This document shows positions 1 to 64,000 of a stretch of 64,000 bases of DNA, piece after piece; position 1 is the first letter of the stretch; each line of letters begins with the position of its first letter. The notes beneath the pieces are model-generated. The model was not told the origin of the DNA, searched no databases, and saw only the letters and a list, made by a program, of their open reading frames with translations. Origin of the DNA: Candidatus Nitrosotenuis cloacae. GTDB taxonomy: Archaea > Thermoproteota > Nitrososphaeria > Nitrososphaerales > Nitrosopumilaceae. The stretch is from contig NZ_CP011097.1 in assembly GCF_000955905.1 (NCBI RefSeq), forward strand, positions 569,957 through 633,956, read 5' to 3'. Position numbers and translations under genes: made by a program.

Positions 1-351
1 CATCTTCATGGATACGTATGCTAGAACTATTGCAGGTATTGCAACAATTAACATCACACCAGCAAATGTCGGAATGCTTGTAACCGAGTTAAACACTAGA
101 GCAGAAACTGCAAATGATAGTACAATTCCTAAAATCACCAAAGTCGTTGCCTTGGATCTGTTGCTGGTTGAAACTCCGCCATCCAAGATTCCAGCTGCCA
201 AAAATATCAAACCAATAAACATCGTAAGACCTGTCAGTGCATGCATTCCATCGATGAATGTGTGTGCAACTCCAGCATAAGAGATGGTAACTCCTGCAAC
301 GCCAATAGCAGTAAGACCCATTCCTGGCATCATGAGGTCCCAATTACTCAT
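1..351 (-). CDS. Membrane protein, C-terminus beyond window edge
   Basis: Reading frame of 117 codons that is still open at base 1, so the C-terminus is missing. The start ATG at 349-351 gives MSNWDLMMPGMG. The protein is almost entirely hydrophobic, with at least four probable membrane segments separated by short loops (one loop carries DGGVSTSNRSK at about residues 62-72). I do not recognise the family. It lies divergent from the heme O synthase gene with about 85 bp between them; many thaumarchaea keep small membrane proteins beside heme/oxidase assembly genes, so a role in respiratory assembly is possible but is inference only. Confidence 0.6.
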   Translation of the reverse strand, partial: MSNWDLMMPGMGLTAIGVAGVTISYAGVAHTFIDGMHALTGLTMFIGLIFLAAGILDGGVSTSNRSKATTLVILGIVLSFAVSALVFNSVTSIPTFAGVMLIVAIPAIVLAYVSMKM

Positions 352-437
352 TTGAGCTTGATGCCTAAAGTGAGGTACTTATTCCTTTTGTAGTAGATCA
401 AGTCGAAGAAATTAAATGCCTAACTGGGCGTTTTTGA

Positions 438-1331
438 GTGAGTTTGGCAGCAAAAGAACTACTCGAAGTCTCAAAACCAAGAATCGTCGTCTTGCTTGTA
501 ATTACCGCAGTGACATCAATGTATGCTGCATCAAAGCTGGTCGGCCCTGAGCTCGATCCAATTGGATTGCTCCATATTATCATCGCCGGCGCTTTGGCAT
601 CTGCAGGATCTAGCGCCCTGAACCATTACTATGATAGGGATATAGATCCGCTAATGAAGCGAACCAGCGCCAGGCCGATTCCGTCTGGCAAGATCAAGGC
701 ATCATCTGTTTTGGTATATGGTCTTGCAGTAAGTATTGCATCCGTTGTCTATGCTTATTTTACACTAAACTGGGTTTCAACTTTTTTCATAGGACTTGGA
801 ATATTTTTCTACGTGATTATCTATACGGTATGGCTAAAGCGAAAAAACTCGTCCAACATAGTGATTGGCGGCTTTGCAGGAAGCGCAGCATCAATGGCTG
901 GTTGGACTGCAGCAACTGGATTTGTCTCACCTGCCGGAATTGACTTGCTTGGATTCTTGGTAGGGTTTTTGGTCTTTGTGTGGACTCCGTCGCACTTTTG
1001 GTGTCTTGCCATGAAAATACGCGACGACTATGCAGAGGCTCGAGTCCCAATGCTGCCCGTACTAATTGGAATGCAGAAAACATCAAAGTACATCTTGGTC
1101 AACACTGCAATCTTACTGCCATACTCTCTGATGCTCTATGCGTTTGGCTTGGGAATAGTGTACACAGCAATAGCTGCAGCAAGTGGAGGCCTGATGTTAG
1201 TGTACCACTATAAACTCACAAAAAACCCAACATCAGAATTTGCGTGGAAGGCATACAAGGTAACTGCCCCATACCTGACAATAATTTTTGTAGCCGTAGC
1301 ACTAGATGCTGCGTTTCCCTTTAGGTTCTAG
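438..1331 (+). CDS. ctaB: Heme O synthase (protoheme IX farnesyltransferase)
   Basis: Integral-membrane prenyltransferase of the UbiA superfamily that adds a farnesyl group to protoheme IX, making heme O for heme-copper terminal oxidases. The 297-residue length is normal. The first acidic motif is visible as N62-x3-D66-x3-D70 (NHYYDRDID), followed by the family-typical lysine/arginine stretch and RPIPSG; a second acidic stretch (KIRDDYAEA) lies near residue 192. Eight or nine hydrophobic segments are apparent. The start is GTG at 438; no better ATG exists upstream. It converges with the winged-helix gene and their stop codons overlap by 4 bp. In an ammonia oxidiser it would serve the aa3-type oxidase. 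Confidence 0.93.
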   Translation: MSLAAKELLEVSKPRIVVLLVITAVTSMYAASKLVGPELDPIGLLHIIIAGALASAGSSALNHYYDRDIDPLMKRTSARPIPSGKIKASSVLVYGLAVSIASVVYAYFTLNWVSTFFIGLGIFFYVIIYTVWLKRKNSSNIVIGGFAGSAASMAGWTAATGFVSPAGIDLLGFLVGFLVFVWTPSHFWCLAMKIRDDYAEARVPMLPVLIGMQKTSKYILVNTAILLPYSLMLYAFGLGIVYTAIAAASGGLMLVYHYKLTKNPTSEFAWKAYKVTAPYLTIIFVAVALDAAFPFRF

Positions 1332-1630
1332 GAATCCTCAACGCCAGGAAACGAGGCCTCGTAGTCTTTTTCCATCATTTCCTTGTTTTGTTCCTCATAG
1401 TCATCCTCTTCCGCTTCTTGAATGGTGACTTCGACTCGTCGTGTGTCTTTTGTTAGCCACGACACCTTGATCAACCCCATTATTTCCAAATCCAGCAAAA
1501 TTTTGTTAAACTTGTCATCAGGTAGGGTGGTGCCAGATTTTGTCAGCGCTTTTATCAGGTCAGCATCTGTCAGCGAGGTTGCCGCCTTGATTTTCTCATA
1601 TACAATGTTTTTTATTGGAAAGTCTGCCAT
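1328..1630 (-). CDS. Small winged-helix-like conserved protein
   Basis: 100-residue acidic protein. Residues 1-65 have the pattern of a winged helix (three helices, with SLTDADLIKAL as candidate helix 2 and LLDLEIMGLIKVSW leading to the wing); the tail is very acidic (EEDDYEEQNKEMMEKDYE). It is the last gene of the zinc-ribbon/aEF-1beta/CDC48 operon, starting 4 bp after the CDC48 stop. Its position suggests a helper or substrate-linked role with CDC48, or a transcription-related role, but no catalytic motif is visible. Function unknown. Confidence 0.75.
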   Translation of the reverse strand: MADFPIKNIVYEKIKAATSLTDADLIKALTKSGTTLPDDKFNKILLDLEIMGLIKVSWLTKDTRRVEVTIQEAEEDDYEEQNKEMMEKDYEASFPGVEDS

Positions 1631-1634
1631 GATT

Positions 1635-3809
1635 TTATCCGTAGAATGACCTGTCCATTGATTTTGGCACTACATTAGAAATAGTTTCCCTTATTGCCAT
1701 ATACCACTGGTCGACTTCCTTTGTGATTGATGGTCGTATCTTTTTGAGGGCTGCTGCAAAATCTATGCTGCTTACCTTGGCAGAATTGTTCTGCATCGCA
1801 TGAATTCCGGCTTCCCTGCACAATGCCGATAGGTCAGCACCGGTATAATTTTGGGTAGAAACAGAAATCTCCTCCAGATTTACACTATCTGCTAACGGCA
1901 TCTTTGATGTTAGAATTTTTATTATCTCGAGTCTGCCCTTTTCGTCTGGTTGCTGTACATACAATACCGGCTCTAGTCGTCCCGGTCTGAGAAGTGAGCT
2001 ATCCAACAAGTCCGGCCTGTTGGTTATGCCAATTACTATGATTCGTGATGGTCCGCCTTCCTCCATTTCTGTTAACAGCTGACTAAGAATCGTCTGTCCT
2101 ATTCCTACCTCTTCGCCTGATTTTACGCGAGCCAGCGAGTCCATCTCATCAAATATTACGATACATGGCGCAGATGTCTTTGCCTTTCTGAATATCTCTC
2201 TGATTGCCTTTTCGGATTCTCCGACCCACTTTGATAGAATCTCGGGCCCTCGAACCAAAATCATGTTGCTGCCACTCTCTGTAGCTACGGCTCTTGCAAG
2301 CAATGTCTTGCCACATCCGGGTGGGCCATACAAAAGAATACCTCGTGGCGGCTTGATTCCCATGTTGTAGAATTTCTGCGGCTCTTTTAGTGATACTATG
2401 ATGTTGTCTTGGAGTGTTTTTTTGACCTCTTCCAATCCTCCGACGTCCTTCCAGAAGACCTTTGGTCGCTCTACGTAAAACTCTCTCATTGCAGTAGGTA
2501 CTACTTCGTGCATTGCATCGTAAAAGTCGGCAATTCCAATTTCCATTGACTGCAAGATTTCTGCAGAGACCTTTTCGGTTTCAAGATCAATTTCTGGCAG
2601 GTATCGTCTGATTGCCTTTAGTGCTGCCTCTCTGCACAATGACTTGATATCTGCCCCGGTGTATCCGTGCAATTCAGCAGCCAGTCTTTTTAGCTCAACA
2701 TCATCGGCAATTGGCATTCCTCGAGTGTGAATCATCAAAATTTCTAGTCTACCATCAGCATTTGGAACGGATACCTCGATTTCTCTATCAAATCGTCCCG
2801 GTCTTCGAAGGGCCGGGTCTACACTATCTGGTCTGTTGGTTGCGCCAAGAACTATGACATTTCCTCTATCTGTCAGTCCATCCATTAATGCCAATAATTG
2901 TGCGACAACTCTTTTTTCTACATCTCCATATGCTTCCTCTCGCTTTGGAGCAATCGCATCAATTTCATCGATAAATATGATACTTGGCGAGTTGTCCTTT
3001 GCTTCTTTGAATATGTCCCTAAGCTTTGCTTCTGTCTCTCCGTAATACTTGTTCATTATTTCCGGCCCATTAATTGAAAACATGTTTGCCTCTGATTCCG
3101 ATGCCAGAACTTTTGCGATTAAGGTCTTGCCACATCCAGGTGGACCATACAAGAGTATGCCACTGTGTGGCTCTATTCCTAGTCTGTCAAAGATTTCAGG
3201 GTGTCGTAGTGGCAGCTCGGCAATCTCTCTCATTATTTTTATTTCATTTCGCAGTCCGCCGACCTCATCGTATGTTACGCGGACCTTTTTGTCAATTGCC
3301 TTGTCAGCCGATATGACAAAATCGGTGCTCTTGTCTATTGTTACAATTCCCTTTGGTGATGCCTTGCTTATTTTGAAATCCATTGGATTGCCTAGGATCA
3401 TCACAGAGATTTCATCTCCCTGCACAAACGGCAGTCCCTTTAGTCTGTTTTTTACAAAGTCTGTAAATTCCTTATCCACAGTTACGACATCTGATACTGG
3501 AACCAATACGATTGATTTTGCGGCCTTTGCAGATGCCTTTTTGATTTTAACAATATCGTTTAGTGCGCTACCGATGTTTTTTCTTGTTTGGCCATCAACT
3601 CGCACCATGTCTGGGAATTTGTCATCTTCATCTGTTGGCCATGCAACTGCGCAGCTGGCTCTTTTGCCGGTTATCTCTATGATATCACCAGGGTTTGCTT
3701 TGAGAAAGTCCATCGCATCTGGGCCGATTCTTGCGCGTTTTTTGCCAACGTCTCTCTGCTTTGCCTCTCCTACTCGCATTTGCAGAGGTTCGTCTTTTTT
3801 AGCCACCAA
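1635..3809 (-). CDS. cdc48: CDC48/VCP-family AAA+ ATPase
   Basis: Archaeal Cdc48 (VAT-type) unfoldase that threads substrates by ATP hydrolysis, often feeding the proteasome. 724 residues: N-domain with double-psi barrel (about 1-170), D1 AAA domain with Walker A GPPGCGKT at 222-229 and Walker B ending D281-E282, D2 domain with Walker A at 495-502 and Walker B D554-E555. Both second-region-of-homology arginines are present (LRRPGRFDRE; LLRPGRLEP). The gene sits 3 bp after aEF-1beta on the same strand, so it is probably cotranscribed with translation-related genes, suggesting a link with nascent-protein quality control (inference). In thaumarchaea CDC48 has also been discussed alongside ESCRT-type Cdv division proteins; none are in this window. 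Confidence 0.95.
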   Translation of the reverse strand: MVAKKDEPLQMRVGEAKQRDVGKKRARIGPDAMDFLKANPGDIIEITGKRASCAVAWPTDEDDKFPDMVRVDGQTRKNIGSALNDIVKIKKASAKAAKSIVLVPVSDVVTVDKEFTDFVKNRLKGLPFVQGDEISVMILGNPMDFKISKASPKGIVTIDKSTDFVISADKAIDKKVRVTYDEVGGLRNEIKIMREIAELPLRHPEIFDRLGIEPHSGILLYGPPGCGKTLIAKVLASESEANMFSINGPEIMNKYYGETEAKLRDIFKEAKDNSPSIIFIDEIDAIAPKREEAYGDVEKRVVAQLLALMDGLTDRGNVIVLGATNRPDSVDPALRRPGRFDREIEVSVPNADGRLEILMIHTRGMPIADDVELKRLAAELHGYTGADIKSLCREAALKAIRRYLPEIDLETEKVSAEILQSMEIGIADFYDAMHEVVPTAMREFYVERPKVFWKDVGGLEEVKKTLQDNIIVSLKEPQKFYNMGIKPPRGILLYGPPGCGKTLLARAVATESGSNMILVRGPEILSKWVGESEKAIREIFRKAKTSAPCIVIFDEMDSLARVKSGEEVGIGQTILSQLLTEMEEGGPSRIIVIGITNRPDLLDSSLLRPGRLEPVLYVQQPDEKGRLEIIKILTSKMPLADSVNLEEISVSTQNYTGADLSALCREAGIHAMQNNSAKVSSIDFAAALKKIRPSITKEVDQWYMAIRETISNVVPKSMDRSFYG

Positions 3810-3812
3810 TGA

Positions 3813-4094
3813 TCACTTCACATCAACTGACTTGCGACTCATGTTGAGGACCTCGAATTCGCTTACTCCCTCAACTGATCTGACAGTGCCTTCTAGCATG
3901 TCCATTTGTCCTTCCTTATCATCCAAATCAAACTCTGCTTTTAGAAAGAATAGACCAAATGCTAAAGGCTCTTTGGTGTATTTCCCCATGATTATTCCTC
4001 CTCCGAGTTTTTCCTGAATGTTTGCTGCCAGCTCATCCAAATTGATCTCAGTTCCCTCTGGGAGGATCTTTGTTATCAATAGTAATCTAGCCAT
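3813..4094 (-). CDS. ef1b: Elongation factor 1-beta (aEF-1beta)
   Basis: Nucleotide exchange factor for aEF-1alpha, releasing GDP so the factor can bind GTP and aminoacyl-tRNA again. 93 residues, the usual length of the archaeal protein, equivalent to the C-terminal guanine-exchange domain of the eukaryotic factor. Typical features are the opening strand [22 protein letters not shown], the glycine-rich [18 protein letters not shown] and the closing strand with [13 protein letters not shown]. It lies between the 59-residue zinc ribbon gene (3 bp gap) and cdc48 (3 bp gap). Confidence 0.92.
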
Positions 4095-4097
4095 GTT

Positions 4098-4277
4098 TTA
4101 TGGTCCTGAAAACTTGCAAGATGGGCATGTGTATGTTCTTGCTGCTTCTCTGCAACTTTGACATCTCCACACCAAAACTGCACCGCATTCTGGGCACATG
4201 AACTTGACACACTTGTCGTTTGGCATGATGTGCTTGTTGCAACAACTGCATACTGGAAGGGTCAGTGATGTTGACAT
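4098..4277 (-). CDS. Four-knuckle zinc ribbon protein, partner of aEF-1beta
   Basis: 59-residue protein with eight or nine cysteines arranged as CSCC (residues 10-13), CPEC (28-31), CQSC (39-42) and CPSC (51-54), i.e. two treble-clef/ribbon zinc sites. It resembles the archaeal zinc-ribbon proteins (HVO_2753-like, often annotated as Zn-ribbon RNA-binding protein) that are commonly encoded directly before aEF-1beta. It is the first gene of a four-gene operon, with a clear TATA box upstream. The role is probably ribosome- or RNA-linked; this is inferred from context. Confidence 0.85.
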   Translation of the reverse strand: MSTSLTLPVCSCCNKHIMPNDKCVKFMCPECGAVLVWRCQSCREAARTYTCPSCKFSGP

Positions 4278-4301
4278 GTAGCTGTCTTTTTTAGCAGTCC
4301 A

Positions 4302-4309
4302 TTTATAGC
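4302..4309 (-). promoter_or_regulatory. TATA box of the zinc-ribbon/ef1b/cdc48 operon
   Basis: On the minus strand the sequence CTATAAAT lies 25-32 nt before the start codon of the zinc-ribbon gene, the spacing expected for an archaeal promoter with a very short or absent leader. No other promoter-like gap exists in the four-gene operon, whose intergenic distances are only 3-4 bp. Confidence 0.6.
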
Positions 4310-4328
4310 TTACCTATAATGTTTTGAG

Positions 4329-5465
4329 CTAATTGAGCAGCTTTCGGATTTCTCCACCAAAGATGGTCTGTGCAATTTTGAGTGAACCCTTGAGACCAAG
4401 CATCTTTACAATTGCGGTTGTGTGAAAATCAAAGTCGTCATTGTTTGATATATCAGAAATCATTTCTGGAGTGATTGCAGAAAATATCTTGTCTATTGTG
4501 GGATTGTCCAACCTTTCAAGCATCTTTCTTGCGAAGAGCTGCTTTTCAAATTCCTTGCCAAACTTTTGATTCCAGGATTTTTGGTATGATTTTAGATCAT
4601 CAGGATTCTTTGATTCCAAATATGATGAGATTGCCTTTCCTGCTAGTACTCCACCGACACCACACGAGTAAATTCCGCCAGCAGTGGTTGGCTTTGATTG
4701 GCCTGCTGCATCGCCAACGATTACAGTATTTCCAGAAACAAAATCATCAATTGGCCCGTTGACCCAGATTGGAGCAAAGACCTTGCGGATTGTAGAGTGC
4801 TTGCCCTTTGATTCCAAGAATTTCTCTATTGCCTGTATGGCATTGATTCCCTTTCCGGCAACGCCGACTTTTCCTATTCCGCTTGCAGCTGGAATAACCC
4901 AGGAAAAAAACCCTGGATATTTTTCCGAGTCAAAGTTTACCTCTACTAGTCCCTTTTGAATCCAGTCTGCATAGATCTCATATTGAGCTGACTGGAGCGT
5001 ACCGGTTCGGTCCTTTTGTATTATTGAGGATACGCCCCTTGCATCAACCAAAATTTTACAATCAAATGTTCCAGCACTTGTTACTGCCTGGTTTGGTTTT
5101 GTTTCCTTTAGTGATGTCTTTACCTTGATTTCTGCGCCATTTTTTTGAGCCTGGTGAGCTATTTGCTTGTCTAATTCTCTTCGATTAATCACGATGACAT
5201 TTTGTTTTTTTGCATTAATGTCCAGTGTGGTGCCTGAGGGCGAGCACAGTTGTGCCGTTTGGATTTGCGAGTCGAGTGTCTTAGTGGATGGGATTATACC
5301 TAGATCTTCAAGGCCTGATGCCGACACCAACCCGCCACAGTGCTCGGGGGTTCCAACCTCATAGTCCTCCTCTATAACCAAAACAGAATGTCCTGCCTTT
5401 GCCACCTCTCTTGCACAAAACAGACCTGCAACGCTTCCGCCCGCTATTATCACATCGTATGACAT
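4329..5465 (-). CDS. Geranylgeranyl reductase family FAD-dependent oxidoreductase
   Basis: Member of the digeranylgeranylglycerophospholipid reductase/geranylgeranyl reductase family, which saturates the isoprenoid chains of archaeal membrane lipids. The N-terminus holds the FAD-binding fold (MSYDVIIAGGSVAGLFCA, with GGSVAG as the nucleotide loop, then an acidic strand end VLVIEED). A second FAD motif, VGDAAGQSKPTTAGGI, lies at about residue 255. The frame continues upstream to 5528, but the start at 5463-5465 places the FAD strand at the very N-terminus, as in the family, so I use it (378 residues). It is divergent from pth2. Confidence 0.85.
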   Translation of the reverse strand: MSYDVIIAGGSVAGLFCAREVAKAGHSVLVIEEDYEVGTPEHCGGLVSASGLEDLGIIPSTKTLDSQIQTAQLCSPSGTTLDINAKKQNVIVINRRELDKQIAHQAQKNGAEIKVKTSLKETKPNQAVTSAGTFDCKILVDARGVSSIIQKDRTGTLQSAQYEIYADWIQKGLVEVNFDSEKYPGFFSWVIPAASGIGKVGVAGKGINAIQAIEKFLESKGKHSTIRKVFAPIWVNGPIDDFVSGNTVIVGDAAGQSKPTTAGGIYSCGVGGVLAGKAISSYLESKNPDDLKSYQKSWNQKFGKEFEKQLFARKMLERLDNPTIDKIFSAITPEMISDISNNDDFDFHTTAIVKMLGLKGSLKIAQTIFGGEIRKLLN

Positions 5466-5550
5466 TTTGCTGTGTTTGAATCGTGATGACTTTAATTCAT
5501 TTCGAATGACTTGTACAAAGTTTTTCAATATGATATACCGGGATTAATTC

Positions 5551-5901
5551 ATGGGACTAAAGCAAGTAATCATAGTCAGGGCGGATCTTGGAATGGGCAA
5601 AGGAAAGATTGCGGCCCAGGTGGGACATGCATGTGTTCTTGGAGCTGAAAATGTCCGCAAATCAAAACCGGAATGGTTCTCAAAGTGGTGGGCAGGCCAG
5701 GCAAAAATAGTGCTCAAGGTAAATTCCGAAACCGAACTAGAAAAAATAAAGCGCGATGCCATAGAGATGGGCCTTCCATGGGCCGAGGTGACCGATGCAG
5801 GTCACACCCAGATTGCGCCCGGCACATTCACATGTCTTTCAATTGGGCCTGCACCAGAAGAGCAAATTGATAAAATAACGAGCGAACTTAAGCTACTCTA
5901 A
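5551..5901 (+). CDS. pth2: Peptidyl-tRNA hydrolase 2
   Basis: Pth2 releases tRNA from prematurely dropped peptidyl-tRNAs; it is the archaeal/eukaryotic form, unrelated to bacterial Pth. 116 residues, full length. Diagnostic stretches are MGKGKIAAQVGHA (residues 15-27), the WWAGQAKIVLKV strand, the loop AEVTDAGHTQIAPGT and the GPAPEEQID end. A candidate TATA element (about 5525-5531) lies near 25 nt before the ATG. Confidence 0.95.
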   Translation: MGLKQVIIVRADLGMGKGKIAAQVGHACVLGAENVRKSKPEWFSKWWAGQAKIVLKVNSETELEKIKRDAIEMGLPWAEVTDAGHTQIAPGTFTCLSIGPAPEEQIDKITSELKLL

Positions 5902-5941
5902 TCCCAGAATAGATATAATGCGGTAAGCAAAGTCAGCACTT

Positions 5942-7510
5942 GTGAGAAAGAAGAACATAAAGGGATTAATTGTTGCTGCGTTTTTTGCAGTCATTTTGAT
6001 AACATCGACTTTGGCCTTGGCGCTAAACTCTGGCTCTAATCAACAAAACCCATTAACAAAATCGACCATTACCGGAACTCCTGCAGACAACTTTCCTGAC
6101 TTGGAGCGACCGAAATTTTGTAGTACAGGCGAGCCAAAATCCACCACATACATAACCGAATTTAGAATCCCAACCGATTGTACACAACCATTGGCAATCA
6201 CAGTCGATGATTCTGGAATGGTGTACTTTGTGCAAACCAACACCGGCAAGGTAGCAAAATTTGATCCCACCACAGAATATTTCGTGGAGTATCCAAATCC
6301 TGATTGGCCAGCAAATGCACGTTCCATGAGTTGGGGGGCTGATTATTCATATGACGGAAATGTCTGGTACACTGATGACTCGTTTAACTCACTTTGGAAG
6401 TTTTCCACAATTGATGGAACGTACGAGCGAGTAGGATTCCCAACCAAAGAGGATTCATTGCCTCAAAAAATTCGAGCATTGGGCAATCAGTTAATAGTTA
6501 ATGATTTCTATGAGGGCAAGATCAGCTTTTACGATACCACACAAACTACAGAGGACAAGACCTACACAAACATCCCATCACCACTACCTGGCTCTTTTGT
6601 GGGTGGATTTGATGTTGATCATAATGGAAACATTTGGTATACCAACTGGCTGCTCAGACAGGGTGGAGCACTGGTGAAATTTGATAATACGAAATTCAAC
6701 GAGTTTGTCCAATCAAACACGGGACAAAATGTCACCGTGCTGGAATTCTCACAAGCATACAATTTACCGCCGGCAATTGGCGCACCAAACGGACTTAGCG
6801 CAGACAAGCATGGAAACATTTGGCTTGCAGACACTGCCAGCAGCGCATTTTACAAATTCACAGAATCTGATGAGGCCTTTACCAAGTATGTGACATCTGA
6901 TGCTCCAAAGTCAACATACGGCAACGCAACAGGTGTCATCAAAATCCCTGTAAGCCAGCCATACTGGACGCAAATTGACGGTGACAAACTATACCTAAAC
7001 GAGCAGGCGGCAAACGCCTTGGCGGTATTTGATATCGAACAAGAGACCTTGCTGGAATATCATGTCCCATCAAAGAACCCACACTGGGCAGACTGTGGAG
7101 ACCAACAAAACTGTGGAATTGCGCAGGTCTTTGGATTCAAGGCAACACAAGACACGATCTGGTTCACAGAATGGGTGGAAAACAAAATAGGCAAAGTCGA
7201 TTTGAGTGAGCCACTTTCCGCCACCATATCTGTATCGCAAAAACAGATCAGCATTCCGCGCGGACAGACAGCATCAATGGAGATAACAGTCAACACCAAC
7301 ACAAACACCGAGATTCTATCCAAGGCAACATCGGAATTCTCAGATATTATGGTAAAAATCCCAACAAAACAGATCACTGATTCGCAATCAATTCCTGTAT
7401 CTATTGTTACTTCCCAGTCAGCACTGCCTGGAACATACAAGGTCCTGCTTTCTGCAAGAACTGCTGATCTTACGGTATCCGAGTTTGTCACTGTTACCAT
7501 AACACAGTGA
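5942..7510 (+). CDS. Secreted beta-propeller protein, virginiamycin-B-lyase-like
   Basis: 522-residue protein exported by an N-terminal hydrophobic segment (about residues 7-27, after RKKNIKG). Residues 70-410 contain repeated blades of the type NIWYTNW.../NIWLADT.../TIWFTEWVENKIGKVD, the pattern of the streptogramin lyase (Vgb) seven-bladed propeller. About 85 C-terminal residues form a beta-sandwich-like domain (from SATISVSQKQISIPRG). Cysteine pairs (C61 region; DCGDQQNCG) fit an extracellular protein. True lyase activity is doubtful; archaeal relatives are usually annotated by fold only. GTG start at 5942. The stop overlaps the truD start (GTGA). Confidence 0.8.
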   Translation: MRKKNIKGLIVAAFFAVILITSTLALALNSGSNQQNPLTKSTITGTPADNFPDLERPKFCSTGEPKSTTYITEFRIPTDCTQPLAITVDDSGMVYFVQTNTGKVAKFDPTTEYFVEYPNPDWPANARSMSWGADYSYDGNVWYTDDSFNSLWKFSTIDGTYERVGFPTKEDSLPQKIRALGNQLIVNDFYEGKISFYDTTQTTEDKTYTNIPSPLPGSFVGGFDVDHNGNIWYTNWLLRQGGALVKFDNTKFNEFVQSNTGQNVTVLEFSQAYNLPPAIGAPNGLSADKHGNIWLADTASSAFYKFTESDEAFTKYVTSDAPKSTYGNATGVIKIPVSQPYWTQIDGDKLYLNEQAANALAVFDIEQETLLEYHVPSKNPHWADCGDQQNCGIAQVFGFKATQDTIWFTEWVENKIGKVDLSEPLSATISVSQKQISIPRGQTASMEITVNTNTNTEILSKATSEFSDIMVKIPTKQITDSQSIPVSIVTSQSALPGTYKVLLSARTADLTVSEFVTVTITQ

Positions 7511-8700
7511 TTCCAAAAATAGACTCGGACATTGGCATATTATCGCACACTACTAGTTTTGCTGGCTGTGGTGGAAGAATTCGCGCAAAGTTTGAGGACT
7601 TTGCAGTCTCTGAAATACTGGACAAGAAAACCATTGCCTCGCTGTCCTCTGATGGCTATGCAGTATATCGGCTAAAGAAAACTGGAATTGACACAAACCA
7701 TGCACTGGATTTGATATTCAAAAAGACAGGCGTGCGCCTAAAGGCACTTGGTCTCAAGGATGCGTCTGCAGTAACGGAGCAGTATGTCTGTTCCATGGCG
7801 CAAAACAAGATATTGCCAAATTATTCTGATGGGAAAATTACACTGGAAAAAATTGGATTTGCAAAAAAACCGTTAACTGGAAAAGACATGGTTGGTAATC
7901 ATTTCACAATACGAATTGATGGCGCAGACCAAACGCTGGCAGATTTTGCAGAATCTGATAGGATTTTGAATTTTTATGGCTATCAGAGGTTTGGCTCAAA
8001 GAGGCCCGTAACGCACCTAATTGGTAAGGCGATAATTCAGAAAAGATTTGCAGAAGCAGTGAATCTATTGTTGTCATTTACATCTCCATATGACTCGGAG
8101 CAAAACACCAAGCTACGACAAGAGCTGGCAGACACGCAAAACTATTCCAAGGTTTTGCCTATGGTGCCGCCCCAGATGGACCTTGAGAGAACAATACTGG
8201 AACAAATAATATCTCATGGGGATCCCAAATTAGCGCTGCATCACCTGCCGATTGGAATTAGGCGGCTCTACATTGAGGCATACCAGTCGTTTTTGTTCAA
8301 TCGTACTCTAAGTGAGGCATATCAATATGGTGAGGACTTGTTTGCACCGCAACAAGGAGATGTCTGCTTTGATAAATCCGCCAAGCTTGGAAAATACCAA
8401 ATGGATGATTCCCAAAAACTTGCCATCCCAATGGTTGGCTATTCTTATTTTAAGAAAACAAGATTTGACTATCATATATCAAAAATCCTGGAGCAAGAGC
8501 AGATCAAGCCGTCTGATTTCTACCTAAAAGAAACACAGGAACTATCCAATGAGGGTGGATTTAGGAGCGCAAAAATCGAGTGCTCTGATTTTATGGTAAA
8601 CTCGGATGTGGCGAGTTTTTCATTGCAGCGTGGATCGTTTGCTACTATGGTGATGCGTGAGATAATCAAGCCCCAAAACCCCCTTGAGGCTGGCTTTTAA
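7507..8700 (+). CDS. truD: tRNA pseudouridine synthase TruD
   Basis: TruD converts U13 in the D-arm of tRNA to pseudouridine. 397 residues. The catalytic aspartate lies in GLKDAS at about residues 77-82 (motif GxKD), and the second family motif NFYGYQRFG followed by RPVTH is clear at about 155-168. The TRUD insertion domain follows and the C-terminal LQRGSFATMVMREI is typical. The start GTG at 7507 overlaps the stop of the propeller gene by 4 bases, so the pair is probably cotranscribed despite unrelated functions. Confidence 0.93.
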   Translation: MIPKIDSDIGILSHTTSFAGCGGRIRAKFEDFAVSEILDKKTIASLSSDGYAVYRLKKTGIDTNHALDLIFKKTGVRLKALGLKDASAVTEQYVCSMAQNKILPNYSDGKITLEKIGFAKKPLTGKDMVGNHFTIRIDGADQTLADFAESDRILNFYGYQRFGSKRPVTHLIGKAIIQKRFAEAVNLLLSFTSPYDSEQNTKLRQELADTQNYSKVLPMVPPQMDLERTILEQIISHGDPKLALHHLPIGIRRLYIEAYQSFLFNRTLSEAYQYGEDLFAPQQGDVCFDKSAKLGKYQMDDSQKLAIPMVGYSYFKKTRFDYHISKILEQEQIKPSDFYLKETQELSNEGGFRSAKIECSDFMVNSDVASFSLQRGSFATMVMREIIKPQNPLEAGF

Positions 8701-8770
8701 ACAATTTAGCTCAGACGTAAATTGATTTTAATAATAATTTAATACTCTGAATTTGAGGCAAGAATTAATC

Positions 8771-9937
8771 ATGACATATCAAGAGATCCCAAGCAAGACT
8801 CAGATCTCTATAATCATTCCAACTTATAATGAATCACAAAACATACTCAAAATTCTAAAATCAATCCAGGACAATCTGCCAAAGAACACCAAGACTCAAA
8901 CCATTGTAGTTGATGACAACTCGCCTGATGGCACCGGCAAGCTAGTCGAAGAATATCTGGAAAATGTCAAAAAGCTTGCAAACCACACCATCGAGATAAT
9001 CCACAGAAAGACAAAGGACGGACTATCCTCTGCAATACTAAAGGGAATCCAACTTGCCACTGGAAACACAATAGTTGTGATGGACAGTGACTTGTCTCAT
9101 CCTGCAAGTCTTTTACCAAAAATGATTGATGCACTAAAACATCCAAAATACGACATTGTTATTGCCTCTCGCTATGTCAATGGGGGCTCTATAGTCGGAT
9201 GGACCAGAAAAAGAAAATTCCTATCACGTCTTGCCACATTTATTGCAAAGCGGGGATTGGGTGTTGGTGCCAAAGATCCAATGTCTGGCTTTTTTGCATT
9301 CAAAAAGCCAGTAATCCAAGGGTTGAGCTTTGATGCCATCGGATACAAGATGCTGCTAGAAATACTAGTCAAGGCAAAAAACGTCAAGGTGCTCGAGATT
9401 CCTTACACCTTTACAAACAGAGAGTTTGGCAAAAGCAAGCTTGACTCCAAGACAATCTTTGATTATCTAAAGGCAGTATGGAAATTATACAGATACGGCA
9501 AGGCCGCCTCAAAAGAGGAGCGACGCCCGTCTGTTAGCTTTTTCTCAAAGGCAGCCAGATTTTACTCAATTGGTGCGGTAGGACTTGCAATCAACTACGT
9601 GGTCTCATCGCTCTTTACGGGTGTGGTATCAAACCTGTGGTATTTGCATGCAACCATAATAGGAATAGCGGTATCTATGTCTGGCAACTTTGTTCTAAAC
9701 AAAATCTGGACATTTGAGGATCGCAACTTTGAGGCAAAGCACACCGCAATTCAGTACGCAAAATTCATCGGGTTAAGCTCCCTTGGGGCATTGGCACAAC
9801 TGGCAATAGTGTATGTACTAGTTGATTATAACAAAATGGACTATCCTCTTGCCTTGGTCTTGGCAGTGGCGACTAGTGCTTTGAGCAACTATGTCCTAAA
9901 CAAAAAACTGACATTCAAAGAAAAAGTCTGGTCCTAA
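8771..9937 (+). CDS. Dolichol-phosphate mannosyltransferase fused to GtrA-like domain
   Basis: GT2-family polyprenyl-phosphate sugar transferase. Residues 10-240 are the DPM1-like catalytic domain: IIIPTYNE, VVDDNSPDGTG, the DxD-type VVMDSDLSHP, and DPMSGFFAF. Residues 265-388 hold four hydrophobic segments of a GtrA-like (PF04138) membrane domain with NYVVSS and NFVLNKIWTF/NYVLNKKLTF repeats. Such fusions make a lipid-linked sugar used in archaeal protein or surface glycosylation. The frame runs to a TTG at 8753, but the ATG at 8771 (MTYQEIPSK) is placed well downstream of a TATA-like TTTAATAATAATTTA and is preferred. Confidence 0.88.
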   Translation: MTYQEIPSKTQISIIIPTYNESQNILKILKSIQDNLPKNTKTQTIVVDDNSPDGTGKLVEEYLENVKKLANHTIEIIHRKTKDGLSSAILKGIQLATGNTIVVMDSDLSHPASLLPKMIDALKHPKYDIVIASRYVNGGSIVGWTRKRKFLSRLATFIAKRGLGVGAKDPMSGFFAFKKPVIQGLSFDAIGYKMLLEILVKAKNVKVLEIPYTFTNREFGKSKLDSKTIFDYLKAVWKLYRYGKAASKEERRPSVSFFSKAARFYSIGAVGLAINYVVSSLFTGVVSNLWYLHATIIGIAVSMSGNFVLNKIWTFEDRNFEAKHTAIQYAKFIGLSSLGALAQLAIVYVLVDYNKMDYPLALVLAVATSALSNYVLNKKLTFKEKVWS

Positions 9938-9981
9938 GATTTTCAGAAAGCTAAAATACCTACCAAATCAACGCCAATTCG

Positions 9982-10248
9982 ATGATGGATCCAATCTTCA
10001 TCATAGCCATAGTATTTTTGGTACTTGGCGGAGCCTTTGGAGGCTATGTAGTATATCACAAAGAGACAGTCATCAGACCACTAGAAATTGAAGAACATGA
10101 TGCCGTGGTTGGAATGACTTGTGATGATCTCAAACTAAAGCACGAAACAGGACAGTACTGGTCCTTTACAAACTGGAAGATAGCTAATGCCAAACTATGT
10201 TCGTGTCCAAACCCACCACCACAATGCACTGGTGGCGGCGGACACTAG
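9982..10248 (+). CDS. Small membrane-anchored protein
   Basis: 88 residues with a single N-terminal membrane helix (about residues 4-24, FIIAIVFLVLGGAFGGYVVY), a soluble portion and a Cys/Pro/Gly-rich tail (CSCPNPPPQCTGGGGH). Family not recognised. The three cysteines near the C-terminus plus the terminal histidine could bind metal if exported, but this is speculation. Start ATG at 9982 or the next codon. Confidence 0.65.
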   Translation: MMDPIFIIAIVFLVLGGAFGGYVVYHKETVIRPLEIEEHDAVVGMTCDDLKLKHETGQYWSFTNWKIANAKLCSCPNPPPQCTGGGGH

Positions 10249-10284
10249 TGTTGATTTTTATTTTTGCCTAACTAGTTCAGATCA

Positions 10285-11766
10285 ATGTTTGATTTTTCAA
10301 TATCAAAAGCACCAGAGTTTCCACCAGACTTTGATTGGCTAAACACCGACTCGAAATTATCATTATCAAAGCTAAGGGGACATGTAGTGGTTCTGGACTT
10401 TTGGACGTATTGTTGTATAAACTGCATGCATACATTGCCCACACTTGCCAGACTGGAGCAAGCATACCGGGGAAAGCCCGTAGTGTTCATCGGGGTCCAT
10501 TCCGGCAAGTTCCTATCGGAACAAGAGACAAAAAACATCCAGTCTGCCGTATTGCGATATGAAATAGAGCATCCTGTAATAGTGGACCAAAAAATGCAGA
10601 TTTGGCAGGGCTTTGGGGTGAATGCCTGGCCTACCATCATAGTGTTGGATCCAAGCGGAAACATTGTGTATCGCCAGTCAGGTGAGGGACAGTTTGATGC
10701 CATTAGCGATACAATAGACATACTATTGCAAAGACACGCACAAAAGGGAACTCTGGCAAAGGAATCACTCCACATTACCGCCACGAGTCAGCAAAATTCG
10801 CACATCTTATCGTTTCCAGGCAAGCTATCGATATCAAAGTCAGGCCAGATAGCAATTAGTGATTCCAACCATAACAGAATAATAGTTTCTGATGTGTCTG
10901 GAAAAATCATACACATCATTGGCAGTGGCACGCCTGGATTGTACGATGGTGATTTTACAACTGCACAGTTTTTCAGGCCGCAAGGAGTGGTATGGGGAAA
11001 TGATGATCTGTTTGTGGCAGACACTGAAAACCACACAATACGAAAAATTGATCTGAGACAAAACAAAGTCACAACGCTTGCGGGAACTGGCAGGCAGGGA
11101 CCATGGCGCTCACCTGGTGGCAAAGGTATCACCACACCAATCAGCTCACCCTGGGATGTTGCATATGATGATGGGATACTGTATGTGGCAATGGCAGGCA
11201 ATCATCAAATCTGGAAATATGATGTAAACTCAGAAATGATCACTCCATATGCCGGAACAGGCCAGGAAAACATCATTGATGGTCCGGTGCAATCAGCAAA
11301 CCTTGCGCAACCAAGCGGACTATACCTGTATGATGACACATTGTATTTTGCAGACAGCGAGGTATCGGCAGTACGGAAAATCCACCTCGTACAAAACACC
11401 ATAACATCAATTGTGGGCCGTGGTCTATTCGAGTTTGGACACGAGGATGGCAATATTGATGATGCGTTATTTCAGCACCCACTTGGGGTGTGCGCTACAA
11501 AAGACACAATCTTTGTTGCAGATACGTACAATTCCGCAATACGTGTCATTGATCTAAAGACAAGCCAAGTCTACACCCTAATTGGTAAAACAGAAAAGGA
11601 AACAGTTTGTCTACCTGATAATCCATCGTGTAATATTTTGCCGCTCTATGAGCCAAGCGATGTAGAGTTGTTTTGCGGCAAGCTCTACATTGCAGACACT
11701 AACAACCATCTGATACGGGTCTTTGATTTGAGTAATAACTCACTTGATGTGTTGGATCTGAAATGA
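10285..11766 (+). CDS. Thioredoxin-like domain plus NHL beta-propeller (NHLRC2-like)
   Basis: 493 residues. The N-terminal domain (1-145) has the thioredoxin/TlpA fold with redox motif CINC at C44-C47, preceded by VVLDFWTYC, and the cis-proline region NAWPTIIVLDPSG. Residues 165-490 form an NHL six-bladed propeller with recurring LFVADTENHTIRKID-type blades. The architecture matches the NHLRC2 group, in which a thioredoxin-like domain precedes an NHL propeller. No signal peptide is visible, so it is probably cytoplasmic. The stop overlaps the following RAM-domain gene by 4 bp (ATGA). Confidence 0.87.
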   Translation: MFDFSISKAPEFPPDFDWLNTDSKLSLSKLRGHVVVLDFWTYCCINCMHTLPTLARLEQAYRGKPVVFIGVHSGKFLSEQETKNIQSAVLRYEIEHPVIVDQKMQIWQGFGVNAWPTIIVLDPSGNIVYRQSGEGQFDAISDTIDILLQRHAQKGTLAKESLHITATSQQNSHILSFPGKLSISKSGQIAISDSNHNRIIVSDVSGKIIHIIGSGTPGLYDGDFTTAQFFRPQGVVWGNDDLFVADTENHTIRKIDLRQNKVTTLAGTGRQGPWRSPGGKGITTPISSPWDVAYDDGILYVAMAGNHQIWKYDVNSEMITPYAGTGQENIIDGPVQSANLAQPSGLYLYDDTLYFADSEVSAVRKIHLVQNTITSIVGRGLFEFGHEDGNIDDALFQHPLGVCATKDTIFVADTYNSAIRVIDLKTSQVYTLIGKTEKETVCLPDNPSCNILPLYEPSDVELFCGKLYIADTNNHLIRVFDLSNNSLDVLDLK

Positions 11767-11993
11767 CTCACACTGCATATGTTTTGATTAGTTGCGTGAT
11801 GGGCCAAGAACACGCCGTATTGGACAAAATAAAGGAGATTCCGCAGATCAAAACCGCACTGATCACATTTGGCGAATATGACTTGGTGGCAAAAATTCAG
11901 GCAGATTCATCACAAGAGATGGCACACATAATATCCTCGCAAATAAGGCAGATTCAAAAAATCAGAAGCACAATTACTTTGCACGTAGTCTAG
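11763..11993 (+). CDS. Stand-alone Lrp/AsnC ligand-binding (RAM) domain protein
   Basis: 76 residues corresponding to the C-terminal effector/RAM domain of Lrp/AsnC regulators, without the DNA-binding half. Typical features are the first strand AYVLISCVMGQEHAVLDKI, the IPQIKTALITFGEYDLVAKIQ core and the closing strand STITLHVV. Stand-alone RAM proteins are thought to bind amino acids or to form mixed oligomers with full Lrp proteins. A related protein lies at 23925-24167. It overlaps the previous gene by ATGA, and its 3' end overlaps the opposing gene at 11974 by 20 bp. Confidence 0.85.
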   Translation: MTHTAYVLISCVMGQEHAVLDKIKEIPQIKTALITFGEYDLVAKIQADSSQEMAHIISSQIRQIQKIRSTITLHVV

Positions 11994-12192
11994 CTCTTAG
12001 TAACACAAAAACTCCTAATCCGACAATCATCGCACCAGAAATTATCATTGCGATTCCATAATAGATCCAGTCCTTGCTGTGATACATAAACGAAGATTCT
12101 GGGCCGACAACTCCCCTTCCCTGGAACTGAAACAACGCCCCAAGTGCAGCCAAGATTATCCCAAACCCGATGATTAGTTTTGCGATTTTCAT
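11974..12192 (-). CDS. Small two-TM membrane protein
   Basis: 72 residues from the ATG at 12190-12192 (MKIAKLIIGFG); the frame extends upstream but this start places the first helix at the N-terminus. Two hydrophobic helices (about 4-22 and 42-64) are joined by a loop (QGRGVVGPESSFMYHSKDW), ending in a basic tail RARLRAK, so the C-terminus is probably cytoplasmic. Family not recognised; similar short proteins are common in thaumarchaea. Confidence 0.65.
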   Translation of the reverse strand: MKIAKLIIGFGIILAALGALFQFQGRGVVGPESSFMYHSKDWIYYGIAMIISGAMIVGLGVFVLLRARLRAK

Positions 12193-12241
12193 AATGATGT
12201 GATATGATTGGTGCGTGTTAAACAAAGCGATTTGGAATTAG

Positions 12242-12251
12242 CTTTAATAAT
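12242..12251 (+). promoter_or_regulatory. TATA box before Met/His-rich protein gene
   Basis: TTTAATAATA lies about 21-30 nt before the ATG at 12272, the spacing of a leaderless archaeal transcript. Confidence 0.5.
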
Positions 12252-12271
12252 ATTTCACGCAGGACAAAACT

Positions 12272-12784
12272 ATGAAATTTGCAACCGCAATAGTTCTGTC
12301 TGTTGTAATGGCAACTGGCTTGCTTTTTGCCATTAACATTCAAAGTGCTGATGCTGTAAAATCCAGCGGAACAAAAAATCAGCAATATGGAAAATCTGCA
12401 GAAATCCGAGTCTGTGGAACGCATTTTTGCAAGTCTGATCCTTCAATGAACTTGCAGGTTGATTCTGAGAAAAACAAACCAACTCAGGATGACCTAAACG
12501 CAGTATTTCAGAGAATGGACAAAATCAAAAAACAACACCAAGACAAGATCTCGGAAAAATGGAGACTCATGACCAATACCGAAAAAGTCCAATTCATCCA
12601 CATGATGAATCAGATGTTATCGGACATGGAATCAATGAACATGGATGACCATATGAGCAAAATGATGAGTGGATACGACGGAATGAAACATGACTATGCA
12701 AAGCATGGCTCAAAGAAAATGAAGCACGGTTCCGACATGGACATGATGCCAGAGCATGAGATGAAATCTGAGAAATCAGAATAA
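12272..12784 (+). CDS. Secreted Met/His-rich protein, possible copper binding
   Basis: 170 residues with a cleavable-looking signal peptide (residues 1-26, ending in SADA). The mature part has CGTHFCK near the N-terminus and a C-terminal third very rich in Met, His, Asp and Lys (MSKMMSGYDGMKHD, KHGSDMDMMPEHEM). Met/His clusters of this kind are seen in periplasmic copper proteins, and copper handling would suit an organism with many copper enzymes, but no named family was recognised, so the metal role is inference. A leaderless promoter is apparent. Confidence 0.7.
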   Translation: MKFATAIVLSVVMATGLLFAINIQSADAVKSSGTKNQQYGKSAEIRVCGTHFCKSDPSMNLQVDSEKNKPTQDDLNAVFQRMDKIKKQHQDKISEKWRLMTNTEKVQFIHMMNQMLSDMESMNMDDHMSKMMSGYDGMKHDYAKHGSKKMKHGSDMDMMPEHEMKSEKSE

Positions 12785-12891
12785 CTCTTCTTCTTTTTAT
12801 TGTGTAGGAAATTTATGATTAACAAACTACAATTAACGTTATTCTAACCAAACTTCTAATTTAAATCTCCTAAAACATCTGAAACAATTGT

Positions 12892-14229
12892 TTGTGGTCT
12901 GAACAATTAAACAAAGTTGGAATATCTCATATTATTTTGATGTCTTTGGTTTTACACGTATTTGTTATTGCACAACCACAAAACTTTCAGCTCTGGGATG
13001 AATCAATATTTTTAGAATTAACTCGAAATTTCATCAAAATGGAGGATCATACTCCATATCAATTACCCGGTTCATACCTATTTGCGGGTACCGCGATAAC
13101 AATTTTTGGCGATAATTGGTTTAGCTGGCGAGCACCATCTGTTATATTTGGCATGCTGACCCTGCTGGTTTTTTACAAAATCTCATGTAGATTTACTACC
13201 GAAAAAAACGCACTTTTTGCTACGCTAATTCTCTCATTTGATACTATTTTCTTTATTCATTCTACATTGTTTGTCAGAGATGTTATAGTGATGTTTTTTG
13301 GAATGCTTTCACTCTATCTGTATTTTAGTAAAAAATATTATCTTGCAGCAGTTGTTCTTGGTTTTTCATTTTTTATTAAAGAAACCACAGTATTTTTCCT
13401 CATGTTCTTAATGATGTTTTATCTTGTAAAAAATAAGCCTTGGAAAAATAGGTTCGTTAAGAAAAAACCAATCTTGTTCCTTGCTGTTGTCAGTGGAACT
13501 TTTCTGGCGATTTTATGGATGTATGATGTTTCTTTTAATCCTGTGATCTATGACCCGATGATTCCGACTCAAAAATCTGTTGATGGTAGAGATATTCCTA
13601 TAGCTTATCCTGAATTGCGATTAAGGGAGTCACGAGGATATGTGCATCAAACAGAAGTTGGTGTAGTGACAAACCCAATTCAGCATCTTGATATATTTTT
13701 GAACAGCGGTTATGTTTCATCCGATGCGTACAAGATCAAGAATTGGAATGTTGTACACACTAACTATCCCTGGAGTTGGATTTTACCACTAACTCCGCCT
13801 GAAAAAGGAAATAGTTTGGGATGGGTAAATGAAAAAAATCTGAATTTCACCGAAGATAGAACCCGACAAATAGGGAAGGTTTTCGCTATCAAATGGAATG
13901 GGGATCCAAATGTGCCTTTATGGGTTATTGGTTTCTGGGGCTCAATTGTATTTGTTTTATACAGCATAAAAAAACAAAATCAATCAACATTATTCGTGGG
14001 AATTGGAATGATTAGCATGTATGTTCCGTACCTACTTCTTTCTATCACTGGGAGAGTTATGTTTCCGTATTATTTCATTTACACAGTACCGTTTGTCTCT
14101 CTTGGTATTGTCTTGCTCATTGATGTGATAAAACAAAAGAGACTGCGTACATTCTCTAATCTAATTCTTCTAGGGATTGTAGTCTGGTGGTTTGTACTGC
14201 ATTATCCATTACAAATACTCACTCTGTGA
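12892..14229 (+). CDS. GT39-like membrane glycosyltransferase
   Basis: 445 residues, polytopic, resembling the ArnT/PMT (GT39, GT-C fold) group that moves a sugar from a lipid-phosphate carrier to an extracellular acceptor. The early extracytoplasmic loop has the acidic motif WDESIFLELTRNFIKMED (about residues 28-45), as in PMT-type enzymes, then about ten hydrophobic helices and a central soluble loop (about 205-330). The start is uncertain: TTG at 12892 is the longest option and an internal ATG at residue 17 is possible. The stretch is visibly richer in T than neighbouring genes, suggesting relaxed codon use or acquisition by transfer. It may use the lipid sugar made by the gene at 8771. 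Confidence 0.7.
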   Translation: MWSEQLNKVGISHIILMSLVLHVFVIAQPQNFQLWDESIFLELTRNFIKMEDHTPYQLPGSYLFAGTAITIFGDNWFSWRAPSVIFGMLTLLVFYKISCRFTTEKNALFATLILSFDTIFFIHSTLFVRDVIVMFFGMLSLYLYFSKKYYLAAVVLGFSFFIKETTVFFLMFLMMFYLVKNKPWKNRFVKKKPILFLAVVSGTFLAILWMYDVSFNPVIYDPMIPTQKSVDGRDIPIAYPELRLRESRGYVHQTEVGVVTNPIQHLDIFLNSGYVSSDAYKIKNWNVVHTNYPWSWILPLTPPEKGNSLGWVNEKNLNFTEDRTRQIGKVFAIKWNGDPNVPLWVIGFWGSIVFVLYSIKKQNQSTLFVGIGMISMYVPYLLLSITGRVMFPYYFIYTVPFVSLGIVLLIDVIKQKRLRTFSNLILLGIVVWWFVLHYPLQILTL

Positions 14230-14311
14230 TTCCCTTCTATTCAAAAAATTGATAATTTAACCAAATGATTTTCCGTTATTTTCTTTAATTCGTTTTCGTA
14301 GAGGCTCAAAA

Positions 14312-15001
14312 ATGTACAATTGGAGCTCAGACGAGTATGGCCAGCGTCGCTTCTCACCAGTCAATCTTATCCTGTTTTGCTCATCTGCTTCATTGGCAAT
14401 TTTGCTGTTCTTGGTGTTTGCACCACAAATCCATGCCCTCACACAAAGCACGCCATACCTAATAGAGATGGCGTATTTTCCAACAATTTTTGTGGGATTT
14501 TTGTTTGGACTAAAGATAACCGAGCGGGCAATCATACCATCTGAGACCCGCAGTCCGATCAAGCGGGGAATAATCAAGATCCTACTGTTCTTTTTTATCA
14601 TTGGGGGCTTGTTCAGCTCAGTCAGCTTTGCATTAAATGGCGGAATTCACCTACCAGAAAAATCCTTACTTGAATTGGGTCTTGCAGAATGGATTACACA
14701 ATTCAGCTCACAAAACGGTGGTTTGACTTTTTTGATTGTAACTAGCATCTCTTTGATGGCAGTTGCCACAAAAAGAATAATCGGACTACGCGGAGTAGTA
14801 AATGGTATTTCGACATTCATTGGAACATTCATCTTTTTTTCAATGATTGCGCTTAGCCTTTCCCATACTGAGCCATCGGCATCCCAAGTATACTTGTATG
14901 CGTTTTACCATGCGGGAATAATCGGTGGGGCTCTCTACAAAATGAACAACCTTACATCAAAGATGAACATGTGGGAAGACTTTAACAACGGATACCGTTA
15001 G
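14312..15001 (+). CDS. Polytopic membrane protein of unknown function
   Basis: 229 residues with about six membrane helices and a short soluble N-terminus (MYNWSSDEYGQRRFS). No catalytic motif was recognised. A polar segment (ITERAIIPSETRSPIKRG) lies between helices 2 and 3. It stands alone between the glycosyltransferase and a convergent small membrane protein (1 bp apart at the 3' end). Confidence 0.7.
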   Translation: MYNWSSDEYGQRRFSPVNLILFCSSASLAILLFLVFAPQIHALTQSTPYLIEMAYFPTIFVGFLFGLKITERAIIPSETRSPIKRGIIKILLFFFIIGGLFSSVSFALNGGIHLPEKSLLELGLAEWITQFSSQNGGLTFLIVTSISLMAVATKRIIGLRGVVNGISTFIGTFIFFSMIALSLSHTEPSASQVYLYAFYHAGIIGGALYKMNNLTSKMNMWEDFNNGYR

Positions 15002-15002
15002 C

Positions 15003-15260
15003 TTATGGGTTTGATACCTGCATTTCTTCTGCCAGATCCACTGAGAGATTCTTTCCTTGTATAGCCTCATCTGCTTGCTTTAGTTTCATGTCTTCGAGGA
15101 ACTGTTTGTACTCGAACTGTTTTTCCTTGCTTACCCTGTCTGAATATAGCACATCATCACCAATTGCCAAGTATAGCAGGGCAATTACTACCAATGACGC
15201 AGACACCAAAATCATGGAATATCCAACTGTTCTGTGGTTGTGTGGATTTTTTTGTTCCAT
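15003..15260 (-). CDS. Small single-TM protein
   Basis: 85 residues: short basic N-terminus (NPHNHRTVGYS), one membrane helix (about 14-33), then a charged, probably helical tail (EKQFEYKQFLEDMKLKQADEAIQ). Family not recognised. It converges with the membrane-protein gene at 14312. Confidence 0.62.
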   Translation of the reverse strand: MEQKNPHNHRTVGYSMILVSASLVVIALLYLAIGDDVLYSDRVSKEKQFEYKQFLEDMKLKQADEAIQGKNLSVDLAEEMQVSNP

Positions 15261-15316
15261 GGTCTGATTTTTGAGAAAGAATTATCCCTTTAAATTGTTT
15301 TTTGAGTGCTTACAGA

Positions 15317-15592
15317 TCAAACTAGCCCCACTCTGCGGGAGTGTGGCCAGAATTTTGGTCCGAGATGGTATTCCATCGAAATTTGGGCATTTTTGTTTGT
15401 ATTTCCAGAGTTTAGTGTATCATATAATTTGGTAAAGAATTTGTGCGCATCAAAGTGAACACACAGATCCTTATTTCCTGCAGGCACCATATCATATTCC
15501 CTGAAGGCTTGCGGCTTGCCTCTTTTGAGGTACTTGTCCCGCTTCCCTTCAGCTTTTTTACAAAAGGAAAAAAACCAACCACCCCACACCAT
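15317..15592 (-). CDS. Possible small basic protein
   Basis: Open frame of 91 codons, rich in Lys, Arg, His and aromatic residues (KRGKPQAFREYDM, HLGPKFWPHSRRVGLV). The start is doubtful: the first ATG (15590-15592) lies only 5 bp from the divergent start at 15598; an internal Met at 15488-15490 would leave a 57-residue protein and normal promoter space. No family recognised. It is kept because the interval is otherwise empty and the composition is not that of an antisense shadow. Confidence 0.35.
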   Translation of the reverse strand: MVWGGWFFSFCKKAEGKRDKYLKRGKPQAFREYDMVPAGNKDLCVHFDAHKFFTKLYDTLNSGNTNKNAQISMEYHLGPKFWPHSRRVGLV

Positions 15593-15597
15593 AATCT

Positions 15598-15930
15598 ATG
15601 AGCATACAGGTTCTAAGCTATGAATTTCTGGGCCCAATCAAACTGTCCGAGTGGGGCCCTCCAATGGATCCAGTCCTATATTTGATATTATCAAAAAACA
15701 AGGAGACATTTCAGATAATCTTTGTTGGCGAGTCTGATCACACCGACGATAATGGATTTTTTACAAAAAATGAAAATTTCAAGTGCTGGGTTTCAAATGC
15801 TGGCTCTGAGAATAATCTTCATCTTTGCATTTATCCAATGTGGGATTCCACACCAGAGCAACGACAAAGAATCACACACAAAATCATATCAAAATATCTC
15901 CCTGTATGTAATGACACAAATACCAAATAA
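15598..15930 (+). CDS. Conserved hypothetical protein
   Basis: 110 residues, soluble, mixed alpha/beta. Notable strings are GPPMDPVLYLILSK, FVGESDHTDDNGFF and CIYPMWDSTPEQRQ near the end. The codon pattern is typical of the neighbourhood. No family recognised. A 35-residue zinc-ribbon gene follows 13 bp downstream and may be cotranscribed. Confidence 0.65.
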   Translation: MSIQVLSYEFLGPIKLSEWGPPMDPVLYLILSKNKETFQIIFVGESDHTDDNGFFTKNENFKCWVSNAGSENNLHLCIYPMWDSTPEQRQRITHKIISKYLPVCNDTNTK

Positions 15931-15943
15931 TTCCAAAAATACC

Positions 15944-16051
15944 ATGAACTGTCCTTGCTGTGGTGGTGTGATGGAAAAAGCCCAAGATTTGGAGACAAGT
16001 GTCTTGATGAAATGCAAGGAATGTGGCCTGTCTGATACTGTCCTAAAGTGA
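15944..16051 (+). CDS. 35-residue zinc ribbon protein
   Basis: Very small gene starting at ATG 15944. The protein begins MNCPCCGGVM and has a second pair KCKECGL, i.e. CPCC...CKEC spaced about 25 residues, a minimal single zinc ribbon. It overlaps the convergent gene at 16043 by 9 bp. Minimal ribbons like this are common and usually unannotated in thaumarchaea; function unknown. Confidence 0.65.
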   Translation: MNCPCCGGVMEKAQDLETSVLMKCKECGLSDTVLK

Positions 16052-16279
16052 TTTTGTCTTGTTTTGAACCTCAAATAGCTGTAATGTGAGCAAGTCTAGT
16101 GCCTTTTTTAGGTGCCCAAATTCGTTGACTGAGTGAATCTGCCCCTCCACTAGTTTTCTTAACACTTTGATTGTTCCCTTTTGGAACTCGTCTTTTGCAA
16201 TTATTTCCAATGCGTTTAGCTTTGATAGTGTGGCGTCTAGCTCATTTTTCATCTCATCTGGGGACTGGTGGTTGCCCAT
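16043..16279 (-). CDS. Small helical protein of unknown function
   Basis: 78 residues, strongly helix-forming with heptad-like spacing (MKNELDATLSKLNALEIIAKDEF; GHLKKALDLLTLQLFEVQNK), so a coiled coil or four-helix bundle is likely. No family recognised. It follows a 50-residue Cys-rich gene on the same strand. Confidence 0.6.
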   Translation of the reverse strand: MGNHQSPDEMKNELDATLSKLNALEIIAKDEFQKGTIKVLRKLVEGQIHSVNEFGHLKKALDLLTLQLFEVQNKTKSL

Positions 16280-16310
16280 TTGGTGTATTTTGTAATTATT
16301 CTAATATGAA

Positions 16311-16463
16311 TCACATGAGGTCTTCGTCTAGCTGATCAATGGACTCGACAAACTGCCTGCACATGCATTCTGGGATTGCACATTTTCCAAGCTTCATTAG
16401 CGAACTGCTTTTTTGCGATTCCTCATGGATTTGTGCAACATGGTGGCATCGCTTGCAATTCAT
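16311..16463 (-). CDS. 50-residue Cys/His-rich small protein
   Basis: ATG at 16461-16463, stop at 16311-16313. The protein begins MNCKRCHHVAQIHEE and contains a second cluster CAIPECMCRQF, giving C-x2-C-H-H and C-x5-C-x-C ligands for one or two metal ions. The C-terminus is acidic. Not a recognised family; its size kept it below usual gene-calling limits. It is followed by the helical 78-residue gene on the same strand. Confidence 0.6.
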   Translation of the reverse strand: MNCKRCHHVAQIHEESQKSSSLMKLGKCAIPECMCRQFVESIDQLDEDLM

Positions 16464-16488
16464 TGGAGTTAATTTTATGGCGGTTAAT

Positions 16489-17511
16489 TTAAGGGGTTAA
16501 TACTGCACGTGCTGCAATTCTTGAAAACTTTAGATCCTCTAGAACTTGGTTTGCCTGCTCCAGCGGATATGTTTTGTAGATTACCTTGATGTCATTTTCT
16601 TTTGCAAGCCTTATTACATCGCTCATATCCGAGCGTGAGCCAATCAGTGTCCCTCGTAATGTTTTTTCTGAGAATACATCAAAGCTTGGAATGTTTGCCA
16701 ATACCCCCAACACTATGGTTCCACCCTTTTTGACTGAATTAATCGCAGTATCGACTACGTGCTCTGATGGTGCAAACACAATTGCAGAATCTAGTAGCCC
16801 CTCTTCTTTTTTGAGTAAACCAAGAAACTCTGGCTGGTTGGTATACTGTATGACATTGTCTGCGCCGACCTGCTTTGCCACATCCAAATGCGCCTTGTTT
16901 CTTGCAACCCCTATTACTCGCAATCCTGCAATCTTTGCAAATTCTACAGTCAGGTGACCGACACCGCCTACGCCAAAGATTCCAACTGTTTTTCCCTTTG
17001 TCGGCTCGGATGCCTTGACTGCCTTGTATGCGGTGATGCCTGCGCAAAACAATGGGGCTGCATATTCTGATTTCATTGAATCTGGAATTGGTGTTGCAAA
17101 GTCTTCTGATACTGTAATGTATTCTGCATATCCTCCAAGGAGTGATTCGCCGGTTATCTCTGCTTTATCACACAAATGTTCACGGCCGGTCTTGCAATAA
17201 TTGCAATACATGCAAGAGCCATGCAATGGCGAGATGCCAATTCTTTGGCCCACTCTGAGTGCTTTTACGCCAGGCCCTGTCTCTATTATGGTGCCGACAA
17301 TTTCGTGGCCTGGCACGGTTGGCAGTGCTGGCGGAATCCCGTACTTTACCCAGTCTCCCTCTATTCCATGGAGCTGTGATCTACACACGCCGCAGCCTTC
17401 TATTTTTATGAGAAGGTCGTTATTCTTTTTGATTTTATGAGTCTCGATCTCTCTTAGTTGAAGGGGCTTGCCCTCAATTGGACCTAGTTTTTCAAGCACC
17501 ATTGCTCGCAT
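16489..17511 (-). CDS. Zinc-dependent alcohol dehydrogenase
   Basis: Medium-chain dehydrogenase/reductase of about 340 residues. The catalytic zinc site is visible as GCGVCRSQLHGIEGDW and PTVPGHEIVG; the structural zinc site is the four-cysteine stretch CMYCNYCKTGREHLC; the NAD(P)-binding Rossmann motif is GIFGVGGVGHLTVE. It resembles the AdhP/ADH-A subgroup that oxidises primary alcohols or reduces aldehydes. The frame extends to a TTG at 17526, but the ATG at 17509-17511 (MRAMVLEKLG) fits the family N-terminus. An A/T-rich TATA-like element lies about 30-40 nt upstream. Confidence 0.88.
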   Translation of the reverse strand: MRAMVLEKLGPIEGKPLQLREIETHKIKKNNDLLIKIEGCGVCRSQLHGIEGDWVKYGIPPALPTVPGHEIVGTIIETGPGVKALRVGQRIGISPLHGSCMYCNYCKTGREHLCDKAEITGESLLGGYAEYITVSEDFATPIPDSMKSEYAAPLFCAGITAYKAVKASEPTKGKTVGIFGVGGVGHLTVEFAKIAGLRVIGVARNKAHLDVAKQVGADNVIQYTNQPEFLGLLKKEEGLLDSAIVFAPSEHVVDTAINSVKKGGTIVLGVLANIPSFDVFSEKTLRGTLIGSRSDMSDVIRLAKENDIKVIYKTYPLEQANQVLEDLKFSRIAARAVLTP

Positions 17512-17584
17512 GCTTGAATCACACAAGGCAAGCTATTTTTTGCTTTAGATAAAAAATTAAACTCGGATAACCCATACCATTTTA

Positions 17585-17809
17585 GTGCCAGAAATAACAC
17601 CCGACGATCAAAGGCGAGTCGAATTATTAGAAATAATATCAAAAAGGGGGCTCAAAAAACTAAGCCTTGAGGATCTCAAAGAACTCATCCCACTAATTGA
17701 GAAAAAGGATTATTCTCATAATAAAAAGGCACAAAAATCCAAAATGAAACTATTGGCACAAATCAATGCACGTGTCTATGATATAGAAGAAAAGACCATG
17801 TTTAGATAA
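17585..17809 (+). CDS. Small charged helical protein
   Basis: 74 residues, GTG start. Highly charged and helical ([31 protein letters not shown]), then a basic segment ([10 protein letters not shown]). Could be a nucleic-acid-binding or protein-interaction helix pair; no family recognised. It precedes the DUF255 gene by 34 bp. Confidence 0.6.
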
Positions 17810-17843
17810 AAAATACAAATACCAAACCAGTCAAAAATCATCA

Positions 17844-19874
17844 TTGGCAGAAAACAATTTGATCCATGAGACAAGTCCATATCTGTTACAGCATGCGCAT
17901 AATCCTGTGAATTGGTATGCCTGGAATAATGAGGCACTAGCCCGGGCAAAAAGCGAGAACAAACCAATTTTTCTCTCAGTTGGATATAGCTCGTGCCATT
18001 GGTGCCATGTCATGGAACATGAATCGTTTGAGAATGAAGAGATTGCTAAAATAATGAATGAGAGCTTTGTCTCAATCAAAGTGGACAGAGAGGAGCGACC
18101 GGACCTGGATGATATCTATCAAAAGGTTTGTCAGATGGCAACAGGACAGGGGGGCTGGCCGCTAAGTGTCTTTTTGACGCCAGACCAAAAACCGTTCTAT
18201 GTTGGAACATACTTTCCAATACTGGACAATTATGGAAGGCCTGGATTTGGCAGCATTCTGATGCAGCTGGCACAAGCCTGGAAGGAAAAGCCGACAGATG
18301 TGCAAAAGGCAGCAGAGAATTTTATGAAAAATCTCCAAGGTGCAGAAATGATAACCACGCCAACCAAGCTTGAAAAGTCAATCCTAGATGAGGCTGCAAT
18401 GAATCTGTTCCAAATTGCCGATAACACATATGGCGGATTTGGACAGGCGCCAAAATTCCCAAACGCTGCAAATCTTTCATTTTTGCTTCGGTATGGGAAA
18501 CTCGCCAAGATCTCAAAATTCTCCGAGTTTGTACTAAAGACTCTAAACAAGATGGCAAAGGGTGGAATCTTTGATCAGATCGGTGGTGGATTCCATCGCT
18601 ATTCTACAGATGCGCGATGGTTGGTTCCTCACTTTGAAAAAATGCTGTATGATAATGCATTACTGCCTATGGTGTATGCTGAGGCGTATCAGCTAAGCAA
18701 GGACTCGTTTTATTTGGATGTCATAAACAAAACACTCGAGTTTGTTTTGCGCGAGATGACCTCGCCTGAGGGTGGATTTTACTCTGCACTTGATGCCGAC
18801 TCTGAAGGGGAAGAAGGCAAGTTTTACGTCTGGAGCAAAAAAGAGATCACCGAGACTCTGGGAAGAGACGCTGACGTATTTTGTTTATACTATGATGTAA
18901 CTGATGGCGGAAACTTTGAGGGCCACACCATACTAAATAACACAATCGCTGTTTCGGCTGCGGCATTTCATCTTGGAATGACTGAATCACAAATCAAATC
19001 CTCACTGGAGCAATCCTCCAAGAAACTGCTCAATGTGCGATCACACAGAGTCAGACCAGGCCTTGATGATAAAATTCTCACATCATGGAATGCCTTGATG
19101 ATTTCTGCATTTGTCAGGGGGTATAGGGTCACTGATAATGCGCAATACCTGCAAGCAGCAGAAAACTGTGTTGCATTCATTGAGAAAAACCTGTACGTAA
19201 ATGGCACCCTGCTTAGGACATACAAAGACGGCAAGGCAAAACTGCAGGCATATTTGGAAGATTACGCATATTTGGTAAATGCGCTAGTCGATCTTTTTGA
19301 GGCAAAACCGGAGCCGAAATATCTTCTCTTGGCAACCGCCCTTGCAAACTATCTAGTGGAGCATTTCTGGGATGAGAAAAATTCCAGCTTTTACTTTACT
19401 GCGGACAATCATGAATCCCTAATCATACGCCCAAAGAACAACTATGACCTGTCAATGCCTTCCGGCAATTCAGTTGCAGCACACGCCTTACTGAAATTAT
19501 ATCATCTGACTCAGGAAAAAAAATTCCAAGAAACATCAGTCAAAACAATGGAGGCATTTGGAATGATGGCAGCAGAAAATCCCTTTGGGTTTGGCTACTT
19601 GCTAAATACAATATACCTATACTTACAAACCCCAACTGAAATCACACTGCTGAATCCGCAAAACAAGCAAATCTATGATGGGCTAACAAAGCGATTCCTG
19701 CCAGAATCCATCATAGTGACCATACAAAACCAATCACAACTATCTGAGCTCTCAAAGTATGCGTTTTTTGCGGGAAAAGACTACACCCCTGAAACGACGG
19801 TATTTGTGTGCAAAAACTTTAGCTGCTCTCTGCCACTAAAGACCTTATCTGAAATAGAACACTTACTTTTTTGA
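17844..19874 (+). CDS. DUF255 thioredoxin-fold / six-hairpin protein (YyaL/SPATA20 family)
   Basis: 676 residues, the normal length of the COG1331 family. The N-terminal thioredoxin-like domain (about 1-165) starts with [20 protein letters not shown] and carries the CHWC pair (C51, C54) within the typical [11 protein letters not shown]-like motif. The remainder is an (alpha/alpha)6 barrel resembling N-acylglucosamine epimerases/glycosidases ([40 protein letters not shown]). Despite strong conservation in all domains of life the reaction is not established. TTG start at 17844. Its 3' end overlaps the convergent gene by 12 bp. Confidence 0.9.
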
Positions 19875-20183
19875 TAGCGTTATCTCTATGACCTCGCCAA
19901 CCTGAGGCCTGCCAAGTCTTTCATATCTGACCTTTGGCATTGTGATGGATATGGTAGTCTGATCATATGATTTTATTTTGACTGTTGGCTGTGCTCCCAA
20001 AATCGCCTCAAGTAATGGCTGGACCTGCTCTCGCAGCTCAGGGTCGAGCTTTTTTGCCACAGAGTCCAGAATCATCTGTTTTTGTGAAATCGGCTCGGTT
20101 TGTACATCCTCTGCTAGTGATATCTGAACTATTGCACCACTGTCCACTATTTGCTGGATTCTATACCTGGTAATATCTGACAA
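19863..20183 (-). CDS. Conserved hypothetical protein
   Basis: 106-residue soluble protein; N-terminal helix ([15 protein letters not shown]), a middle segment with repeated Gln/Glu/Pro, and a beta-rich C-terminus ([39 protein letters not shown]). No family recognised. It may be cotranscribed with the following minus-strand-oriented neighbour only weakly, as 41 bp separate it from the gene at 20225. Confidence 0.62.
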
Positions 20184-20224
20184 TGAATATGGTTTTGCCG
20201 CATTGAATTTATTTCATTCTGGGA

Positions 20225-20500
20225 CTAACCAATTATTGCCTTTTTTATGAGGGCAGCTTTTTCCTTTAGGATTTGGTTAAACTCTTGCATGTCATCCAGC
20301 TCGACTGTTTTCTTTTCGTTTTCATATGCCCTCAAAAATGCGGAATATATGCATCCGGCAATTATCCCAAAGGCCGCATCCTCAACTGAGTTTATTTCAG
20401 GGGAATAGTTCTGTGCTATCTGCTTGTATGATTGGGCCTCGCTGATGTAATAATCAATTTGACTTGCTAGATAATCCTTGGTGTATTTGGTTAGCGTCAA
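20225..20500 (-). CDS. Conserved small helical protein
   Basis: 91 residues, predicted all-helical, with SQIDYYISEAQSYKQIAQNY and a Gly-rich turn AAFGIIAGCIYSAFLRAYENEKK. No catalytic motif or membrane helix of convincing length. Function unknown; divergent from the gene at 20554. Confidence 0.6.
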   Translation of the reverse strand: MTLTKYTKDYLASQIDYYISEAQSYKQIAQNYSPEINSVEDAAFGIIAGCIYSAFLRAYENEKKTVELDDMQEFNQILKEKAALIKKAIIG

Positions 20501-20553
20501 TGATGTTTTTGCGGTTTGATGATTTATAACAGTTGCAGCCGGCTTATGATAAC

Positions 20554-21006
20554 ATGTGGAAGCTAGACTTGGACTCGGACTTTTTTAGAATTCTTGATAA
20601 GAACCGTAACATTGCAGGATATTTTTGGCCGGACTATGGGCAGCTCATGCCGGAAAACAAGGCAGAAGAGATGATAGAGAAAATGCACAAAAACCATGAT
20701 CCAATTCCTGGAGGGTTCCTGACAGTTCCAATGGTAAAGTTTGGCATATTTGATAACAAAGAAGAGATGGATATCTTGTTTTTATCCAGCAGACTGGATG
20801 ATGCAAATGCCAGATTGGATGTATGGAAAGAATTTTTGCTTGAAAAACAGATGCAGCACTCTATTCAGATGGCGCACACTGACAATGACCTGCTTAGCCT
20901 GACATTTCCAATAAAATTCTCGCAAAACATCCCGCTGGATAAGGACAAATTATTGGATGCGATATCTCCTACGCTGGATTTATTGGCATCAAAGGGTTTG
21001 CTCTAG
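20554..21006 (+). CDS. Conserved hypothetical protein
   Basis: 150 residues from the ATG at 20554 (MWKLDLDSDFF); a TTG seven codons upstream is possible but less likely. Acidic mixed alpha/beta protein with FWPDYGQLMPENKAEEM and a C-terminal half DAISPTLDLLASKGLL. No family recognised. It converges on the gene at 21003 with a 4-bp stop overlap. Confidence 0.62.
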   Translation: MWKLDLDSDFFRILDKNRNIAGYFWPDYGQLMPENKAEEMIEKMHKNHDPIPGGFLTVPMVKFGIFDNKEEMDILFLSSRLDDANARLDVWKEFLLEKQMQHSIQMAHTDNDLLSLTFPIKFSQNIPLDKDKLLDAISPTLDLLASKGLL

Positions 21007-21494
21007 TTTTGGCCTGCGTTGTTTTTTGCCTGATTAAATGATGCCAGCGCTGCCATTTCATTCTCAAATGATTCCTGAAGTAAAAGATCCGATCGTATCC
21101 TGTGTGATGTGTCATTTGTGGCAATCCATTCTATGAGGGATTCATCGCTTTCGATTTGCTTTTGTGTAGATGCCTTGAACAATTCAGTTGATTTGACAAA
21201 TGTTTCTGGCGGACTCAATGTGTCGTATTTTGTCAGGATCTCTTTCATTTTTTGTATGTGTGTGTTCCCAAATGACACAAAGTCTTGTATGGTAATGGTG
21301 CTCTCATCAAGCATTGTTTTTTTGGAATAAAACTCGGTTTGTGTCTGTTTTATCTCTTCTTGGATTGATTTGAGCGAGTCTCCGTAGTATTGGCCTCGGT
21401 TTTTTGCCTGGTCTGCTGAATATGTGAAAAATATTGCTAGTGCAATTATTCCTATTCCCACAGCTATTGCAAGGTATGTTGTCTTTGACTTCAA
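21003..21494 (-). CDS. Membrane-anchored extracytoplasmic helical protein
   Basis: 163 residues: N-terminal membrane anchor (residues 6-25, YLAIAVGIGIIALAIFFTY) followed by an extracytoplasmic domain that looks like a long helical bundle (SLKSIQEEIKQTQTEFYSKK, TKYDTLSPPETFVKSTELFK, ENEMAALASFNQAKN). The pattern resembles sensor-like four-helix bundles, but no cytoplasmic output domain is present. Family not recognised. Confidence 0.62.
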   Translation of the reverse strand: MKSKTTYLAIAVGIGIIALAIFFTYSADQAKNRGQYYGDSLKSIQEEIKQTQTEFYSKKTMLDESTITIQDFVSFGNTHIQKMKEILTKYDTLSPPETFVKSTELFKASTQKQIESDESLIEWIATNDTSHRIRSDLLLQESFENEMAALASFNQAKNNAGQN

Positions 21495-21589
21495 ATCGTT
21501 TGGTATGGTTTTTGATGTGCGATATTAACTAGGCGAATCAGTCAAGTTATACCCAAGTATTATTAATCATAAAAAAGAAAATTAACACA

Positions 21590-22393
21590 ATGCGCTTTTT
21601 GCTGATTCTGCTTGTTGCTGCATTGGCATTGATAGTTCCAAGCGTATCATACTCTGATACTGGTTTTGTTCTGGCAGGAAATGGATATGGAAAAACAAGC
21701 AACGGAGTCCAAACAACATCACTGCAGGCCTTACTGGATTTCTCTGACTCTGAAATCATGTTTCAAAGTGGAAGATTGCTAATTGGAGATGACACTCACA
21801 CCATAACCGACATGACAATATCGCTATCAAACAATAAGAAATCACTAAAACTAACTGCCACGTCTGATGATCTTGGAATAACTGCATCAGGAAAGCTGAT
21901 CCTGTCTGCAGGTGCTAATTCGATTTATCACATACAAGGTAAAACATCTGACTCAGAATCATTTTCAATTTTTGCCATACTAAAACAAGATAAGAAACTT
22001 GTAATTGAAACACAAAAACCAACCCAAAAAGATATTTTGTTGCTTGTAAAGCAAACTGAGCGAGTAGAGTGGAAGAGTCCATACAAGTTTACAATAAGAA
22101 CATTTGACCCAAAACTAAACACACTGTCTGATTTTCACAGCACCTCTGGATATTTGGAAGGAATCACCATCTCTACTATCATAACAAACCCGATTGGTGA
22201 TAAAATAAAGACCTCTGAGGGGATGACGCAAAAGTTTGGCTACTATGAAGACTCTGTAATAATTCCAGATAATGCACGAACTGGCATCTACACGCTTAAT
22301 GTAACTGCATCTGACAAGGACTACAAAACCGTCTCCAAGGAATTTACGTTTGTAGTGTTTCCAATTTCAACTGGGCCTACGGCAACTCCATGA
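21590..22393 (+). CDS. Secreted protein with beta-sandwich C-terminus
   Basis: 267 residues with a clear signal peptide (residues 1-21, MRFLLILLVAALALIVPSVSYS). The mature protein is beta-rich and ends in an Ig-like segment (EGITISTIITNPIGDKIKT... GIYTLNVTASDKDYKTVSKEFTFVVF). Typical of thaumarchaeal surface or pseudoperiplasmic proteins; ligand unknown. A TATA-like ATTATTAATC stretch lies about 20-30 nt upstream of the ATG. Confidence 0.7.
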   Translation: MRFLLILLVAALALIVPSVSYSDTGFVLAGNGYGKTSNGVQTTSLQALLDFSDSEIMFQSGRLLIGDDTHTITDMTISLSNNKKSLKLTATSDDLGITASGKLILSAGANSIYHIQGKTSDSESFSIFAILKQDKKLVIETQKPTQKDILLLVKQTERVEWKSPYKFTIRTFDPKLNTLSDFHSTSGYLEGITISTIITNPIGDKIKTSEGMTQKFGYYEDSVIIPDNARTGIYTLNVTASDKDYKTVSKEFTFVVFPISTGPTATP

Positions 22394-22424
22394 CCTTTTA
22401 GCTGTGGAGAAATTCTGAACAATC

Positions 22425-22433
22425 TTAATATAT
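22425..22433 (+). promoter_or_regulatory. TATA box before first plastocyanin-like gene
   Basis: TTAATATAT centred about 30 nt before the ATG at 22459, consistent with a short-leader archaeal promoter. Confidence 0.5.
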
Positions 22434-22458
22434 CAAAAGTCGAGCTCGGTGATCAACA

Positions 22459-23046
22459 ATGAATACCAAACTACTTGCAAGTATTGCAGTATTTGTGTTA
22501 CTAGCAGCCGTTGTCAGCATTTCAATGACTGATTCTGCCTTTGCAGATGAGAAAAAAAAGTCTGAAATGATGGCAAAAAAAGACACCAAAAAGACTGAAA
22601 TGAAAGAGAAGAAAGACGCCAAGAAAACAGCAGTCAAAGAGAAGAAAGAAACCAAAAAGACTGAAATGAAAGAGAAGAAAGACGCCAAGAAAACAGCAGT
22701 CAAAGAGAAGAAAGAAACCAAAAAAGCTGAAATGAAAGAGAAGAAAGCAGCTACTGGTTCTGCAGCAAGCGAAGTTTCAGTCGAGATGGCAAAAGGCACA
22801 GCATCAAAACAAGATTGTGCTGATCAATGCTACATGCCAAGCACAGTTAATGTTAGCGTAGGTGGCAAGGTCACATGGAAAAATGTGGACTCTGCAGCAC
22901 ACACTGCAACAGCAACTGACAGCTCATTTGACACAAGTCTTGTCAATGCAGGCGCATCTGCTTCTAACACATTCAATACTGCTGGAACATATCCATACAT
23001 GTGCATTCTCCATCCCTGGATGAAAGGCACGATTAATGTCCAATAA
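22459..23046 (+). CDS. Secreted blue copper protein with Lys-rich repeat linker
   Basis: 195-residue plastocyanin/halocyanin-like electron carrier. Signal peptide residues 1-29 (ends AFAD); residues 31-97 are a Lys/Glu/Thr-rich repeat of 22 residues; residues 104-195 are the cupredoxin. The type 1 copper ligands are all visible: H148 (SAAHTA), C182, H185 and M188 (MCILHPWM). C120 and C124 may form a disulfide. Small blue copper proteins are thought to replace cytochrome c in thaumarchaeal ammonia oxidation. The highly cationic linker could bind the negatively charged cell surface (inference). The next gene is a paralogue. Confidence 0.9.
   Translation: MNTKLLASIAVFVLLAAVVSISMTDSAFADEKKKSEMMAKKDTKKTEMKEKKDAKKTAVKEKKETKKTEMKEKKDAKKTAVKEKKETKKAEMKEKKAATGSAASEVSVEMAKGTASKQDCADQCYMPSTVNVSVGGKVTWKNVDSAAHTATATDSSFDTSLVNAGASASNTFNTAGTYPYMCILHPWMKGTINVQ
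22585..22748 (+). repeat. 66-bp in-frame tandem repeat
   Basis: Two almost identical 66-bp units (22585-22650 and 22651-22716) and a half unit (22717-22748) inside the blue copper gene. Each unit encodes 22 residues of the type TKKTEMKEKKDAKKTAVKEK. The near-identity at DNA level indicates recent duplication or ongoing slippage, so the copy number probably varies between strains. Confidence 0.9.
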
Positions 23047-23105
23047 TCAGAAGAAATTCTGATTTTTCTTATTTTATTATACTCTAGATGAAATTCTCAA
23101 CAAAA

Positions 23106-23121
23106 TTAATTAAGTTATAAT
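23106..23121 (+). promoter_or_regulatory. TATA region of second plastocyanin-like gene
   Basis: The A/T-rich TTAATTAAGTTATAAT ends 15 nt before the ATG at 23137 and its centre lies 20-30 nt upstream. This argues that translation begins at the ATG (leaderless) rather than at the GTG at 23122, which would lie inside the promoter. Confidence 0.5.
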
Positions 23122-23136
23122 GTGGCTCAACAAAAC

Positions 23137-23607
23137 ATGAACAAGACAGTTCTTGCAGGAATCGCAATCTTTGCGTTGCTTGGAGCAGTTTTAGCTGTAC
23201 CAATGATGCAATCAGTCGACGCTGCAGAAACCAAAGAGAAAAAGACAGTCAAAAAAGAAACCAAAAAGACAACAAAAAAGACAACCAAACCCTCTAGCAA
23301 GGCATCATCCGAAGTAACCGTAAACATGGCCAAAGGATCTGACAACGAGTCTTGCGAAAAAGGAAACAAGTGCTATTCACCATTTGAGGCCAAAGTAACA
23401 AAAGGCGGCACAGTGACCTGGGTAAACAAGGATACTGCAGCACACACCGCAACTAGTGGAACAATAAAGAATGGTCCTGATGGAAAGTTTGACACTGGTC
23501 TTTTGCAGTCTGGAGAAAAATTCTCACAAAAGTTTGATGCTGCTGGAAAATACGATTATTTCTGCCTAGTTCATCCTTGGATGAAAGGCAAAGTAACAGT
23601 CAGCTAA
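23137..23607 (+). CDS. Secreted blue copper protein (plastocyanin-like), paralogue
   Basis: 156 residues. Signal peptide (MNKTVLAGIAIFALLGAVLA..., cleaved near AA at about residue 30), a Lys/Thr-rich linker (about 33-55) much shorter than in the upstream paralogue, then the cupredoxin domain with ligands H103 (AAHTA), C143, H146 and M149 (FCLVHPWM). The pair CEKGNKC supplies two further cysteines as in the paralogue. Likely soluble electron carrier on the outer face. Two tandem copies with their own promoters suggest differential expression. Confidence 0.9.
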   Translation: MNKTVLAGIAIFALLGAVLAVPMMQSVDAAETKEKKTVKKETKKTTKKTTKPSSKASSEVTVNMAKGSDNESCEKGNKCYSPFEAKVTKGGTVTWVNKDTAAHTATSGTIKNGPDGKFDTGLLQSGEKFSQKFDAAGKYDYFCLVHPWMKGKVTVS

Positions 23608-23621
23608 AACTCTTTTTATTT

Positions 23622-23909
23622 TTAATCTATGTAATTTCCTTGCTCGTCTGCTTTTAGCTCAATTTGCATGACCGAACCAGAAATGAATGACTCGTTGCGA
23701 ATTGTTCTGACTCGTGCAACATCTATGTGGTATGGCCACATCTCTACTACTATTTCGCCGACTTGGACGTTTTCTGGTGCATCGGTCAGTCTGATGTCTT
23801 CTTTTTTGATTCCATAATCTTGCAGTTTTTTTAGGCAATGCGTCACTAGTGGCTCTGGGTTGTTGTGGTTTATTGCCCAGACTGTGCCAGAATATTGAAT
23901 TTTTTCCAA
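23622..23909 (-). CDS. Conserved hypothetical protein
   Basis: 95-residue soluble mixed alpha/beta protein (MEKIQYSGTVWAINHNN; KLQDYGIKKEDIRLTDAPENVQVGEIVVEMWPYH). No family recognised. It follows the RAM-domain gene by 15 bp on the same strand and may be cotranscribed with it. Confidence 0.62.
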   Translation of the reverse strand: MEKIQYSGTVWAINHNNPEPLVTHCLKKLQDYGIKKEDIRLTDAPENVQVGEIVVEMWPYHIDVARVRTIRNESFISGSVMQIELKADEQGNYID

Positions 23910-23924
23910 TTTTAATTACCGTAA

Positions 23925-24167
23925 TTATTTGGTCTTGCTTGCAAGGACCTTTAGGGTCATTGTGCTCATCACTCTGGATAGTCGTCTAATCTTGTTTGAT
24001 ACTGTTCTATCGAAATCCTCGGGTGTTTTTGTGTGGATTTCAATTATGATATCATATGCGCCAAATGTAAGATATGCTTGCTTTACTTCTGGAATCTGTT
24101 TTATCTCGTCTAGCAGATATTCTTCTGCGCCAAGGTCACAATTTAGCAAAACAAAACCTACTTCCAT
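23925..24167 (-). CDS. Stand-alone Lrp/AsnC RAM-domain protein
   Basis: 80 residues with the RAM fold signature: VGFVLLNCDLGAEEYLLDEIKQIPEVKQAYLTFGAYDIIIEI. No DNA-binding domain. Closely related in pattern to the protein at 11763 (FG-[AE]-YD core shared). Likely senses a small molecule, possibly an amino acid, and may hetero-oligomerise with complete Lrp regulators encoded elsewhere. Confidence 0.85.
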   Translation of the reverse strand: MEVGFVLLNCDLGAEEYLLDEIKQIPEVKQAYLTFGAYDIIIEIHTKTPEDFDRTVSNKIRRLSRVMSTMTLKVLASKTK

Positions 24168-24200
24168 TGTATGGTTACTCCAATCCGAGTTTAAAAAAGA

Positions 24201-25706
24201 TTACCAGCGGCGTCTATGGGATGGTCTTTTTGCAGAATAGCTTCTTGAACTTCTAAACCCGCCCTCTACTCTTTGCTCTCTTTTATGATCAGAATCTCGT
24301 CTAAACCCACCTTCTTTGCTCTCCCCTCTTCCAAAACCTTCACTTTTACTAGAATCACCATCTCGTCTAAATCCTGAGCTTCTTCCAAATCCTCCACTTC
24401 TACTGCCAGAGTCTCTGTCACCATCTCGTCTAAATCCTGAGCTTCTTCCAAATCCTCCACTTCTTCCAAATCCGCCTCCGCCTCTACCAAAGCTTCGACC
24501 TCCACCACCTCTACCGTATCCGCCTCCTCCTCCACGACCAAATGTTCTGCGGGGACCGACTTGTCTTTTTAGTGGGTCTGGAATGTCGACCTTGATTCCC
24601 ATTTTTTCATTGAGATCAGTCATTGGTACTTTGACTTGTTGTTTTATGAGATTGAAATCGCCAACTGAAGAATATGATACCAATGTGATGGCTCGTCCCT
24701 TGGCGCCTGCTCTTGCGGTTCTGCCGATTCTGTGGAAATATACCATTTCTTGGTTTGGAACATCATAGTTTACTACTAGTGCAACTTCGGGCACATCAAT
24801 TCCTCTTGCCGCAACATCTGTTGCAACCAGGATGTCTGCTTGCCCTCGTCTGAACTGGGACATTGATATCTCACGTCTGTGCTGTGACATGTCTCCTTCG
24901 ATTGCCACTGCATTGAATCCTTCCTGGCGCAATGCCCGTGCAACGTCTCTGGTTCTGTTTTTAGTAGAGCAGAACACGACTGTCTGTGCCTTTTTGTTTT
25001 CTTTGATAAATCCCAAGAGATAATCCATTTTTTCTCTGTCTTTTATGATCAAATATGACTGGTCGATTCCCTCACCTGACAAGTCATCTGCAGACAGGAG
25101 AAATTGTTTTGGATTGTTCAGATATTCATCTGCCAGTCTGAGAATCTCTGGCGGCATTGTAGCCGAAAATAGTGACATTACCTTGTTTACCGGGGTCAGC
25201 TCCAGAATGAATCGAATATCGTCAATGAATCCCATGTCCAGCATGGTATCTGCCTCATCAAGTACCACATACTTGATGTCGTTTAGTTCTATGGAGCCTT
25301 GTTTTAAGTGGTCAATTAGTCTTCCAGGCGTTGCGACAATTATCTCTACTCCGTGCTTTAGTGCCTGTAATTGTACTCCCATTCCCTGTCCTCCGTAAAT
25401 CGAAACCGCTCTAACCCCTGTGAACTTTGCAAATTTTTTGAACTCGTCTGTGATTTGCATTGCAAGCTCACGTGTTGGTGCTAGTACCAATCCTTGAATG
25501 GTCTTGTTTTGTTCCACTCCCTGAATCATTGATATTGCGTATGCGCCAGTTTTTCCAGTTCCGGTATGGGCCTGGCCTATTACGTCTCTGCCTGATAGTA
25601 AAACAGGTATAGTTGCCTCTTGGATTGGAAATGGTTCTGCAAATCCTATTTGCTTTAGCCCATCTAAGATGGACTGTTTAATCCCTAATTCATCAAATGT
25701 TGTCAA
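24201..25706 (-). CDS. DEAD-box RNA helicase with RG/FGR-rich tail
   Basis: ATP-dependent RNA helicase of 501 residues. Motifs visible: Q motif (FAEPFPIQEATIP), motif I AHTGTGKT, PTRELA, TPGRLIDH, DEAD in VLDEADTMLDMG, SAT, ARGID and HRIGRTARAG. The last 130 residues are an arginine/glycine/serine-rich tail with repeats such as GGFGRSSGFRRDGD, a probable RNA-binding disordered region. Start is a TTG (25704-25706), with GGAAAA eight bases upstream. A 10-bp hairpin lies in the leader. Archaeal homologues are often cold-induced; that is family knowledge, not seen here. Confidence 0.92.
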   Translation of the reverse strand: MTTFDELGIKQSILDGLKQIGFAEPFPIQEATIPVLLSGRDVIGQAHTGTGKTGAYAISMIQGVEQNKTIQGLVLAPTRELAMQITDEFKKFAKFTGVRAVSIYGGQGMGVQLQALKHGVEIIVATPGRLIDHLKQGSIELNDIKYVVLDEADTMLDMGFIDDIRFILELTPVNKVMSLFSATMPPEILRLADEYLNNPKQFLLSADDLSGEGIDQSYLIIKDREKMDYLLGFIKENKKAQTVVFCSTKNRTRDVARALRQEGFNAVAIEGDMSQHRREISMSQFRRGQADILVATDVAARGIDVPEVALVVNYDVPNQEMVYFHRIGRTARAGAKGRAITLVSYSSVGDFNLIKQQVKVPMTDLNEKMGIKVDIPDPLKRQVGPRRTFGRGGGGGYGRGGGGRSFGRGGGGFGRSGGFGRSSGFRRDGDRDSGSRSGGFGRSSGFRRDGDSSKSEGFGRGESKEGGFRRDSDHKREQRVEGGFRSSRSYSAKRPSHRRRW

Positions 25707-25716
25707 TTTGTTTTCC

Positions 25717-25749
25717 TAAGCAATGACAGACAAAGAAGCTCATTGCTTA
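25717..25749 (-). promoter_or_regulatory. Leader hairpin of the DEAD-box helicase mRNA
   Basis: Perfect inverted repeat TAAGCAATGA (25717-25726) / TCATTGCTTA (25740-25749) with a 13-nt loop. In the transcript the stem ends 10 bases before the TTG start codon and next to the A/G-rich GGAAAA, so it could control ribosome access. Could alternatively be a DNA operator. Confidence 0.5.
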
Positions 25750-25823
25750 TTTTCCGTCATTATAGCCTAATGTGTGCTGGAACTTTTGTTCCTCTAATAA
25801 ATCCTTGGAACATGAAATTGAAA

Positions 25824-25900
25824 TGGAGCCAATAGAGGGATTTGGACCCTCGACCCTCGGTTTACAAAACCGATGCTCTGCCAGGCTGAGCTATATTGGC
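25824..25900 (-). tRNA. tRNA-Thr (anticodon TGT)
   Basis: On the minus strand the acceptor GCCAATA pairs with TATTGGC; D-arm AGCTCAGCCTGGCAGAGC; anticodon arm TCGGT-TTTGTAA-ACCGA with anticodon TGT; T-arm GAGGG-TCCAAAT-CCCTC. The discriminator is T followed by an encoded CCA (25824-25826). No intron. It reads ACA codons. Confidence 0.93.
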
Positions 25901-25982
25901 AACGATTTTCTAACAAAATAGAGCGTTTTAAAATGTTAGTGCGGCGGCACTCTTTAATAGAGTCGGATGAAAAATCCATCAA

Positions 25983-26201
25983 ATGAAGTGGATTCCACCA
26001 AAGAAGCTCAAGGTTCTAACAATTCTGTTTTTTGGAACTGGAATATGGGGAATCATTTCTGGCATGTTCCTAATCAAACCGACAATGATGTTCATTGTGT
26101 TGTTTGGCGTGCTTAATCTCTGCATTGGAGGATTCATTGGGTATAGGTTTTTCACCCAAGGGCCAAAGCCAGAATGGTCACCCAAGAAGAGTAAGAAATA
26201 A
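25983..26201 (+). CDS. Small two-TM protein
   Basis: 72 residues: basic N-terminus (MKWIPPKKLK), two membrane helices (about 11-31 and 35-55) and a basic C-terminus (PKPEWSPKKSKK), so both ends are probably cytoplasmic. Not recognised. Overlaps the convergent CPBP protease gene by 24 bp. Confidence 0.65.
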   Translation: MKWIPPKKLKVLTILFFGTGIWGIISGMFLIKPTMMFIVLFGVLNLCIGGFIGYRFFTQGPKPEWSPKKSKK

Positions 26202-26753
26202 AGCTACTACAACCAGTATGTTTGTTGCAAAATGCATTGCATAAGAATGGTTTAGGCCTTTTTTGTCATAAATATACTTGAAGAGAAATCCTACTGGTAT
26301 CAGTAATATTGCCATGTGCAATTTGATCCCCATTGCAACATGGGCAAACGCCCAAACCAGAACCATCTTTTTTGATTTTCTAAAGTACAGTTCCTCTACG
26401 TAGTTGATGTGGATGAACATGTACAGAAGTAATGGGATAAACGGTATGATCCCCCAGAATCCTTGGTCTGCAAAGGGGCCAAAGGCAATGTTGTAGCCAA
26501 GCCAGCTCCAATTCAAAATTGGGATTTTTTCAGCATATGGGTATAGTGTGAGAAGATATCCAATCAGTATGCCAAATGCTACTGGCGCATAGATGATGGA
26601 TTTTGCGCCCGCCGCAAGATCCAACACTCGCTTTTTTGTCTCTTTGATTAGAATGAGCGAGGTAGCGACAGTAAAGACATAGTATCCAATGACGAATCCG
26701 TCTGAGCTTAGAACCGAGTCCAGCGAGAACCCAAATACATCCATGACTCGCAT
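26178..26753 (-). CDS. CPBP (Rce1/Abi-type) intramembrane protease-like protein
   Basis: 191 residues, six or more membrane helices. The three family motifs are present: EExxxR (VEELYFR, about residue 117), FxxxH (FAHV, about 135) and HxxxN (HFATN, about 175). These form the active site of the Rce1/CPBP glutamate intramembrane proteases. Substrate unknown; archaeal CPBP proteins are suggested to process prenylated or bacteriocin-like substrates, which is not shown here. Confidence 0.75.
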   Translation of the reverse strand: MRVMDVFGFSLDSVLSSDGFVIGYYVFTVATSLILIKETKKRVLDLAAGAKSIIYAPVAFGILIGYLLTLYPYAEKIPILNWSWLGYNIAFGPFADQGFWGIIPFIPLLLYMFIHINYVEELYFRKSKKMVLVWAFAHVAMGIKLHMAILLIPVGFLFKYIYDKKGLNHSYAMHFATNILVVVALFLTLLG

Positions 26754-26868
26754 TTATCCTGCTTAAATAATAACATGTGCGTAGTGTGGCCGGACAACAT
26801 TCTAAAAGTCATCACAAATTTTTTCCAAAAACATAATTTTATTCAAATTGCATCCAATCTGAAATAAG

Positions 26869-26877
26869 TATAATAAA
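26869..26877 (+). promoter_or_regulatory. TATA box before arginine decarboxylase gene
   Basis: TATAATAAA lies 25-33 nt before the ATG at 26902, at the position expected for a leaderless archaeal transcript. Confidence 0.5.
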
Positions 26878-26901
26878 TAGAGATATTCCTAAAAAAACGA
26901 A

Positions 26902-27453
26902 ATGCTTGATCTAGTCGCAAAAAAATTATTCTTGACAAAAGGCAAGGGCGTCCACGAAGACAGGCTAACCAGCTTCGAGTATGCACTGCGAGATGCAGGC
27001 ATTGCAGGCACCAACATTGTTCTCATATCCAGTATATTCCCACCACGCGCAAAGATGGTCTCGCGAGCCGAAGGCCTCAAGCTTATCAATCCTGGACAGG
27101 TTCTGTTTTGCATTTATTCCAGAAACCAAACCAACGAACCACATCGACTAATTTCTGCATCCGTTGGAGTCGCACAACCAAAAGACACAAACCGATACGG
27201 ATATCTCTCAGAATACGAGGCATTTGGACAAAACGAAAAATCTGCGGGTGACTATGCAGAAGACATTGCAGCCCAAATGCTTGCATCATCGCTTGGAATC
27301 AAATTTGATTTGGACAAGTCTTGGGATGAGAAAAGAAAACAATGGAAAATATCTGGTGAAATTTACAAGTCCATGAATGTCACACAAACAGCAATTGGTG
27401 ATAGCAAGGGACGATGGACTACAGTATTTTCTGCAGCAGTTTTAATTATTTAG
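26902..27453 (+). CDS. pdaD: Pyruvoyl-dependent arginine decarboxylase
   Basis: Makes agmatine from arginine, the first step of archaeal polyamine synthesis and of agmatidine formation in tRNA-Ile2. 183 residues. The proenzyme cleaves itself at the Ser43-Ser44 pair in VLISSIFPPRAK, turning Ser44 into the pyruvoyl cofactor. Other conserved parts: ISASVGVAQPKD, GYLSEYEAFG and the C-terminal WTTVFSAAVL. Convergent with the gene at 27446 (8-bp overlap). Confidence 0.93.
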   Translation: MLDLVAKKLFLTKGKGVHEDRLTSFEYALRDAGIAGTNIVLISSIFPPRAKMVSRAEGLKLINPGQVLFCIYSRNQTNEPHRLISASVGVAQPKDTNRYGYLSEYEAFGQNEKSAGDYAEDIAAQMLASSLGIKFDLDKSWDEKRKQWKISGEIYKSMNVTQTAIGDSKGRWTTVFSAAVLII

Positions 27454-28642
27454 ATTTCATTCCGCGCAAATAAAACACAACAGCGCCTGCTGCAGCTGCA
27501 CCAATTCCTATCAGTATTGCAATTTCTTGCACTCCAATGTTTCCTGAAACTATTGGAAATGTCTCCTTACCGAATGTTATTTTTAGATCAGATCCGTCTG
27601 CAGTGAATTCTTTACCAAATAGATACATGGCCTCAATTTTCTTGCCTGAATTCGATTCAAAGAACCACCCCCCTGTCTCTAAATCTGATGGAACGGTTTG
27701 GTTGTTTCGAATCGTCCCCTCAATCATATTGTTCGCTGTTGCTTCTGCAGATTCATCGCTTGGTAAAATGACAACATGCACTATAGAATTTAACGGGAAG
27801 AATCCTACCTTGTAATAGTCTGATTTTTTGAGTTGATTTACCTTGAGATATTTCAACGGGTCTACTTGGGTTATGCTTTTTGCCTCATTGGGATATTTCT
27901 CAGATACCTTTAGCTGCATTATGGATATGGGTCCTTGAGGTATTATGGTAAATGTTACAGTGGACGAATCATCCTTGGACAGTGTTTGTGCCACATCGTA
28001 AAATCCGCCTAGATTTCTTATCTGGCTTGGAATCAGTGGGGCTGAGATTCGATTAAACATAAAGTCGGTGCTTTGGTATGGTGCAGTATACACCGCAGAG
28101 ACTGTTCCGCGCCCAGAAACTTGGCCTGCGGTACCTAGTGCTTGGTTTGTCTTGTCGTCATAATGGATAAAGACTGAATGGAATTCTGCATCAAATCCAA
28201 AGAAACTATTCACATCTTCAATCACTGCATCGCCTGCCAATCTTGCCTTTTCCTGGGCTGCCTTGATTCCACCCTCTCCCTCCATTCTTTTCACATTGAT
28301 CATAATGCAGATCTGATCCTGAACCCCTAGGACACATTGGTTCTCGTTTGTTATCACAACTGCCACAACATCCGTCATGTTGCGAATCTTTTCATCTAGT
28401 GCTGGTGGGATCTGGAATTCGTGAAGCGATGTTGTCTGTAGTGATACCGATGCGGTGACGTTGTTTGATAGTTTTTGATCCACAAATATTGTGGCAGTCT
28501 CATGGAATGTTGCAAACCTTGGCTCTTCAGCAAATGCTGGAATCATACTAATCATAATCAACGCAAAAGCCAAACCAAAAATCCTATACACAAATCTGAG
28601 TGTCTGGATTTTTACTATTAACTTTGCGCAAGAATTGATCAT
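27446..28642 (-). CDS. Secreted, C-terminally membrane-anchored protein of unknown function
   Basis: 398 residues. A hydrophobic N-terminal segment (about 19-37, ends AFAEE) is a signal peptide, and a C-terminal helix (about 370-392, EIAILIGIGAAAAGAVVFYL) followed by RGMKSK anchors it with the bulk outside. The ectodomain is beta-rich. It has one probable disulfide pair (NQCVLGVQDQIC). Not recognised; the topology is that of a thaumarchaeal cell-surface protein. Start uncertain within the first 20 residues. Confidence 0.68.
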   Translation of the reverse strand: MINSCAKLIVKIQTLRFVYRIFGLAFALIMISMIPAFAEEPRFATFHETATIFVDQKLSNNVTASVSLQTTSLHEFQIPPALDEKIRNMTDVVAVVITNENQCVLGVQDQICIMINVKRMEGEGGIKAAQEKARLAGDAVIEDVNSFFGFDAEFHSVFIHYDDKTNQALGTAGQVSGRGTVSAVYTAPYQSTDFMFNRISAPLIPSQIRNLGGFYDVAQTLSKDDSSTVTFTIIPQGPISIMQLKVSEKYPNEAKSITQVDPLKYLKVNQLKKSDYYKVGFFPLNSIVHVVILPSDESAEATANNMIEGTIRNNQTVPSDLETGGWFFESNSGKKIEAMYLFGKEFTADGSDLKITFGKETFPIVSGNIGVQEIAILIGIGAAAAGAVVFYLRGMKSK

Positions 28643-28689
28643 TTACAAATCAAAGGTTTAAATTCGAATGATCAAAAACCCACATTGAC

Positions 28690-28765
28690 ATCGATTCAAA
28701 CCGTTCGGGGAACAAAAAATTCCGTGGACTGGCAGCTAGTGCGTAAAGGCTGCCAGCCCCATTTT
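28690..28765 (+). ncRNA. Candidate small RNA with GC-rich hairpin
   Basis: Between two divergent genes lies a G/C-rich island in an A/T-rich gap. It contains the perfect stem CTGGCAGC (28729-28736) / GCTGCCAG (28749-28756) with a 12-nt loop, preceded by a weaker GGAA/TTCC hairpin, and followed by CCCCATTTTC. A TTTAAATT element around 28658 could be its promoter. Strand and ends are guesses. Confidence 0.3.
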
Positions 28766-28802
28766 CACTTAATCAAAACCAACTTTGATAATTTATAAAA
28801 TC

Positions 28803-28810
28803 ATTATAAG
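28803..28810 (+). promoter_or_regulatory. TATA box before UspA gene
   Basis: ATTATAAG lies 23-30 nt before the ATG at 28833; a second TATA-like TTTATAAAA sits 10 bp further upstream. Confidence 0.5.
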
Positions 28811-28832
28811 GAAAAAACTAAAAAATTAAGCG

Positions 28833-29258
28833 ATGATTAGAAAAATTCAGAAAATCTTGGTTCCATTGGATGGATCAAAAAACTCCATACGTGGATTTGA
28901 AAAAGCACTTTCCATAGCTCAACCAACTGGGGCGATGATAACTGGTCTATACGTAGTTCACATACCTATCAGATCTGCATTACGCATAACTCCTCAGCAG
29001 AGAAAGAAAGAGATCTCTTTTGCAGAGTCCATAATAGGCGACGTAACAGAGCGGGCAAGAAATGAAAATGTTGCCTTCAAGCCAAGAATTGAAACTGGAA
29101 ATCCTTCTGATAAGATCACACAGATTGCAAAATCTGGTGGTTTTGATATAGTTGTGATTGGATCTAGGGGCATGAGTGGTAAAAAAGAGATACTTCTTGG
29201 TAGTGTTTCAAATCACGTACTGCACAAGGCAGACATACCGGTATTGGTTGTCAAATAA
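28833..29258 (+). CDS. Universal stress protein (UspA family)
   Basis: 141 residues with the Usp fold: first strand ILVPLDGSKNSIRGFEKAL and the ATP-binding type C-terminal signature GSRGMSGKKEILLGSVSNHVLHKADIPVLVVK, i.e. G-x2-G-x9-G-S/T. It is therefore probably of the nucleotide-binding UspFG/MJ0577 class. Stand-alone gene with its own promoter. Confidence 0.92.
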   Translation: MIRKIQKILVPLDGSKNSIRGFEKALSIAQPTGAMITGLYVVHIPIRSALRITPQQRKKEISFAESIIGDVTERARNENVAFKPRIETGNPSDKITQIAKSGGFDIVVIGSRGMSGKKEILLGSVSNHVLHKADIPVLVVK

Positions 29259-29299
29259 TTATTTTTTATAATATATCGTGGCGACAATTCGAGTTGTTG

Positions 29300-31072
29300 T
29301 CATTTGATCATGATTAGTTCTTTTACTTGGGATCTAATGTAATCAAACCCATCCTGCCAGAACTTGGCGGAGGATATGTCAATTCCGTACTGACTTAACA
29401 GGGTCTCTGGCTTTTGTGAGCCACCGGCAGCCAGAATCTCAATGTATGTTTTCTCAAATTGTCTGCCTTCCCTTTGGTACATTTGGAATAGCGACAATGA
29501 CAGCAAATTGCCAAATGAATATGCATAACAGTAAAACGGCGTGTGGTAAAAATGTGGAATGCAGCTCCACTCTATTGCGAAATCATCTGATAATTCAATA
29601 GAGTTTGCAAACTGGGTTTTTAGGTTTTTCATGTATGTCTTTGATAGTTCCTCTATGGTGGTGCCGTCTGCAATTTGCTTGTGAGCATCGACTTCAAAAA
29701 TGGTAAAAAATGCCTGTCTCATTACAGTTGCATAGATGTCGTCTATTTTCTCAGAAAGGATGGCCGCCTTTTCGGTATCTGCCATTTGGTGTGAGATATT
29801 GTCATATAGTAATAGTTCGGAAAATGTAGATGCCGTCTCTGCTAGTGGTAGTGGGGCCTCTGATACTAGGATCGATTGTTTTGATGCTGCTTGGCTGTGC
29901 ACTGCATGGCCTAATTCATGAGCCAGCGTGAATACATCCTTTGATTTTCCTGCATAGTTTACCAGAACATATGGAGTCAGCTTTGGTGATACTGTGCTAC
30001 AAAATGCACCGTCTCGCTTGCCGGGCCTAATTTGCGAGTCAATATGGTTTTGAGAAAACACTCTATTTGCAAATTCAGACAAGGTGGGGCTGAATCTGTT
30101 TAGCGAATCTAGAACTAGTTTTGTTGCATTTTCATAGGTATAGTTTTTTTCCTTGAATTTCTTTGCGCTGGGTGCATACAGGTCGTATCGCCTTAGCTTT
30201 TTGAGACCTAATGACTTTGCCTTGAATGAAAAAAACTCGTAGAAAACACTCGAATTTTTCTTGCAAACATCCAATAGAGTCTGGGTTGTTTTATCATCAA
30301 CATCATTCCCAATGTTTCTAATGGATATTGGGGAAGAGTATTTTCTGATTTCAATTCCTTCATCCTTCCAGTTTAGGACCAGATTCTGGTAAATTTCGCC
30401 TAGTACTCCCTTGTTGGAGGAAAACCTGCCAAGAAGCGTTTGATATGCTGTTTTTCTCAAGCTTGGATTTGTACTCCGGACCAGAACACTTAGCTGCTCG
30501 CGTGTGAGTTTTTTCTTTTTGCCATTTATTGTTATGATGTACTCAAATGCATTTGTTATCTTGTCGTATAGTTTTACCAGTGCAGTAGAGCCTGTAACAT
30601 CCAATGTGTTGATGATTTTTTCTTCGGGCTCTGATAGGGAGTATTTTGCCAAGAGGCGTTTATGCCTTAGGTATTCGTATAGGCTGCCGGCGTCCTTCAT
30701 GAGTCGGGTGGCATTTTTTTCATCAATTTTGCGCTTCCACCACAAATCAAAAAACAGCGTCTTGTTTTCTATTTCGGATCCCAATTTTGATATCTTTGTT
30801 AAAAGCGATGTTGCCTCATCTGATTGTGTATCTGATGAATACAGCAATGACGCATAGCCGCCCAACCTGCTTGCGTCTTCAGCTAGGTCTTCAATGTGGT
30901 GGATTATTCTGTAAAAGTCCTTGGATGGAATGGTCGGCTTGAGTGCTGATTTTATGCGCTCAAAGTTTTTGACCTTGGCCTCAAGCCTTGTGATTTGTTT
31001 TGCAAATTCCGGAGACTTGTGATCTGATGCAAGTTCAGACAAACTCCATCTTCCCTGCTTGTACATTTGCAA
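29300..31072 (-). CDS. pepF: Oligoendopeptidase F-like metallopeptidase (M3)
   Basis: 590-residue cytoplasmic zinc peptidase of the M3B family, cutting peptides of roughly 7-17 residues. The zinc site HELGH is in LAHELGHAVHS, with a downstream glutamate in ETASTFSELLLYD. The C-terminal segment HFYHTPFYCYAYSFGNLLSL is typical of PepF. An upstream Met pair (MQMYKQGRWSL) leaves two possible starts two codons apart. No signal peptide. Confidence 0.9.
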   Translation of the reverse strand: MQMYKQGRWSLSELASDHKSPEFAKQITRLEAKVKNFERIKSALKPTIPSKDFYRIIHHIEDLAEDASRLGGYASLLYSSDTQSDEATSLLTKISKLGSEIENKTLFFDLWWKRKIDEKNATRLMKDAGSLYEYLRHKRLLAKYSLSEPEEKIINTLDVTGSTALVKLYDKITNAFEYIITINGKKKKLTREQLSVLVRSTNPSLRKTAYQTLLGRFSSNKGVLGEIYQNLVLNWKDEGIEIRKYSSPISIRNIGNDVDDKTTQTLLDVCKKNSSVFYEFFSFKAKSLGLKKLRRYDLYAPSAKKFKEKNYTYENATKLVLDSLNRFSPTLSEFANRVFSQNHIDSQIRPGKRDGAFCSTVSPKLTPYVLVNYAGKSKDVFTLAHELGHAVHSQAASKQSILVSEAPLPLAETASTFSELLLYDNISHQMADTEKAAILSEKIDDIYATVMRQAFFTIFEVDAHKQIADGTTIEELSKTYMKNLKTQFANSIELSDDFAIEWSCIPHFYHTPFYCYAYSFGNLLSLSLFQMYQREGRQFEKTYIEILAAGGSQKPETLLSQYGIDISSAKFWQDGFDYIRSQVKELIMIK

Positions 31073-31141
31073 TTTGGCTCTTTATTTTCCTCTATATGAC
31101 TATTCTAACCACTAAAATATCGCACCAAACTGTGGGTAGTT

Positions 31142-31235
31142 GGACCGATTGTCTAGTTGGTTAGGATGACGCACTCACACTGCGTAAGGATGTAAAATCC
31201 CGCAAGGGTCGTGGGTTCAAATCCCACTCGGTCCA
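31142..31235 (+). tRNA. tRNA-Val (anticodon CAC) with 20-nt intron in the variable loop
   Basis: Acceptor GGACCGA pairs with TCGGTCC (discriminator A, no encoded CCA). Anticodon arm ACGCA-CTCACAC-TGCGT with anticodon CAC; T-arm GTGGG-TTCAAAT-CCCAC. Between the anticodon stem and T-stem there are 25 nt instead of 5. TGCG (31181-31184) pairs with CGCA (31201-31204) as a 4-bp helix flanked by 3-nt bulges TAA (31185-31187) and AGG (31205-31207), and GGAT pairs with ATCC inside: a bulge-helix-bulge signal. Cutting after the second base of each bulge removes exactly 20 nt (31187-31206), leaving variable loop AGGTC and a 74-nt tRNA. Confidence 0.93.
31187..31206 (+). other. Non-canonical tRNA intron (variable loop)
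   Basis: 20-nt intron predicted from the bulge-helix-bulge pairing described for the tRNA. It lies after tRNA position 44, not at the usual 37/38 site. Inner stem GGAT/ATCC with a 5-nt GTAAA loop; the outer exon helix is weak (about 2 bp), so the motif is of the relaxed type that crenarchaeal/thaumarchaeal heteromeric endonucleases accept. Confidence 0.85.
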
Positions 31236-31262
31236 CTTTTTTAAAACCAAATAGTATGTTCT

Positions 31263-31430
31263 TTAGCCCTTTCTTATGATAAACTGCATCAGAGCTTCCT
31301 TGGAGTATTCAATGCCGTGCTCTTCTGTTGAATGTGTATTGTATTCCTCAATTATCTTTCCAACATCATTTCCGATGGCAATAAAATCACAATCAAATCC
31401 ATAGTCCCTGCATGTGAATTTGATTGTCAT
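31263..31430 (-). CDS. DUF1059-type small protein
   Basis: 55 residues from the ATG at 31428-31430. Begins MTIKFTCRDYGFDCDFIAIG: the Cys-Arg-Asp-x-Gly-x-Asp-Cys core is the signature of DUF1059 proteins, small conserved proteins of unknown function in archaea and bacteria. The gene has a TATA-like GATTATAAGG about 25-30 nt upstream and a GTTAAC-TTT-GTTAAC palindrome immediately upstream of that. Confidence 0.78.
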   Translation of the reverse strand: MTIKFTCRDYGFDCDFIAIGNDVGKIIEEYNTHSTEEHGIEYSKEALMQFIIRKG

Positions 31431-31465
31431 TGTGCAAAGTATTTTCCCATTCCTTATAATCTCTA

Positions 31466-31480
31466 GTTAACTTTGTTAAC
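31466..31480. promoter_or_regulatory. Palindrome GTTAAC-TTT-GTTAAC
   Basis: Perfect 15-bp palindrome lying directly upstream of the TATA-like element of the DUF1059 gene. Same layout TTAAC-N3-GTTAA occurs at 31616, 32915 and 52033. Confidence 0.6.
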
Positions 31481-31615
31481 TGACATTAATTCTTGAAAAC
31501 AAATGGTTTTCTGAACCTCACAAAAATCGTTCCATTTGCAAGTCTTTCAAGATGAATCAAGCCAAGAGTTGGACTGTTCATGGAATAATATTGGTATGAC
31601 GATATTTAGAGAATG

Positions 31616-31630
31616 ATTAACAATGGTAAG
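31616..31630. promoter_or_regulatory. Palindrome-like ATTAAC-AAT-GGTAAG
   Basis: One half site intact, the other changed at one or two positions. It lies about 55-70 bp before the winged-helix gene at 31684 and shares the flanking ATGATTAACAATG with the site at 32915. Confidence 0.45.
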
Positions 31631-31683
31631 TAATGTATGAAAAAATCTCACAGGTTAATTAGCTCAACTAGCCACAAAAGACA

Positions 31684-32010
31684 TTGGGCAGCAAGAGCTA
31701 CCGCGACAAAATCTACATAATCAAAGACATCATTAGTCTTCTCACCGAATATGGGGAGCTAAACCAAACTGCACTAGTTAGCTACAGTGGACTTAATCTA
31801 AAAAAACACAAACACATACTTGATAATCTGGAAACTCGTGGATTAATTTCAAAGACTGCACTAGAGGAAGGCAAGCGAACCATCACAATATACAAGGCAA
31901 CTGTAAAAGGAATCGAATTCTGTAGATTGATAATTGAGCCATACGAGGAACTATTCCCAAGAAAATCCGCAAGCTCTACGAATAATCTAAGTCTCTTGAT
32001 CCTCGCCTAG
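31684..32010 (+). CDS. Winged-helix DNA-binding protein
   Basis: 108 residues, TTG start. A single winged-helix domain: DIISLLTEYGELNQTALVSYSGLNLKKHKHILDNLETRGLI with the recognition helix about residues 38-55, then a wing (EEGKRTITIYKATVKGIEF) and a C-terminal helix. This is the compact archaeal transcription-regulator type (DUF/PadR-HTH_45-like). It could be the factor that binds the TTAAC-N3-GTTAA palindromes found around it, including one upstream of itself. Overlaps the convergent membrane-protein gene by 24 bp. Confidence 0.8.
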   Translation: MGSKSYRDKIYIIKDIISLLTEYGELNQTALVSYSGLNLKKHKHILDNLETRGLISKTALEEGKRTITIYKATVKGIEFCRLIIEPYEELFPRKSASSTNNLSLLILA

Positions 32011-32382
32011 ATCAAACTCTGAGCTTATCTTGCTATCTATCTGCTCTTTTTTCTTGGCATAGTTGGAGTATCTGGCATTCCATGATTTGAGCATCATGTA
32101 CTGGCGTATGCCAAGTATGAGCCATGTGAGTGAAACTGTGATTATTATTCCAAGTGAAACGGCAAGAAAGACTCCAAATTCGTCATATTCCTCTAATATG
32201 AAAAAGAAGTGCTGATGCGTAATCAAATATGCTGACAGACCGATTGCCAGGGGTGCCAAAATTAGTGCAGAAATAGAAATACCAATCAGTGTTTTTCGTA
32301 TCTGGTTTATTTTGTCAATAAATCCATCAATTACCTCAACTATGCTGAATCTTGCCGAATCGGAATTCTCCATGTCGGACAT
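31987..32382 (-). CDS. Two-TM membrane protein
   Basis: 131 residues with a short acidic N-terminus, two long membrane helices (about 33-56 and 70-92) and a charged C-terminal cytoplasmic tail (KSWNARYSNYAKKKEQIDSKISSEFDLGEDQET). Either Met1 or Met4 may be the start. Not recognised. It lies 28 bp after the membrane-anchored cupredoxin gene on the same strand and is probably cotranscribed. Confidence 0.65.
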   Translation of the reverse strand: MSDMENSDSARFSIVEVIDGFIDKINQIRKTLIGISISALILAPLAIGLSAYLITHQHFFFILEEYDEFGVFLAVSLGIIITVSLTWLILGIRQYMMLKSWNARYSNYAKKKEQIDSKISSEFDLGEDQET

Positions 32383-32410
32383 GGCTAGTCCAATTTAATA
32401 AAAGTTGAAA

Positions 32411-32878
32411 TCATTGAATCTGAATTGCTCCACTCATCTCGGGATGTATTGTACAGTGGTATTGGAATGTTCCTGCTTTGTTTGCGATAAATGTTACTGA
32501 TTCAGGCTGAAAATAATCTAGATCCTTGGTATGTACATTGAACTCGTCAATATTGAAGTTATGCTTGGATGTCTTGTCCTCATTCATGAACCGAATTGTT
32601 GCCAGCTGATCCTTTGTAAGATGAATCGTAGGTGCAACATGGGTTGGGCTGATTGATTTTTTAGCCCCTGAGTGTGATGAAAATACAAACCCCTGATCGC
32701 TGTGTATTGACTTTATGTAGATGTTCTCTGGAAATCCAAAAACCGGACCGTCCCCATTCACTGGAATCATTGAATTAATCAGAGCATATCCTACGGTGGA
32801 GCTAATCAAAATGCCGCCGATTATTGCTATAATTGACATGCGATTTATTTTTCTGCCTTTGGGTTTTTGCTTTGACAA
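32411..32878 (-). CDS. Membrane-anchored cupredoxin
   Basis: 155 residues. Basic N-terminus and one membrane helix (about 14-34), then an outward-facing cupredoxin domain with type 1 copper ligands H106 (SKHNFN), C142, H145 and M148 (HCTIHPEM). It differs from the two plastocyanin-like proteins at 22-23 kb by having an uncleaved anchor and no Lys-rich linker. TTG start. A palindrome TTAAC-N3-GTTAA lies about 37 bp upstream. Confidence 0.85.
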   Translation of the reverse strand: MSKQKPKGRKINRMSIIAIIGGILISSTVGYALINSMIPVNGDGPVFGFPENIYIKSIHSDQGFVFSSHSGAKKSISPTHVAPTIHLTKDQLATIRFMNEDKTSKHNFNIDEFNVHTKDLDYFQPESVTFIANKAGTFQYHCTIHPEMSGAIQIQ

Positions 32879-32914
32879 TCACAACCATGAATGATTGTTT
32901 GTATTTAGGCAATG

Positions 32915-32929
32915 ATTAACAATGTTAAG
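32915..32929. promoter_or_regulatory. Palindrome ATTAAC-AAT-GTTAAG
   Basis: Near-perfect palindrome placed just upstream of the TATA-like CTAAATA (about 32901-32908, minus strand) of the membrane cupredoxin gene; shares layout with sites at 31466, 31616 and 52033. Confidence 0.55.
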
Positions 32930-32965
32930 TATCTCATAAATGCAAAAACGACAATATTGTCTTAG

Positions 32966-33024
32966 AACGAGAACGCAATCAAATTAGCAGAAATCAACCC
33001 CCTGTTCCTTCATGCGTTCTCGTT
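32966..33024. repeat. 12-bp inverted repeat with 35-nt loop
   Basis: AACGAGAACGCA (32966-32977) and TGCGTTCTCGTT (33013-33024), perfect over 12 bp and extendable by a GU and an AU pair. The 3' arm is followed by TTTTTA. A near-copy of the arms occurs at 51940-51998, also in an intergenic gap beside a TTAAC-N3-GTTAA palindrome. Could be a small-RNA gene with terminator-like tail or a recombination/protein-binding site. Confidence 0.65.
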
Positions 33025-33179
33025 TTTACAATGTTTTATCATAATTTCAAATAATTCTAAAACTGGTGCGTTTTTAGTTATGAGTGTAACCATGTGTGAT
33101 AGTAAGGTATTACCTTCGCTGATTCTGTTTAGTCGTTTTACACAAACAGGCAGTTTAATCTCAGAATGTACTCTGTCTG

Positions 33180-33545
33180 GTGTTGATCCGAGCTATAATA
33201 GTGGATGATGAAATAGACAGCTCTGAGGTCTTTGCTGAATTTTTAAAGATAAAAAATGTGGATGTGCTGGGTCTTGGCAGAAACGGAATGGAGGGTGTCG
33301 AGCTGTACAAAAAGTACAAGCCAGATGTTGTGTTTTTGGACCTTGTAATGCCAAACTATGATGGGTTTTACGCATTAGAAGAAATCAAAAAAATCAATCC
33401 AGATGCACGGGTCATAATAATTACGGCATATTACACAGATCTGATGAAAAAGAAGCTAGATAGTTTTGGTATAGAGGACATTTTTCAAAAACCATATTCT
33501 GTGACTGCAATAGCAAACTCGCTAAATCAAAAAGTAAAAGCCTAG
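33180..33545 (+). CDS. CheY-like single-domain response regulator
   Basis: 121 residues, receiver domain only. Phosphoacceptor D54 (VVFLDLVMP), acidic pocket D9/D10 (IVDDE), switch Thr82 and Lys104 (FQKPYS) are all present. GTG start. Paralogue of the regulator at 57757-58107 (shared DVVFLDL and YDGFY). Because it has no output domain, it may act on a motor switch, on a partner kinase or as phosphate sink. Candidate partners nearby are the chemoreceptor at 35993 and the kinase at 38286. Confidence 0.92.
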   Translation: MLIRAIIVDDEIDSSEVFAEFLKIKNVDVLGLGRNGMEGVELYKKYKPDVVFLDLVMPNYDGFYALEEIKKINPDARVIIITAYYTDLMKKKLDSFGIEDIFQKPYSVTAIANSLNQKVKA

Positions 33546-33847
33546 TTTGATTTTAATTTCTTTAATAAAACATCAAGCTCACTAATTGGGACAATCTTGA
33601 TTGTGCTAATTGTTGATATGCCGATTTCTATGCAAAACTGTTCTATCTCATGGGCACTCTTTGCATCTAAAATCATGATCCACAGGTGCTCTAGCGCAGA
33701 AATGTAAAACCCGACAGTTTTGGTAATTCCGTATTTCTTTTTGTTTGATTCCATCTTTGCTTTTACCTGGAGTAGCATTTTCTTGCTACACTTGTTGTTT
33801 AATGGACATGATTCTGGGCTGTGTGTTGCAAAGACTCCAAATAGCAT
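33542..33847 (-). CDS. Small conserved alpha/beta protein
   Basis: 101 residues from the ATG at 33845-33847 (MLFGVFATHSPESCPLNN). The pattern (N-terminal strand, cysteine segment CPLNNKC, helix, two strand-helix units) resembles small dimeric ferredoxin-like-fold proteins (DUF3303/DabB-like). The frame extends upstream with poor sequence, so I use the internal start. Function unknown. The stop overlaps the response-regulator stop by 4 bp. Confidence 0.65.
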   Translation of the reverse strand: MLFGVFATHSPESCPLNNKCSKKMLLQVKAKMESNKKKYGITKTVGFYISALEHLWIMILDAKSAHEIEQFCIEIGISTISTIKIVPISELDVLLKKLKSN

Positions 33848-33925
33848 TACTATACTTGATTGTATTTCTATTAAAATATTCTCACCTAAACAAAACATAA
33901 AAACAAACAAAATCCAAAATTCTCA

Positions 33926-34993
33926 TTGCGAGCCCTAGTCTATGATATTTATTCTACAAACGATGATTTTGCATCAATTCTTCAAATAAAGGACATGCCG
34001 GAACCAGTCCCAAAACCAAACGAGGTTGTCTTTAGAGTGCGAGCAGCTGCCCTAAATTATGATGATATTTGGGGCATGAGGGGTAGTCCACTCAAAGTAC
34101 CACTACCACACATTTCAGGCTCTGATGTTGCAGGCGATGTCATATCAATTGGTGATGATGTGTCTAGCATCAAAGTTGGTGATAGGATAGTATCGCATGG
34201 CAACCTGTCTTGTAGGTTATGCAAAAACTGTACATCTGGGCGTGAATTTGATTGCAAAAAGCGTAGAGTTTGGGGCTTTGAGACAGGGCCATTGTGGGGT
34301 GGATACTGCGAAGTCACACATCTACCCGAAGTCAATGCGGTAAAAATCCCAGACAACGTATCATATGAAGATGCAGCAGCTTGCTCGATGACTTTGATGA
34401 CTGCATGGCACATGTTGGTTGGCCGTGCAAAAATCCAACCGGGACAGCTTGTACTGATAATGGGTGGTGGCTCTGGCATGGGAATCTTTGGAATACAGAT
34501 TGCCAAACTGTATGGTTGTACAGTTATAGCTACTGCGTCTGGGGACAAGCTGGAAAAATGCAAACAGATAGGTGCAGACTATGCAGTGGATCATAGAAAG
34601 GAAGACTGGCACAAGCAAGTATTTTCAATATCAAAGGAATTTGCAAAAGACAAGAATGGAATTCCAGGACTAGATGTGATTTTTGAGCACATCGGAGGTA
34701 CTCACTGGAATAAGGAATTGGCCCTGCTAAAATATGGTGCAACACTAGTCACTACAGGTGCCACAACCGGATATGATGTGCAATCAGATCTTAGGCACAT
34801 ATTTTTCAAGGGCACAAACATTCTAGGTTCTACTTTGGCAAGCAAGGCCGAGCTTGAAGATGCCCTATACTGGGTCTCAAAAGGAAAGATAAAGCCAGTA
34901 ATTGACTCTGTATACACAATAGAGCAGGCAGCAGAGGCCCACACTAAGATGCTAAGGGGAAACATCTTTGGCAAAGTCATAATGAAGCCATGA
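33926..34993 (+). CDS. Zinc-type alcohol dehydrogenase / enoyl reductase-like MDR protein
   Basis: 355-residue medium-chain dehydrogenase. Structural zinc cysteines CRLCKNCTSGREFDC and NAD(P)-loop GGGSGMGIFGIQIAKL are present; the catalytic-zinc Cys is replaced by the AALNYDDIWGMRG region, as in the crotonyl-CoA carboxylase/reductase and quinone reductase-like group, so substrate is unclear (2-enoyl or quinone type reduction is likely). TTG start at 33926. It overlaps the aldo/keto reductase gene by ATGA, so both are probably made together. Confidence 0.82.
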   Translation: MRALVYDIYSTNDDFASILQIKDMPEPVPKPNEVVFRVRAAALNYDDIWGMRGSPLKVPLPHISGSDVAGDVISIGDDVSSIKVGDRIVSHGNLSCRLCKNCTSGREFDCKKRRVWGFETGPLWGGYCEVTHLPEVNAVKIPDNVSYEDAAACSMTLMTAWHMLVGRAKIQPGQLVLIMGGGSGMGIFGIQIAKLYGCTVIATASGDKLEKCKQIGADYAVDHRKEDWHKQVFSISKEFAKDKNGIPGLDVIFEHIGGTHWNKELALLKYGATLVTTGATTGYDVQSDLRHIFFKGTNILGSTLASKAELEDALYWVSKGKIKPVIDSVYTIEQAAEAHTKMLRGNIFGKVIMKP

Positions 34994-35991
34994 AAATTGA
35001 AACTGTTAATCTTGCACCAGATCTAAAGATCTGCAGAATCATAAACGGCATGTGGCAAGTTGCCGGAGGCCACGGATACATCACACCGCAAAATGCCATA
35101 CCTGCAATGACATCGTACCATGACGCGGGTTTGACAAGTTGGGACATGGCAGACATTTATGGTCCTGCAGAGGAGTTTTTTGGCAAATTCAGGCACGATT
35201 TGGAGCAATCTGGCAGTGATCTGAGCAATTTAGTAGGACTGACAAAATTTGTGCCAAATCCTGGACCAATGAGTAAAAACCTGGTCCAACGAGCAATCAA
35301 AAACTCCATTCTCCGAATGAATATATCAAAGCTAGATTTGGTCCAGTTTCATTGGTGGGATTATGATGATCCAAGCTATCTTGATGCACTACGACATCTT
35401 ACTGCATTACATGATGAGGGAAAAGTCCTACACATTGGCCTGACAAACTTTGACACTAGACGAATGCAGATAATGCTAGATGAAGGATTTGAGCCAGTCT
35501 CAAACCAGATCCAGTATTCCTTAATTGATCAGAGACCCCAAGTAGAAATGGAGTCATTCTGTAAGAAAAACAACATCAAGCTATTAACCTATGGAACACT
35601 TGGAGGCGGACTAGTATCTGAGCGATTCCTTGGTGCACCCGAGCCGACACAAGCTGATCTGGATACGTATTCACTTCAAAAATACAAGAATATGGTTGAT
35701 GCATGGGGTGGATGGAGCTTGTTCCAAAAACTATTATCTACATTAGATAAAATTGCAAAAAAACACCAAACCAAAATCGCAAATGTTGCGACTCGATTCA
35801 TTTTGGACAAGCCCGAGGTTGCGGGAGTTATAATTGGAGCCAGACTTGGACTCTCAGATCATATCGAGCAAAACAAGGAAACCTTTTCGCTGAAACTAGA
35901 CTCTGATGATCATCATATGATAACAGAGATCACCACTCAAGCAAACGACCTATATGATATAATTGGTGATTGCGGCTCGGAATATCGCTGA
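34990..35991 (+). CDS. Aldo/keto reductase
   Basis: 333 residues, (beta/alpha)8 barrel. Early motif TSWDMADIYG supplies the catalytic Asp and Tyr; the Lys is in LVGLTKFVPN and the His in VQFHWWDYDD. C-terminal phosphate-binding segment: VAGVIIGARLGLSDHIEQN. NADPH-dependent carbonyl reductase of unknown substrate; overlaps the MDR dehydrogenase gene by 4 bp, suggesting sequential redox steps on one substrate (inference). Confidence 0.88.
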   Translation: MKIETVNLAPDLKICRIINGMWQVAGGHGYITPQNAIPAMTSYHDAGLTSWDMADIYGPAEEFFGKFRHDLEQSGSDLSNLVGLTKFVPNPGPMSKNLVQRAIKNSILRMNISKLDLVQFHWWDYDDPSYLDALRHLTALHDEGKVLHIGLTNFDTRRMQIMLDEGFEPVSNQIQYSLIDQRPQVEMESFCKKNNIKLLTYGTLGGGLVSERFLGAPEPTQADLDTYSLQKYKNMVDAWGGWSLFQKLLSTLDKIAKKHQTKIANVATRFILDKPEVAGVIIGARLGLSDHIEQNKETFSLKLDSDDHHMITEITTQANDLYDIIGDCGSEYR

Positions 35992-35992
35992 C

Positions 35993-38053
35993 TTATTTTG
36001 CCAGGCCTATTTTGGCAAGAATTGATTTCTGAGCAGGTTTTTCTTCTGGCTTTGATACTTCAAGTGTAAATTTGGATAGTGTGGCCTGTAATTGTGAGGC
36101 TAATTCTGCCAGCTGAGTCGAGGCAGCTGCGATTTCATGGGTCTGCGCCGTTTGCTCTTCAACTGCAGCTGATGCTTCTTCTGTCGATGCGGCATTTTCT
36201 TCTGAGACTGCAGCAACTTCTACTGCATCTGAAGAAATGCTCTCAACTTTGACTGCCTGCTCATGTGCAAAGTCTGCCAAATTCTTGACATTTTCTGATA
36301 CATTTTTGATGTTTGTTGCTATTTCATGTAATGTCTTTAATGATGAATCAATGACCATTTTGCCCTGGGTTACCTCATTTGAGCTGGTCTCGATTTCTTC
36401 TACCACTTCTTGTGCATATTCTTGAATTTGTTTTAGCTTGGTATCAATATCATCTGAAGACTGTGCTGAGCTTTCTGCTAGGTGTCTTACCTCATCTGCT
36501 ACCACTGCAAATCCACGGCCTGCCTCGCCTGCTCGTGCTGCCTCTATTGCGGCGTTTAGTGCTAAAAGATTTGTCTGATCAGCAATCTCTCTGATTACTT
36601 GTAGTGCGGCAGTGATCTCATTTGTTTTATCAGCTAATTTGTGTACCTTTTTGGCAGAATCATTTGTCACCTCTATTATCTTGTTCATGCGCTCATTTGC
36701 CTCACCTGCAGATTCTGCACCGCGCTCAGATAGTACTCCTACCTGACTTGATATCTCTGCAGATTCCCTTGCACTACTGGATAACTCATTCATTGATTTT
36801 GTTAATTCTTCTACTGTAATCTTTGATTTTTCGATTCTTTGCGCTTGGGTTTGTGATCCTCGAGATATCTGGTCTACAGTTGATGCTATTTGTTGGACTG
36901 AGGTGTTTAGCTCGGTGCCTGATGCAGATAATTGCTGGGCATTTGCGTAAACTGATTGGGACGCATTTTGCATCTCAGATAATGTGGATCTTAGCTTCTC
37001 CACCATCTGTTTTTCAGAATTTAGCAGCATGCCTATTTCATTCTTGGATTTAGAGCCTGAAACCTCAACTCCTAGGTTGCCTTCGCTTATCTTTCTTGCA
37101 ATCTCTGCTGCATTTTTGATTGGCTGAGAAATCGATTTTGAGATAAAGAACGCAAACACTCCTACCACACCAACTACTATTGCGCCAGTTATGATGTACA
37201 TGTTTTGTAATGATACTATTGGTATCATTATTTCTGCAACATCGAATTCGGCAATCAATACATAACCAAGTGCTGGCTCACACTTTGATGCTCCAAAGAT
37301 TGGAACGTTTCTGTAATCCGGATAAATTGATGCAGAAATGTCCTTGCCGTTTTCTATACACTCTTTGACTGGCAGGGTGTCTACTTTTTGCTTGAATTCA
37401 AGTCCTTCTGTGAATCTGGATGGGCTGATCATGGTCTTATCAAAATTAACAAGATATGTCTCACCTGTCTCACCTAATCCGTCTCTGTCCAGTACGATTT
37501 TGTCTAGCGTTGGAACACCGGTATTTGCAATTAATGCTCCGATTCTTTCACCATTGGAATCCGAAACTGGAATTGCTACTACAGCTATCCTATTCTCATT
37601 ATCTCGTGTGTATTCTCGATACGATTCTTGTAGTCCTCTCTGGAAAAATTCATCCGATGAATAATCTATCCCAATCAATGACGAATCTTGAGCATAAATT
37701 ATTTTACCATCTGATGAAACTAGCTTGAAATTCTGATATCCGTTTTCTTCACCCGTGATTTGTCTTGTTTTCTCAAAAATCTCTGATAGTGATTCAGTAT
37801 TGCCTGTTTTTAGCGCATCAATGACTTGGGACATTTCTGCAACCTGGTTTAATTGCTGAATTCTAAATGCGTTTATTTGCTCTAGAGATTTTGCTCTGTC
37901 ACTTGCAAGTGTTTTTAGCTGATCAAATGATCTCTGTTCAAGTGAGTCTTGTGCAATGGAAAAGCTGACAAATGAGACTATTGCCATTGGAGCTGCCGCA
38001 ATTAGCACAAAAAGAAAGATCAACCTTGAATTTAATGAGCCTAATAATTTCAT
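35993..38053 (-). CDS. Transmembrane methyl-accepting chemotaxis protein
   Basis: 686 residues. TM1 about 10-29, an extracellular dCache-like sensor (about 40-270, with [17 protein letters not shown] and GYVLIAEFD), TM2 about 284-307, HAMP about 308-360, and the long coiled-coil signalling domain with the conserved hairpin tip [20 protein letters not shown]. It senses a small ligand outside and controls CheA. No CheA/CheW is in this window. The C-terminus lacks a CheR-tether pentapeptide. Divergent from the histidine kinase at 38286. Confidence 0.93.
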
Positions 38054-38285
38054 ATTTTAGTCTGGTGCCGACTAATTATATGATAATGTGTGTTTAGTCA
38101 GAACAATTTATCTATATTATGATATGAGGTTATTACCTAGCATGGTACGAATATCTTATTAATTTTTTAGTACTGATCTCAACACCGTAATTGATCCTAA
38201 ACACATGATTTGGGCTATCAAAAATAACAAATTGTCGATTTTTGTTTATCATGCATCTTAAAGTCAAAATCAATTACATCTGATT

Positions 38286-39782
38286 GTGAAAATACAAAAA
38301 AAATTACTACTTGGATTTCTGATAATCATCGCAATCACCGCACCAAACGGAATAATCGGTTTTCTCAAAGTGGATAATAGTTTATCGCATCTCAAAACCG
38401 ACACAAAATCCAGTCTTGATGATCTAAAAACCGTATCCCATCTTAACAGCCTGACAGTTTTCATGCGATATTATGATGAACTGCTGACCCAGGCAGCTCG
38501 AAACTATGCGTTTACATCTGATGAAAAATGGGCCGAACTGTATTTTGATGCAGAACCAAAGCTCGATAAAACAATACAAGAAGCATTTACCATTGGCTCA
38601 CAAAAGGAAAAAACGTTATTCAATACCATAAATCAGGCAAATGTACTACTTGTAGATTTTGAACATCGTTCAATTGATCTGGTAAGAGAAGGCAAACAAT
38701 CAGAAGCAATCTCACTCTTAGAGTCCGCTGATTATTGGAACGCAAAAAATCTGTATCATCAGGCACTGGAGGAGTATTCAAAAGATAAGGGTATGGAATT
38801 CGATCAAACACTTGATGTTTCCACAATAAAAATAGATCAATCAATAACAGACGTAGAAACCCTGCTGGCAGAAACACAAACACTACTTTTTATCGGAATT
38901 CCCACGTTACTGATGATCGCAATACTGTTAAGCTATTTCATTTCACGCTCAATATCAAGACCAATAAAGCTACTACGTCTGGCAGCCGACGAGGTTTCTC
39001 AAGGCAACTACAACATAAAATTCCAAACCCAAAGTAATGACGAGCTTGATGATCTGGGACAAAAATTTGAGTCCATGGTGAATTCATTCGAAAATTCTAT
39101 TGAAACTGAACGCAAACTGACAATAATTCAAGAACGACTAAAAACAGAAAAGCTGACTGCGATTGGCGAGCTGTCTGCAAGAATTGCACATGATCTAAGA
39201 AATCCACTATCCGTTATCAAAAATGTGGCTGAGATAATAAAACTACAGTATCCATCAAATGACAAGAGACTCCAAGATCATTTTACCAAGCTGGAAAACT
39301 CTGTTCAACGCATGTCTCACCAAATTGATGATGTTCTAAATTTTGTGAGAACTACTCCGCTTGAGAAAAAGATCACATCTGTAAAGGAAATAATTGCAAA
39401 ATCTATAGATGATCTGGATTTGCCGCGAGACATCTCAATAGAGCGCCCTTTGACTGATGAAAAAATCGACTGCGATGAGCAAAAACTCCGAACCGCCATA
39501 TCTAATGTCATTTTGAATGCAATTCAGGCAATTGATGGCAAAGGTATAATCACGATCAAAATATCTGGATACACAAAACACATTACAATAGATATTAGTG
39601 ACTCTGGCCCGGGAATTCCAGAAGATGTCTTGCCAAACATTTTTGATCCGTTATTTACAACGCGACAGAGGGGAACAGGCCTTGGATTGTCAAGCTGCAA
39701 AAACATCATAGAACAGCATGACGGTACGATATCTGTTAGAAACAAGCCTACCACATTCACAATAACTCTGCCAAGAATCTAG
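38286..39782 (+). CDS. Membrane sensor histidine kinase
   Basis: 498 residues. TM1 about 8-24, an extracellular helical-bundle sensor (about 30-195), TM2 about 199-219, HAMP about 220-272, DHp domain with phosphoacceptor H302 in ARIAHDLRNPLSV, and the HATPase domain with N box (ISNVILNAIQAI), G1 DSGPGIP and G2 RGTGLGLSSCK. GTG start. Likely partner is one of the CheY-like regulators; shares its kinase core with the soluble kinase at 55436. Confidence 0.92.
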   Translation: MKIQKKLLLGFLIIIAITAPNGIIGFLKVDNSLSHLKTDTKSSLDDLKTVSHLNSLTVFMRYYDELLTQAARNYAFTSDEKWAELYFDAEPKLDKTIQEAFTIGSQKEKTLFNTINQANVLLVDFEHRSIDLVREGKQSEAISLLESADYWNAKNLYHQALEEYSKDKGMEFDQTLDVSTIKIDQSITDVETLLAETQTLLFIGIPTLLMIAILLSYFISRSISRPIKLLRLAADEVSQGNYNIKFQTQSNDELDDLGQKFESMVNSFENSIETERKLTIIQERLKTEKLTAIGELSARIAHDLRNPLSVIKNVAEIIKLQYPSNDKRLQDHFTKLENSVQRMSHQIDDVLNFVRTTPLEKKITSVKEIIAKSIDDLDLPRDISIERPLTDEKIDCDEQKLRTAISNVILNAIQAIDGKGIITIKISGYTKHITIDISDSGPGIPEDVLPNIFDPLFTTRQRGTGLGLSSCKNIIEQHDGTISVRNKPTTFTITLPRI

Positions 39783-39815
39783 AATTCTTATATTGGTTTG
39801 ATATGGTAAACAATC

Positions 39816-39947
39816 ATGTGTGTCCGAGATGTTGACGATCCATTTAGGCGTGGACGAAAACAAATGATTCCAGAAAAAAAAGAGGACGACATGGAATCTC
39901 ATTTTAAGACATCAATGATGTTCCAAAAATCCATGAAGGCACTTTAA
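39816..39947 (+). CDS. 43-residue small charged protein
   Basis: ATG at 39816, stop 39945-39947. Begins MCVRDVDDPFRRGRKQM and is highly charged with five methionines in the second half. It follows the histidine kinase by 33 bp, with TATA-like TTATATTGG just upstream. No family known; plausible small protein, but conservation would need checking. Confidence 0.4.
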   Translation: MCVRDVDDPFRRGRKQMIPEKKEDDMESHFKTSMMFQKSMKAL

Positions 39948-40016
39948 ATATAATACAGAAACCTGCGTGTATGATTCTCACATACAGGGACTAATACGGC
40001 TCGCAAAACTCTTGCT

Positions 40017-40427
40017 ATGTGTTTGACTTATCTTGAACAAAAGGCAGGCAAAAAACAATCCGAATTTGAGATGTTATTGTCATCAAATCTCTCAATGGAT
40101 GATATCGAGTCTGATAATTACCCTCTAGCAAAGATCTTTGATCAAAAAGTAAATCATGCCGTAAACGATGTGGTGAGCACGATACTGACTCAAAACTACA
40201 ACAAAGACCCGCAGGTCACATTGCAGAACATTTCATCAAAAATCCCGTCTACGATTCTAGTGAAATACGCACGGGCTGGAAAAAACTATGTCTCAATAGA
40301 ACACACTATGGGGAATCTTGGAAATCTGTTTTTTAGCGGCATAATGGAGAAGGCAATGCAAGATAGGCCAGAAAATCATCATACCGTAGCCCAACAAAAC
40401 AAGATCTGCTTTATTTTCAGACAGTAA
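40017..40427 (+). CDS. Hypothetical protein
   Basis: 136 residues, ATG start. Mostly helical, with LSMDDIESDNYPLAKIFDQKVNHAVNDVVSTIL and a C-terminal stretch HTMGNLGNLFFSGIM. No membrane segment or known motif. It lies between the kinase and the soluble chemoreceptor and may belong to the same signalling region. Confidence 0.55.
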   Translation: MCLTYLEQKAGKKQSEFEMLLSSNLSMDDIESDNYPLAKIFDQKVNHAVNDVVSTILTQNYNKDPQVTLQNISSKIPSTILVKYARAGKNYVSIEHTMGNLGNLFFSGIMEKAMQDRPENHHTVAQQNKICFIFRQ

Positions 40428-40549
40428 ATAACAAAAACAAACCCATTGTATGGATGTTGCAATACTGTTTTCGCTACTTACTATCTTGAATTTGGTCTTT
40501 CATAAATGCTATAAAATAACATGTTTGTTTAAAATAATAATACAATGGT

Positions 40550-40576
40550 TCTAGTCTGATTCCAAAAAAGACTAGA
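40550..40576 (+). promoter_or_regulatory. Hairpin or operator before soluble chemoreceptor gene
   Basis: TCTAGTC (40550-40556) and GACTAGA (40570-40576), a perfect 7-bp inverted repeat with a 13-nt loop, ending 3 bp before the GTG start at 40580. A TATA-like CTATAAAATA lies at 40509-40518. Could be an operator or a leader stem. Confidence 0.4.
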
Positions 40577-40579
40577 TCT

Positions 40580-41674
40580 GTGTCAACTACTCAAACCCAA
40601 CAAGAAAAAAAATTCACACTAGAAGAAGTAGTAGAGTTTACTGATCTGATCGCCGAAAAGCTAAATGTAGCAATTGATAAAGTGAACGATGTAAATCACA
40701 AGACCCACGTTTTGTCAGTCAATGCCTCAATTGAGGCAGCAAGGGCTGGAACCTATGGCAGGCCGTTTGGTATTGTTGCAACAAACATGAGTGAACTATC
40801 TGAGACAACCAGCAAAATCACAGACACCATGAAAAATGACACCAAAGAAATCATCAAGGTTGGTAATCTGATAAAAACCCAGTCCAAGGAATTTAGGGGA
40901 AGCAGACTCTCAAACATGGCGTTAGTCAACATCGATCTAATTGACAGAAATCTCTATGAGAGAACAGCCGATGTTAGGTGGTGGGCAACCGATCCAAGTG
41001 TGGTTGGAGCACTTTCCAGCAAAACACAGGATTCGTATGATTTTGCATCAAAGAGATTGGGCGTCATTTTGCAAGCATATACTGTGTATTATGATTTGGT
41101 AATTGCAGATGTAAACGGAAACATAGTTGCAAACGGTAATCCAGAAAAATTCCCATCAAGAGGAACAAACGTTTCTGATTCAAGATGGTTTGTCTCTGCC
41201 ATGAATACAAAAAATTCTAGTCAGTATGGATTCGAATCTGTACATCGATCGGGCCTTGTCTCAAATAATTTATGTCTGATTTATTCTGCGGCGATACGGG
41301 AAAATGGCGACTCTAAGGGAAACATCATTGGTGTTTTGGGCGTAATATTCAAGTGGGAATCTTTGTCTCAAACTGTAATTGAGCACACACCGATCTCAGA
41401 TGATGAGAAAAAAAACACCAGAATCTGCATAGTGGATGATTCTGGATTGATTCTGGCAGACTCTGAGGGAAAAATGCTACGAGAAAGTCTTGATTTTGAT
41501 CAAAAGACCAGTCTTTTTAATGAAAAACAAAATCACATCTTCATAGAATACCTAGGGTTGAATTGTTGCATAGCACATGCGCTGTCTCCTGGCTTTGAGG
41601 GATATTCTACTGGTTGGCACTCTGTAATAATTCAAAAACTTGGAACCGCAAAAAAGGCCAAGCTAGTCAAATGA
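40580..41674 (+). CDS. Soluble chemoreceptor-like protein, inverted order (MCP tip then Cache)
   Basis: 364 residues, no membrane segment. Residues 15-115 form a short MCP signalling hairpin whose tip (residues 34-75) reads VNHKTHVLSVNASIEAARAG, clearly homologous to the receptor tip. Residues 120-250 are a Cache-like sensor (ADVRWWATDPSVVGAL; NGNIVANGNPEKFPSRG; SDSRWFVSAM) and a further sensor-like region follows (IGVLGVIFKWE; ICIVDDSGLILADSEG). Sensor after signalling domain is the reverse of the usual order. I recall similar proteins in proteobacteria, so horizontal acquisition is possible. GTG start. Confidence 0.82.
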   Translation: MSTTQTQQEKKFTLEEVVEFTDLIAEKLNVAIDKVNDVNHKTHVLSVNASIEAARAGTYGRPFGIVATNMSELSETTSKITDTMKNDTKEIIKVGNLIKTQSKEFRGSRLSNMALVNIDLIDRNLYERTADVRWWATDPSVVGALSSKTQDSYDFASKRLGVILQAYTVYYDLVIADVNGNIVANGNPEKFPSRGTNVSDSRWFVSAMNTKNSSQYGFESVHRSGLVSNNLCLIYSAAIRENGDSKGNIIGVLGVIFKWESLSQTVIEHTPISDDEKKNTRICIVDDSGLILADSEGKMLRESLDFDQKTSLFNEKQNHIFIEYLGLNCCIAHALSPGFEGYSTGWHSVIIQKLGTAKKAKLVK

Positions 41675-41838
41675 TTCCTACTTGACCTTCCAAGAGATCG
41701 AAAGAAAATCTAAACCCTTTCTATTTTCTTGATTAGGTCTGTCAAAAACTGGCTTGCACAAAATACTGTGAGCACCATGTCGTGCTAGATCCCGTAGCCT
41801 AAGTATATTATGAGTAAATAATGTGTCATTTTTGACGC

Positions 41839-42780
41839 ATGAATGACGTTTACCTACTATGGACGATATTTTCCATATTTGTCGGGATCTCACTTGCAAT
41901 TGATTTAGGAGTATTTTCAAGACTGCGGAAAAAAACTGACCACAAGGAGGTTCCGCCATTTAAGGTCGCACTACGATGGACCATAGTCTGGATTTCACTG
42001 GCTGGAATCTTTGCGGGTATAATCTATTTTGATATGGGTGAGCAAAAACTCACGGAATTCATCACGGGCTATGCCCTGGAAAAATCACTATCTGTTGATA
42101 ACATGTTTGTCTTTTTGCTGATCTTCACATCACTAAACATTCCTCACAAGTTCCAGCATAGGGTACTGTCACTTGGAATACTGGGTGCAATAGCGATGAG
42201 GGTGCCGCTAATTCTGGCCGGCGCTCATCTATTGGAAGAATTCCACTGGATGATCTATCTATTTGGTGGATTTTTGGTATTTACCGCACTCAGAATGCTG
42301 GTCCAAAGAAAGGAAAAGAAAATCGAGGTTGAAAAAAACATTGCAGTTCGTGCACTGCGTAAAATAATGCCAGTTGAGCTGAACATTTCAGAGCCAAAGT
42401 TCTTTTTGATAAAAAACGGAATAAAATACGCAACACCGTTACTGGTTGCTCTAGTAATAATAGAATTTACAGACTTGTTGTTTGCACTGGACTCGATTCC
42501 GGCCATTCTTGCAATCACGACGGACCCATTCATTGTCATAACATCAAATGTCTTTGCAATTCTTGGCCTGCGTAGTCTGTATTTTCTTTTGGCAGGTGTC
42601 ATGGAAAAATTCTATTATCTCAAGCCTGGCCTTATTGCGATTTTGATGTTCATTGGAATAAAGATGCTAGTTTCTGAGCACATTGAAATTCCAACCGTAT
42701 TGTCGTTGGGCGTGGTAATGGGAATATTGGGGGCTGCATTGGGATTATCGTTTATTCGTGCAAAAAGACATCCAGAATAA
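41839..42780 (+). CDS. TerC-family membrane transporter (Alx/MeeF-like)
   Basis: 313 residues, about nine membrane helices. Conserved acidic residues sit in the helices as in the family: AIDLGVF, SVDNMFVF and EFTDLLFALDSIPAI. TerC/Alx members export manganese (family knowledge for bacterial Alx/YceF-type proteins), often loading exported metalloproteins. ATG at 41839; a TATA-like GTATATTA lies about 35-45 bp upstream. Confidence 0.87.
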   Translation: MNDVYLLWTIFSIFVGISLAIDLGVFSRLRKKTDHKEVPPFKVALRWTIVWISLAGIFAGIIYFDMGEQKLTEFITGYALEKSLSVDNMFVFLLIFTSLNIPHKFQHRVLSLGILGAIAMRVPLILAGAHLLEEFHWMIYLFGGFLVFTALRMLVQRKEKKIEVEKNIAVRALRKIMPVELNISEPKFFLIKNGIKYATPLLVALVIIEFTDLLFALDSIPAILAITTDPFIVITSNVFAILGLRSLYFLLAGVMEKFYYLKPGLIAILMFIGIKMLVSEHIEIPTVLSLGVVMGILGAALGLSFIRAKRHPE

Positions 42781-42824
42781 TTAATTTTTGAAAAAACTAA
42801 ATAGAATAATTGATACACAATATA

Positions 42825-43313
42825 ATGCCTGATTTTTCCTCACTTTGCGGCAGCTGCAAATCTCAGGGCTGCTGTACTGATTCTGCTGTTCCATTGGTGT
42901 TTGACTCTGATTTTATTGAACTAAAATCTATTGGAAAGGCAACCAATGAATTCTTACATGATAGAAACGTCAATGGAAATATCATAAAGGCAATTAACAA
43001 AAAGAAAGACTCGACAGAATGTGTTTTCTGGATTGATGATAAATGCTCAATATATCACCAAAGGCCGTTTGATTGCCGTGCATATCCTTTTGATATTCTC
43101 AAAGTCAATGAATCATACTGCTGGATAGTGTATTCTTGTAATCCGGACTCAGATTGGTCGTGGGCTGAGTCATATCTGCAAGATCTGGAGAAGGACAGGG
43201 CATTTTCTGAAGTAATGCAAAAGGTAGAGATATTTTCCGGCAACACCAGCATAATACTACCAACAGAATCCGAGAAAACACCGTACATAATATTGCGAAA
43301 GGTTAGGTATTAG
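42825..43313 (+). CDS. YkgJ-type cysteine cluster protein
   Basis: 162 residues from ATG 42825. Conserved cysteines: CGSCKSQGCC near the N-terminus, then C in STECVFW, and CSIYHQRPFDCRAYPF, the signature of the YkgJ/CxxCxxCC family (PF03692), thought to bind zinc or an iron-sulfur cluster. Substrate unknown. Its stop abuts that of the convergent L40e gene. Confidence 0.82.
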   Translation: MPDFSSLCGSCKSQGCCTDSAVPLVFDSDFIELKSIGKATNEFLHDRNVNGNIIKAINKKKDSTECVFWIDDKCSIYHQRPFDCRAYPFDILKVNESYCWIVYSCNPDSDWSWAESYLQDLEKDRAFSEVMQKVEIFSGNTSIILPTESEKTPYIILRKVRY

Positions 43314-43481
43314 CTATTTCTTTGCGCCCAGAGTGCGATTCTTTAGTCTTAGATATTGGGTTCTGCACTTTCTGCATCTTGTTGCAGCCATAGAGTTTCT
43401 GACGCCACAGTTTAGGCAAATCTTCATGTGAAGCCTTGCTCCCTGCGCAATTCGTTTCTTTTCTGGGTCTGTGATTGGCAT
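43314..43481 (-). CDS. rpl40e: Ribosomal protein L40e
   Basis: 55-residue zinc-binding large-subunit protein. Starts MPITDPEKKRIAQGARLHMK, with the zinc ribbon ICLNCGVRNS...RCRKCR, and a basic tail (RLKNRTLGAKK), all typical of archaeal L40e. The ATG is at 43479-43481. In eukaryotes it is made as a ubiquitin fusion; here it is free-standing. Followed by no gene on this strand; upstream lies sucD on the same strand (28 bp). Confidence 0.93.
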   Translation of the reverse strand: MPITDPEKKRIAQGARLHMKICLNCGVRNSMAATRCRKCRTQYLRLKNRTLGAKK

Positions 43482-43509
43482 CTTGTTGAAATCCCTCTTG
43501 GTGTCCTTT

Positions 43510-44430
43510 TTAGTCTTTGGATCCTAATTTGCCTGACAAAAGCATGGCAACCTCATTTGGTCGCTTGCCGACTGGAATGTTTGCTTTGTTAAACATTGAA
43601 ACCTTGGATTCTGCAGAACCGTATGTACCCATTACTATGGCGCCGGCATGACCCATTCTCTTTTCCTTTGGTGCGTTTCGTCCGGCAATGTATGCAACAA
43701 TTGGCTTTTTGAAACCAGTGTCAATGATATGTTGAGCTAAAATCTCCTCAGAATCGCCACCAATCTCGCCAACTACGACAATTCCTTTGAGGTCCGGATC
43801 GTCCTTTATCATCTCAAAAGCATCGATCATTCTGGTGCCATTTACAGGATCTCCACCAATCCCAATTGTTATGGACTGGCCATAGCCTGCTTTGGATAAT
43901 GCATTTGATATTTCGTATAGTAGAGTGCCACTCTTTGATAGTACTGCAATGTTTCCTGCCTTGAACGGACTAGCCGGCATTATGCCAATTTTGATCAAAC
44001 CTGGAATCATCACTCCAGGTGTGTTTGGGCCAATCACGATGGCGTCTTTTTGCTTTGCCATCTCTAGGACCTGCATTGTATCTATGATTGGAACGTGCTC
44101 TGGTATGGCAACCAGCAACTTGATGCCTGCCTCTAGTGCCTCCTTTGCTGCGCCCAAAAAGAACTTGGCAGGAACAAACACAATTGATATTTTTGCACCT
44201 GTGGCATTGACTGCCTCTTTTACCGTATTGTAAATTGGTACCTTGTCCTCAAATTTCTGTCCGCCCTTGCCTGGCGTTACGCCTGCTACAACGTTTGTAC
44301 CATACTCCATCATCATTTTTGCGTGAAGCGAGCCAAAGGTGCCAGTTATTCCTTGGACTATTACTGGCATTTTTTGGTAAGAACCGGTTGATTCCTTGGT
44401 GCCGCGCAAAATCTCGTAAATGTTAGCCAT
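43510..44430 (-). CDS. sucD: Succinate-CoA ligase alpha subunit
   Basis: 306 residues from ATG 44428-44430. CoA-binding Rossmann domain (IVQGITGTFGSLHAKMM) and the phosphohistidine loop RMGHAGAIV with H261. With SucC it interconverts succinate and succinyl-CoA. In thaumarchaea succinyl-CoA is also an intermediate of the 3-hydroxypropionate/4-hydroxybutyrate cycle. The start lies 8 bp inside sucC, showing translational coupling. A longer frame to 44481 has no family match. Confidence 0.93.
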   Translation of the reverse strand: MANIYEILRGTKESTGSYQKMPVIVQGITGTFGSLHAKMMMEYGTNVVAGVTPGKGGQKFEDKVPIYNTVKEAVNATGAKISIVFVPAKFFLGAAKEALEAGIKLLVAIPEHVPIIDTMQVLEMAKQKDAIVIGPNTPGVMIPGLIKIGIMPASPFKAGNIAVLSKSGTLLYEISNALSKAGYGQSITIGIGGDPVNGTRMIDAFEMIKDDPDLKGIVVVGEIGGDSEEILAQHIIDTGFKKPIVAYIAGRNAPKEKRMGHAGAIVMGTYGSAESKVSMFNKANIPVGKRPNEVAMLLSGKLGSKD

Positions 44431-45535
44431 GTTTTGATACTCCCACCACAACTCCATTGATTGCCTCTTCAACTGAGTCAAACATTTTGGTTTTGGTGTT
44501 CTTTAGCATCTCTTTTGATTTCTCAGACTCTGCGCCCATCAGTCTTGCGTATACTGGCAGATCAATCAGCTTATCATCATACGCTTTGATAAATGCAGAT
44601 GCCACCGTTGTTGTTTTTACTATTCCACCATACAGGTTTACCAAAATTGCCTTGACCTTTTTCATCTTTGAAATCAAAGTCAGCGCTTCATATACTGATT
44701 CCGTGGTTGCACCGCCACCCACATCCAAAAAGCAAGCTGCCTTTCCACCATTATCAATTAGCATATCAAGTGTGGACATGACTAGGCCTGCACCATTGCC
44801 TACAACTGCAATGTTGCCTTCTAATTCTACTAGTGTGAATCCGGATTTCTCTGCGCGCTCTTCTAGCTCGGTTTTTTCCTGGTACTTGTCCATATCTAGG
44901 TGTCTAAAGTTGGAATTATCATCAGTGACTACTTTGCCGTCTAGTGCAAGTAATGAGCCATCCTTGAGAAGTGCAACTGGATTTATCTCTGCAAGCTCGG
45001 CCTCTTTTTCTCTGGTTAGCTTTGCTAGTTTTTGCAGCATATCCACAAAGTCTGGAATTGACTTGCCAGACAGACCAATTGACTTTGCTACATCTTCTGC
45101 TACTTGTGAGCTGACATCACCAAGGCCAACTTCTCTGATTGTCTGGTTTTTGACTGATTCGATTTCAACTCCGCCCTCACCTGATGCTATTATGGTATAG
45201 CAGCGCTTTGAGCGATTCAAAAACAATGATAGGTATAGTTCTTTTTCATATTCTGCCATCTTTTCAAGCAAAATGGCGCGTGCTTTTTCGCCCTTTATGG
45301 TCATGCCTGCAACTTGCGGGTATTTTAGCTCAAACTCGTCCTGGTTTTGGCATTTTTGGATGCCTCCTGCCTTGCCACGCCCGCCAACTGGGACCTGAAT
45401 TTTAATTACAAATGGAAATCCTAATTCTTTGACATGCTCCCTTGCCTCTTCGATGTTTTTGGAATATCTGCCCTTTGGGGTTTTGATTCCAAACTGTCCA
45501 AACAATTCTTTTGCTTGGAATTCCAAGAGTCGCAT
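44423..45535 (-). CDS. sucC: Succinate-CoA ligase beta subunit
   Basis: 370 residues with an ATP-grasp fold: MRLLEFQAKELFGQFGIKTP N-terminus, KIQVPVGGRGKAGGIQ nucleotide-binding loop, EINPVALLKDGSLLALDGKV metal-binding region, and the C-terminal ligase domain with FLDVGGGATTESVYEAL and VNLYGGIVKTTTVA. Binds nucleotide and partners with SucD. First gene of the sucCD pair. Confidence 0.94.
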   Translation of the reverse strand: MRLLEFQAKELFGQFGIKTPKGRYSKNIEEAREHVKELGFPFVIKIQVPVGGRGKAGGIQKCQNQDEFELKYPQVAGMTIKGEKARAILLEKMAEYEKELYLSLFLNRSKRCYTIIASGEGGVEIESVKNQTIREVGLGDVSSQVAEDVAKSIGLSGKSIPDFVDMLQKLAKLTREKEAELAEINPVALLKDGSLLALDGKVVTDDNSNFRHLDMDKYQEKTELEERAEKSGFTLVELEGNIAVVGNGAGLVMSTLDMLIDNGGKAACFLDVGGGATTESVYEALTLISKMKKVKAILVNLYGGIVKTTTVASAFIKAYDDKLIDLPVYARLMGAESEKSKEMLKNTKTKMFDSVEEAINGVVVGVSKHG

Positions 45536-45567
45536 GGAGGACGTTTTTTTGGGGTCTTTATAATTTG

Positions 45568-45897
45568 TTAGTTCATTTGCTCTTCCAAAAGTTCCACTGT
45601 TTGCAAAAACAAGTCCTTGCTTTTTCTAATCAGTCTTTGCGGGAACTCTTCTAGGGAGTAGATCATTTGTTGTGCAAATGTTGGAGGAATTCCGCCACCT
45701 GAAATCACTAGTTGTTCCACTACGTGTTTTTCAGTCAGGCTGCAAACTATTTCTTCGTAAGAGTCTTCTTCCTCTTCTAGGGTCTGGCGATACAGAACAA
45801 TTGGTGTGCCGGTTTTGGTTACAATGCTTGCGCCTTTTTTTAGTAATGACTCTAGGTGCTGCATCTGCCAAGCATCCAAGCTGATCTGCTTTACCAT
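45568..45897 (-). CDS. Conserved hypothetical protein
   Basis: 109-residue acidic protein. Contains a short beta-rich first half (GASIVTKTGTPIVLYRQTLEEEEDSYEE) and a helical second half (PTFAQQMIYSLEEFPQRLIRKSKDLFLQTVELLEEQM). Not recognised. It lies between sucC and ileS on the same strand, 32 and 56 bp away. Confidence 0.62.
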   Translation of the reverse strand: MVKQISLDAWQMQHLESLLKKGASIVTKTGTPIVLYRQTLEEEEDSYEEIVCSLTEKHVVEQLVISGGGIPPTFAQQMIYSLEEFPQRLIRKSKDLFLQTVELLEEQMN

Positions 45898-45953
45898 GAT
45901 ATGATATGGTGATTTTGATATTTAACCCCAGAGATTTGCTAAAAGCTAGCTTA

Positions 45954-48900
45954 CTACTCTATCCAGATGCGAATTTTTTGACCATCAATGTCGTCTTCTT
46001 TTGTTTGTGGTGCGGATTCGAAATTCACTGTTTTTGCCCGGACCAAAAATGCCAAATCCTTTGATTTTTCCTTGACCATCTCTAGTGATTCAGAATCAAG
46101 ATCCAAAACATGTGCACACTGCAAGATGTCAGTTGGATTGTATCCCTTTTCCTTTCGAAGCGTTTGGAGCCTGCGAGCCAGATCCTTTACCAGTCCGCGC
46201 GCCATCATCTCGCGGTTTCTACTAGTCGATATGAAGACAATGAGTGAGTCGCGCTGCGAATACGCATAGCCGTCTTTTGCATCAAACGATATGACAAAGT
46301 CCTCCAAATCAAGCGTGATTTTGTCTGCTATGACATCAAAGGTGTGGGATTTTTGCGCAAGCAGACTGGATATGATCTCGTCTGGTTTTGTGGCAGAAAA
46401 TGCAGACACTAGCGCACCCATGTGTTGCTTTGCCTTGGGGCCTATCTTTTTTCTATCCATCTCAACTAGTGGCTTGATTGGAATGCCGATTTTTTGCATC
46501 TCAGAGATTAGCTCTAGGCCTGATCTGTTCTGCAACTCGTGGACCTTGAATGATTCCACGTTTAGCTGCGATAGCAACAAATCCGATAGCGTTTCTAGCT
46601 TTGTCTTTTGTCCGGGTGATGCGCAAATTATTGCATCCGTTAGCGGCCATCTGCGCTTTAGTTTTGCCTTCATTCTGGCAGCGGATGATACTGATACGGA
46701 TTCCTTCATTAGATCAAATGATTCTTCAATGGTATCATTGACTAGGTCTGGCTCTGATTGCGGCCAGCTCTCAAGTAAGATACTGTCTTTGCCAAATGAT
46801 GTGAGGTACAGGTATTCACTGGTGTAGGGGCACAAGGGATGAATCAAAACATCCAATGTCTTGAGAATTTTATCCAAAATGGCATAGATTGCAAATCGCC
46901 TATCCGATTTTGAGCTGTCCTCGTCCCAGAGCTCGGCCTTTGTTATTGGAATGTAGACTTGGCTTAGAGAATTTATGATAAAGTCTTCAATTGCCCTTGC
47001 AGATTCGTGTAGTTTGCAAGAGTCATTATTTTGTGTGACATCTCGAATCAACCTTTGCAGCTTTGATAAAACCCAGATGTCTGGCGAGCCTAGCAGGTTC
47101 TTTTGTTTTGACCACTGTATGGTGTGAACGCTGTGATCAAACTTGTCGTATTCGCTGTTTTGTTTATGGTACAGGTGTATGTGGTATAGTGTGTTGAGAA
47201 TTTGGTATGGCCTTGACATTAGCTCCTCGGTGCTGAAATTGATTGGCTCAATTGGGCTGGACTTCCAAATGAAATAGAATCGAATCAAATCCACCGGATA
47301 ATTTGTTAATAGTTCCCTTCCGTCCATAACATTGCCAAGGCTCTTGCTCATCTTGTTGCCGTTTTTGTCCAAGACATGGCCTTGAAACAAAAATGCTGAA
47401 AACGGCGAGACTGGACTGTTGTTTAAAATGACATTTTCAACCAGTAATGTGTACGCCCAGCCCCTGGTTTGATCAATTCCCTCTGTCAGAAACGGGGCAG
47501 GGATTCCTGACTTGTATTCCTCATCGGATAATGAGGAATATGGTGCAGAACCGCTGTTGTGCCATGTATCGAGGACGAATTTTTCCCGCTCCATTTGTGC
47601 TCCGCACTTTTTGCATTTTATTCCGACTCTGTCAATCCACGGCCTGTGCAGCTCAAAGTTTTGCCCGTCTGGAAGATCTACTGCTACATCCAAGATTTCC
47701 TTTCTTGAGAATAGTCGCTCGATGTGGCCGCACTTGCAGTTCCATATTGGCAGGGGGCAGCCCCAGAATCGCTCACGAGATATGCACCAGGGGTGTTTTT
47801 CTTTAATTATTCCTAGGAATCTGTTTTTTGGCTGATCAAAAAAGTACTCGACATTTTCTGCTGCCTCTATTGCTTTATCATCGAGCTTGTCCAGCATGTA
47901 AAAGAATTCGCGCCTTGCAAGCCAGACAATCGGGTGATGCGATCTCCAGCACAATGGGTACTTGTGCTTTATTCTGCCTATTTTGACCAGCGCACCTTTT
48001 GATTTTACGTCCTCAACTATGGTTCTGTCTGCATCTCGCACAAAGACGGATGCGTATTTTCCGGCATCTAGAGTAAACTTGACCTCATCGTCTATTGGAG
48101 AGAAGATTGGGACCTTTCTTTTCTTTGCAATGTTATAATCTTCCTCTCCGTTTGCCGGTGATAAATGCACAATTCCGCTCCCAGTGCTTGGGTCAACGAA
48201 CTCTTCTGAGACTGCAATGTGCATTACTGGATTTTTTGCCAGCTCTGCAAGCTTTGGGATCTCTGCAAGTAATGGGTGGATGTATTTTTTGCCCTCAAAG
48301 GTTTGGCCTTTGACTGTCTTTACTATGGAATGGTTTTCCAGCTTGACTTCTTTTGCAAATTCCTCCAGTCGTTTTTCTCCAATCACCCATGTTTCATTTT
48401 CTACTTTGATATAGTGATAGTTCTCCTCTGGGTTTAGGCCAACCATTGCATCTGTTACCAAAGTAAATGGCATTGTGGTCCACACTACCAAGAATACATC
48501 TTCTGACTCCAGCTTTACCTTGTAGTATAATGATGGGTCTTGCACCATGTCATAGCCCTGGTTTACCTCTTGATCAGACAGTGAAGTCTGGCAGCTTGGA
48601 CAATATGCAACTATTCTATGACCCTCAACTAGCACTCCTGTTTCATGTGCCTTTTTTAGAATCTGCCATTCCCGCTCGATGAATTCATCTTTGTATGTCC
48701 AATATGCGTTTTTTTGATTAAATGACATACCAAGGAGCTTGTCTACTTCAATCCATTTTTCATTATACTTGTGGATCAGCTTCTTGCATTCTTCTACTAT
48801 TTTTTCAATTCCAAATGATTTGAGAATCTCTGTTTTGCCACCCGTGATTCCAAGCTCTTTTTCTGCTTGCAATTCCACTGGCAAGCCTTGCGTATCCCAA

Positions 48901-49142
48901 CCTGCATTGAATCGTATTTTGTGGCCCTTGAGGGTGTTATAGCGATACCACCAGTCCTTGATTATTCTGCCTCGGAGATGGCCCGCATGAGGAATCCCAT
49001 TCATTGTTGGTGGGCCCTCTATGAACACCAAGGGCTTGCCTGATTTTGAACTGGCGAGCATTTTTTCTAAATCAATCATACTATAATGATTGCGAATTTG
49101 GTCCTCGATTTTTTTTGAATCAAACTCTTTTTCTAATTGCAA
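45954..49142 (-). CDS. ileS: Isoleucyl-tRNA synthetase
   Basis: 1062 residues, class I synthetase charging tRNA-Ile. The HIGH motif appears as PHAGH in PTMNGIPHAGHLRGR, the KMSKS motif as NKMSKSLGN near residue 600, with an editing (CP1) domain between (LVVWTTMPFTLVTDAM) and CPSC/CGHIERLF zinc-type motifs. C-terminal anticodon-binding part is of the archaeal/eukaryal (IleS2) type. Agmatidine-type decoding of AUA would need TiaS, not present here. Confidence 0.95.
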   Translation of the reverse strand: MQLEKEFDSKKIEDQIRNHYSMIDLEKMLASSKSGKPLVFIEGPPTMNGIPHAGHLRGRIIKDWWYRYNTLKGHKIRFNAGWDTQGLPVELQAEKELGITGGKTEILKSFGIEKIVEECKKLIHKYNEKWIEVDKLLGMSFNQKNAYWTYKDEFIEREWQILKKAHETGVLVEGHRIVAYCPSCQTSLSDQEVNQGYDMVQDPSLYYKVKLESEDVFLVVWTTMPFTLVTDAMVGLNPEENYHYIKVENETWVIGEKRLEEFAKEVKLENHSIVKTVKGQTFEGKKYIHPLLAEIPKLAELAKNPVMHIAVSEEFVDPSTGSGIVHLSPANGEEDYNIAKKRKVPIFSPIDDEVKFTLDAGKYASVFVRDADRTIVEDVKSKGALVKIGRIKHKYPLCWRSHHPIVWLARREFFYMLDKLDDKAIEAAENVEYFFDQPKNRFLGIIKEKHPWCISRERFWGCPLPIWNCKCGHIERLFSRKEILDVAVDLPDGQNFELHRPWIDRVGIKCKKCGAQMEREKFVLDTWHNSGSAPYSSLSDEEYKSGIPAPFLTEGIDQTRGWAYTLLVENVILNNSPVSPFSAFLFQGHVLDKNGNKMSKSLGNVMDGRELLTNYPVDLIRFYFIWKSSPIEPINFSTEELMSRPYQILNTLYHIHLYHKQNSEYDKFDHSVHTIQWSKQKNLLGSPDIWVLSKLQRLIRDVTQNNDSCKLHESARAIEDFIINSLSQVYIPITKAELWDEDSSKSDRRFAIYAILDKILKTLDVLIHPLCPYTSEYLYLTSFGKDSILLESWPQSEPDLVNDTIEESFDLMKESVSVSSAARMKAKLKRRWPLTDAIICASPGQKTKLETLSDLLLSQLNVESFKVHELQNRSGLELISEMQKIGIPIKPLVEMDRKKIGPKAKQHMGALVSAFSATKPDEIISSLLAQKSHTFDVIADKITLDLEDFVISFDAKDGYAYSQRDSLIVFISTSRNREMMARGLVKDLARRLQTLRKEKGYNPTDILQCAHVLDLDSESLEMVKEKSKDLAFLVRAKTVNFESAPQTKEDDIDGQKIRIWIE

Positions 49143-49231
49143 TGTTTTGGAGTCATGATCTGATTTTATAAAGCAAGCTTAGGTGTTTTTGAAACTTCGA
49201 TTATATACGAGAATCCCAGTCCAGCTAATCA

Positions 49232-50497
49232 TTGGTTAATGTTTTAGTTGTTGGCTCTGGAGGACGAGAACACGCACTTGGATGGAAGTTATTGCAATCA
49301 AAGCAAATAGACAAAGTGTTTTTTGCACCAGGAAATGGCGGCACTCCAAACAACATTTCAATTCAAGTAGACGAAATTGACAAGCTCATAGAATTTGCCA
49401 CAAACAATGACTGCTTTACTGTGGTTGGTCCCGAGGTTCCACTATCAAAGGGAATAGTGGATAGATTCATGGAAAATAACCTTGGAATATTTGGCCCAAC
49501 AAAAGAGGCGGCACAGCTAGAATCCAGTAAAATATGGGCAAAACAATTCATGCAGCGACACAACATTCCAACTGCACCATTTGGAATATTTGATAATGCA
49601 AAAGAGGCAAAAGAATACGTTTCATCTCTGAGCTATCCAGTAGTGATAAAGGCAGACGGTCTTGCTGCGGGCAAGGGTGTCATTGTATGTGATGGAAAGG
49701 ATGATGCCATGTCCGCAATAGATGACATTCTAACAAATCACACCTTTGGGGCTGCAGGTGCAAGCATTGTAATTGAGAAGCGAGTCGATGGTGTAGAAGC
49801 CTCATACATTGCACTATCTGATGGTATGGCGGCAGTCCCAATGGCTACAAGCCAGGACCACAAGCGCATCTATGATGGTGATAGGGGCCCAAACACGGGC
49901 GGAATGGGTGCGTATTCACCAACTGGAATCATAACAGAAGAGATGGCAAAAAAAATCCAAAAAGATGTCATAGAAAAGACAATCCACTCTATGAAAGAGG
50001 AGGGCATTCCATTCAAGGGCTTTTTGTATGCTGGCATAATGATAAAGGATGGAGAACCATATGTCTTGGAATTCAACACACGAATGGGTGATCCGGAATG
50101 CCAGCCAATAATGATGAGAATGAGCTCTGATCTGTACGAGTATTTGCTTGCATCATACCAAGGAAAACTGAATCTTTTACCGCCAGTATCATGGAAGAGC
50201 CAAACTGCAGTCTGTGTTGTTTTGGCATCAAAAGGCTATCCTGATTCGTTTGCAAAAAACGAGAAAATTACGGGACTGGACAAAGTCAATGATGAGAAAA
50301 CCATGGTGTTTCATGCAGGAACCAAGCTTGAGGACGGAAACATTCTATCAAATGGCGGGCGTGTCCTTGGTGTTACGGCACTTGGCGCATCGCTAGAGTC
50401 TGCCATCAATAATGCATATTTGGCCGTGCAAAAAATCAACTGGAATAGCAAGTACTGCAGAGCAGACATTGGAAAGAAAGGCCTAGCCTATCTTTGA
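49232..50497 (+). CDS. purD: Phosphoribosylamine-glycine ligase
   Basis: GAR synthetase, second step of purine synthesis: phosphoribosylamine + glycine + ATP to GAR. 421 residues, ATP-grasp. N-terminus VLVVGSGGREHALGWKL, ATP loop IKADGLAAGKGV, and GPNTGGMGAYSP/EFNTRMGDPECQ are diagnostic. TTG start at 49232, preceded by TATATA at about 49202-49207. The next purine enzyme, PurN, lies at 54779. Confidence 0.95.
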   Translation: MVNVLVVGSGGREHALGWKLLQSKQIDKVFFAPGNGGTPNNISIQVDEIDKLIEFATNNDCFTVVGPEVPLSKGIVDRFMENNLGIFGPTKEAAQLESSKIWAKQFMQRHNIPTAPFGIFDNAKEAKEYVSSLSYPVVIKADGLAAGKGVIVCDGKDDAMSAIDDILTNHTFGAAGASIVIEKRVDGVEASYIALSDGMAAVPMATSQDHKRIYDGDRGPNTGGMGAYSPTGIITEEMAKKIQKDVIEKTIHSMKEEGIPFKGFLYAGIMIKDGEPYVLEFNTRMGDPECQPIMMRMSSDLYEYLLASYQGKLNLLPPVSWKSQTAVCVVLASKGYPDSFAKNEKITGLDKVNDEKTMVFHAGTKLEDGNILSNGGRVLGVTALGASLESAINNAYLAVQKINWNSKYCRADIGKKGLAYL

Positions 50498-51043
50498 TTC
50501 TATAACTCCGTCTTCTGTTACTATCATATCTATTAGAATATCCGAGTCTGATTTGGGAATGTTTTTTGCAATGGATTTAGTGTATGCCAATGCTATTGTT
50601 AGAGTGTTTTTTCCTGCCAAAAATCTATCATAATACCCCATCCCATATCCAAGTCTTTGGCCATTTTCTGCCATTGCGATTGCCGGAACTACTATGATGT
50701 CAAATTTTTCCAGAATAGGACAGTTTTGCTTTGGCTCCATTATGCCAAACTCGCCTTTTTCCAGGTCCTCAAATTTTTTTACATCACAAAACATTATTTC
50801 ATTTCCTTTTACTCTGGGCAGGCCAAGCGTCTTTCCATGGCTTAGTATTTCCTGCATTATTTCATGTGTCTTTACCTCACTTCCAGTGGAGTGATAGCAT
50901 GCAACGCTTTGGGCGTTTCTGTATTCTTCTATTTTGTTGAGATTTTTTCTTATCTGCTTGCTTGATATGCTAATGAAATCAGCCGACAGTCCATCCCGCT
51001 TTTGGAGAAATTGCTTGCGGATGTTTTCCTTAGATTCTACCAA
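50483..51043 (-). CDS. 5-formyltetrahydrofolate cyclo-ligase
   Basis: 186 residues; converts 5-formyl-THF with ATP to 5,10-methenyl-THF. Conserved elements: the basic N-terminus IRKQFLQKRDGL, FGIMEPKQNC and the substrate/ATP loop NGQRLGYGMGYYDRFLA. Its start overlaps the folD end by 14 bp, so the two folate enzymes are cotranscribed. Convergent with purD (15-bp overlap), itself part of purine synthesis that uses formyl-THF. Confidence 0.92.
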   Translation of the reverse strand: MVESKENIRKQFLQKRDGLSADFISISSKQIRKNLNKIEEYRNAQSVACYHSTGSEVKTHEIMQEILSHGKTLGLPRVKGNEIMFCDVKKFEDLEKGEFGIMEPKQNCPILEKFDIIVVPAIAMAENGQRLGYGMGYYDRFLAGKNTLTIALAYTKSIAKNIPKSDSDILIDMIVTEDGVIESKIG

Positions 51044-51893
51044 TCTTACTCATTGATGCCGCAGTTACAGTGTTCTTTAAAAGCATTGCAATGGTCATCG
51101 GACCGACTCCTCCTGGGACTGGTGAGGCAAAAGATGCCTTTTGGATTATACCATCAAAATCACAATCCCCTACAAGCTTGCCATTGAGTCTGCTTGTGGC
51201 AACATCAATCACAATTGCACTCTCACGAATCATCTGGGGCGTTAGCGTGAATTTGGCCCTGTCCCCAACACCAGTAATTATAATGTCTGCATTTTTGCAA
51301 ATTCTCTCTAGGTCTTTTGTCTTGGAGTGGCACATTGTAACTGTGGCATTTTTTTCCAACAACAGGTGCAGCAATGGCTTGCCAACCAAATTACTTCTAT
51401 TAATCACAACTATGTTTTTTCCCGCCAGCTCAATATTGTAATGATCAAATAACTCCATTATTCCAGATGGCGTACATGCCTTGAGAAGTGCCTTTTTCAT
51501 TGAAAGCAACCCCGCATTGTGGGGGGTGAGGCCATCAACGTCCTTTAGCGGCGAAATTCTGGATGTGGTCTCAAATTCATCGCACTGCGGTGGCAATGGC
51601 AGCTGGACCAAAATTCCATGCACCTCGCTGTCGCGATTTAGCGTATCAATTAGCGAGTTCAACTCTGCCTGTGTAACATCTGATGATAACTTGTGGTCCT
51701 TGGTTGCAATTCCTATTTCGGAGCATGCCTTTTGCTTGTTTTTCACATATGTTGCAGAAGCAGGATTGTCTCCAACCAATACGGTTGCAAGACATGGCGA
51801 AATTCCCTGAGCCTTTAGCTCAGAGGCTGCCTTTTTGACTAATTCCCTAACCTCGGATGAAACCAATAGACCGTCTATTTTTGTGCCAGGCAA
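51030..51893 (-). CDS. folD: FolD methylenetetrahydrofolate dehydrogenase/cyclohydrolase
   Basis: 287 residues, bifunctional enzyme interconverting 5,10-methylene-, methenyl- and 10-formyl-THF. Signature VGDNPASATYVKNKQKAC with the catalytic Lys/Tyr, PLPPQCDE, DVDGLTPHNAG, and the NAD(P)-binding VVINRSNLVGKPL; C-terminus SPVPGGVGPMTIAML. Provides formyl-THF for the purine pathway (PurN nearby). ATG at 51891-51893. Confidence 0.94.
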   Translation of the reverse strand: MPGTKIDGLLVSSEVRELVKKAASELKAQGISPCLATVLVGDNPASATYVKNKQKACSEIGIATKDHKLSSDVTQAELNSLIDTLNRDSEVHGILVQLPLPPQCDEFETTSRISPLKDVDGLTPHNAGLLSMKKALLKACTPSGIMELFDHYNIELAGKNIVVINRSNLVGKPLLHLLLEKNATVTMCHSKTKDLERICKNADIIITGVGDRAKFTLTPQMIRESAIVIDVATSRLNGKLVGDCDFDGIIQKASFASPVPGGVGPMTIAMLLKNTVTAASMSKIGRI

Positions 51894-51939
51894 TATGATA
51901 GGGAATAATCAATTCTAATTTAATTTAATCAAAAATCTT

Positions 51940-51998
51940 GACGAGAACGAAATGGCTTTGAAGGAACGCTGTAACTAACTTGGGTGCTCGTTCTCGTC
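51940..51998. repeat. 11-bp inverted repeat with 37-nt loop, copy 2
   Basis: GACGAGAACGA (51940-51950) and TCGTTCTCGTC (51988-51998). The arms share ACGAGAACG/CGTTCTCGT with the repeat at 32966-33024, and the loop length is nearly equal (37 versus 35 nt) although loop sequences differ. Located in the folD-htrA divergent gap, about 35 bp before a TTAAC-N3-GTTAA palindrome. Confidence 0.65.
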
Positions 51999-52032
51999 GA
52001 TATTGCTCTGGGGCGCAAATATTTATGCAAAG

Positions 52033-52047
52033 ATTAACTTTGTTAAT
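52033..52047. promoter_or_regulatory. Palindrome ATTAAC-TTT-GTTAAT
   Basis: Perfect 15-bp palindrome directly upstream of a TATA-like CATTATTAG (about 52050-52058) that would drive the 26-residue leader frame and htrA. Confidence 0.6.
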
Positions 52048-52081
52048 TCAACATTATTAGCAGAATTTCCAACCAAAAAAC

Positions 52082-52162
52082 ATGGTTGAGCAAATTAACA
52101 AATTCTACGTAATGGTTATAGGCAATATTGAACAAATAAAAAATCTAGCAGAGAAAAGATGA
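52082..52162 (+). CDS. 26-residue leader peptide coupled to HtrA gene
   Basis: ATG at 52082 opens a 26-codon frame (begins MVEQINKFYVMVIG) whose stop TGA (52160-52162) overlaps the ATG of the protease gene as ATGA, the classic arrangement for translational coupling. Its ATG lies about 25-30 nt after the TATA-like element. Could be a regulatory small ORF or the true first gene of the transcript. Confidence 0.4.
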   Translation: MVEQINKFYVMVIGNIEQIKNLAEKR

Positions 52163-53364
52163 ATCCGCGTGAGAAAATCCTAATTGGTACTATTGTAGGG
52201 CTGGCCCTGGTTGTAGTTGCGGGATTTATCACAAATTTTACTCTGATTGACCACACCTCCACACAAAACCAGACCCCAGCCACACCAATTATTGACATAC
52301 AGGAACCAACACTGTCGCCAAAGATAGAATATGCGGCAATCACTGACTCGGCCTCTCAAAAAAGTCCGCTAACAGTTCTGTTTAAAAAAGTGGAAAGCTC
52401 GGTGGTTCAGATAAACACCAAGGTTTCTACCACAAACCCTAATATCATAATTAATGGCTCACCATTAGAGAGCCAGTCATCACGCCTTGGTTCCGGTTTT
52501 GTGTATGATACACAAGGCCACATCATTACAAACAACCATGTAATTGATGGTGCACAAATAGTCGATGTCCGCTTTGTTGATGGCAATATCTATTCTGCCA
52601 AAGTGATCGGTACAGATCCGTTCAATGATGTTGCGGTATTGCAAATAACTGATGATTTCTCAGAAGAAACCCTGACTCCATTACCACTTGCAAACTCTGC
52701 TGATCTAGAAGTGGGCCAGCAAATAATTGCAATTGGCAACCCATTTGGACTATCAAACACAATGACAACAGGAATTGTCAGCCAGATTGGCAGACTATTG
52801 CCAAACCGAGATGCTGGCTATTCAATACCCGGCGTCATCCAAACCGATGCGGCAATCAATCCGGGAAACTCTGGTGGTCCAATGCTAAATCTGGAAGGCC
52901 AAGTAATTGGAATAAACACTGCAATCCAGTCTACTACTGGTGAGTTTTCAGGCATTGGCTTTGCCGTACCATCAAACACCATAAAACGACTGGTTCCTGC
53001 ACTGATTCAGGACGGCAAGTACTTACATCCATGGCTTGGAGTCTCTGGAACAAGCCTTACGCCAGACATTGCAAAGCAGATAGGCCTTGCAAAAAACTAT
53101 CACGGTGTCTTTGTGACTAGTGTCATACCTGATAGCCCTGCTCAAAAGGCAGGCCTGCAAGAGGCTACATACAATGCAGAGCGCGTCCTAAGGGGTGGCG
53201 ATGTAATAATAGCATTAGATGGCAAAATGGTGCGAGACATTGATGATCTGATAATCTACTTGGCAGAAAACAAGCTAGTGGGTGATACGGTATCAATTCA
53301 GATCAACCGAGCCGGCGAGCTAGTCGAGCTTTCAGCAAGCCTTGCAAGCAGGCCTGCAAATTAA
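52159..53364 (+). CDS. HtrA/DegP-type serine protease with PDZ domain
   Basis: 401 residues. N-terminal membrane anchor (residues 8-30), then a trypsin-like domain with catalytic triad H127 (NNHVID), D157 (FNDVAV) and S238 (NPGNSGGPM), and a C-terminal PDZ domain (about 290-395; GVFVTSVIPDSPAQKAGL, GDVIIALDGKMV). It faces outward and handles misfolded exported proteins. The upstream region holds the long inverted repeat and palindrome shared with 32.9 kb. Confidence 0.92.
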   Translation: MNPREKILIGTIVGLALVVVAGFITNFTLIDHTSTQNQTPATPIIDIQEPTLSPKIEYAAITDSASQKSPLTVLFKKVESSVVQINTKVSTTNPNIIINGSPLESQSSRLGSGFVYDTQGHIITNNHVIDGAQIVDVRFVDGNIYSAKVIGTDPFNDVAVLQITDDFSEETLTPLPLANSADLEVGQQIIAIGNPFGLSNTMTTGIVSQIGRLLPNRDAGYSIPGVIQTDAAINPGNSGGPMLNLEGQVIGINTAIQSTTGEFSGIGFAVPSNTIKRLVPALIQDGKYLHPWLGVSGTSLTPDIAKQIGLAKNYHGVFVTSVIPDSPAQKAGLQEATYNAERVLRGGDVIIALDGKMVRDIDDLIIYLAENKLVGDTVSIQINRAGELVELSASLASRPAN

Positions 53365-53394
53365 TTTAAATTCCAGATTCTGCAGTTTTGTATC

Positions 53395-53541
53395 ATGAAA
53401 AAAGAGGTTAACCCAATTGACAAGACAGGCTTTTCTACTAAATTCTTTGAGGATCTTGCAAAAGAGCATGATAAAATTGACGAGTTGGCAAGCAAACAAA
53501 AACAGCTAAAACAAAAACACCTCCAGTCTAACCTAAAGTAA
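53395..53541 (+). CDS. 48-residue charged small protein
   Basis: ATG at 53395, stop 53539-53541. Begins MKKEVNPIDKTGFSTKFF and ends in a Lys/Gln-rich helix (ASKQKQLKQKHLQSNLK). The following gene starts one base after its stop, which supports real translation. Family unknown. Confidence 0.5.
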   Translation: MKKEVNPIDKTGFSTKFFEDLAKEHDKIDELASKQKQLKQKHLQSNLK

Positions 53542-53542
53542 G

Positions 53543-54481
53543 TTGAAGATATTTCTCTGTACCGTATTGATTGCAGCATTTCTAATGTCCTGTGGGTTTT
53601 CTCAGGCAGATGCTGCCACCATAAAACAAACACTGGATGGCGCAATGGACCTATCAATAGAGTATCCTGATTCTGTTATAGTTGGGCGCGACTTTGCAGT
53701 ATCTGTCTTGATTCAAAATAATGGCTGGGAGGACAAGCAGGACATTTCATTTTCTGTCCAAACTCAGGATCAATCAATTGTGGCAAAAAACCAGACTCTC
53801 TTCATTGAGCGACTATCAAAGGGCGGCTCCTTTGGCGGAACGCTGGAATTTAGTGCAGTACCGTCTGAGCTTGGAACGCACTATCTGAATGTGGTGTACT
53901 CGCATGTTTTATTAAGCAACAACGAAACCCCGCAACCGACACTGCAAAAAAACATTGCACTACCAATACTGCTAAAGGGCGCACCCGAAGTCCAACTAAA
54001 CACGATAGCCCCCAACAGTATATTTCCAAATGCCGAGTTTGCATTTGATGTTGAGGTTCTATCTCGCGACATTCCAATACGAGACGTCACAGTGCAAATC
54101 CTTGCACCATCTGATGTGGTGATTCGGGGGCAAAATTCGTACACTTATTCCACAATAGAGCAAAACACCCCACTATTCATTCGCAGCACAATAGTCACCA
54201 ATCCAGAAGAGGTAACATCAGAGCACAAGATTCCATTTGAGGTTATAATATCATACCTGGATGATTCGGGAGACGAGCAGACCACCTCAAAGTCTGTATC
54301 GTTATTGTTGCGTCCACGGACATTTATGGAGTTTACGACCGATGGCGGACTCTGGCTTGGCGGCTTTTTTTTGGCCCCCTATATCAGCATTGGAACAATA
54401 GTTGGAATTCCGGCCGGTGCGCTATTTTCATTAATGATACATAGGCTACAAAAAAAGAAGAAAGGAAAAAGAAAGAAATGA
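53543..54481 (+). CDS. Secreted/membrane-anchored Ig-like surface protein
   Basis: 312 residues. Signal peptide residues 1-24 (ends ADAA), two or three beta-sandwich domains (NGWEDKQDISFSVQ... ERLSKGGSFGGTLEF, typical of CARDB-like repeats, PF07705-type), and a C-terminal membrane helix (about 280-300, LGGFFLAPYISIGTIVGIPA) followed by a very basic tail KKKKGKRKK. TTG start. The stop overlaps the cupin gene as ATGA. Confidence 0.75.
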   Translation: MKIFLCTVLIAAFLMSCGFSQADAATIKQTLDGAMDLSIEYPDSVIVGRDFAVSVLIQNNGWEDKQDISFSVQTQDQSIVAKNQTLFIERLSKGGSFGGTLEFSAVPSELGTHYLNVVYSHVLLSNNETPQPTLQKNIALPILLKGAPEVQLNTIAPNSIFPNAEFAFDVEVLSRDIPIRDVTVQILAPSDVVIRGQNSYTYSTIEQNTPLFIRSTIVTNPEEVTSEHKIPFEVIISYLDDSGDEQTTSKSVSLLLRPRTFMEFTTDGGLWLGGFFLAPYISIGTIVGIPAGALFSLMIHRLQKKKKGKRKK

Positions 54482-54798
54482 AAATAGAATTTGATGTAAA
54501 AAAATACATCACGGACATTAAAAACTCGGACGAGTATTTTCACACCTTTATCAATCGACAAAACATTGCAGCCGGCGTCTTGGTCCTAGAGCCAGGAGAG
54601 GAAGACACGCAAGCACCACATGATGCGGATGAGCTATACTATATCATAAAGGGTGATGGCTATTTGCAAATCAAAGACAAGGACTATTCCATATCTGACG
54701 GATTGGCATATTATGTTCAAAAAAACATTCCACACAAATTCTTTGGAAACAAAAAGCAGCTGATTGCGCTGTATTTTTTTAGCGGCCCTGATTCCTAG
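54478..54798 (+). CDS. Cupin domain protein
   Basis: 106 residues, single small beta-barrel. The cupin metal motif 1 appears as PHDADELYYIIKGDGYLQI (His, Glu) and motif 2 as IPHKFFGN (His). Enzyme or sensor unknown. Translationally coupled to the surface-protein gene; its 3' end overlaps purN (opposite strand) by 20 bp. Confidence 0.82.
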   Translation: MKIEFDVKKYITDIKNSDEYFHTFINRQNIAAGVLVLEPGEEDTQAPHDADELYYIIKGDGYLQIKDKDYSISDGLAYYVQKNIPHKFFGNKKQLIALYFFSGPDS

Positions 54799-55402
54799 TC
54801 TTTCTGCCAGCGATCTTTATCTTTCCCTCGGCAACTAGTCTGACTGCTTTTACATAGGCCTTGTGCTCTTTTGCCAAGATTTTCCTTGATAGTGTCTCTT
54901 CTGTGTCGTCATCCAAGACCGGGACTATTTCCTGCAGTATTATTGGACCCGTATCGACTCCGGAATCCACAAAGTGAACGGTACAGCCAGAGAACTTTAC
55001 TCCATAGTCCAATGCCTGCTTTTGCGCATGCAGTCCTGGGAATGATGGCAAAATGGCAGGATGAATGTTGATGATCCTGTTTTTGTATTTTGAGATAAAC
55101 TCGGGGCTGATTATTCTCATAAAGCCTGCCAGGCAGACCAGGCCGTTTTTAGGGGTAACTCTGTGTTTTTCCAAGGCTTTGATTATTTTTTGATCATACT
55201 GCCAACGGGTCCCATCAAAGTTCTTGCTTGCAATGACTTCGGTTTTGATGCCCATTTTTTGCGCTATTTTTAGGCCCATCGCATCGGGATTGTTTGATAT
55301 TATGATGGCAGGATTTATTGGAATCTTCTGTCTTTTTATTGCCTTGAGGATTGCCTCCATGTTGCTTCCTCTACCTGAAATCAAAATCCCAAGATTTAGC
55401 AA
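54779..55402 (-). CDS. purN: Phosphoribosylglycinamide formyltransferase
   Basis: 207 residues; transfers the formyl group of 10-formyl-THF to GAR. Signatures: LGILISGRGSNMEAIL, LAGFMRIISPEFI, NIHPAILPSFPGLHA (catalytic Asn and His) and VHFVDSGVDTGPII (catalytic Asp). Needs the folate supplied by FolD at 51030 and GAR from PurD at 49232. Confidence 0.94.
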   Translation of the reverse strand: MLNLGILISGRGSNMEAILKAIKRQKIPINPAIIISNNPDAMGLKIAQKMGIKTEVIASKNFDGTRWQYDQKIIKALEKHRVTPKNGLVCLAGFMRIISPEFISKYKNRIINIHPAILPSFPGLHAQKQALDYGVKFSGCTVHFVDSGVDTGPIILQEIVPVLDDDTEETLSRKILAKEHKAYVKAVRLVAEGKIKIAGRKTRNQGR

Positions 55403-55435
55403 TGTTTTGCGTGGGTATGATACTGATTTTATGCT

Positions 55436-56299
55436 TTAGTATTTTGGCAGCCTAATTGTGAACACGGTTCCTTTGTTTACGATACTAGAGCACTCTATTG
55501 TTCCACCATGGTTTTCTACTATGGTCTTGACACTTGCAAGGCCCAACCCTGTACCGCCTGGCTTTGTGGTAAATAATGGCTCAAATATTCGCAACAGGTT
55601 TTCCTTTGTTATGCCGCGGCCATTGTCTATTACATCAATTATGGTATAGTCGTCAATTTCCGAGGCCTGAATCATCACTTTGCCCTCATTGTCTTTTGCT
55701 TGAATGGCATTTAGTATTAGATTGGAAAATACCGTTTCCAGCTGTTTTGCATCGCCATAAATGTCAACATCCTTGTCTGGCAGGATTATCTTGGAATGTT
55801 TTGGTATGGCCAAGTCCTTTGTGATATTTTTTAGCAAATCCAGAATTGAGGTCTTCTCCATTATCAGATTACTGGTTCTAACAAAGTCCAGCACGTCTCG
55901 TATCTGCTCTGACATTTTCGTAGCCGAGCGGGAAATTCTGTCATAGCTTTCCCTTGTTGCCTTGTCCTGGCTTGGGTTTTTCAAATTTAGTAATTCAATT
56001 GTGTTTTTTATTATGGTTAGTGGATTTTGCAGATCGTGAGCCAGCCTTGATGACATTTCCCCAATTGTGTGCATTTTGTCTTTTTTGATTACATTGCTTG
56101 GGATGAATTTTTCTGCAATCTCTTGATGATCACTGTCTAGTCTCTGGGCGTCTTCCTGCGCATGCCGCAATAATCGCTCTGCATCCTCTTGCGCATTTTT
56201 CAGTATTCTCTGGGCGTCTTCCTGCGCATGCCGCAATAATCGCTCTGCATCCTCTTGCGCATTTTTCAGTATTCTATCCCTCTCACTCCTTGAATGCAT
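55436..56299 (-). CDS. Soluble histidine kinase with repeated coiled coil
   Basis: 287 residues, no membrane segment. Residues 5-58 are an amphipathic coiled coil built of 11-residue units (ILKNAQEDAER / LLRHAQEDAQR alternating). DHp phosphoacceptor H88 lies in SSRLAHDLQNPLTI; HATPase motifs are NLILNAIQA, DNGRGITK and GGTGLGLASVK. The input must come from a partner through the coiled coil. Shares its kinase core with the membrane kinase at 38286. Confidence 0.9.
   Translation of the reverse strand: MHSRSERDRILKNAQEDAERLLRHAQEDAQRILKNAQEDAERLLRHAQEDAQRLDSDHQEIAEKFIPSNVIKKDKMHTIGEMSSRLAHDLQNPLTIIKNTIELLNLKNPSQDKATRESYDRISRSATKMSEQIRDVLDFVRTSNLIMEKTSILDLLKNITKDLAIPKHSKIILPDKDVDIYGDAKQLETVFSNLILNAIQAKDNEGKVMIQASEIDDYTIIDVIDNGRGITKENLLRIFEPLFTTKPGGTGLGLASVKTIVENHGGTIECSSIVNKGTVFTIRLPKY
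56141..56275 (-). repeat. 66-bp perfect tandem duplication in kinase gene
   Basis: Two 66-bp copies (56141-56206, 56207-56272) that are identical base for base, encoding 22 residues of the coiled coil each. The identity at synonymous positions means the duplication is recent or maintained by recombination. Each copy itself is a diverged pair of 33-bp units. Confidence 0.92.
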
Positions 56300-56447
56300 A
56301 CTTTCTTAACAAATCCATGCCAATATTTGATCTAGTCTGTTTTGTGCAAACAATACCCGCATAAACACCGGCTGGCACCTGATTTTTTCCCATGCCATAA
56401 AATAGCAGAGTTGTTTTTATATCTGGGTGATCCCAGTCACTCCATTC

Positions 56448-56732
56448 ATGGATGCAACCGATTCTCAGATAAAAAAAGCACTGGTTGCCTTTGCAATAGA
56501 AAAGACCCTACTGGGCCTAGGCGAGCCAGTGTACCATAAAGTAACAAAGACCCTCAAGGACGACTATGATTGCTATCTTCCTGATTGCTACGAGCACCCA
56601 GAATATCTCAAGCGAATCCTTGCTGATCTGTATGGCAATGCGCATCTGACAATAATTAATTCGATCAAAACCGATCTTGCCGAGTTCTCAACGCAGGGTC
56701 CAGTCCAAAAGTTTGTCTTGGCGCTAGGCTAA
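56448..56732 (+). CDS. Small NitrOD5-like domain protein
   Basis: 94 residues from ATG 56448. Pattern: IKKALVAFAIEKTLLGLGEPVYHKV, then a Tyr/Asp-rich turn (DDYDCYLPDCYEHPEYL) and KRILADLYGNAHLTIINSIKTDLAEF. This matches the layout of the NitrOD5 output domain described from thaumarchaeal signalling proteins, and the N-terminus of the regulator at 58692 has the same layout. Its stop overlaps the next ATG by one base. Confidence 0.6.
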   Translation: MDATDSQIKKALVAFAIEKTLLGLGEPVYHKVTKTLKDDYDCYLPDCYEHPEYLKRILADLYGNAHLTIINSIKTDLAEFSTQGPVQKFVLALG

Positions 56733-57529
56733 TGCAAACCACACTGGATGTAATTTTATCAAAAAAATACCTCATAGTATCGCTGATAGTCATTGCTGCA
56801 ATTAACCTGGCTGCAAATTTGATATCTCAAGACTTGGCCACATTGGTTGGCAATCTTGGATATATTCCGATTACTGGCGCGTTTTTGGTCTTGTCATTAT
56901 TAATTGCGTATAGATTTGGCCTGACTGGGAATCATGGACTTGCATGGTTTTCATTTGCCGCATTTGCAATATCTTGGTTTATTGCAGAGATGCTTTGGCT
57001 TCACCAAGAACTAGTCCTAAAAGTAGAGCCATTTCCATCCGCTGCCGATATTTTCTATATTGTAGGATATCCGTTTTTGCTAATGTTTTTTGTTGCCTAT
57101 TTGCAGCCAGTAAAGGCATCAATCACCAAAAAAATCCTCAGTATTTCTTGCATGATATCGATTGGAGTTTTGGTTCCTAGTCTATATTTGGTTCTTGGAA
57201 ATGGGACTAGTGCCGATCCTCTAAATGTGATTTTAGGCGCAATCTATCCTACCTTTGATGCAATGGTGATAATTCCTGCAATCATTGGTGTAGTGTTATT
57301 TTTCAAAGGCCAAGTCAATTTCATGTGGACACTAGTGTGCCTTGGGATAATCTGCCTGTTTGCAGCTGATACTGCATTTTTGTTTGGGCAAAACGAGGAC
57401 TCGTATTATACGGGAAATCCTACCGAAATTCTGTTTTACTGGAACTATGTGCTTCTTGCATTTGGGGTTCATAGCCACTTGACACTGTTCAAAAAAGACA
57501 AAAGACCTGACAAACTTAATCTCAATTAA
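56732..57529 (+). CDS. Seven-TM-like sensor membrane protein A
   Basis: 265 residues with seven or eight membrane helices and no soluble output domain. A loop motif, LVLKVEPFPSAADIFYIVGYP, is shared with the paralogue at 61400 (VVLKKSPYPSEADIFYLAFYP) and resembles the membrane-input domain of bacterial GGDEF proteins, from memory. It is coupled by a 1-base overlap to the NitrOD5-like gene, suggesting that the two proteins form one receptor split into parts (inference). Confidence 0.7.
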   Translation: MQTTLDVILSKKYLIVSLIVIAAINLAANLISQDLATLVGNLGYIPITGAFLVLSLLIAYRFGLTGNHGLAWFSFAAFAISWFIAEMLWLHQELVLKVEPFPSAADIFYIVGYPFLLMFFVAYLQPVKASITKKILSISCMISIGVLVPSLYLVLGNGTSADPLNVILGAIYPTFDAMVIIPAIIGVVLFFKGQVNFMWTLVCLGIICLFAADTAFLFGQNEDSYYTGNPTEILFYWNYVLLAFGVHSHLTLFKKDKRPDKLNLN

Positions 57530-57549
57530 TCCCTACCTAATTTCCAATT

Positions 57550-57756
57550 TTGGCAGGGCACTCTTTTATATCAAAGGTGGCAAGGTACTCCAAATTGATT
57601 CAATCAGACGAGAAAATCACCAAAATGAGAGATCCTTTATTCGTAATAGAGACATCACTTGAGATAATAAAACAACGCTCAGCTGATGATAAAATACAAC
57701 CAGAAATCAAACGAATCGAGTCTGCCTTGACTAGACTAGAGCAGATTATGAAATAA
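57550..57756 (+). CDS. DHp-domain stub lacking the phospho-histidine
   Basis: 68 residues, TTG start. The core TKMRDPLFVIETSLEII aligns with the H box of the kinases in this window (HDLQNPLTIIKNTIELL), with Thr24 where His should be. There is no ATPase domain after it; the frame ends after a second helix (IKRIESALTRLEQIM). It thus looks like a free dimerisation helix pair that might bind a CheY-like regulator or a kinase but not be phosphorylated on His. Ends one base before the response-regulator stop. Confidence 0.55.
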   Translation: MAGHSFISKVARYSKLIQSDEKITKMRDPLFVIETSLEIIKQRSADDKIQPEIKRIESALTRLEQIMK

Positions 57757-58107
57757 TTAGATCTTTTCCAATAACTGAGTGATTTTGTCTATATCATATG
57801 GTTTGATAAACACACGATTTGGTTTTAGATCACTTAGTCTCTTTGCAGTATCGTCTCTCAGATCTGCGGTGATGATCACTACCTTAGAGTCAGGATTTAC
57901 CTTGCGAATGTTTTCCAATCCGTAAAACCCATCATATTCAGGCATCATCAAATCCAAAAATACCACATCGGGGCGATACTTTTCATACAATTCGACTGCA
58001 GATTTTCCATTGTGCCCCCTACCAAGAACTTGGATGTTTTTTAGATCTAAATACTCACAAAAGACATCCACAGTATCAACATCATCAATTACTATTGCGG
58101 TTGTCAT
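57757..58107 (-). CDS. CheY-like single-domain response regulator
   Basis: 116 residues with D52 phosphoacceptor (VVFLDLMMPEYDG), D8/D9 pocket, T80 and K102 (FIKPYD). Paralogue of 33180. Convergent with the DHp stub and directly upstream-coupled to the HEAT-repeat gene (1 bp gap on the same strand), which could be its effector. Partner kinase is likely the soluble one at 55436 (inference). Confidence 0.92.
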   Translation of the reverse strand: MTTAIVIDDVDTVDVFCEYLDLKNIQVLGRGHNGKSAVELYEKYRPDVVFLDLMMPEYDGFYGLENIRKVNPDSKVVIITADLRDDTAKRLSDLKPNRVFIKPYDIDKITQLLEKI

Positions 58108-58108
58108 G

Positions 58109-58582
58109 CTAGATTATCTGTGATGGATTGTATGCTCCCGCATTCTCCATACGCGCTAGTCTTTTTATGACAAATTTCGCAGTTTGCCTTACATCATCTA
58201 CAGAATCATCTAGTGCAGATCTTATCAGGTCTATTGTTTCTGTTGCTCTCATCAAGCCTAGAGATTCCAAAGCCTCATGCTTTGTCAATCCGCTTTTGTC
58301 ATTTAGTGCTGCTTGCACCAATACGGGAATCTTTGATCTCATGTCTCGTGCAGCTATTTGATAACATGCTTCATGTTTTACCACGTTATTGTCGTCATGC
58401 ACTAAAACCCATTCCATCAAATCTGCTACTTGATCAAACAGTGGATCTCCCTGTGATTTGTTTTCTGCAATCTCGCCCACAAGCCAAACTGCATCCCAAC
58501 GCTTTGATTCGTCAGTTTCGTTTTGTATGATTTCCCTACATCGCTCAAGTCTTTGTACTGGCTCTAATTCTCTTATTATCAT
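58109..58582 (-). CDS. HEAT-repeat protein
   Basis: 157 residues from ATG 58580-58582. Helical repeats of the HEAT/PBS-lyase type: DESKRWDAVWLVGEIA, DNNVVKHEACYQIAAR, GLTKHEALESLGLM, VDDVRQTAKFVIKRL. Such small HEAT proteins act as binding scaffolds. It is transcribed towards cheY (gap 1 bp) and divergently from the winged-helix regulator; a longer frame upstream reads through the promoter. Confidence 0.8.
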   Translation of the reverse strand: MIIRELEPVQRLERCREIIQNETDESKRWDAVWLVGEIAENKSQGDPLFDQVADLMEWVLVHDDNNVVKHEACYQIAARDMRSKIPVLVQAALNDKSGLTKHEALESLGLMRATETIDLIRSALDDSVDDVRQTAKFVIKRLARMENAGAYNPSQII

Positions 58583-58599
58583 CAAAAATAAGGACGGCC

Positions 58600-58667
58600 A
58601 TATTACCAATTTTGGAAAGCTCAAAATTATATTAAACTGTTGTGTCCAAGAGTGGAAATGGTAATAT
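58600..58667. promoter_or_regulatory. Divergent promoter with GGAAATGGTAAT element
   Basis: Between the HEAT gene and the winged-helix regulator. TAATAT lies about 25 nt before each start codon: TTGGTAATAT on the minus strand (58600-58610) and GGAAATGGTAATAT on the plus strand (58654-58667). The 12-mer GGAAATGGTAAT recurs at 59343-59354. Probably includes both TATA boxes and an operator for the regulator. Confidence 0.5.
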
Positions 58668-58691
58668 AGTGCGAATACATTCATACCATAA

Positions 58692-59300
58692 ATGGCAGGA
58701 CTTGACAGGCTTTTAGCAAAGTCTTTGGACACCATAATCCGAGAGAATCTAGGAGATAAAACCGTCAAAAAAATAGAAGACCGACTTTTCGAAAAATACG
58801 GTATTTCACTGACTCAATCCATTGAACAGTTTCAAAAACTAGACGCAGTTCTACGCGAATACTTTGGTGCGGGGGCTGATGGATTGGAGCAGCGATTCCT
58901 CAAGACTGCATGTGAAATCAAAGCTACAAATGGTGAGAACTGGATCACAATTGACAACCAAGAACTAACAAAAATCATTCTAGAATCATTCGGAGATGAT
59001 GACAAAAAGAAGATCCTTGGCACATTAAATGGAGAGTCCATGATAATCTCACAGATTATAGAGACTTGTGACATTCCACAAACTTCTGGATATAGAAAGA
59101 TAAATGCTCTAATTGATGATGGATTATTGATACCGTCGGGATTCATTACCACACAAGACGGAAAAAAGGTCTCAAAATATCGCTCTATGTTTGACAATAT
59201 CAAAATAGATATCATCAAAAACAAAATCACAGTAACTCTGCATTTGGCAAAAGAGGATTATTCCTCCAGCTCCATTCTAGCAGTGTGTTCTCAAAACTAA
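58692..59300 (+). CDS. NitrOD5-like plus winged-helix regulator
   Basis: 202 residues. N-terminus (about 1-75) has the NitrOD5-like pattern (KTVKKIEDRLFEKYGISLTQSIEQFQKLDAVLREYFGAGADGLEQ). Residues 100-165 form a winged helix (LGTLNGESMIISQIIETCDIPQTSGYRKINALIDDGLL, recognition helix about 130-142; wing DGKKVSKYRSMF). A transcription factor of ArsR/TrmB-like type is likely. The GGAAATGGTAAT element overlaps its own promoter and lies upstream of the next gene, which suggests autoregulation and control of the DMT transporter. Confidence 0.7.
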   Translation: MAGLDRLLAKSLDTIIRENLGDKTVKKIEDRLFEKYGISLTQSIEQFQKLDAVLREYFGAGADGLEQRFLKTACEIKATNGENWITIDNQELTKIILESFGDDDKKKILGTLNGESMIISQIIETCDIPQTSGYRKINALIDDGLLIPSGFITTQDGKKVSKYRSMFDNIKIDIIKNKITVTLHLAKEDYSSSSILAVCSQN

Positions 59301-59330
59301 TCCTGAGATCAAGATATTAGGATCCTCGTC

Positions 59331-59354
59331 ATTACCATTATTGGAAATGGTAAT
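59331..59354. promoter_or_regulatory. Palindrome ATTACCATT-N6-AATGGTAAT
   Basis: Perfect 9-bp half sites with a 6-bp spacer (ATTGGA), located 31 bp after the winged-helix regulator and 118 bp before the DMT transporter gene. The right half with its left flank equals the GGAAATGGTAAT found in the regulator's own promoter. Candidate binding site of that regulator. Confidence 0.6.
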
Positions 59355-59471
59355 GAGTATTCAGTTTAATATTGTCACAATTGGAAATCAATCCTCCCAA
59401 CTTCAAGAATTCCATTTATCATATTTTATAACAACATGGAGTCAGTTCTGGCTTAAACGAGATAGGTGACC

Positions 59472-60491
59472 ATGAGCACCATAGATGTATTCCATGGTAA
59501 CGTGGATCATTCTAAGGTAACTAGTAACAAATCAGTCCATAATAAAAAAAATATTTTTGCAATTTTAGGCACAAAAAAATTAATTTTGGGTTATGTTGCT
59601 GCGATTGCTTCTGCAATTTTAGCAAGCCTGACTCACTCGATCTCAAAGCCACTGCTGATAGATGGGACTACTGGTGCAGATATTATCAGTCCAATTGTTT
59701 TGGCAGGTATTGTCTATATTGTAGCCGGACTATTTTTTACACCGCTCAAAAAAAATGACACAATTCAAAGCATTGGAAAGAAGAATATTTTTCTCATGGT
59801 ATTGATTGGCGTAGCCGAGATCTCTGCAATGATTGTCTCGTTTTCTGGAATAAAAGAGACCACCGCAGTAAATGCTTCAATTTTCATCAATAGTGAGATA
59901 GTCTTTTCAATGATGATCGCAATCATAATTTTCAGAGAACGACTTCAAACAAAAGAAGTTCCACCATTTCTTTTGATAGTCTTAGGTGCCGCCATTATTC
60001 CACTCGTCTATGATCTATATTCACATAACATGGTTTTCTCAAGTCTGGTGCTGGGCGACATGCTGATAATTTTAGGAGGATTTTTCTTTGCAGCTGGAAA
60101 CATGATAGCAAAACATGTCAGTGATAATGTTGATGTTAAACGAATCACACAGATCTCTTCATTATCAGCAGGAATTTTTGGAATTGCATTGAGTATGGGA
60201 TTACAGGCACCTTTTGATATCACATTAGATCAGATTCCAGCTATTCTTTTGATTGGTGTTCTGGATGTGGGATTTGCAGCCATGTTTTTTGTGATTGCAT
60301 TAAAGTTGATTGGCTCGATTAAGACAATATTGCTATTTTCAACTGCGAGTGTTTTTGGGATGATTTTTGCTCATTTACTCCTAAATGAGGCAATTACAAT
60401 ATTCAATGTTCTTTCAATAGGCGTAGTTTTTCTGGGTTTGTATTGGCTAAGAAATAAGATAGCAAAATCTGAAGAAACACTCACAACTTAG
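59472..60491 (+). CDS. EamA/DMT-family transporter
   Basis: 339 residues from ATG 59472, ten membrane helices forming two EamA repeats (about 30-165 and 185-325), with the typical GIKETTAVNASIF and LLFSTASVFGMIFAHLLLNEAI segments that end each half. Probable metabolite or amino-acid exporter. A palindrome shared with the preceding regulator gene lies in its upstream region, and the 170-bp gap is A/T-rich. Confidence 0.83.
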   Translation: MSTIDVFHGNVDHSKVTSNKSVHNKKNIFAILGTKKLILGYVAAIASAILASLTHSISKPLLIDGTTGADIISPIVLAGIVYIVAGLFFTPLKKNDTIQSIGKKNIFLMVLIGVAEISAMIVSFSGIKETTAVNASIFINSEIVFSMMIAIIIFRERLQTKEVPPFLLIVLGAAIIPLVYDLYSHNMVFSSLVLGDMLIILGGFFFAAGNMIAKHVSDNVDVKRITQISSLSAGIFGIALSMGLQAPFDITLDQIPAILLIGVLDVGFAAMFFVIALKLIGSIKTILLFSTASVFGMIFAHLLLNEAITIFNVLSIGVVFLGLYWLRNKIAKSEETLTT

Positions 60492-60493
60492 AC

Positions 60494-61330
60494 TTATCGC
60501 TTACATAGAATTGTAGTATACCAACTTCCAAGTGAAACTTCTTTGTACTGCTCAAATCCAGTTTTCATCCTATGTTTCATAATTCCCTCAATTTCCTCAA
60601 TTGAAACTTTGTAGATTTGCTGTTTTAATCCATCCACATGATGTAAAGTAAACCCTAGTTCAGATATTTTTTTGAGATAATCAATTGGCTCTACACCTGC
60701 ATTTTTTAATGCATTGGGCCAAAACTCTGTTAACAAAGTGATATTCTCATTTATTGTTAATGCTTTTGTCATTCCCTTAATGGCATTGCCCTCGGATCCC
60801 TCTATGTCCATTTTTATAAAGTCTAATTTTTCATTTTTTGTATTTTCTAAATATTCGTCAAGAGTTGTCATCTTGATCTTTGTAGTTTCATGTGTTGACT
60901 TTGCCCCAGTTGTATAGTGAAAATCAAACAAACTATGCTCTGAGCTGTAATATGGTGAAAGAAACAATGTTGTCTCACCGTTCGTATCTGCTACTGCCGA
61001 GTTTACCACTATCACATTAGAAAATTGATTTAATTCCGCACTAGCGGTGATCAAATTCGCATTATGCAAGAATGGCTCAAATGCATATACTTTGCCTTTA
61101 CTCCCGACCAGACTTGCTGACAACATCGTGTAAAATCCAAGATTAGCTCCTAAATCTGCAACGATCATGTCTTTTTTTACATGTTGACGAATAACTTTAG
61201 TTTCAAGTAACTCATCAGTGTATGATCCGGTGTGCTTGACTTGTCTTGATAAGTCGTTATCCTTATCATCCAATATCATCTTGAAATCTCCAAAATCGTG
61301 AACCCACGTGTTTGGCAATTTCATACCCAT
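60494..61330 (-). CDS. FkbM-family SAM methyltransferase
   Basis: About 279 residues. Class I methyltransferase with motif I VADLGANLGFYTM, an acidic strand end VYAFEPFLHN, and FkbM features TLDEYLENTKNEKLDFIKMDIEGSEG. Methylates a hydroxyl or other group, often of a sugar or surface glycan; substrate unknown. Starts two codons apart (61330, 61324) are both possible. A/T-rich compared with the genes before 59 kb. Confidence 0.83.
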   Translation of the reverse strand: MGMKLPNTWVHDFGDFKMILDDKDNDLSRQVKHTGSYTDELLETKVIRQHVKKDMIVADLGANLGFYTMLSASLVGSKGKVYAFEPFLHNANLITASAELNQFSNVIVVNSAVADTNGETTLFLSPYYSSEHSLFDFHYTTGAKSTHETTKIKMTTLDEYLENTKNEKLDFIKMDIEGSEGNAIKGMTKALTINENITLLTEFWPNALKNAGVEPIDYLKKISELGFTLHHVDGLKQQIYKVSIEEIEGIMKHRMKTGFEQYKEVSLGSWYTTILCKR

Positions 61331-61399
61331 ACCAATCACAATTTGTTTATCGTGATATTCACAAAAACCTTTTCATAGTTAAAAGCAGCAATTGTTTAG

Positions 61400-62182
61400 A
61401 TGGAGCCTACAAAAGTACCTACAAAACTCAGTACGGTAATCAGTAAAGAGGCAATCCTAGTCATGATTAGTCTTGGAATTCTGTTTCAATTGCTTAACGT
61501 ATATGTGATAAAACAAGTAGATGATGAACTCGATGTAATTGAAATATCAGTTACTGTGGCCTATGCGGCAGCAGCTATTGTATCATTTGTTGTTTCCAAA
61601 CAATATGGCTGGAAAACACACGTCTTTGGGAAATCCTATTTGTCTTTAGCACTCGGCTACTCGATGCTTGTGATTGCCGAGCTTATTTGGCACTCTTATG
61701 AAGTTGTTTTGAAAAAATCCCCATATCCATCAGAAGCAGATATTTTTTACCTAGCTTTCTATCCATTTACAATTTATCACCTAGTAACAAATTCCAAATT
61801 CTTTAAACCTAAGTTCACATTATCTGAAAAAATTTGGGTAAGTGGAATACCGATCTCGATATTTGGCATCTATGCTTATCTGGCATTTATCCAAACTCAA
61901 GAGTTAAATTTTGATTTTTATTATGGCAGTATCTTTGTAGCTGCTACTTCTATCACACTATCATTCGCAATTCGTGGAGCTACTATTTTCAGACAGAGTG
62001 TTCTTGGAACTGTTTGGCTTTTGTTAGTCTTGGGAATCTCTCTTAGTACTCTTGCTGATGTGTGGTATTATTATTTAGAAATATTTGGTCTATATGAGCG
62101 AGAACACATAACTATGGCGCTGTGGATTACCAGCAGCTTTTTCATCATCTACGCTCTCTACAAGCACAGAGAAAGCATCTAA
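61400..62182 (+). CDS. Seven-TM-like sensor membrane protein B
   Basis: 260 residues, seven or eight membrane helices, no soluble output. Shares the loop VVLKKSPYPSEADIFYLAFYP and the order of helices with the protein at 56732, so the two are paralogues. No output-domain gene is adjacent, unlike copy A. Likely senses or binds something within the membrane; a role as receptor is inference. Confidence 0.7.
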   Translation: MEPTKVPTKLSTVISKEAILVMISLGILFQLLNVYVIKQVDDELDVIEISVTVAYAAAAIVSFVVSKQYGWKTHVFGKSYLSLALGYSMLVIAELIWHSYEVVLKKSPYPSEADIFYLAFYPFTIYHLVTNSKFFKPKFTLSEKIWVSGIPISIFGIYAYLAFIQTQELNFDFYYGSIFVAATSITLSFAIRGATIFRQSVLGTVWLLLVLGISLSTLADVWYYYLEIFGLYEREHITMALWITSSFFIIYALYKHRESI

Positions 62183-62543
62183 GATGATCTTAACAATTGT
62201 CCACTTTTAATAATAAAATCTCATAAATTTTCACTATTCTCGAATTCCTGATGCGCTTCTAAACAAATTTTCAGTATACTTGGGATCCACATTAAGTAAC
62301 TTGCATTCCATAATATCATAATTCGAAAATGTAAGGGAACGAAGTGTCCAATTGCAATTTTGAGCTAGCCATCAAGTGCTACTTGAGTTTGCTCTCTTGC
62401 GCCGGCACAATGGTGCCAAATCGAATTCTAGCCAAGTGAATTGGACACTCTTCATCGTTTTTTTGTACCAATCTTTGCATTCTTTGTCAATTATTAATCA
62501 AAGCCCAGACTTAAATCAGATATTTCTTCTGCCAAATCATTCC
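62183..62543. other. Gene-free interval with structured element
   Basis: 361 bp between the membrane protein and the beta-lactamase-fold nuclease. The first 150 bp are A/T-rich and show nothing clear. A nested inverted-repeat element occupies 62343-62449. The longest frame through the interval (continuing into the nuclease from 62376) begins with TTG and reads poorly, so it is rejected as coding. Confidence 0.55.
62343..62449. ncRNA. Candidate three-hairpin structured RNA or small mobile remnant
   Basis: Outer stem AGTGTCCAATT (62343-62353) / AATTGGACACT (62439-62449), 11 bp perfect. Inside are two further hairpins: TCAAGT-gct-ACTTGA (about 62372-62386) and GGCAC-aatg-GTGCC (about 62404-62417). 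Together they form a multi-branch fold of about 107 nt. Strand unknown. Alternatively the outer repeats could be the ends of a miniature transposable element; no target-site duplication is obvious. Confidence 0.4.
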
Positions 62544-63518
62544 ATGGTAAAAATCAAGATGACAAAATCCGGCATTGTATGCCAAACTGATGGCAAAACC
62601 GTAAATTTAGACCCAAAATCTGCCTTGCCAAACTGTATTAATTTCGTCTCCCATGCTCACTCTGATCATCTGCCAAACGGCAATACGGGCTTGGTCTTGG
62701 CAACTAGGGAAACAAAAGAGATTGCAGCCCTGAGGGGCCACGCCATTTCAAACCATGTGGAGTCCCTTGATGAGTTCAAGCTGTATGATTCTGGCCATAT
62801 CTTGGGTGCACGCGGTGTGCTGTTTGATGATATTTTCTATACTGGCGATATCTGCACCAGAGACCGGGGCTTTTTGAGGGGTGCCACAATACCAAAATGC
62901 CATACCCTGATTACAGAGTGCACATTTGGCAAACCAGAATTTGTCTTTCCCAATCTGGATGATACAATAAAGCGAGTAAATGAGCTCATTTCAGAATTAT
63001 ACCACAAGGGCAAGCCGATAATTTTGATGGGCTATCAGCTTGGCAAAGCCCAAACCATATCAAATCTCTTTGGGCACTGGGAGCCATTATACTATCACGA
63101 CTCAGTCAAGGCAATGAATGATCTGCACATCAAGCTGGGCATTCCACTAAAGGATGTGATGGGCCACACAGAGGCCGAATCAAGGGGACTGCTGGCAAAA
63201 AAGCCCTGGGTTATGGTATGCCCCTTAATGTCCGAGAACAACCCGCTCATAAAACAAATGAAATCAAAGTATGATGCAATAACAATAGGCTTTACTGGAT
63301 GGGCAAAATCCAACATGCCGTTTGCTCGAAAAAGCGACTATTCCATTCCGCTTTCTGATCATTGTGATTATTTGGAATTACTTGATCTGGTCAAAAAAAG
63401 CGGGGCTCAGAAAATCTATACAATTCATGGCTTTGTAAACGAGTTTGCCTCTGATCTTACCAAACTGGGCTATGATGCACAACCACTACTAGAGAATGCG
63501 CTGGACGAGTTTTTCTAG
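62544..63518 (+). CDS. Metallo-beta-lactamase-fold nuclease (beta-CASP-like RNA/DNA exonuclease)
   Basis: 324 residues from ATG 62544 (MVKIKMTKSG). Metal-binding HxHxDH motif: FVSHAHSDHLP; further ligands in DSGHILGARG and FYTGDIC; late motif SDHCDYLELL as in beta-CASP enzymes (COG1236-like mRNA 3'-processing factor group). It lacks the KH domains of the archaeal CPSF1/2 proteins and is shorter, so it belongs to the single-domain exonuclease subgroup, some of which act in DNA repair. Confidence 0.82.
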   Translation: MVKIKMTKSGIVCQTDGKTVNLDPKSALPNCINFVSHAHSDHLPNGNTGLVLATRETKEIAALRGHAISNHVESLDEFKLYDSGHILGARGVLFDDIFYTGDICTRDRGFLRGATIPKCHTLITECTFGKPEFVFPNLDDTIKRVNELISELYHKGKPIILMGYQLGKAQTISNLFGHWEPLYYHDSVKAMNDLHIKLGIPLKDVMGHTEAESRGLLAKKPWVMVCPLMSENNPLIKQMKSKYDAITIGFTGWAKSNMPFARKSDYSIPLSDHCDYLELLDLVKKSGAQKIYTIHGFVNEFASDLTKLGYDAQPLLENALDEFF

Positions 63519-63606
63519 GCTTGGAATTGTACCATAAAACACCTCACTAAAACAATTCCGTAAAATCTTCACTAGTCTTAATTTCCAATATACCATACAC
63601 CATGCC

Positions 63607-63912
63607 ATGTCAAAAACTATCCAAGAAATAGCACAAAAAGAACTCTGGGTGTTGGTGAGCCAGCTCAAAGAAAACACAAACAATGCAGAGCTAGAGCGCA
63701 TAGCACCGCAGGTTTTGTCCCTAATTGATCAGTGGACAAGCTCAGGCAAGTTCATCTGGTCTGGTCCATTTGGCGATGGAACATCCGGCATGGCAGTCTT
63801 TGAGGCAACAAAGGATGAGGCATCCAAGTTCTCACAAGACTATTCTGCCATAACCTCGCATGTTCTGGCACATTATGTCTACAAGTGGGATGTTTTGTGG
63901 GGCTCAAAATAA
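63607..63912 (+). CDS. Conserved small protein
   Basis: 101 residues. Helical N-terminus (KTIQEIAQKELWVLVSQLKEN) and a compact C-terminal part (GKFIWSGPFGDGTSGMAVFEATKDEASKF...HYVYKWDVLW), which resembles the YCII/DUF-type small alpha/beta fold with GPF and AV-F-A strings. Exact family not certain. Ends 88 bp before the window edge, where nothing further was seen. Confidence 0.6.
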   Translation: MSKTIQEIAQKELWVLVSQLKENTNNAELERIAPQVLSLIDQWTSSGKFIWSGPFGDGTSGMAVFEATKDEASKFSQDYSAITSHVLAHYVYKWDVLWGSK

Positions 63913-64000
63913 CCTCACTTTATTTTTTTAAAAACTAGAAAAGTGTCAAATTGTACTAGTGGCATTTTTCAAATTCCCGACCAAAATTCATAGTCCTAAC

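Follow-up and report, generated by a model that had tools for sequence, protein, structure and literature searches.

A bulge-helix-bulge intron predicted in the variable loop of tRNA-Val(CAC) of Candidatus Nitrosotenuis cloacae and its relatives

Results

The tRNA-Val(CAC) gene

The window analysed here is a stretch of 64,000 nucleotides (G000:C1:569957-633956) of the genome of Candidatus Nitrosotenuis cloacae, an ammonia-oxidising archaeon. This genome consists of a single contig of 1,620,156 bases and is 99.93% complete. A tRNA-Val(CAC) gene lies at positions 31142-31235 of the window on the forward strand, and its anatomy agrees to the base with that given in a preliminary description of this DNA. 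ARAGORN called the gene as tRNA-Val(cac) at 31142-31236, and the Rfam family RF00005 matched 31142-31235 with 56.9 bits. The concern that standard finders might misfold or miss this gene was not borne out, as both programs found it with the correct anticodon and merely left the intron unmarked.

The gene begins with GGACCGA TT GTCT AGTTGGTTA GGAT G ACGCA CTCACAC TGCGT, continues with 25 nt, and ends with the T arm GTGGG TTCAAAT CCCAC, the acceptor strand TCGGTCC and the discriminator A. Direct slicing confirmed that 25 nt separate the anticodon stem from the T stem, and also the position of each bulge-helix-bulge (BHB) element. The features are as follows.

31142-31186, plus strand: exon 1 (acceptor 5' strand, D arm, anticodon arm, U43 and A44; mature positions 1-44), from ARAGORN, Rfam and direct slicing
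31187-31206, plus strand: predicted 20-nt intron AGGATGTAAAATCCCGCAAG between mature positions 44 and 45, from the BHB cut rule, with insertion point and mature loop conserved in relatives
31207-31235, plus strand: exon 2 (variable-loop GGUC at 45-48, T arm, acceptor 3' strand and discriminator A; CCA not encoded), from sequence slicing
31181-31184, plus strand: BHB central helix 5' strand TGCG, which is also the 3' strand of the anticodon stem (39-42); pairs with 31201-31204
31201-31204, plus strand: BHB central helix 3' strand CGCA, within the intron; pairing and covariation in relatives
31185-31187, plus strand: 5' bulge TAA with the predicted cut at 31186/31187, from the BHB rule
31205-31207, plus strand: 3' bulge AGG with the predicted cut at 31206/31207, from the BHB rule
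31188-31191, plus strand: inner intron helix 5' strand GGAT, partner of ATCC at 31197-31200; two-sided changes in relatives
31197-31200, plus strand: inner intron helix 3' strand ATCC; two-sided changes in relatives
29300-31072, minus strand: divergent neighbouring ORF of 590 aa, zinc peptidase-like with an HExxH motif (HELGHAVH), also beside the tRNA in relatives; context

Two 3-nt bulges with a 4-bp central helix between them (TAA / TGCG-CGCA / AGG) are thus found at the exon-intron junctions, as expected of a BHB, and the inner hairpin has the loop GTAAA. An in-silico cut between the second and third bases of each bulge removes 20 nt and leaves a 74-nt product with the variable loop AGGTC at 44-48. 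The proposed 20-nt variable-loop intron at position 44/45 therefore agrees with the cut rule, and the relatives described below point to the same site.

In the genome 41 tRNA genes scored above the Rfam cut-off, and among them this locus alone has the anticodon CAC. A second intact tRNA-Val(CAC) gene had been named as a finding that would speak against the proposal, and neither such a gene nor a pseudogene copy was found in the complete 1.62-Mb genome. The tRNA-Val(GAC) and tRNA-Val(UAC) of the same genome have variable loops of 5 nt each. The closest named relatives of the peptidase-like ORF belong to Candidatus Nitrosotenuis and other Nitrosopumilales.

Conservation and covariation in relatives

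The spliced 74-nt sequence was used as a BLAST query against 61 genomes, and its alignments were split at base 45/46, the predicted intron site, in many relatives. When all loci were screened for an anticodon arm with CAC, 34 intron-bearing genes were obtained, with more among the named and family genomes. The insert was at the same position in all intron-bearing homologues inspected, and splicing by the same rule gave AGGTC in all of them. Its length ranged from 17 nt (L049, L068) to 48 nt (L076), with the spliced loop constant. The central helix showed four of four pairs in 33 of the 34 intron-bearing genes and three of four in L075.

Covariation was assessed in an alignment (A2) of 30 distinct homologue rows, in which the central and inner BHB helices together were 98.7% paired. 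In the central TGCG/CGCA helix 99.2% of the cells were paired and one pair showed two-sided changes, and in the inner GGAT/ATCC helix such changes were seen in all four pairs, giving five of the eight BHB pairs overall. The covariation score of 0.274 was reached by none of 500 shuffles, a count that is not usable as a probability as the rows are related by descent. When the partners were slid by 1-3 columns, pairing fell to about 57% or less.

Position 39 is shared by two helices. In the mature tRNA it pairs with position 31, and in the precursor with the final base of the intron's central strand. The 31-39 pair is changed in five sequences, from A-U to U-A or C-G, and the intron base facing 39 goes from A to U alongside it (AGCG/CGCT, GGCG/CGCT), so both alternative helices are kept. 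The sole exception is L075, in which an A-C mismatch is found. Judged from this covariation, the BHB motif is maintained by selection. The comparison with related genomes that the preliminary description had called for thus came out in its favour, with a conserved insertion point, covarying helices and intronless orthologues with the same loop.

Two genomes carried two intron-bearing tRNA-Val(CAC) copies each, G026 (L073 and L074) and G025 (L079 and L080). The copies of G026 are identical, and each lies at or near a contig end.

Distribution in the family

The family census was a covariance-model search of 136 family genomes, in which strong matches were full-length, of intron-bearing size and with a best E value of about 4e-16 or better. 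A full-length intron-sized match was obtained in 103 of the 136 genomes. The view that an intron at 44/45 is rare therefore fails within the Nitrosopumilaceae, where it is the rule. Weaker matches only, mostly of about 73-75 nt, were found in 17 of the 19 genomes of genus g9 and in every genome sampled from g6 and g19. Eight more genomes across other genera gave no strong match, possibly reflecting assembly incompleteness. Within g9, where the intron is mostly absent, G145 (L131) and G147 showed an intron-size match; polymorphism, a loss pattern or a binning mix-up are possible explanations.

In orthologues without the intron the loop is short and in most cases reads AGGTC. In Nitrosopelagicus/Marine Group I (L182-L184) the tRNA is located near the same peptidase gene and has the loop AGGTC and no insert, and in the outgroup families of the order the loops are 4-5 nt and mostly AGGTC. 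In the unrooted peptidase tree, a single well-supported branch sets the intronless marine clade apart, a topology that would fit either a single gain of the intron or a loss in Nitrosopelagicus/Marine Group I.

Folding energetics

The minimum-energy fold of the precursor (-31.2 kcal/mol) includes the 4-bp central and 4-bp inner helices of the BHB. When the 25-nt variable region was shuffled, a 4+4-bp BHB in the same register arose in 141 of 1,000,000 shuffles. With the other arms held the same, an unspliced cloverleaf with a hairpin has a slight energetic advantage over the BHB fold (-29.9 vs -28.3 kcal/mol).

An outer helix of at most 2 bp is possible (C38-G and A37-U). It is probably absent, because adding these pairs worsens the calculated fold energy (-26.4 vs -28.3 kcal/mol). 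The preliminary description had assumed a weak outer helix, but the helix is probably missing rather than weak. By this energy comparison, a strict hBHBh' motif, with a stable outer helix next to the exons, was not found. The motif is therefore a relaxed BHB, and it is reasonable to suppose that its processing calls for a broad-specificity enzyme.

Splicing machinery

The genome encodes two EndA paralogues, and an RtcB gene is also present. The alpha EndA (177 aa, L092) is closest to the Sulfolobus and Aeropyrum catalytic subunits and keeps the Tyr/His/Lys triad positions, while the beta EndA (193 aa, L093) is without the catalytic His. In the alignment with the Aeropyrum chain, a Lys of the alpha EndA also falls opposite residue 44, which we take to be the crenarchaeal-loop lysine. 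This gene content fits the earlier expectation that a broad-specificity endonuclease is needed, with an alpha subunit carrying the loop Lys and a beta subunit both encoded. The architecture of the Thaumarchaeota endonuclease is (alpha-beta)2 (PMC4090602). As outlined in PMC6379350, the conserved loop Lys confers broad specificity on EndA, and the (alpha-beta)2 endonuclease can excise relaxed BHB introns. It is supported, from the protein sequences, that a broad-specificity (alpha-beta)2 endonuclease is encoded and would be active on such introns.

Other tRNA genes in the genome

A tRNA-Arg(CCU) gene whose D loop carries a BHB intron of 22 nt was observed at L233 (G000:C1:1590100-1590500, minus strand). 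It is below the Rfam cut-off, and the unspliced gene was missed by ARAGORN, which called it Arg(cct) after in-silico splicing by the same rule. Its recognition after splicing supports the BHB cut rule in this genome. Before splicing it went unrecognised, which shows that tRNA finders can overlook genes of this sort, although they do call the Val gene.

The loci L030 (G000:C1:800562-800650, plus strand) and L039 (G000:C1:663374-663463, plus strand) hold a pair of tRNA-like genes that are related to each other, with 79% identity over 71 nt. They have a GAA anticodon, class II-type variable arms of 20-21 nt and the discriminators A and G, and are surrounded by ordinary chromosomal genes. A normal tRNA-Phe(GAA) is also present in the genome, and L030 as a query gave no full-length match in 40 relatives. 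They resemble the idea of nev-tRNAs, which are long-arm tRNAs with class I anticodons (PMC4033280).

At L027/L232 (G000:C1:472869-472971, minus strand) ARAGORN called an Arg(TCT) gene with a 28-nt intron. A possible alternative reading of this locus is a tRNA with the anticodon CAU and a non-canonical intron in the anticodon arm; a plain Arg(TCT) gene exists elsewhere in the genome (L020).

Discussion

Our results suggest that this locus is almost certainly a normal tRNA-Val(CAC) gene, present once in the genome, whose 20-nt insert at position 44/45 is an archaeal BHB intron of the protein-spliced type. We infer cleavage by EndA and ligation by RtcB, and with them the mature tRNA, because archaeal tRNA splicing is established. 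In the proposed precursor, the anticodon-stem strand 39-42 (TGCG) would be paired with the intron CGCA and not with 28-31, and the inner 4-bp hairpin would close the intron so that the two 3-nt bulges are exposed. Both bulges would then be cleaved after their second base by the (alpha-beta)2 tRNA-splicing endonuclease, and RtcB would ligate the exons. The freed strand 39-42 could then re-pair with 28-31, giving the anticodon stem and the 5-nt loop AGGUC.

One could suppose that the working tRNA keeps the extra 20 nt and has a long variable arm like that of class II tRNAs. ARAGORN and Rfam read the gene without marking an intron, and the inner hairpin could serve as a variable-arm stem. However, CGCA shows covariation with the strand of the anticodon stem, for which a variable arm would have no need, and the orthologues without the 20 nt, like the other two Val tRNAs of the genome, have 5-nt loops. 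The insert also varies between 17 and 48 nt across homologues, with the spliced loop still AGGTC, and we consider retention highly improbable. A class II tRNA with a conserved V-stem was rejected on the same grounds, as orthologues have no arm or inserts of 17-48 nt and the helices covary. The suggestion that the gene is a decaying copy with an insertion, with tRNA-Val(CAC) supplied by another gene, found no direct support, although tRNA-Val(UAC) is present and might read GUG by wobble. There is no other CAC gene in the genome, every stem is intact, and conservation is family-wide with compensatory changes; decay is therefore barely credible.

A different excision, of 18 nt between the AAGG direct repeats (31186-31189 and 31204-31207), was also rejected, as it would leave a 7-nt loop. 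It fails in relatives with the bulges TAT, AAG, ATG or ACG, whereas the BHB cut always gives AGGTC.

As for why the predicted intron is kept, its removal might gate the folding of the anticodon stem as a maturation checkpoint, the BHB holding the 3' strand of the stem so that there would be no working anticodon arm until splicing. Retention in most of the family fits this idea, as do the coordinated changes at three places, positions 31 and 39 and the facing intron base, but a simple motif constraint explains them equally well, and we regard the checkpoint as unlikely.

Taken together, the Val(CAC) gene offers a clean family-wide case of a non-canonical intron, in which genes with and without the intron share one chromosomal location. 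Such matched genes at one site are useful for annotation and for the study of tRNA intron gain and loss. The current view of tRNA splicing is unchanged.

The intron is a further case of a well-known archaeal intron class, as variable-loop introns have been known since 1989. In that year Kjems et al. reportedly described a variable-loop tRNA intron of Thermofilum pendens, which is likewise archaeal but from a different order, a likeness drawn from the title of that paper alone. Variable-arm introns occur in archaeal tRNAs, and Kjems et al. are cited for them (PMC3978253). According to PMC8450103, the non-canonical introns of 217 archaeal genomes total 673, of which Thaumarchaeota account for 107. 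At the level of these totals the Thaumarchaeota introns share with ours the phylum, the BHB motif class and a non-canonical position. The same source mentions a Thaumarchaeota-specific BHB intron model in tRNAscan-SE 2.0. With the canonical archaeal intron at 37/38, the Val intron shares a BHB recognised by EndA and the ligation of the exons. In contrast to it, the Val intron lies at 44/45, has no stable outer helix, and uses the 3' strand of the anticodon stem for its central helix.
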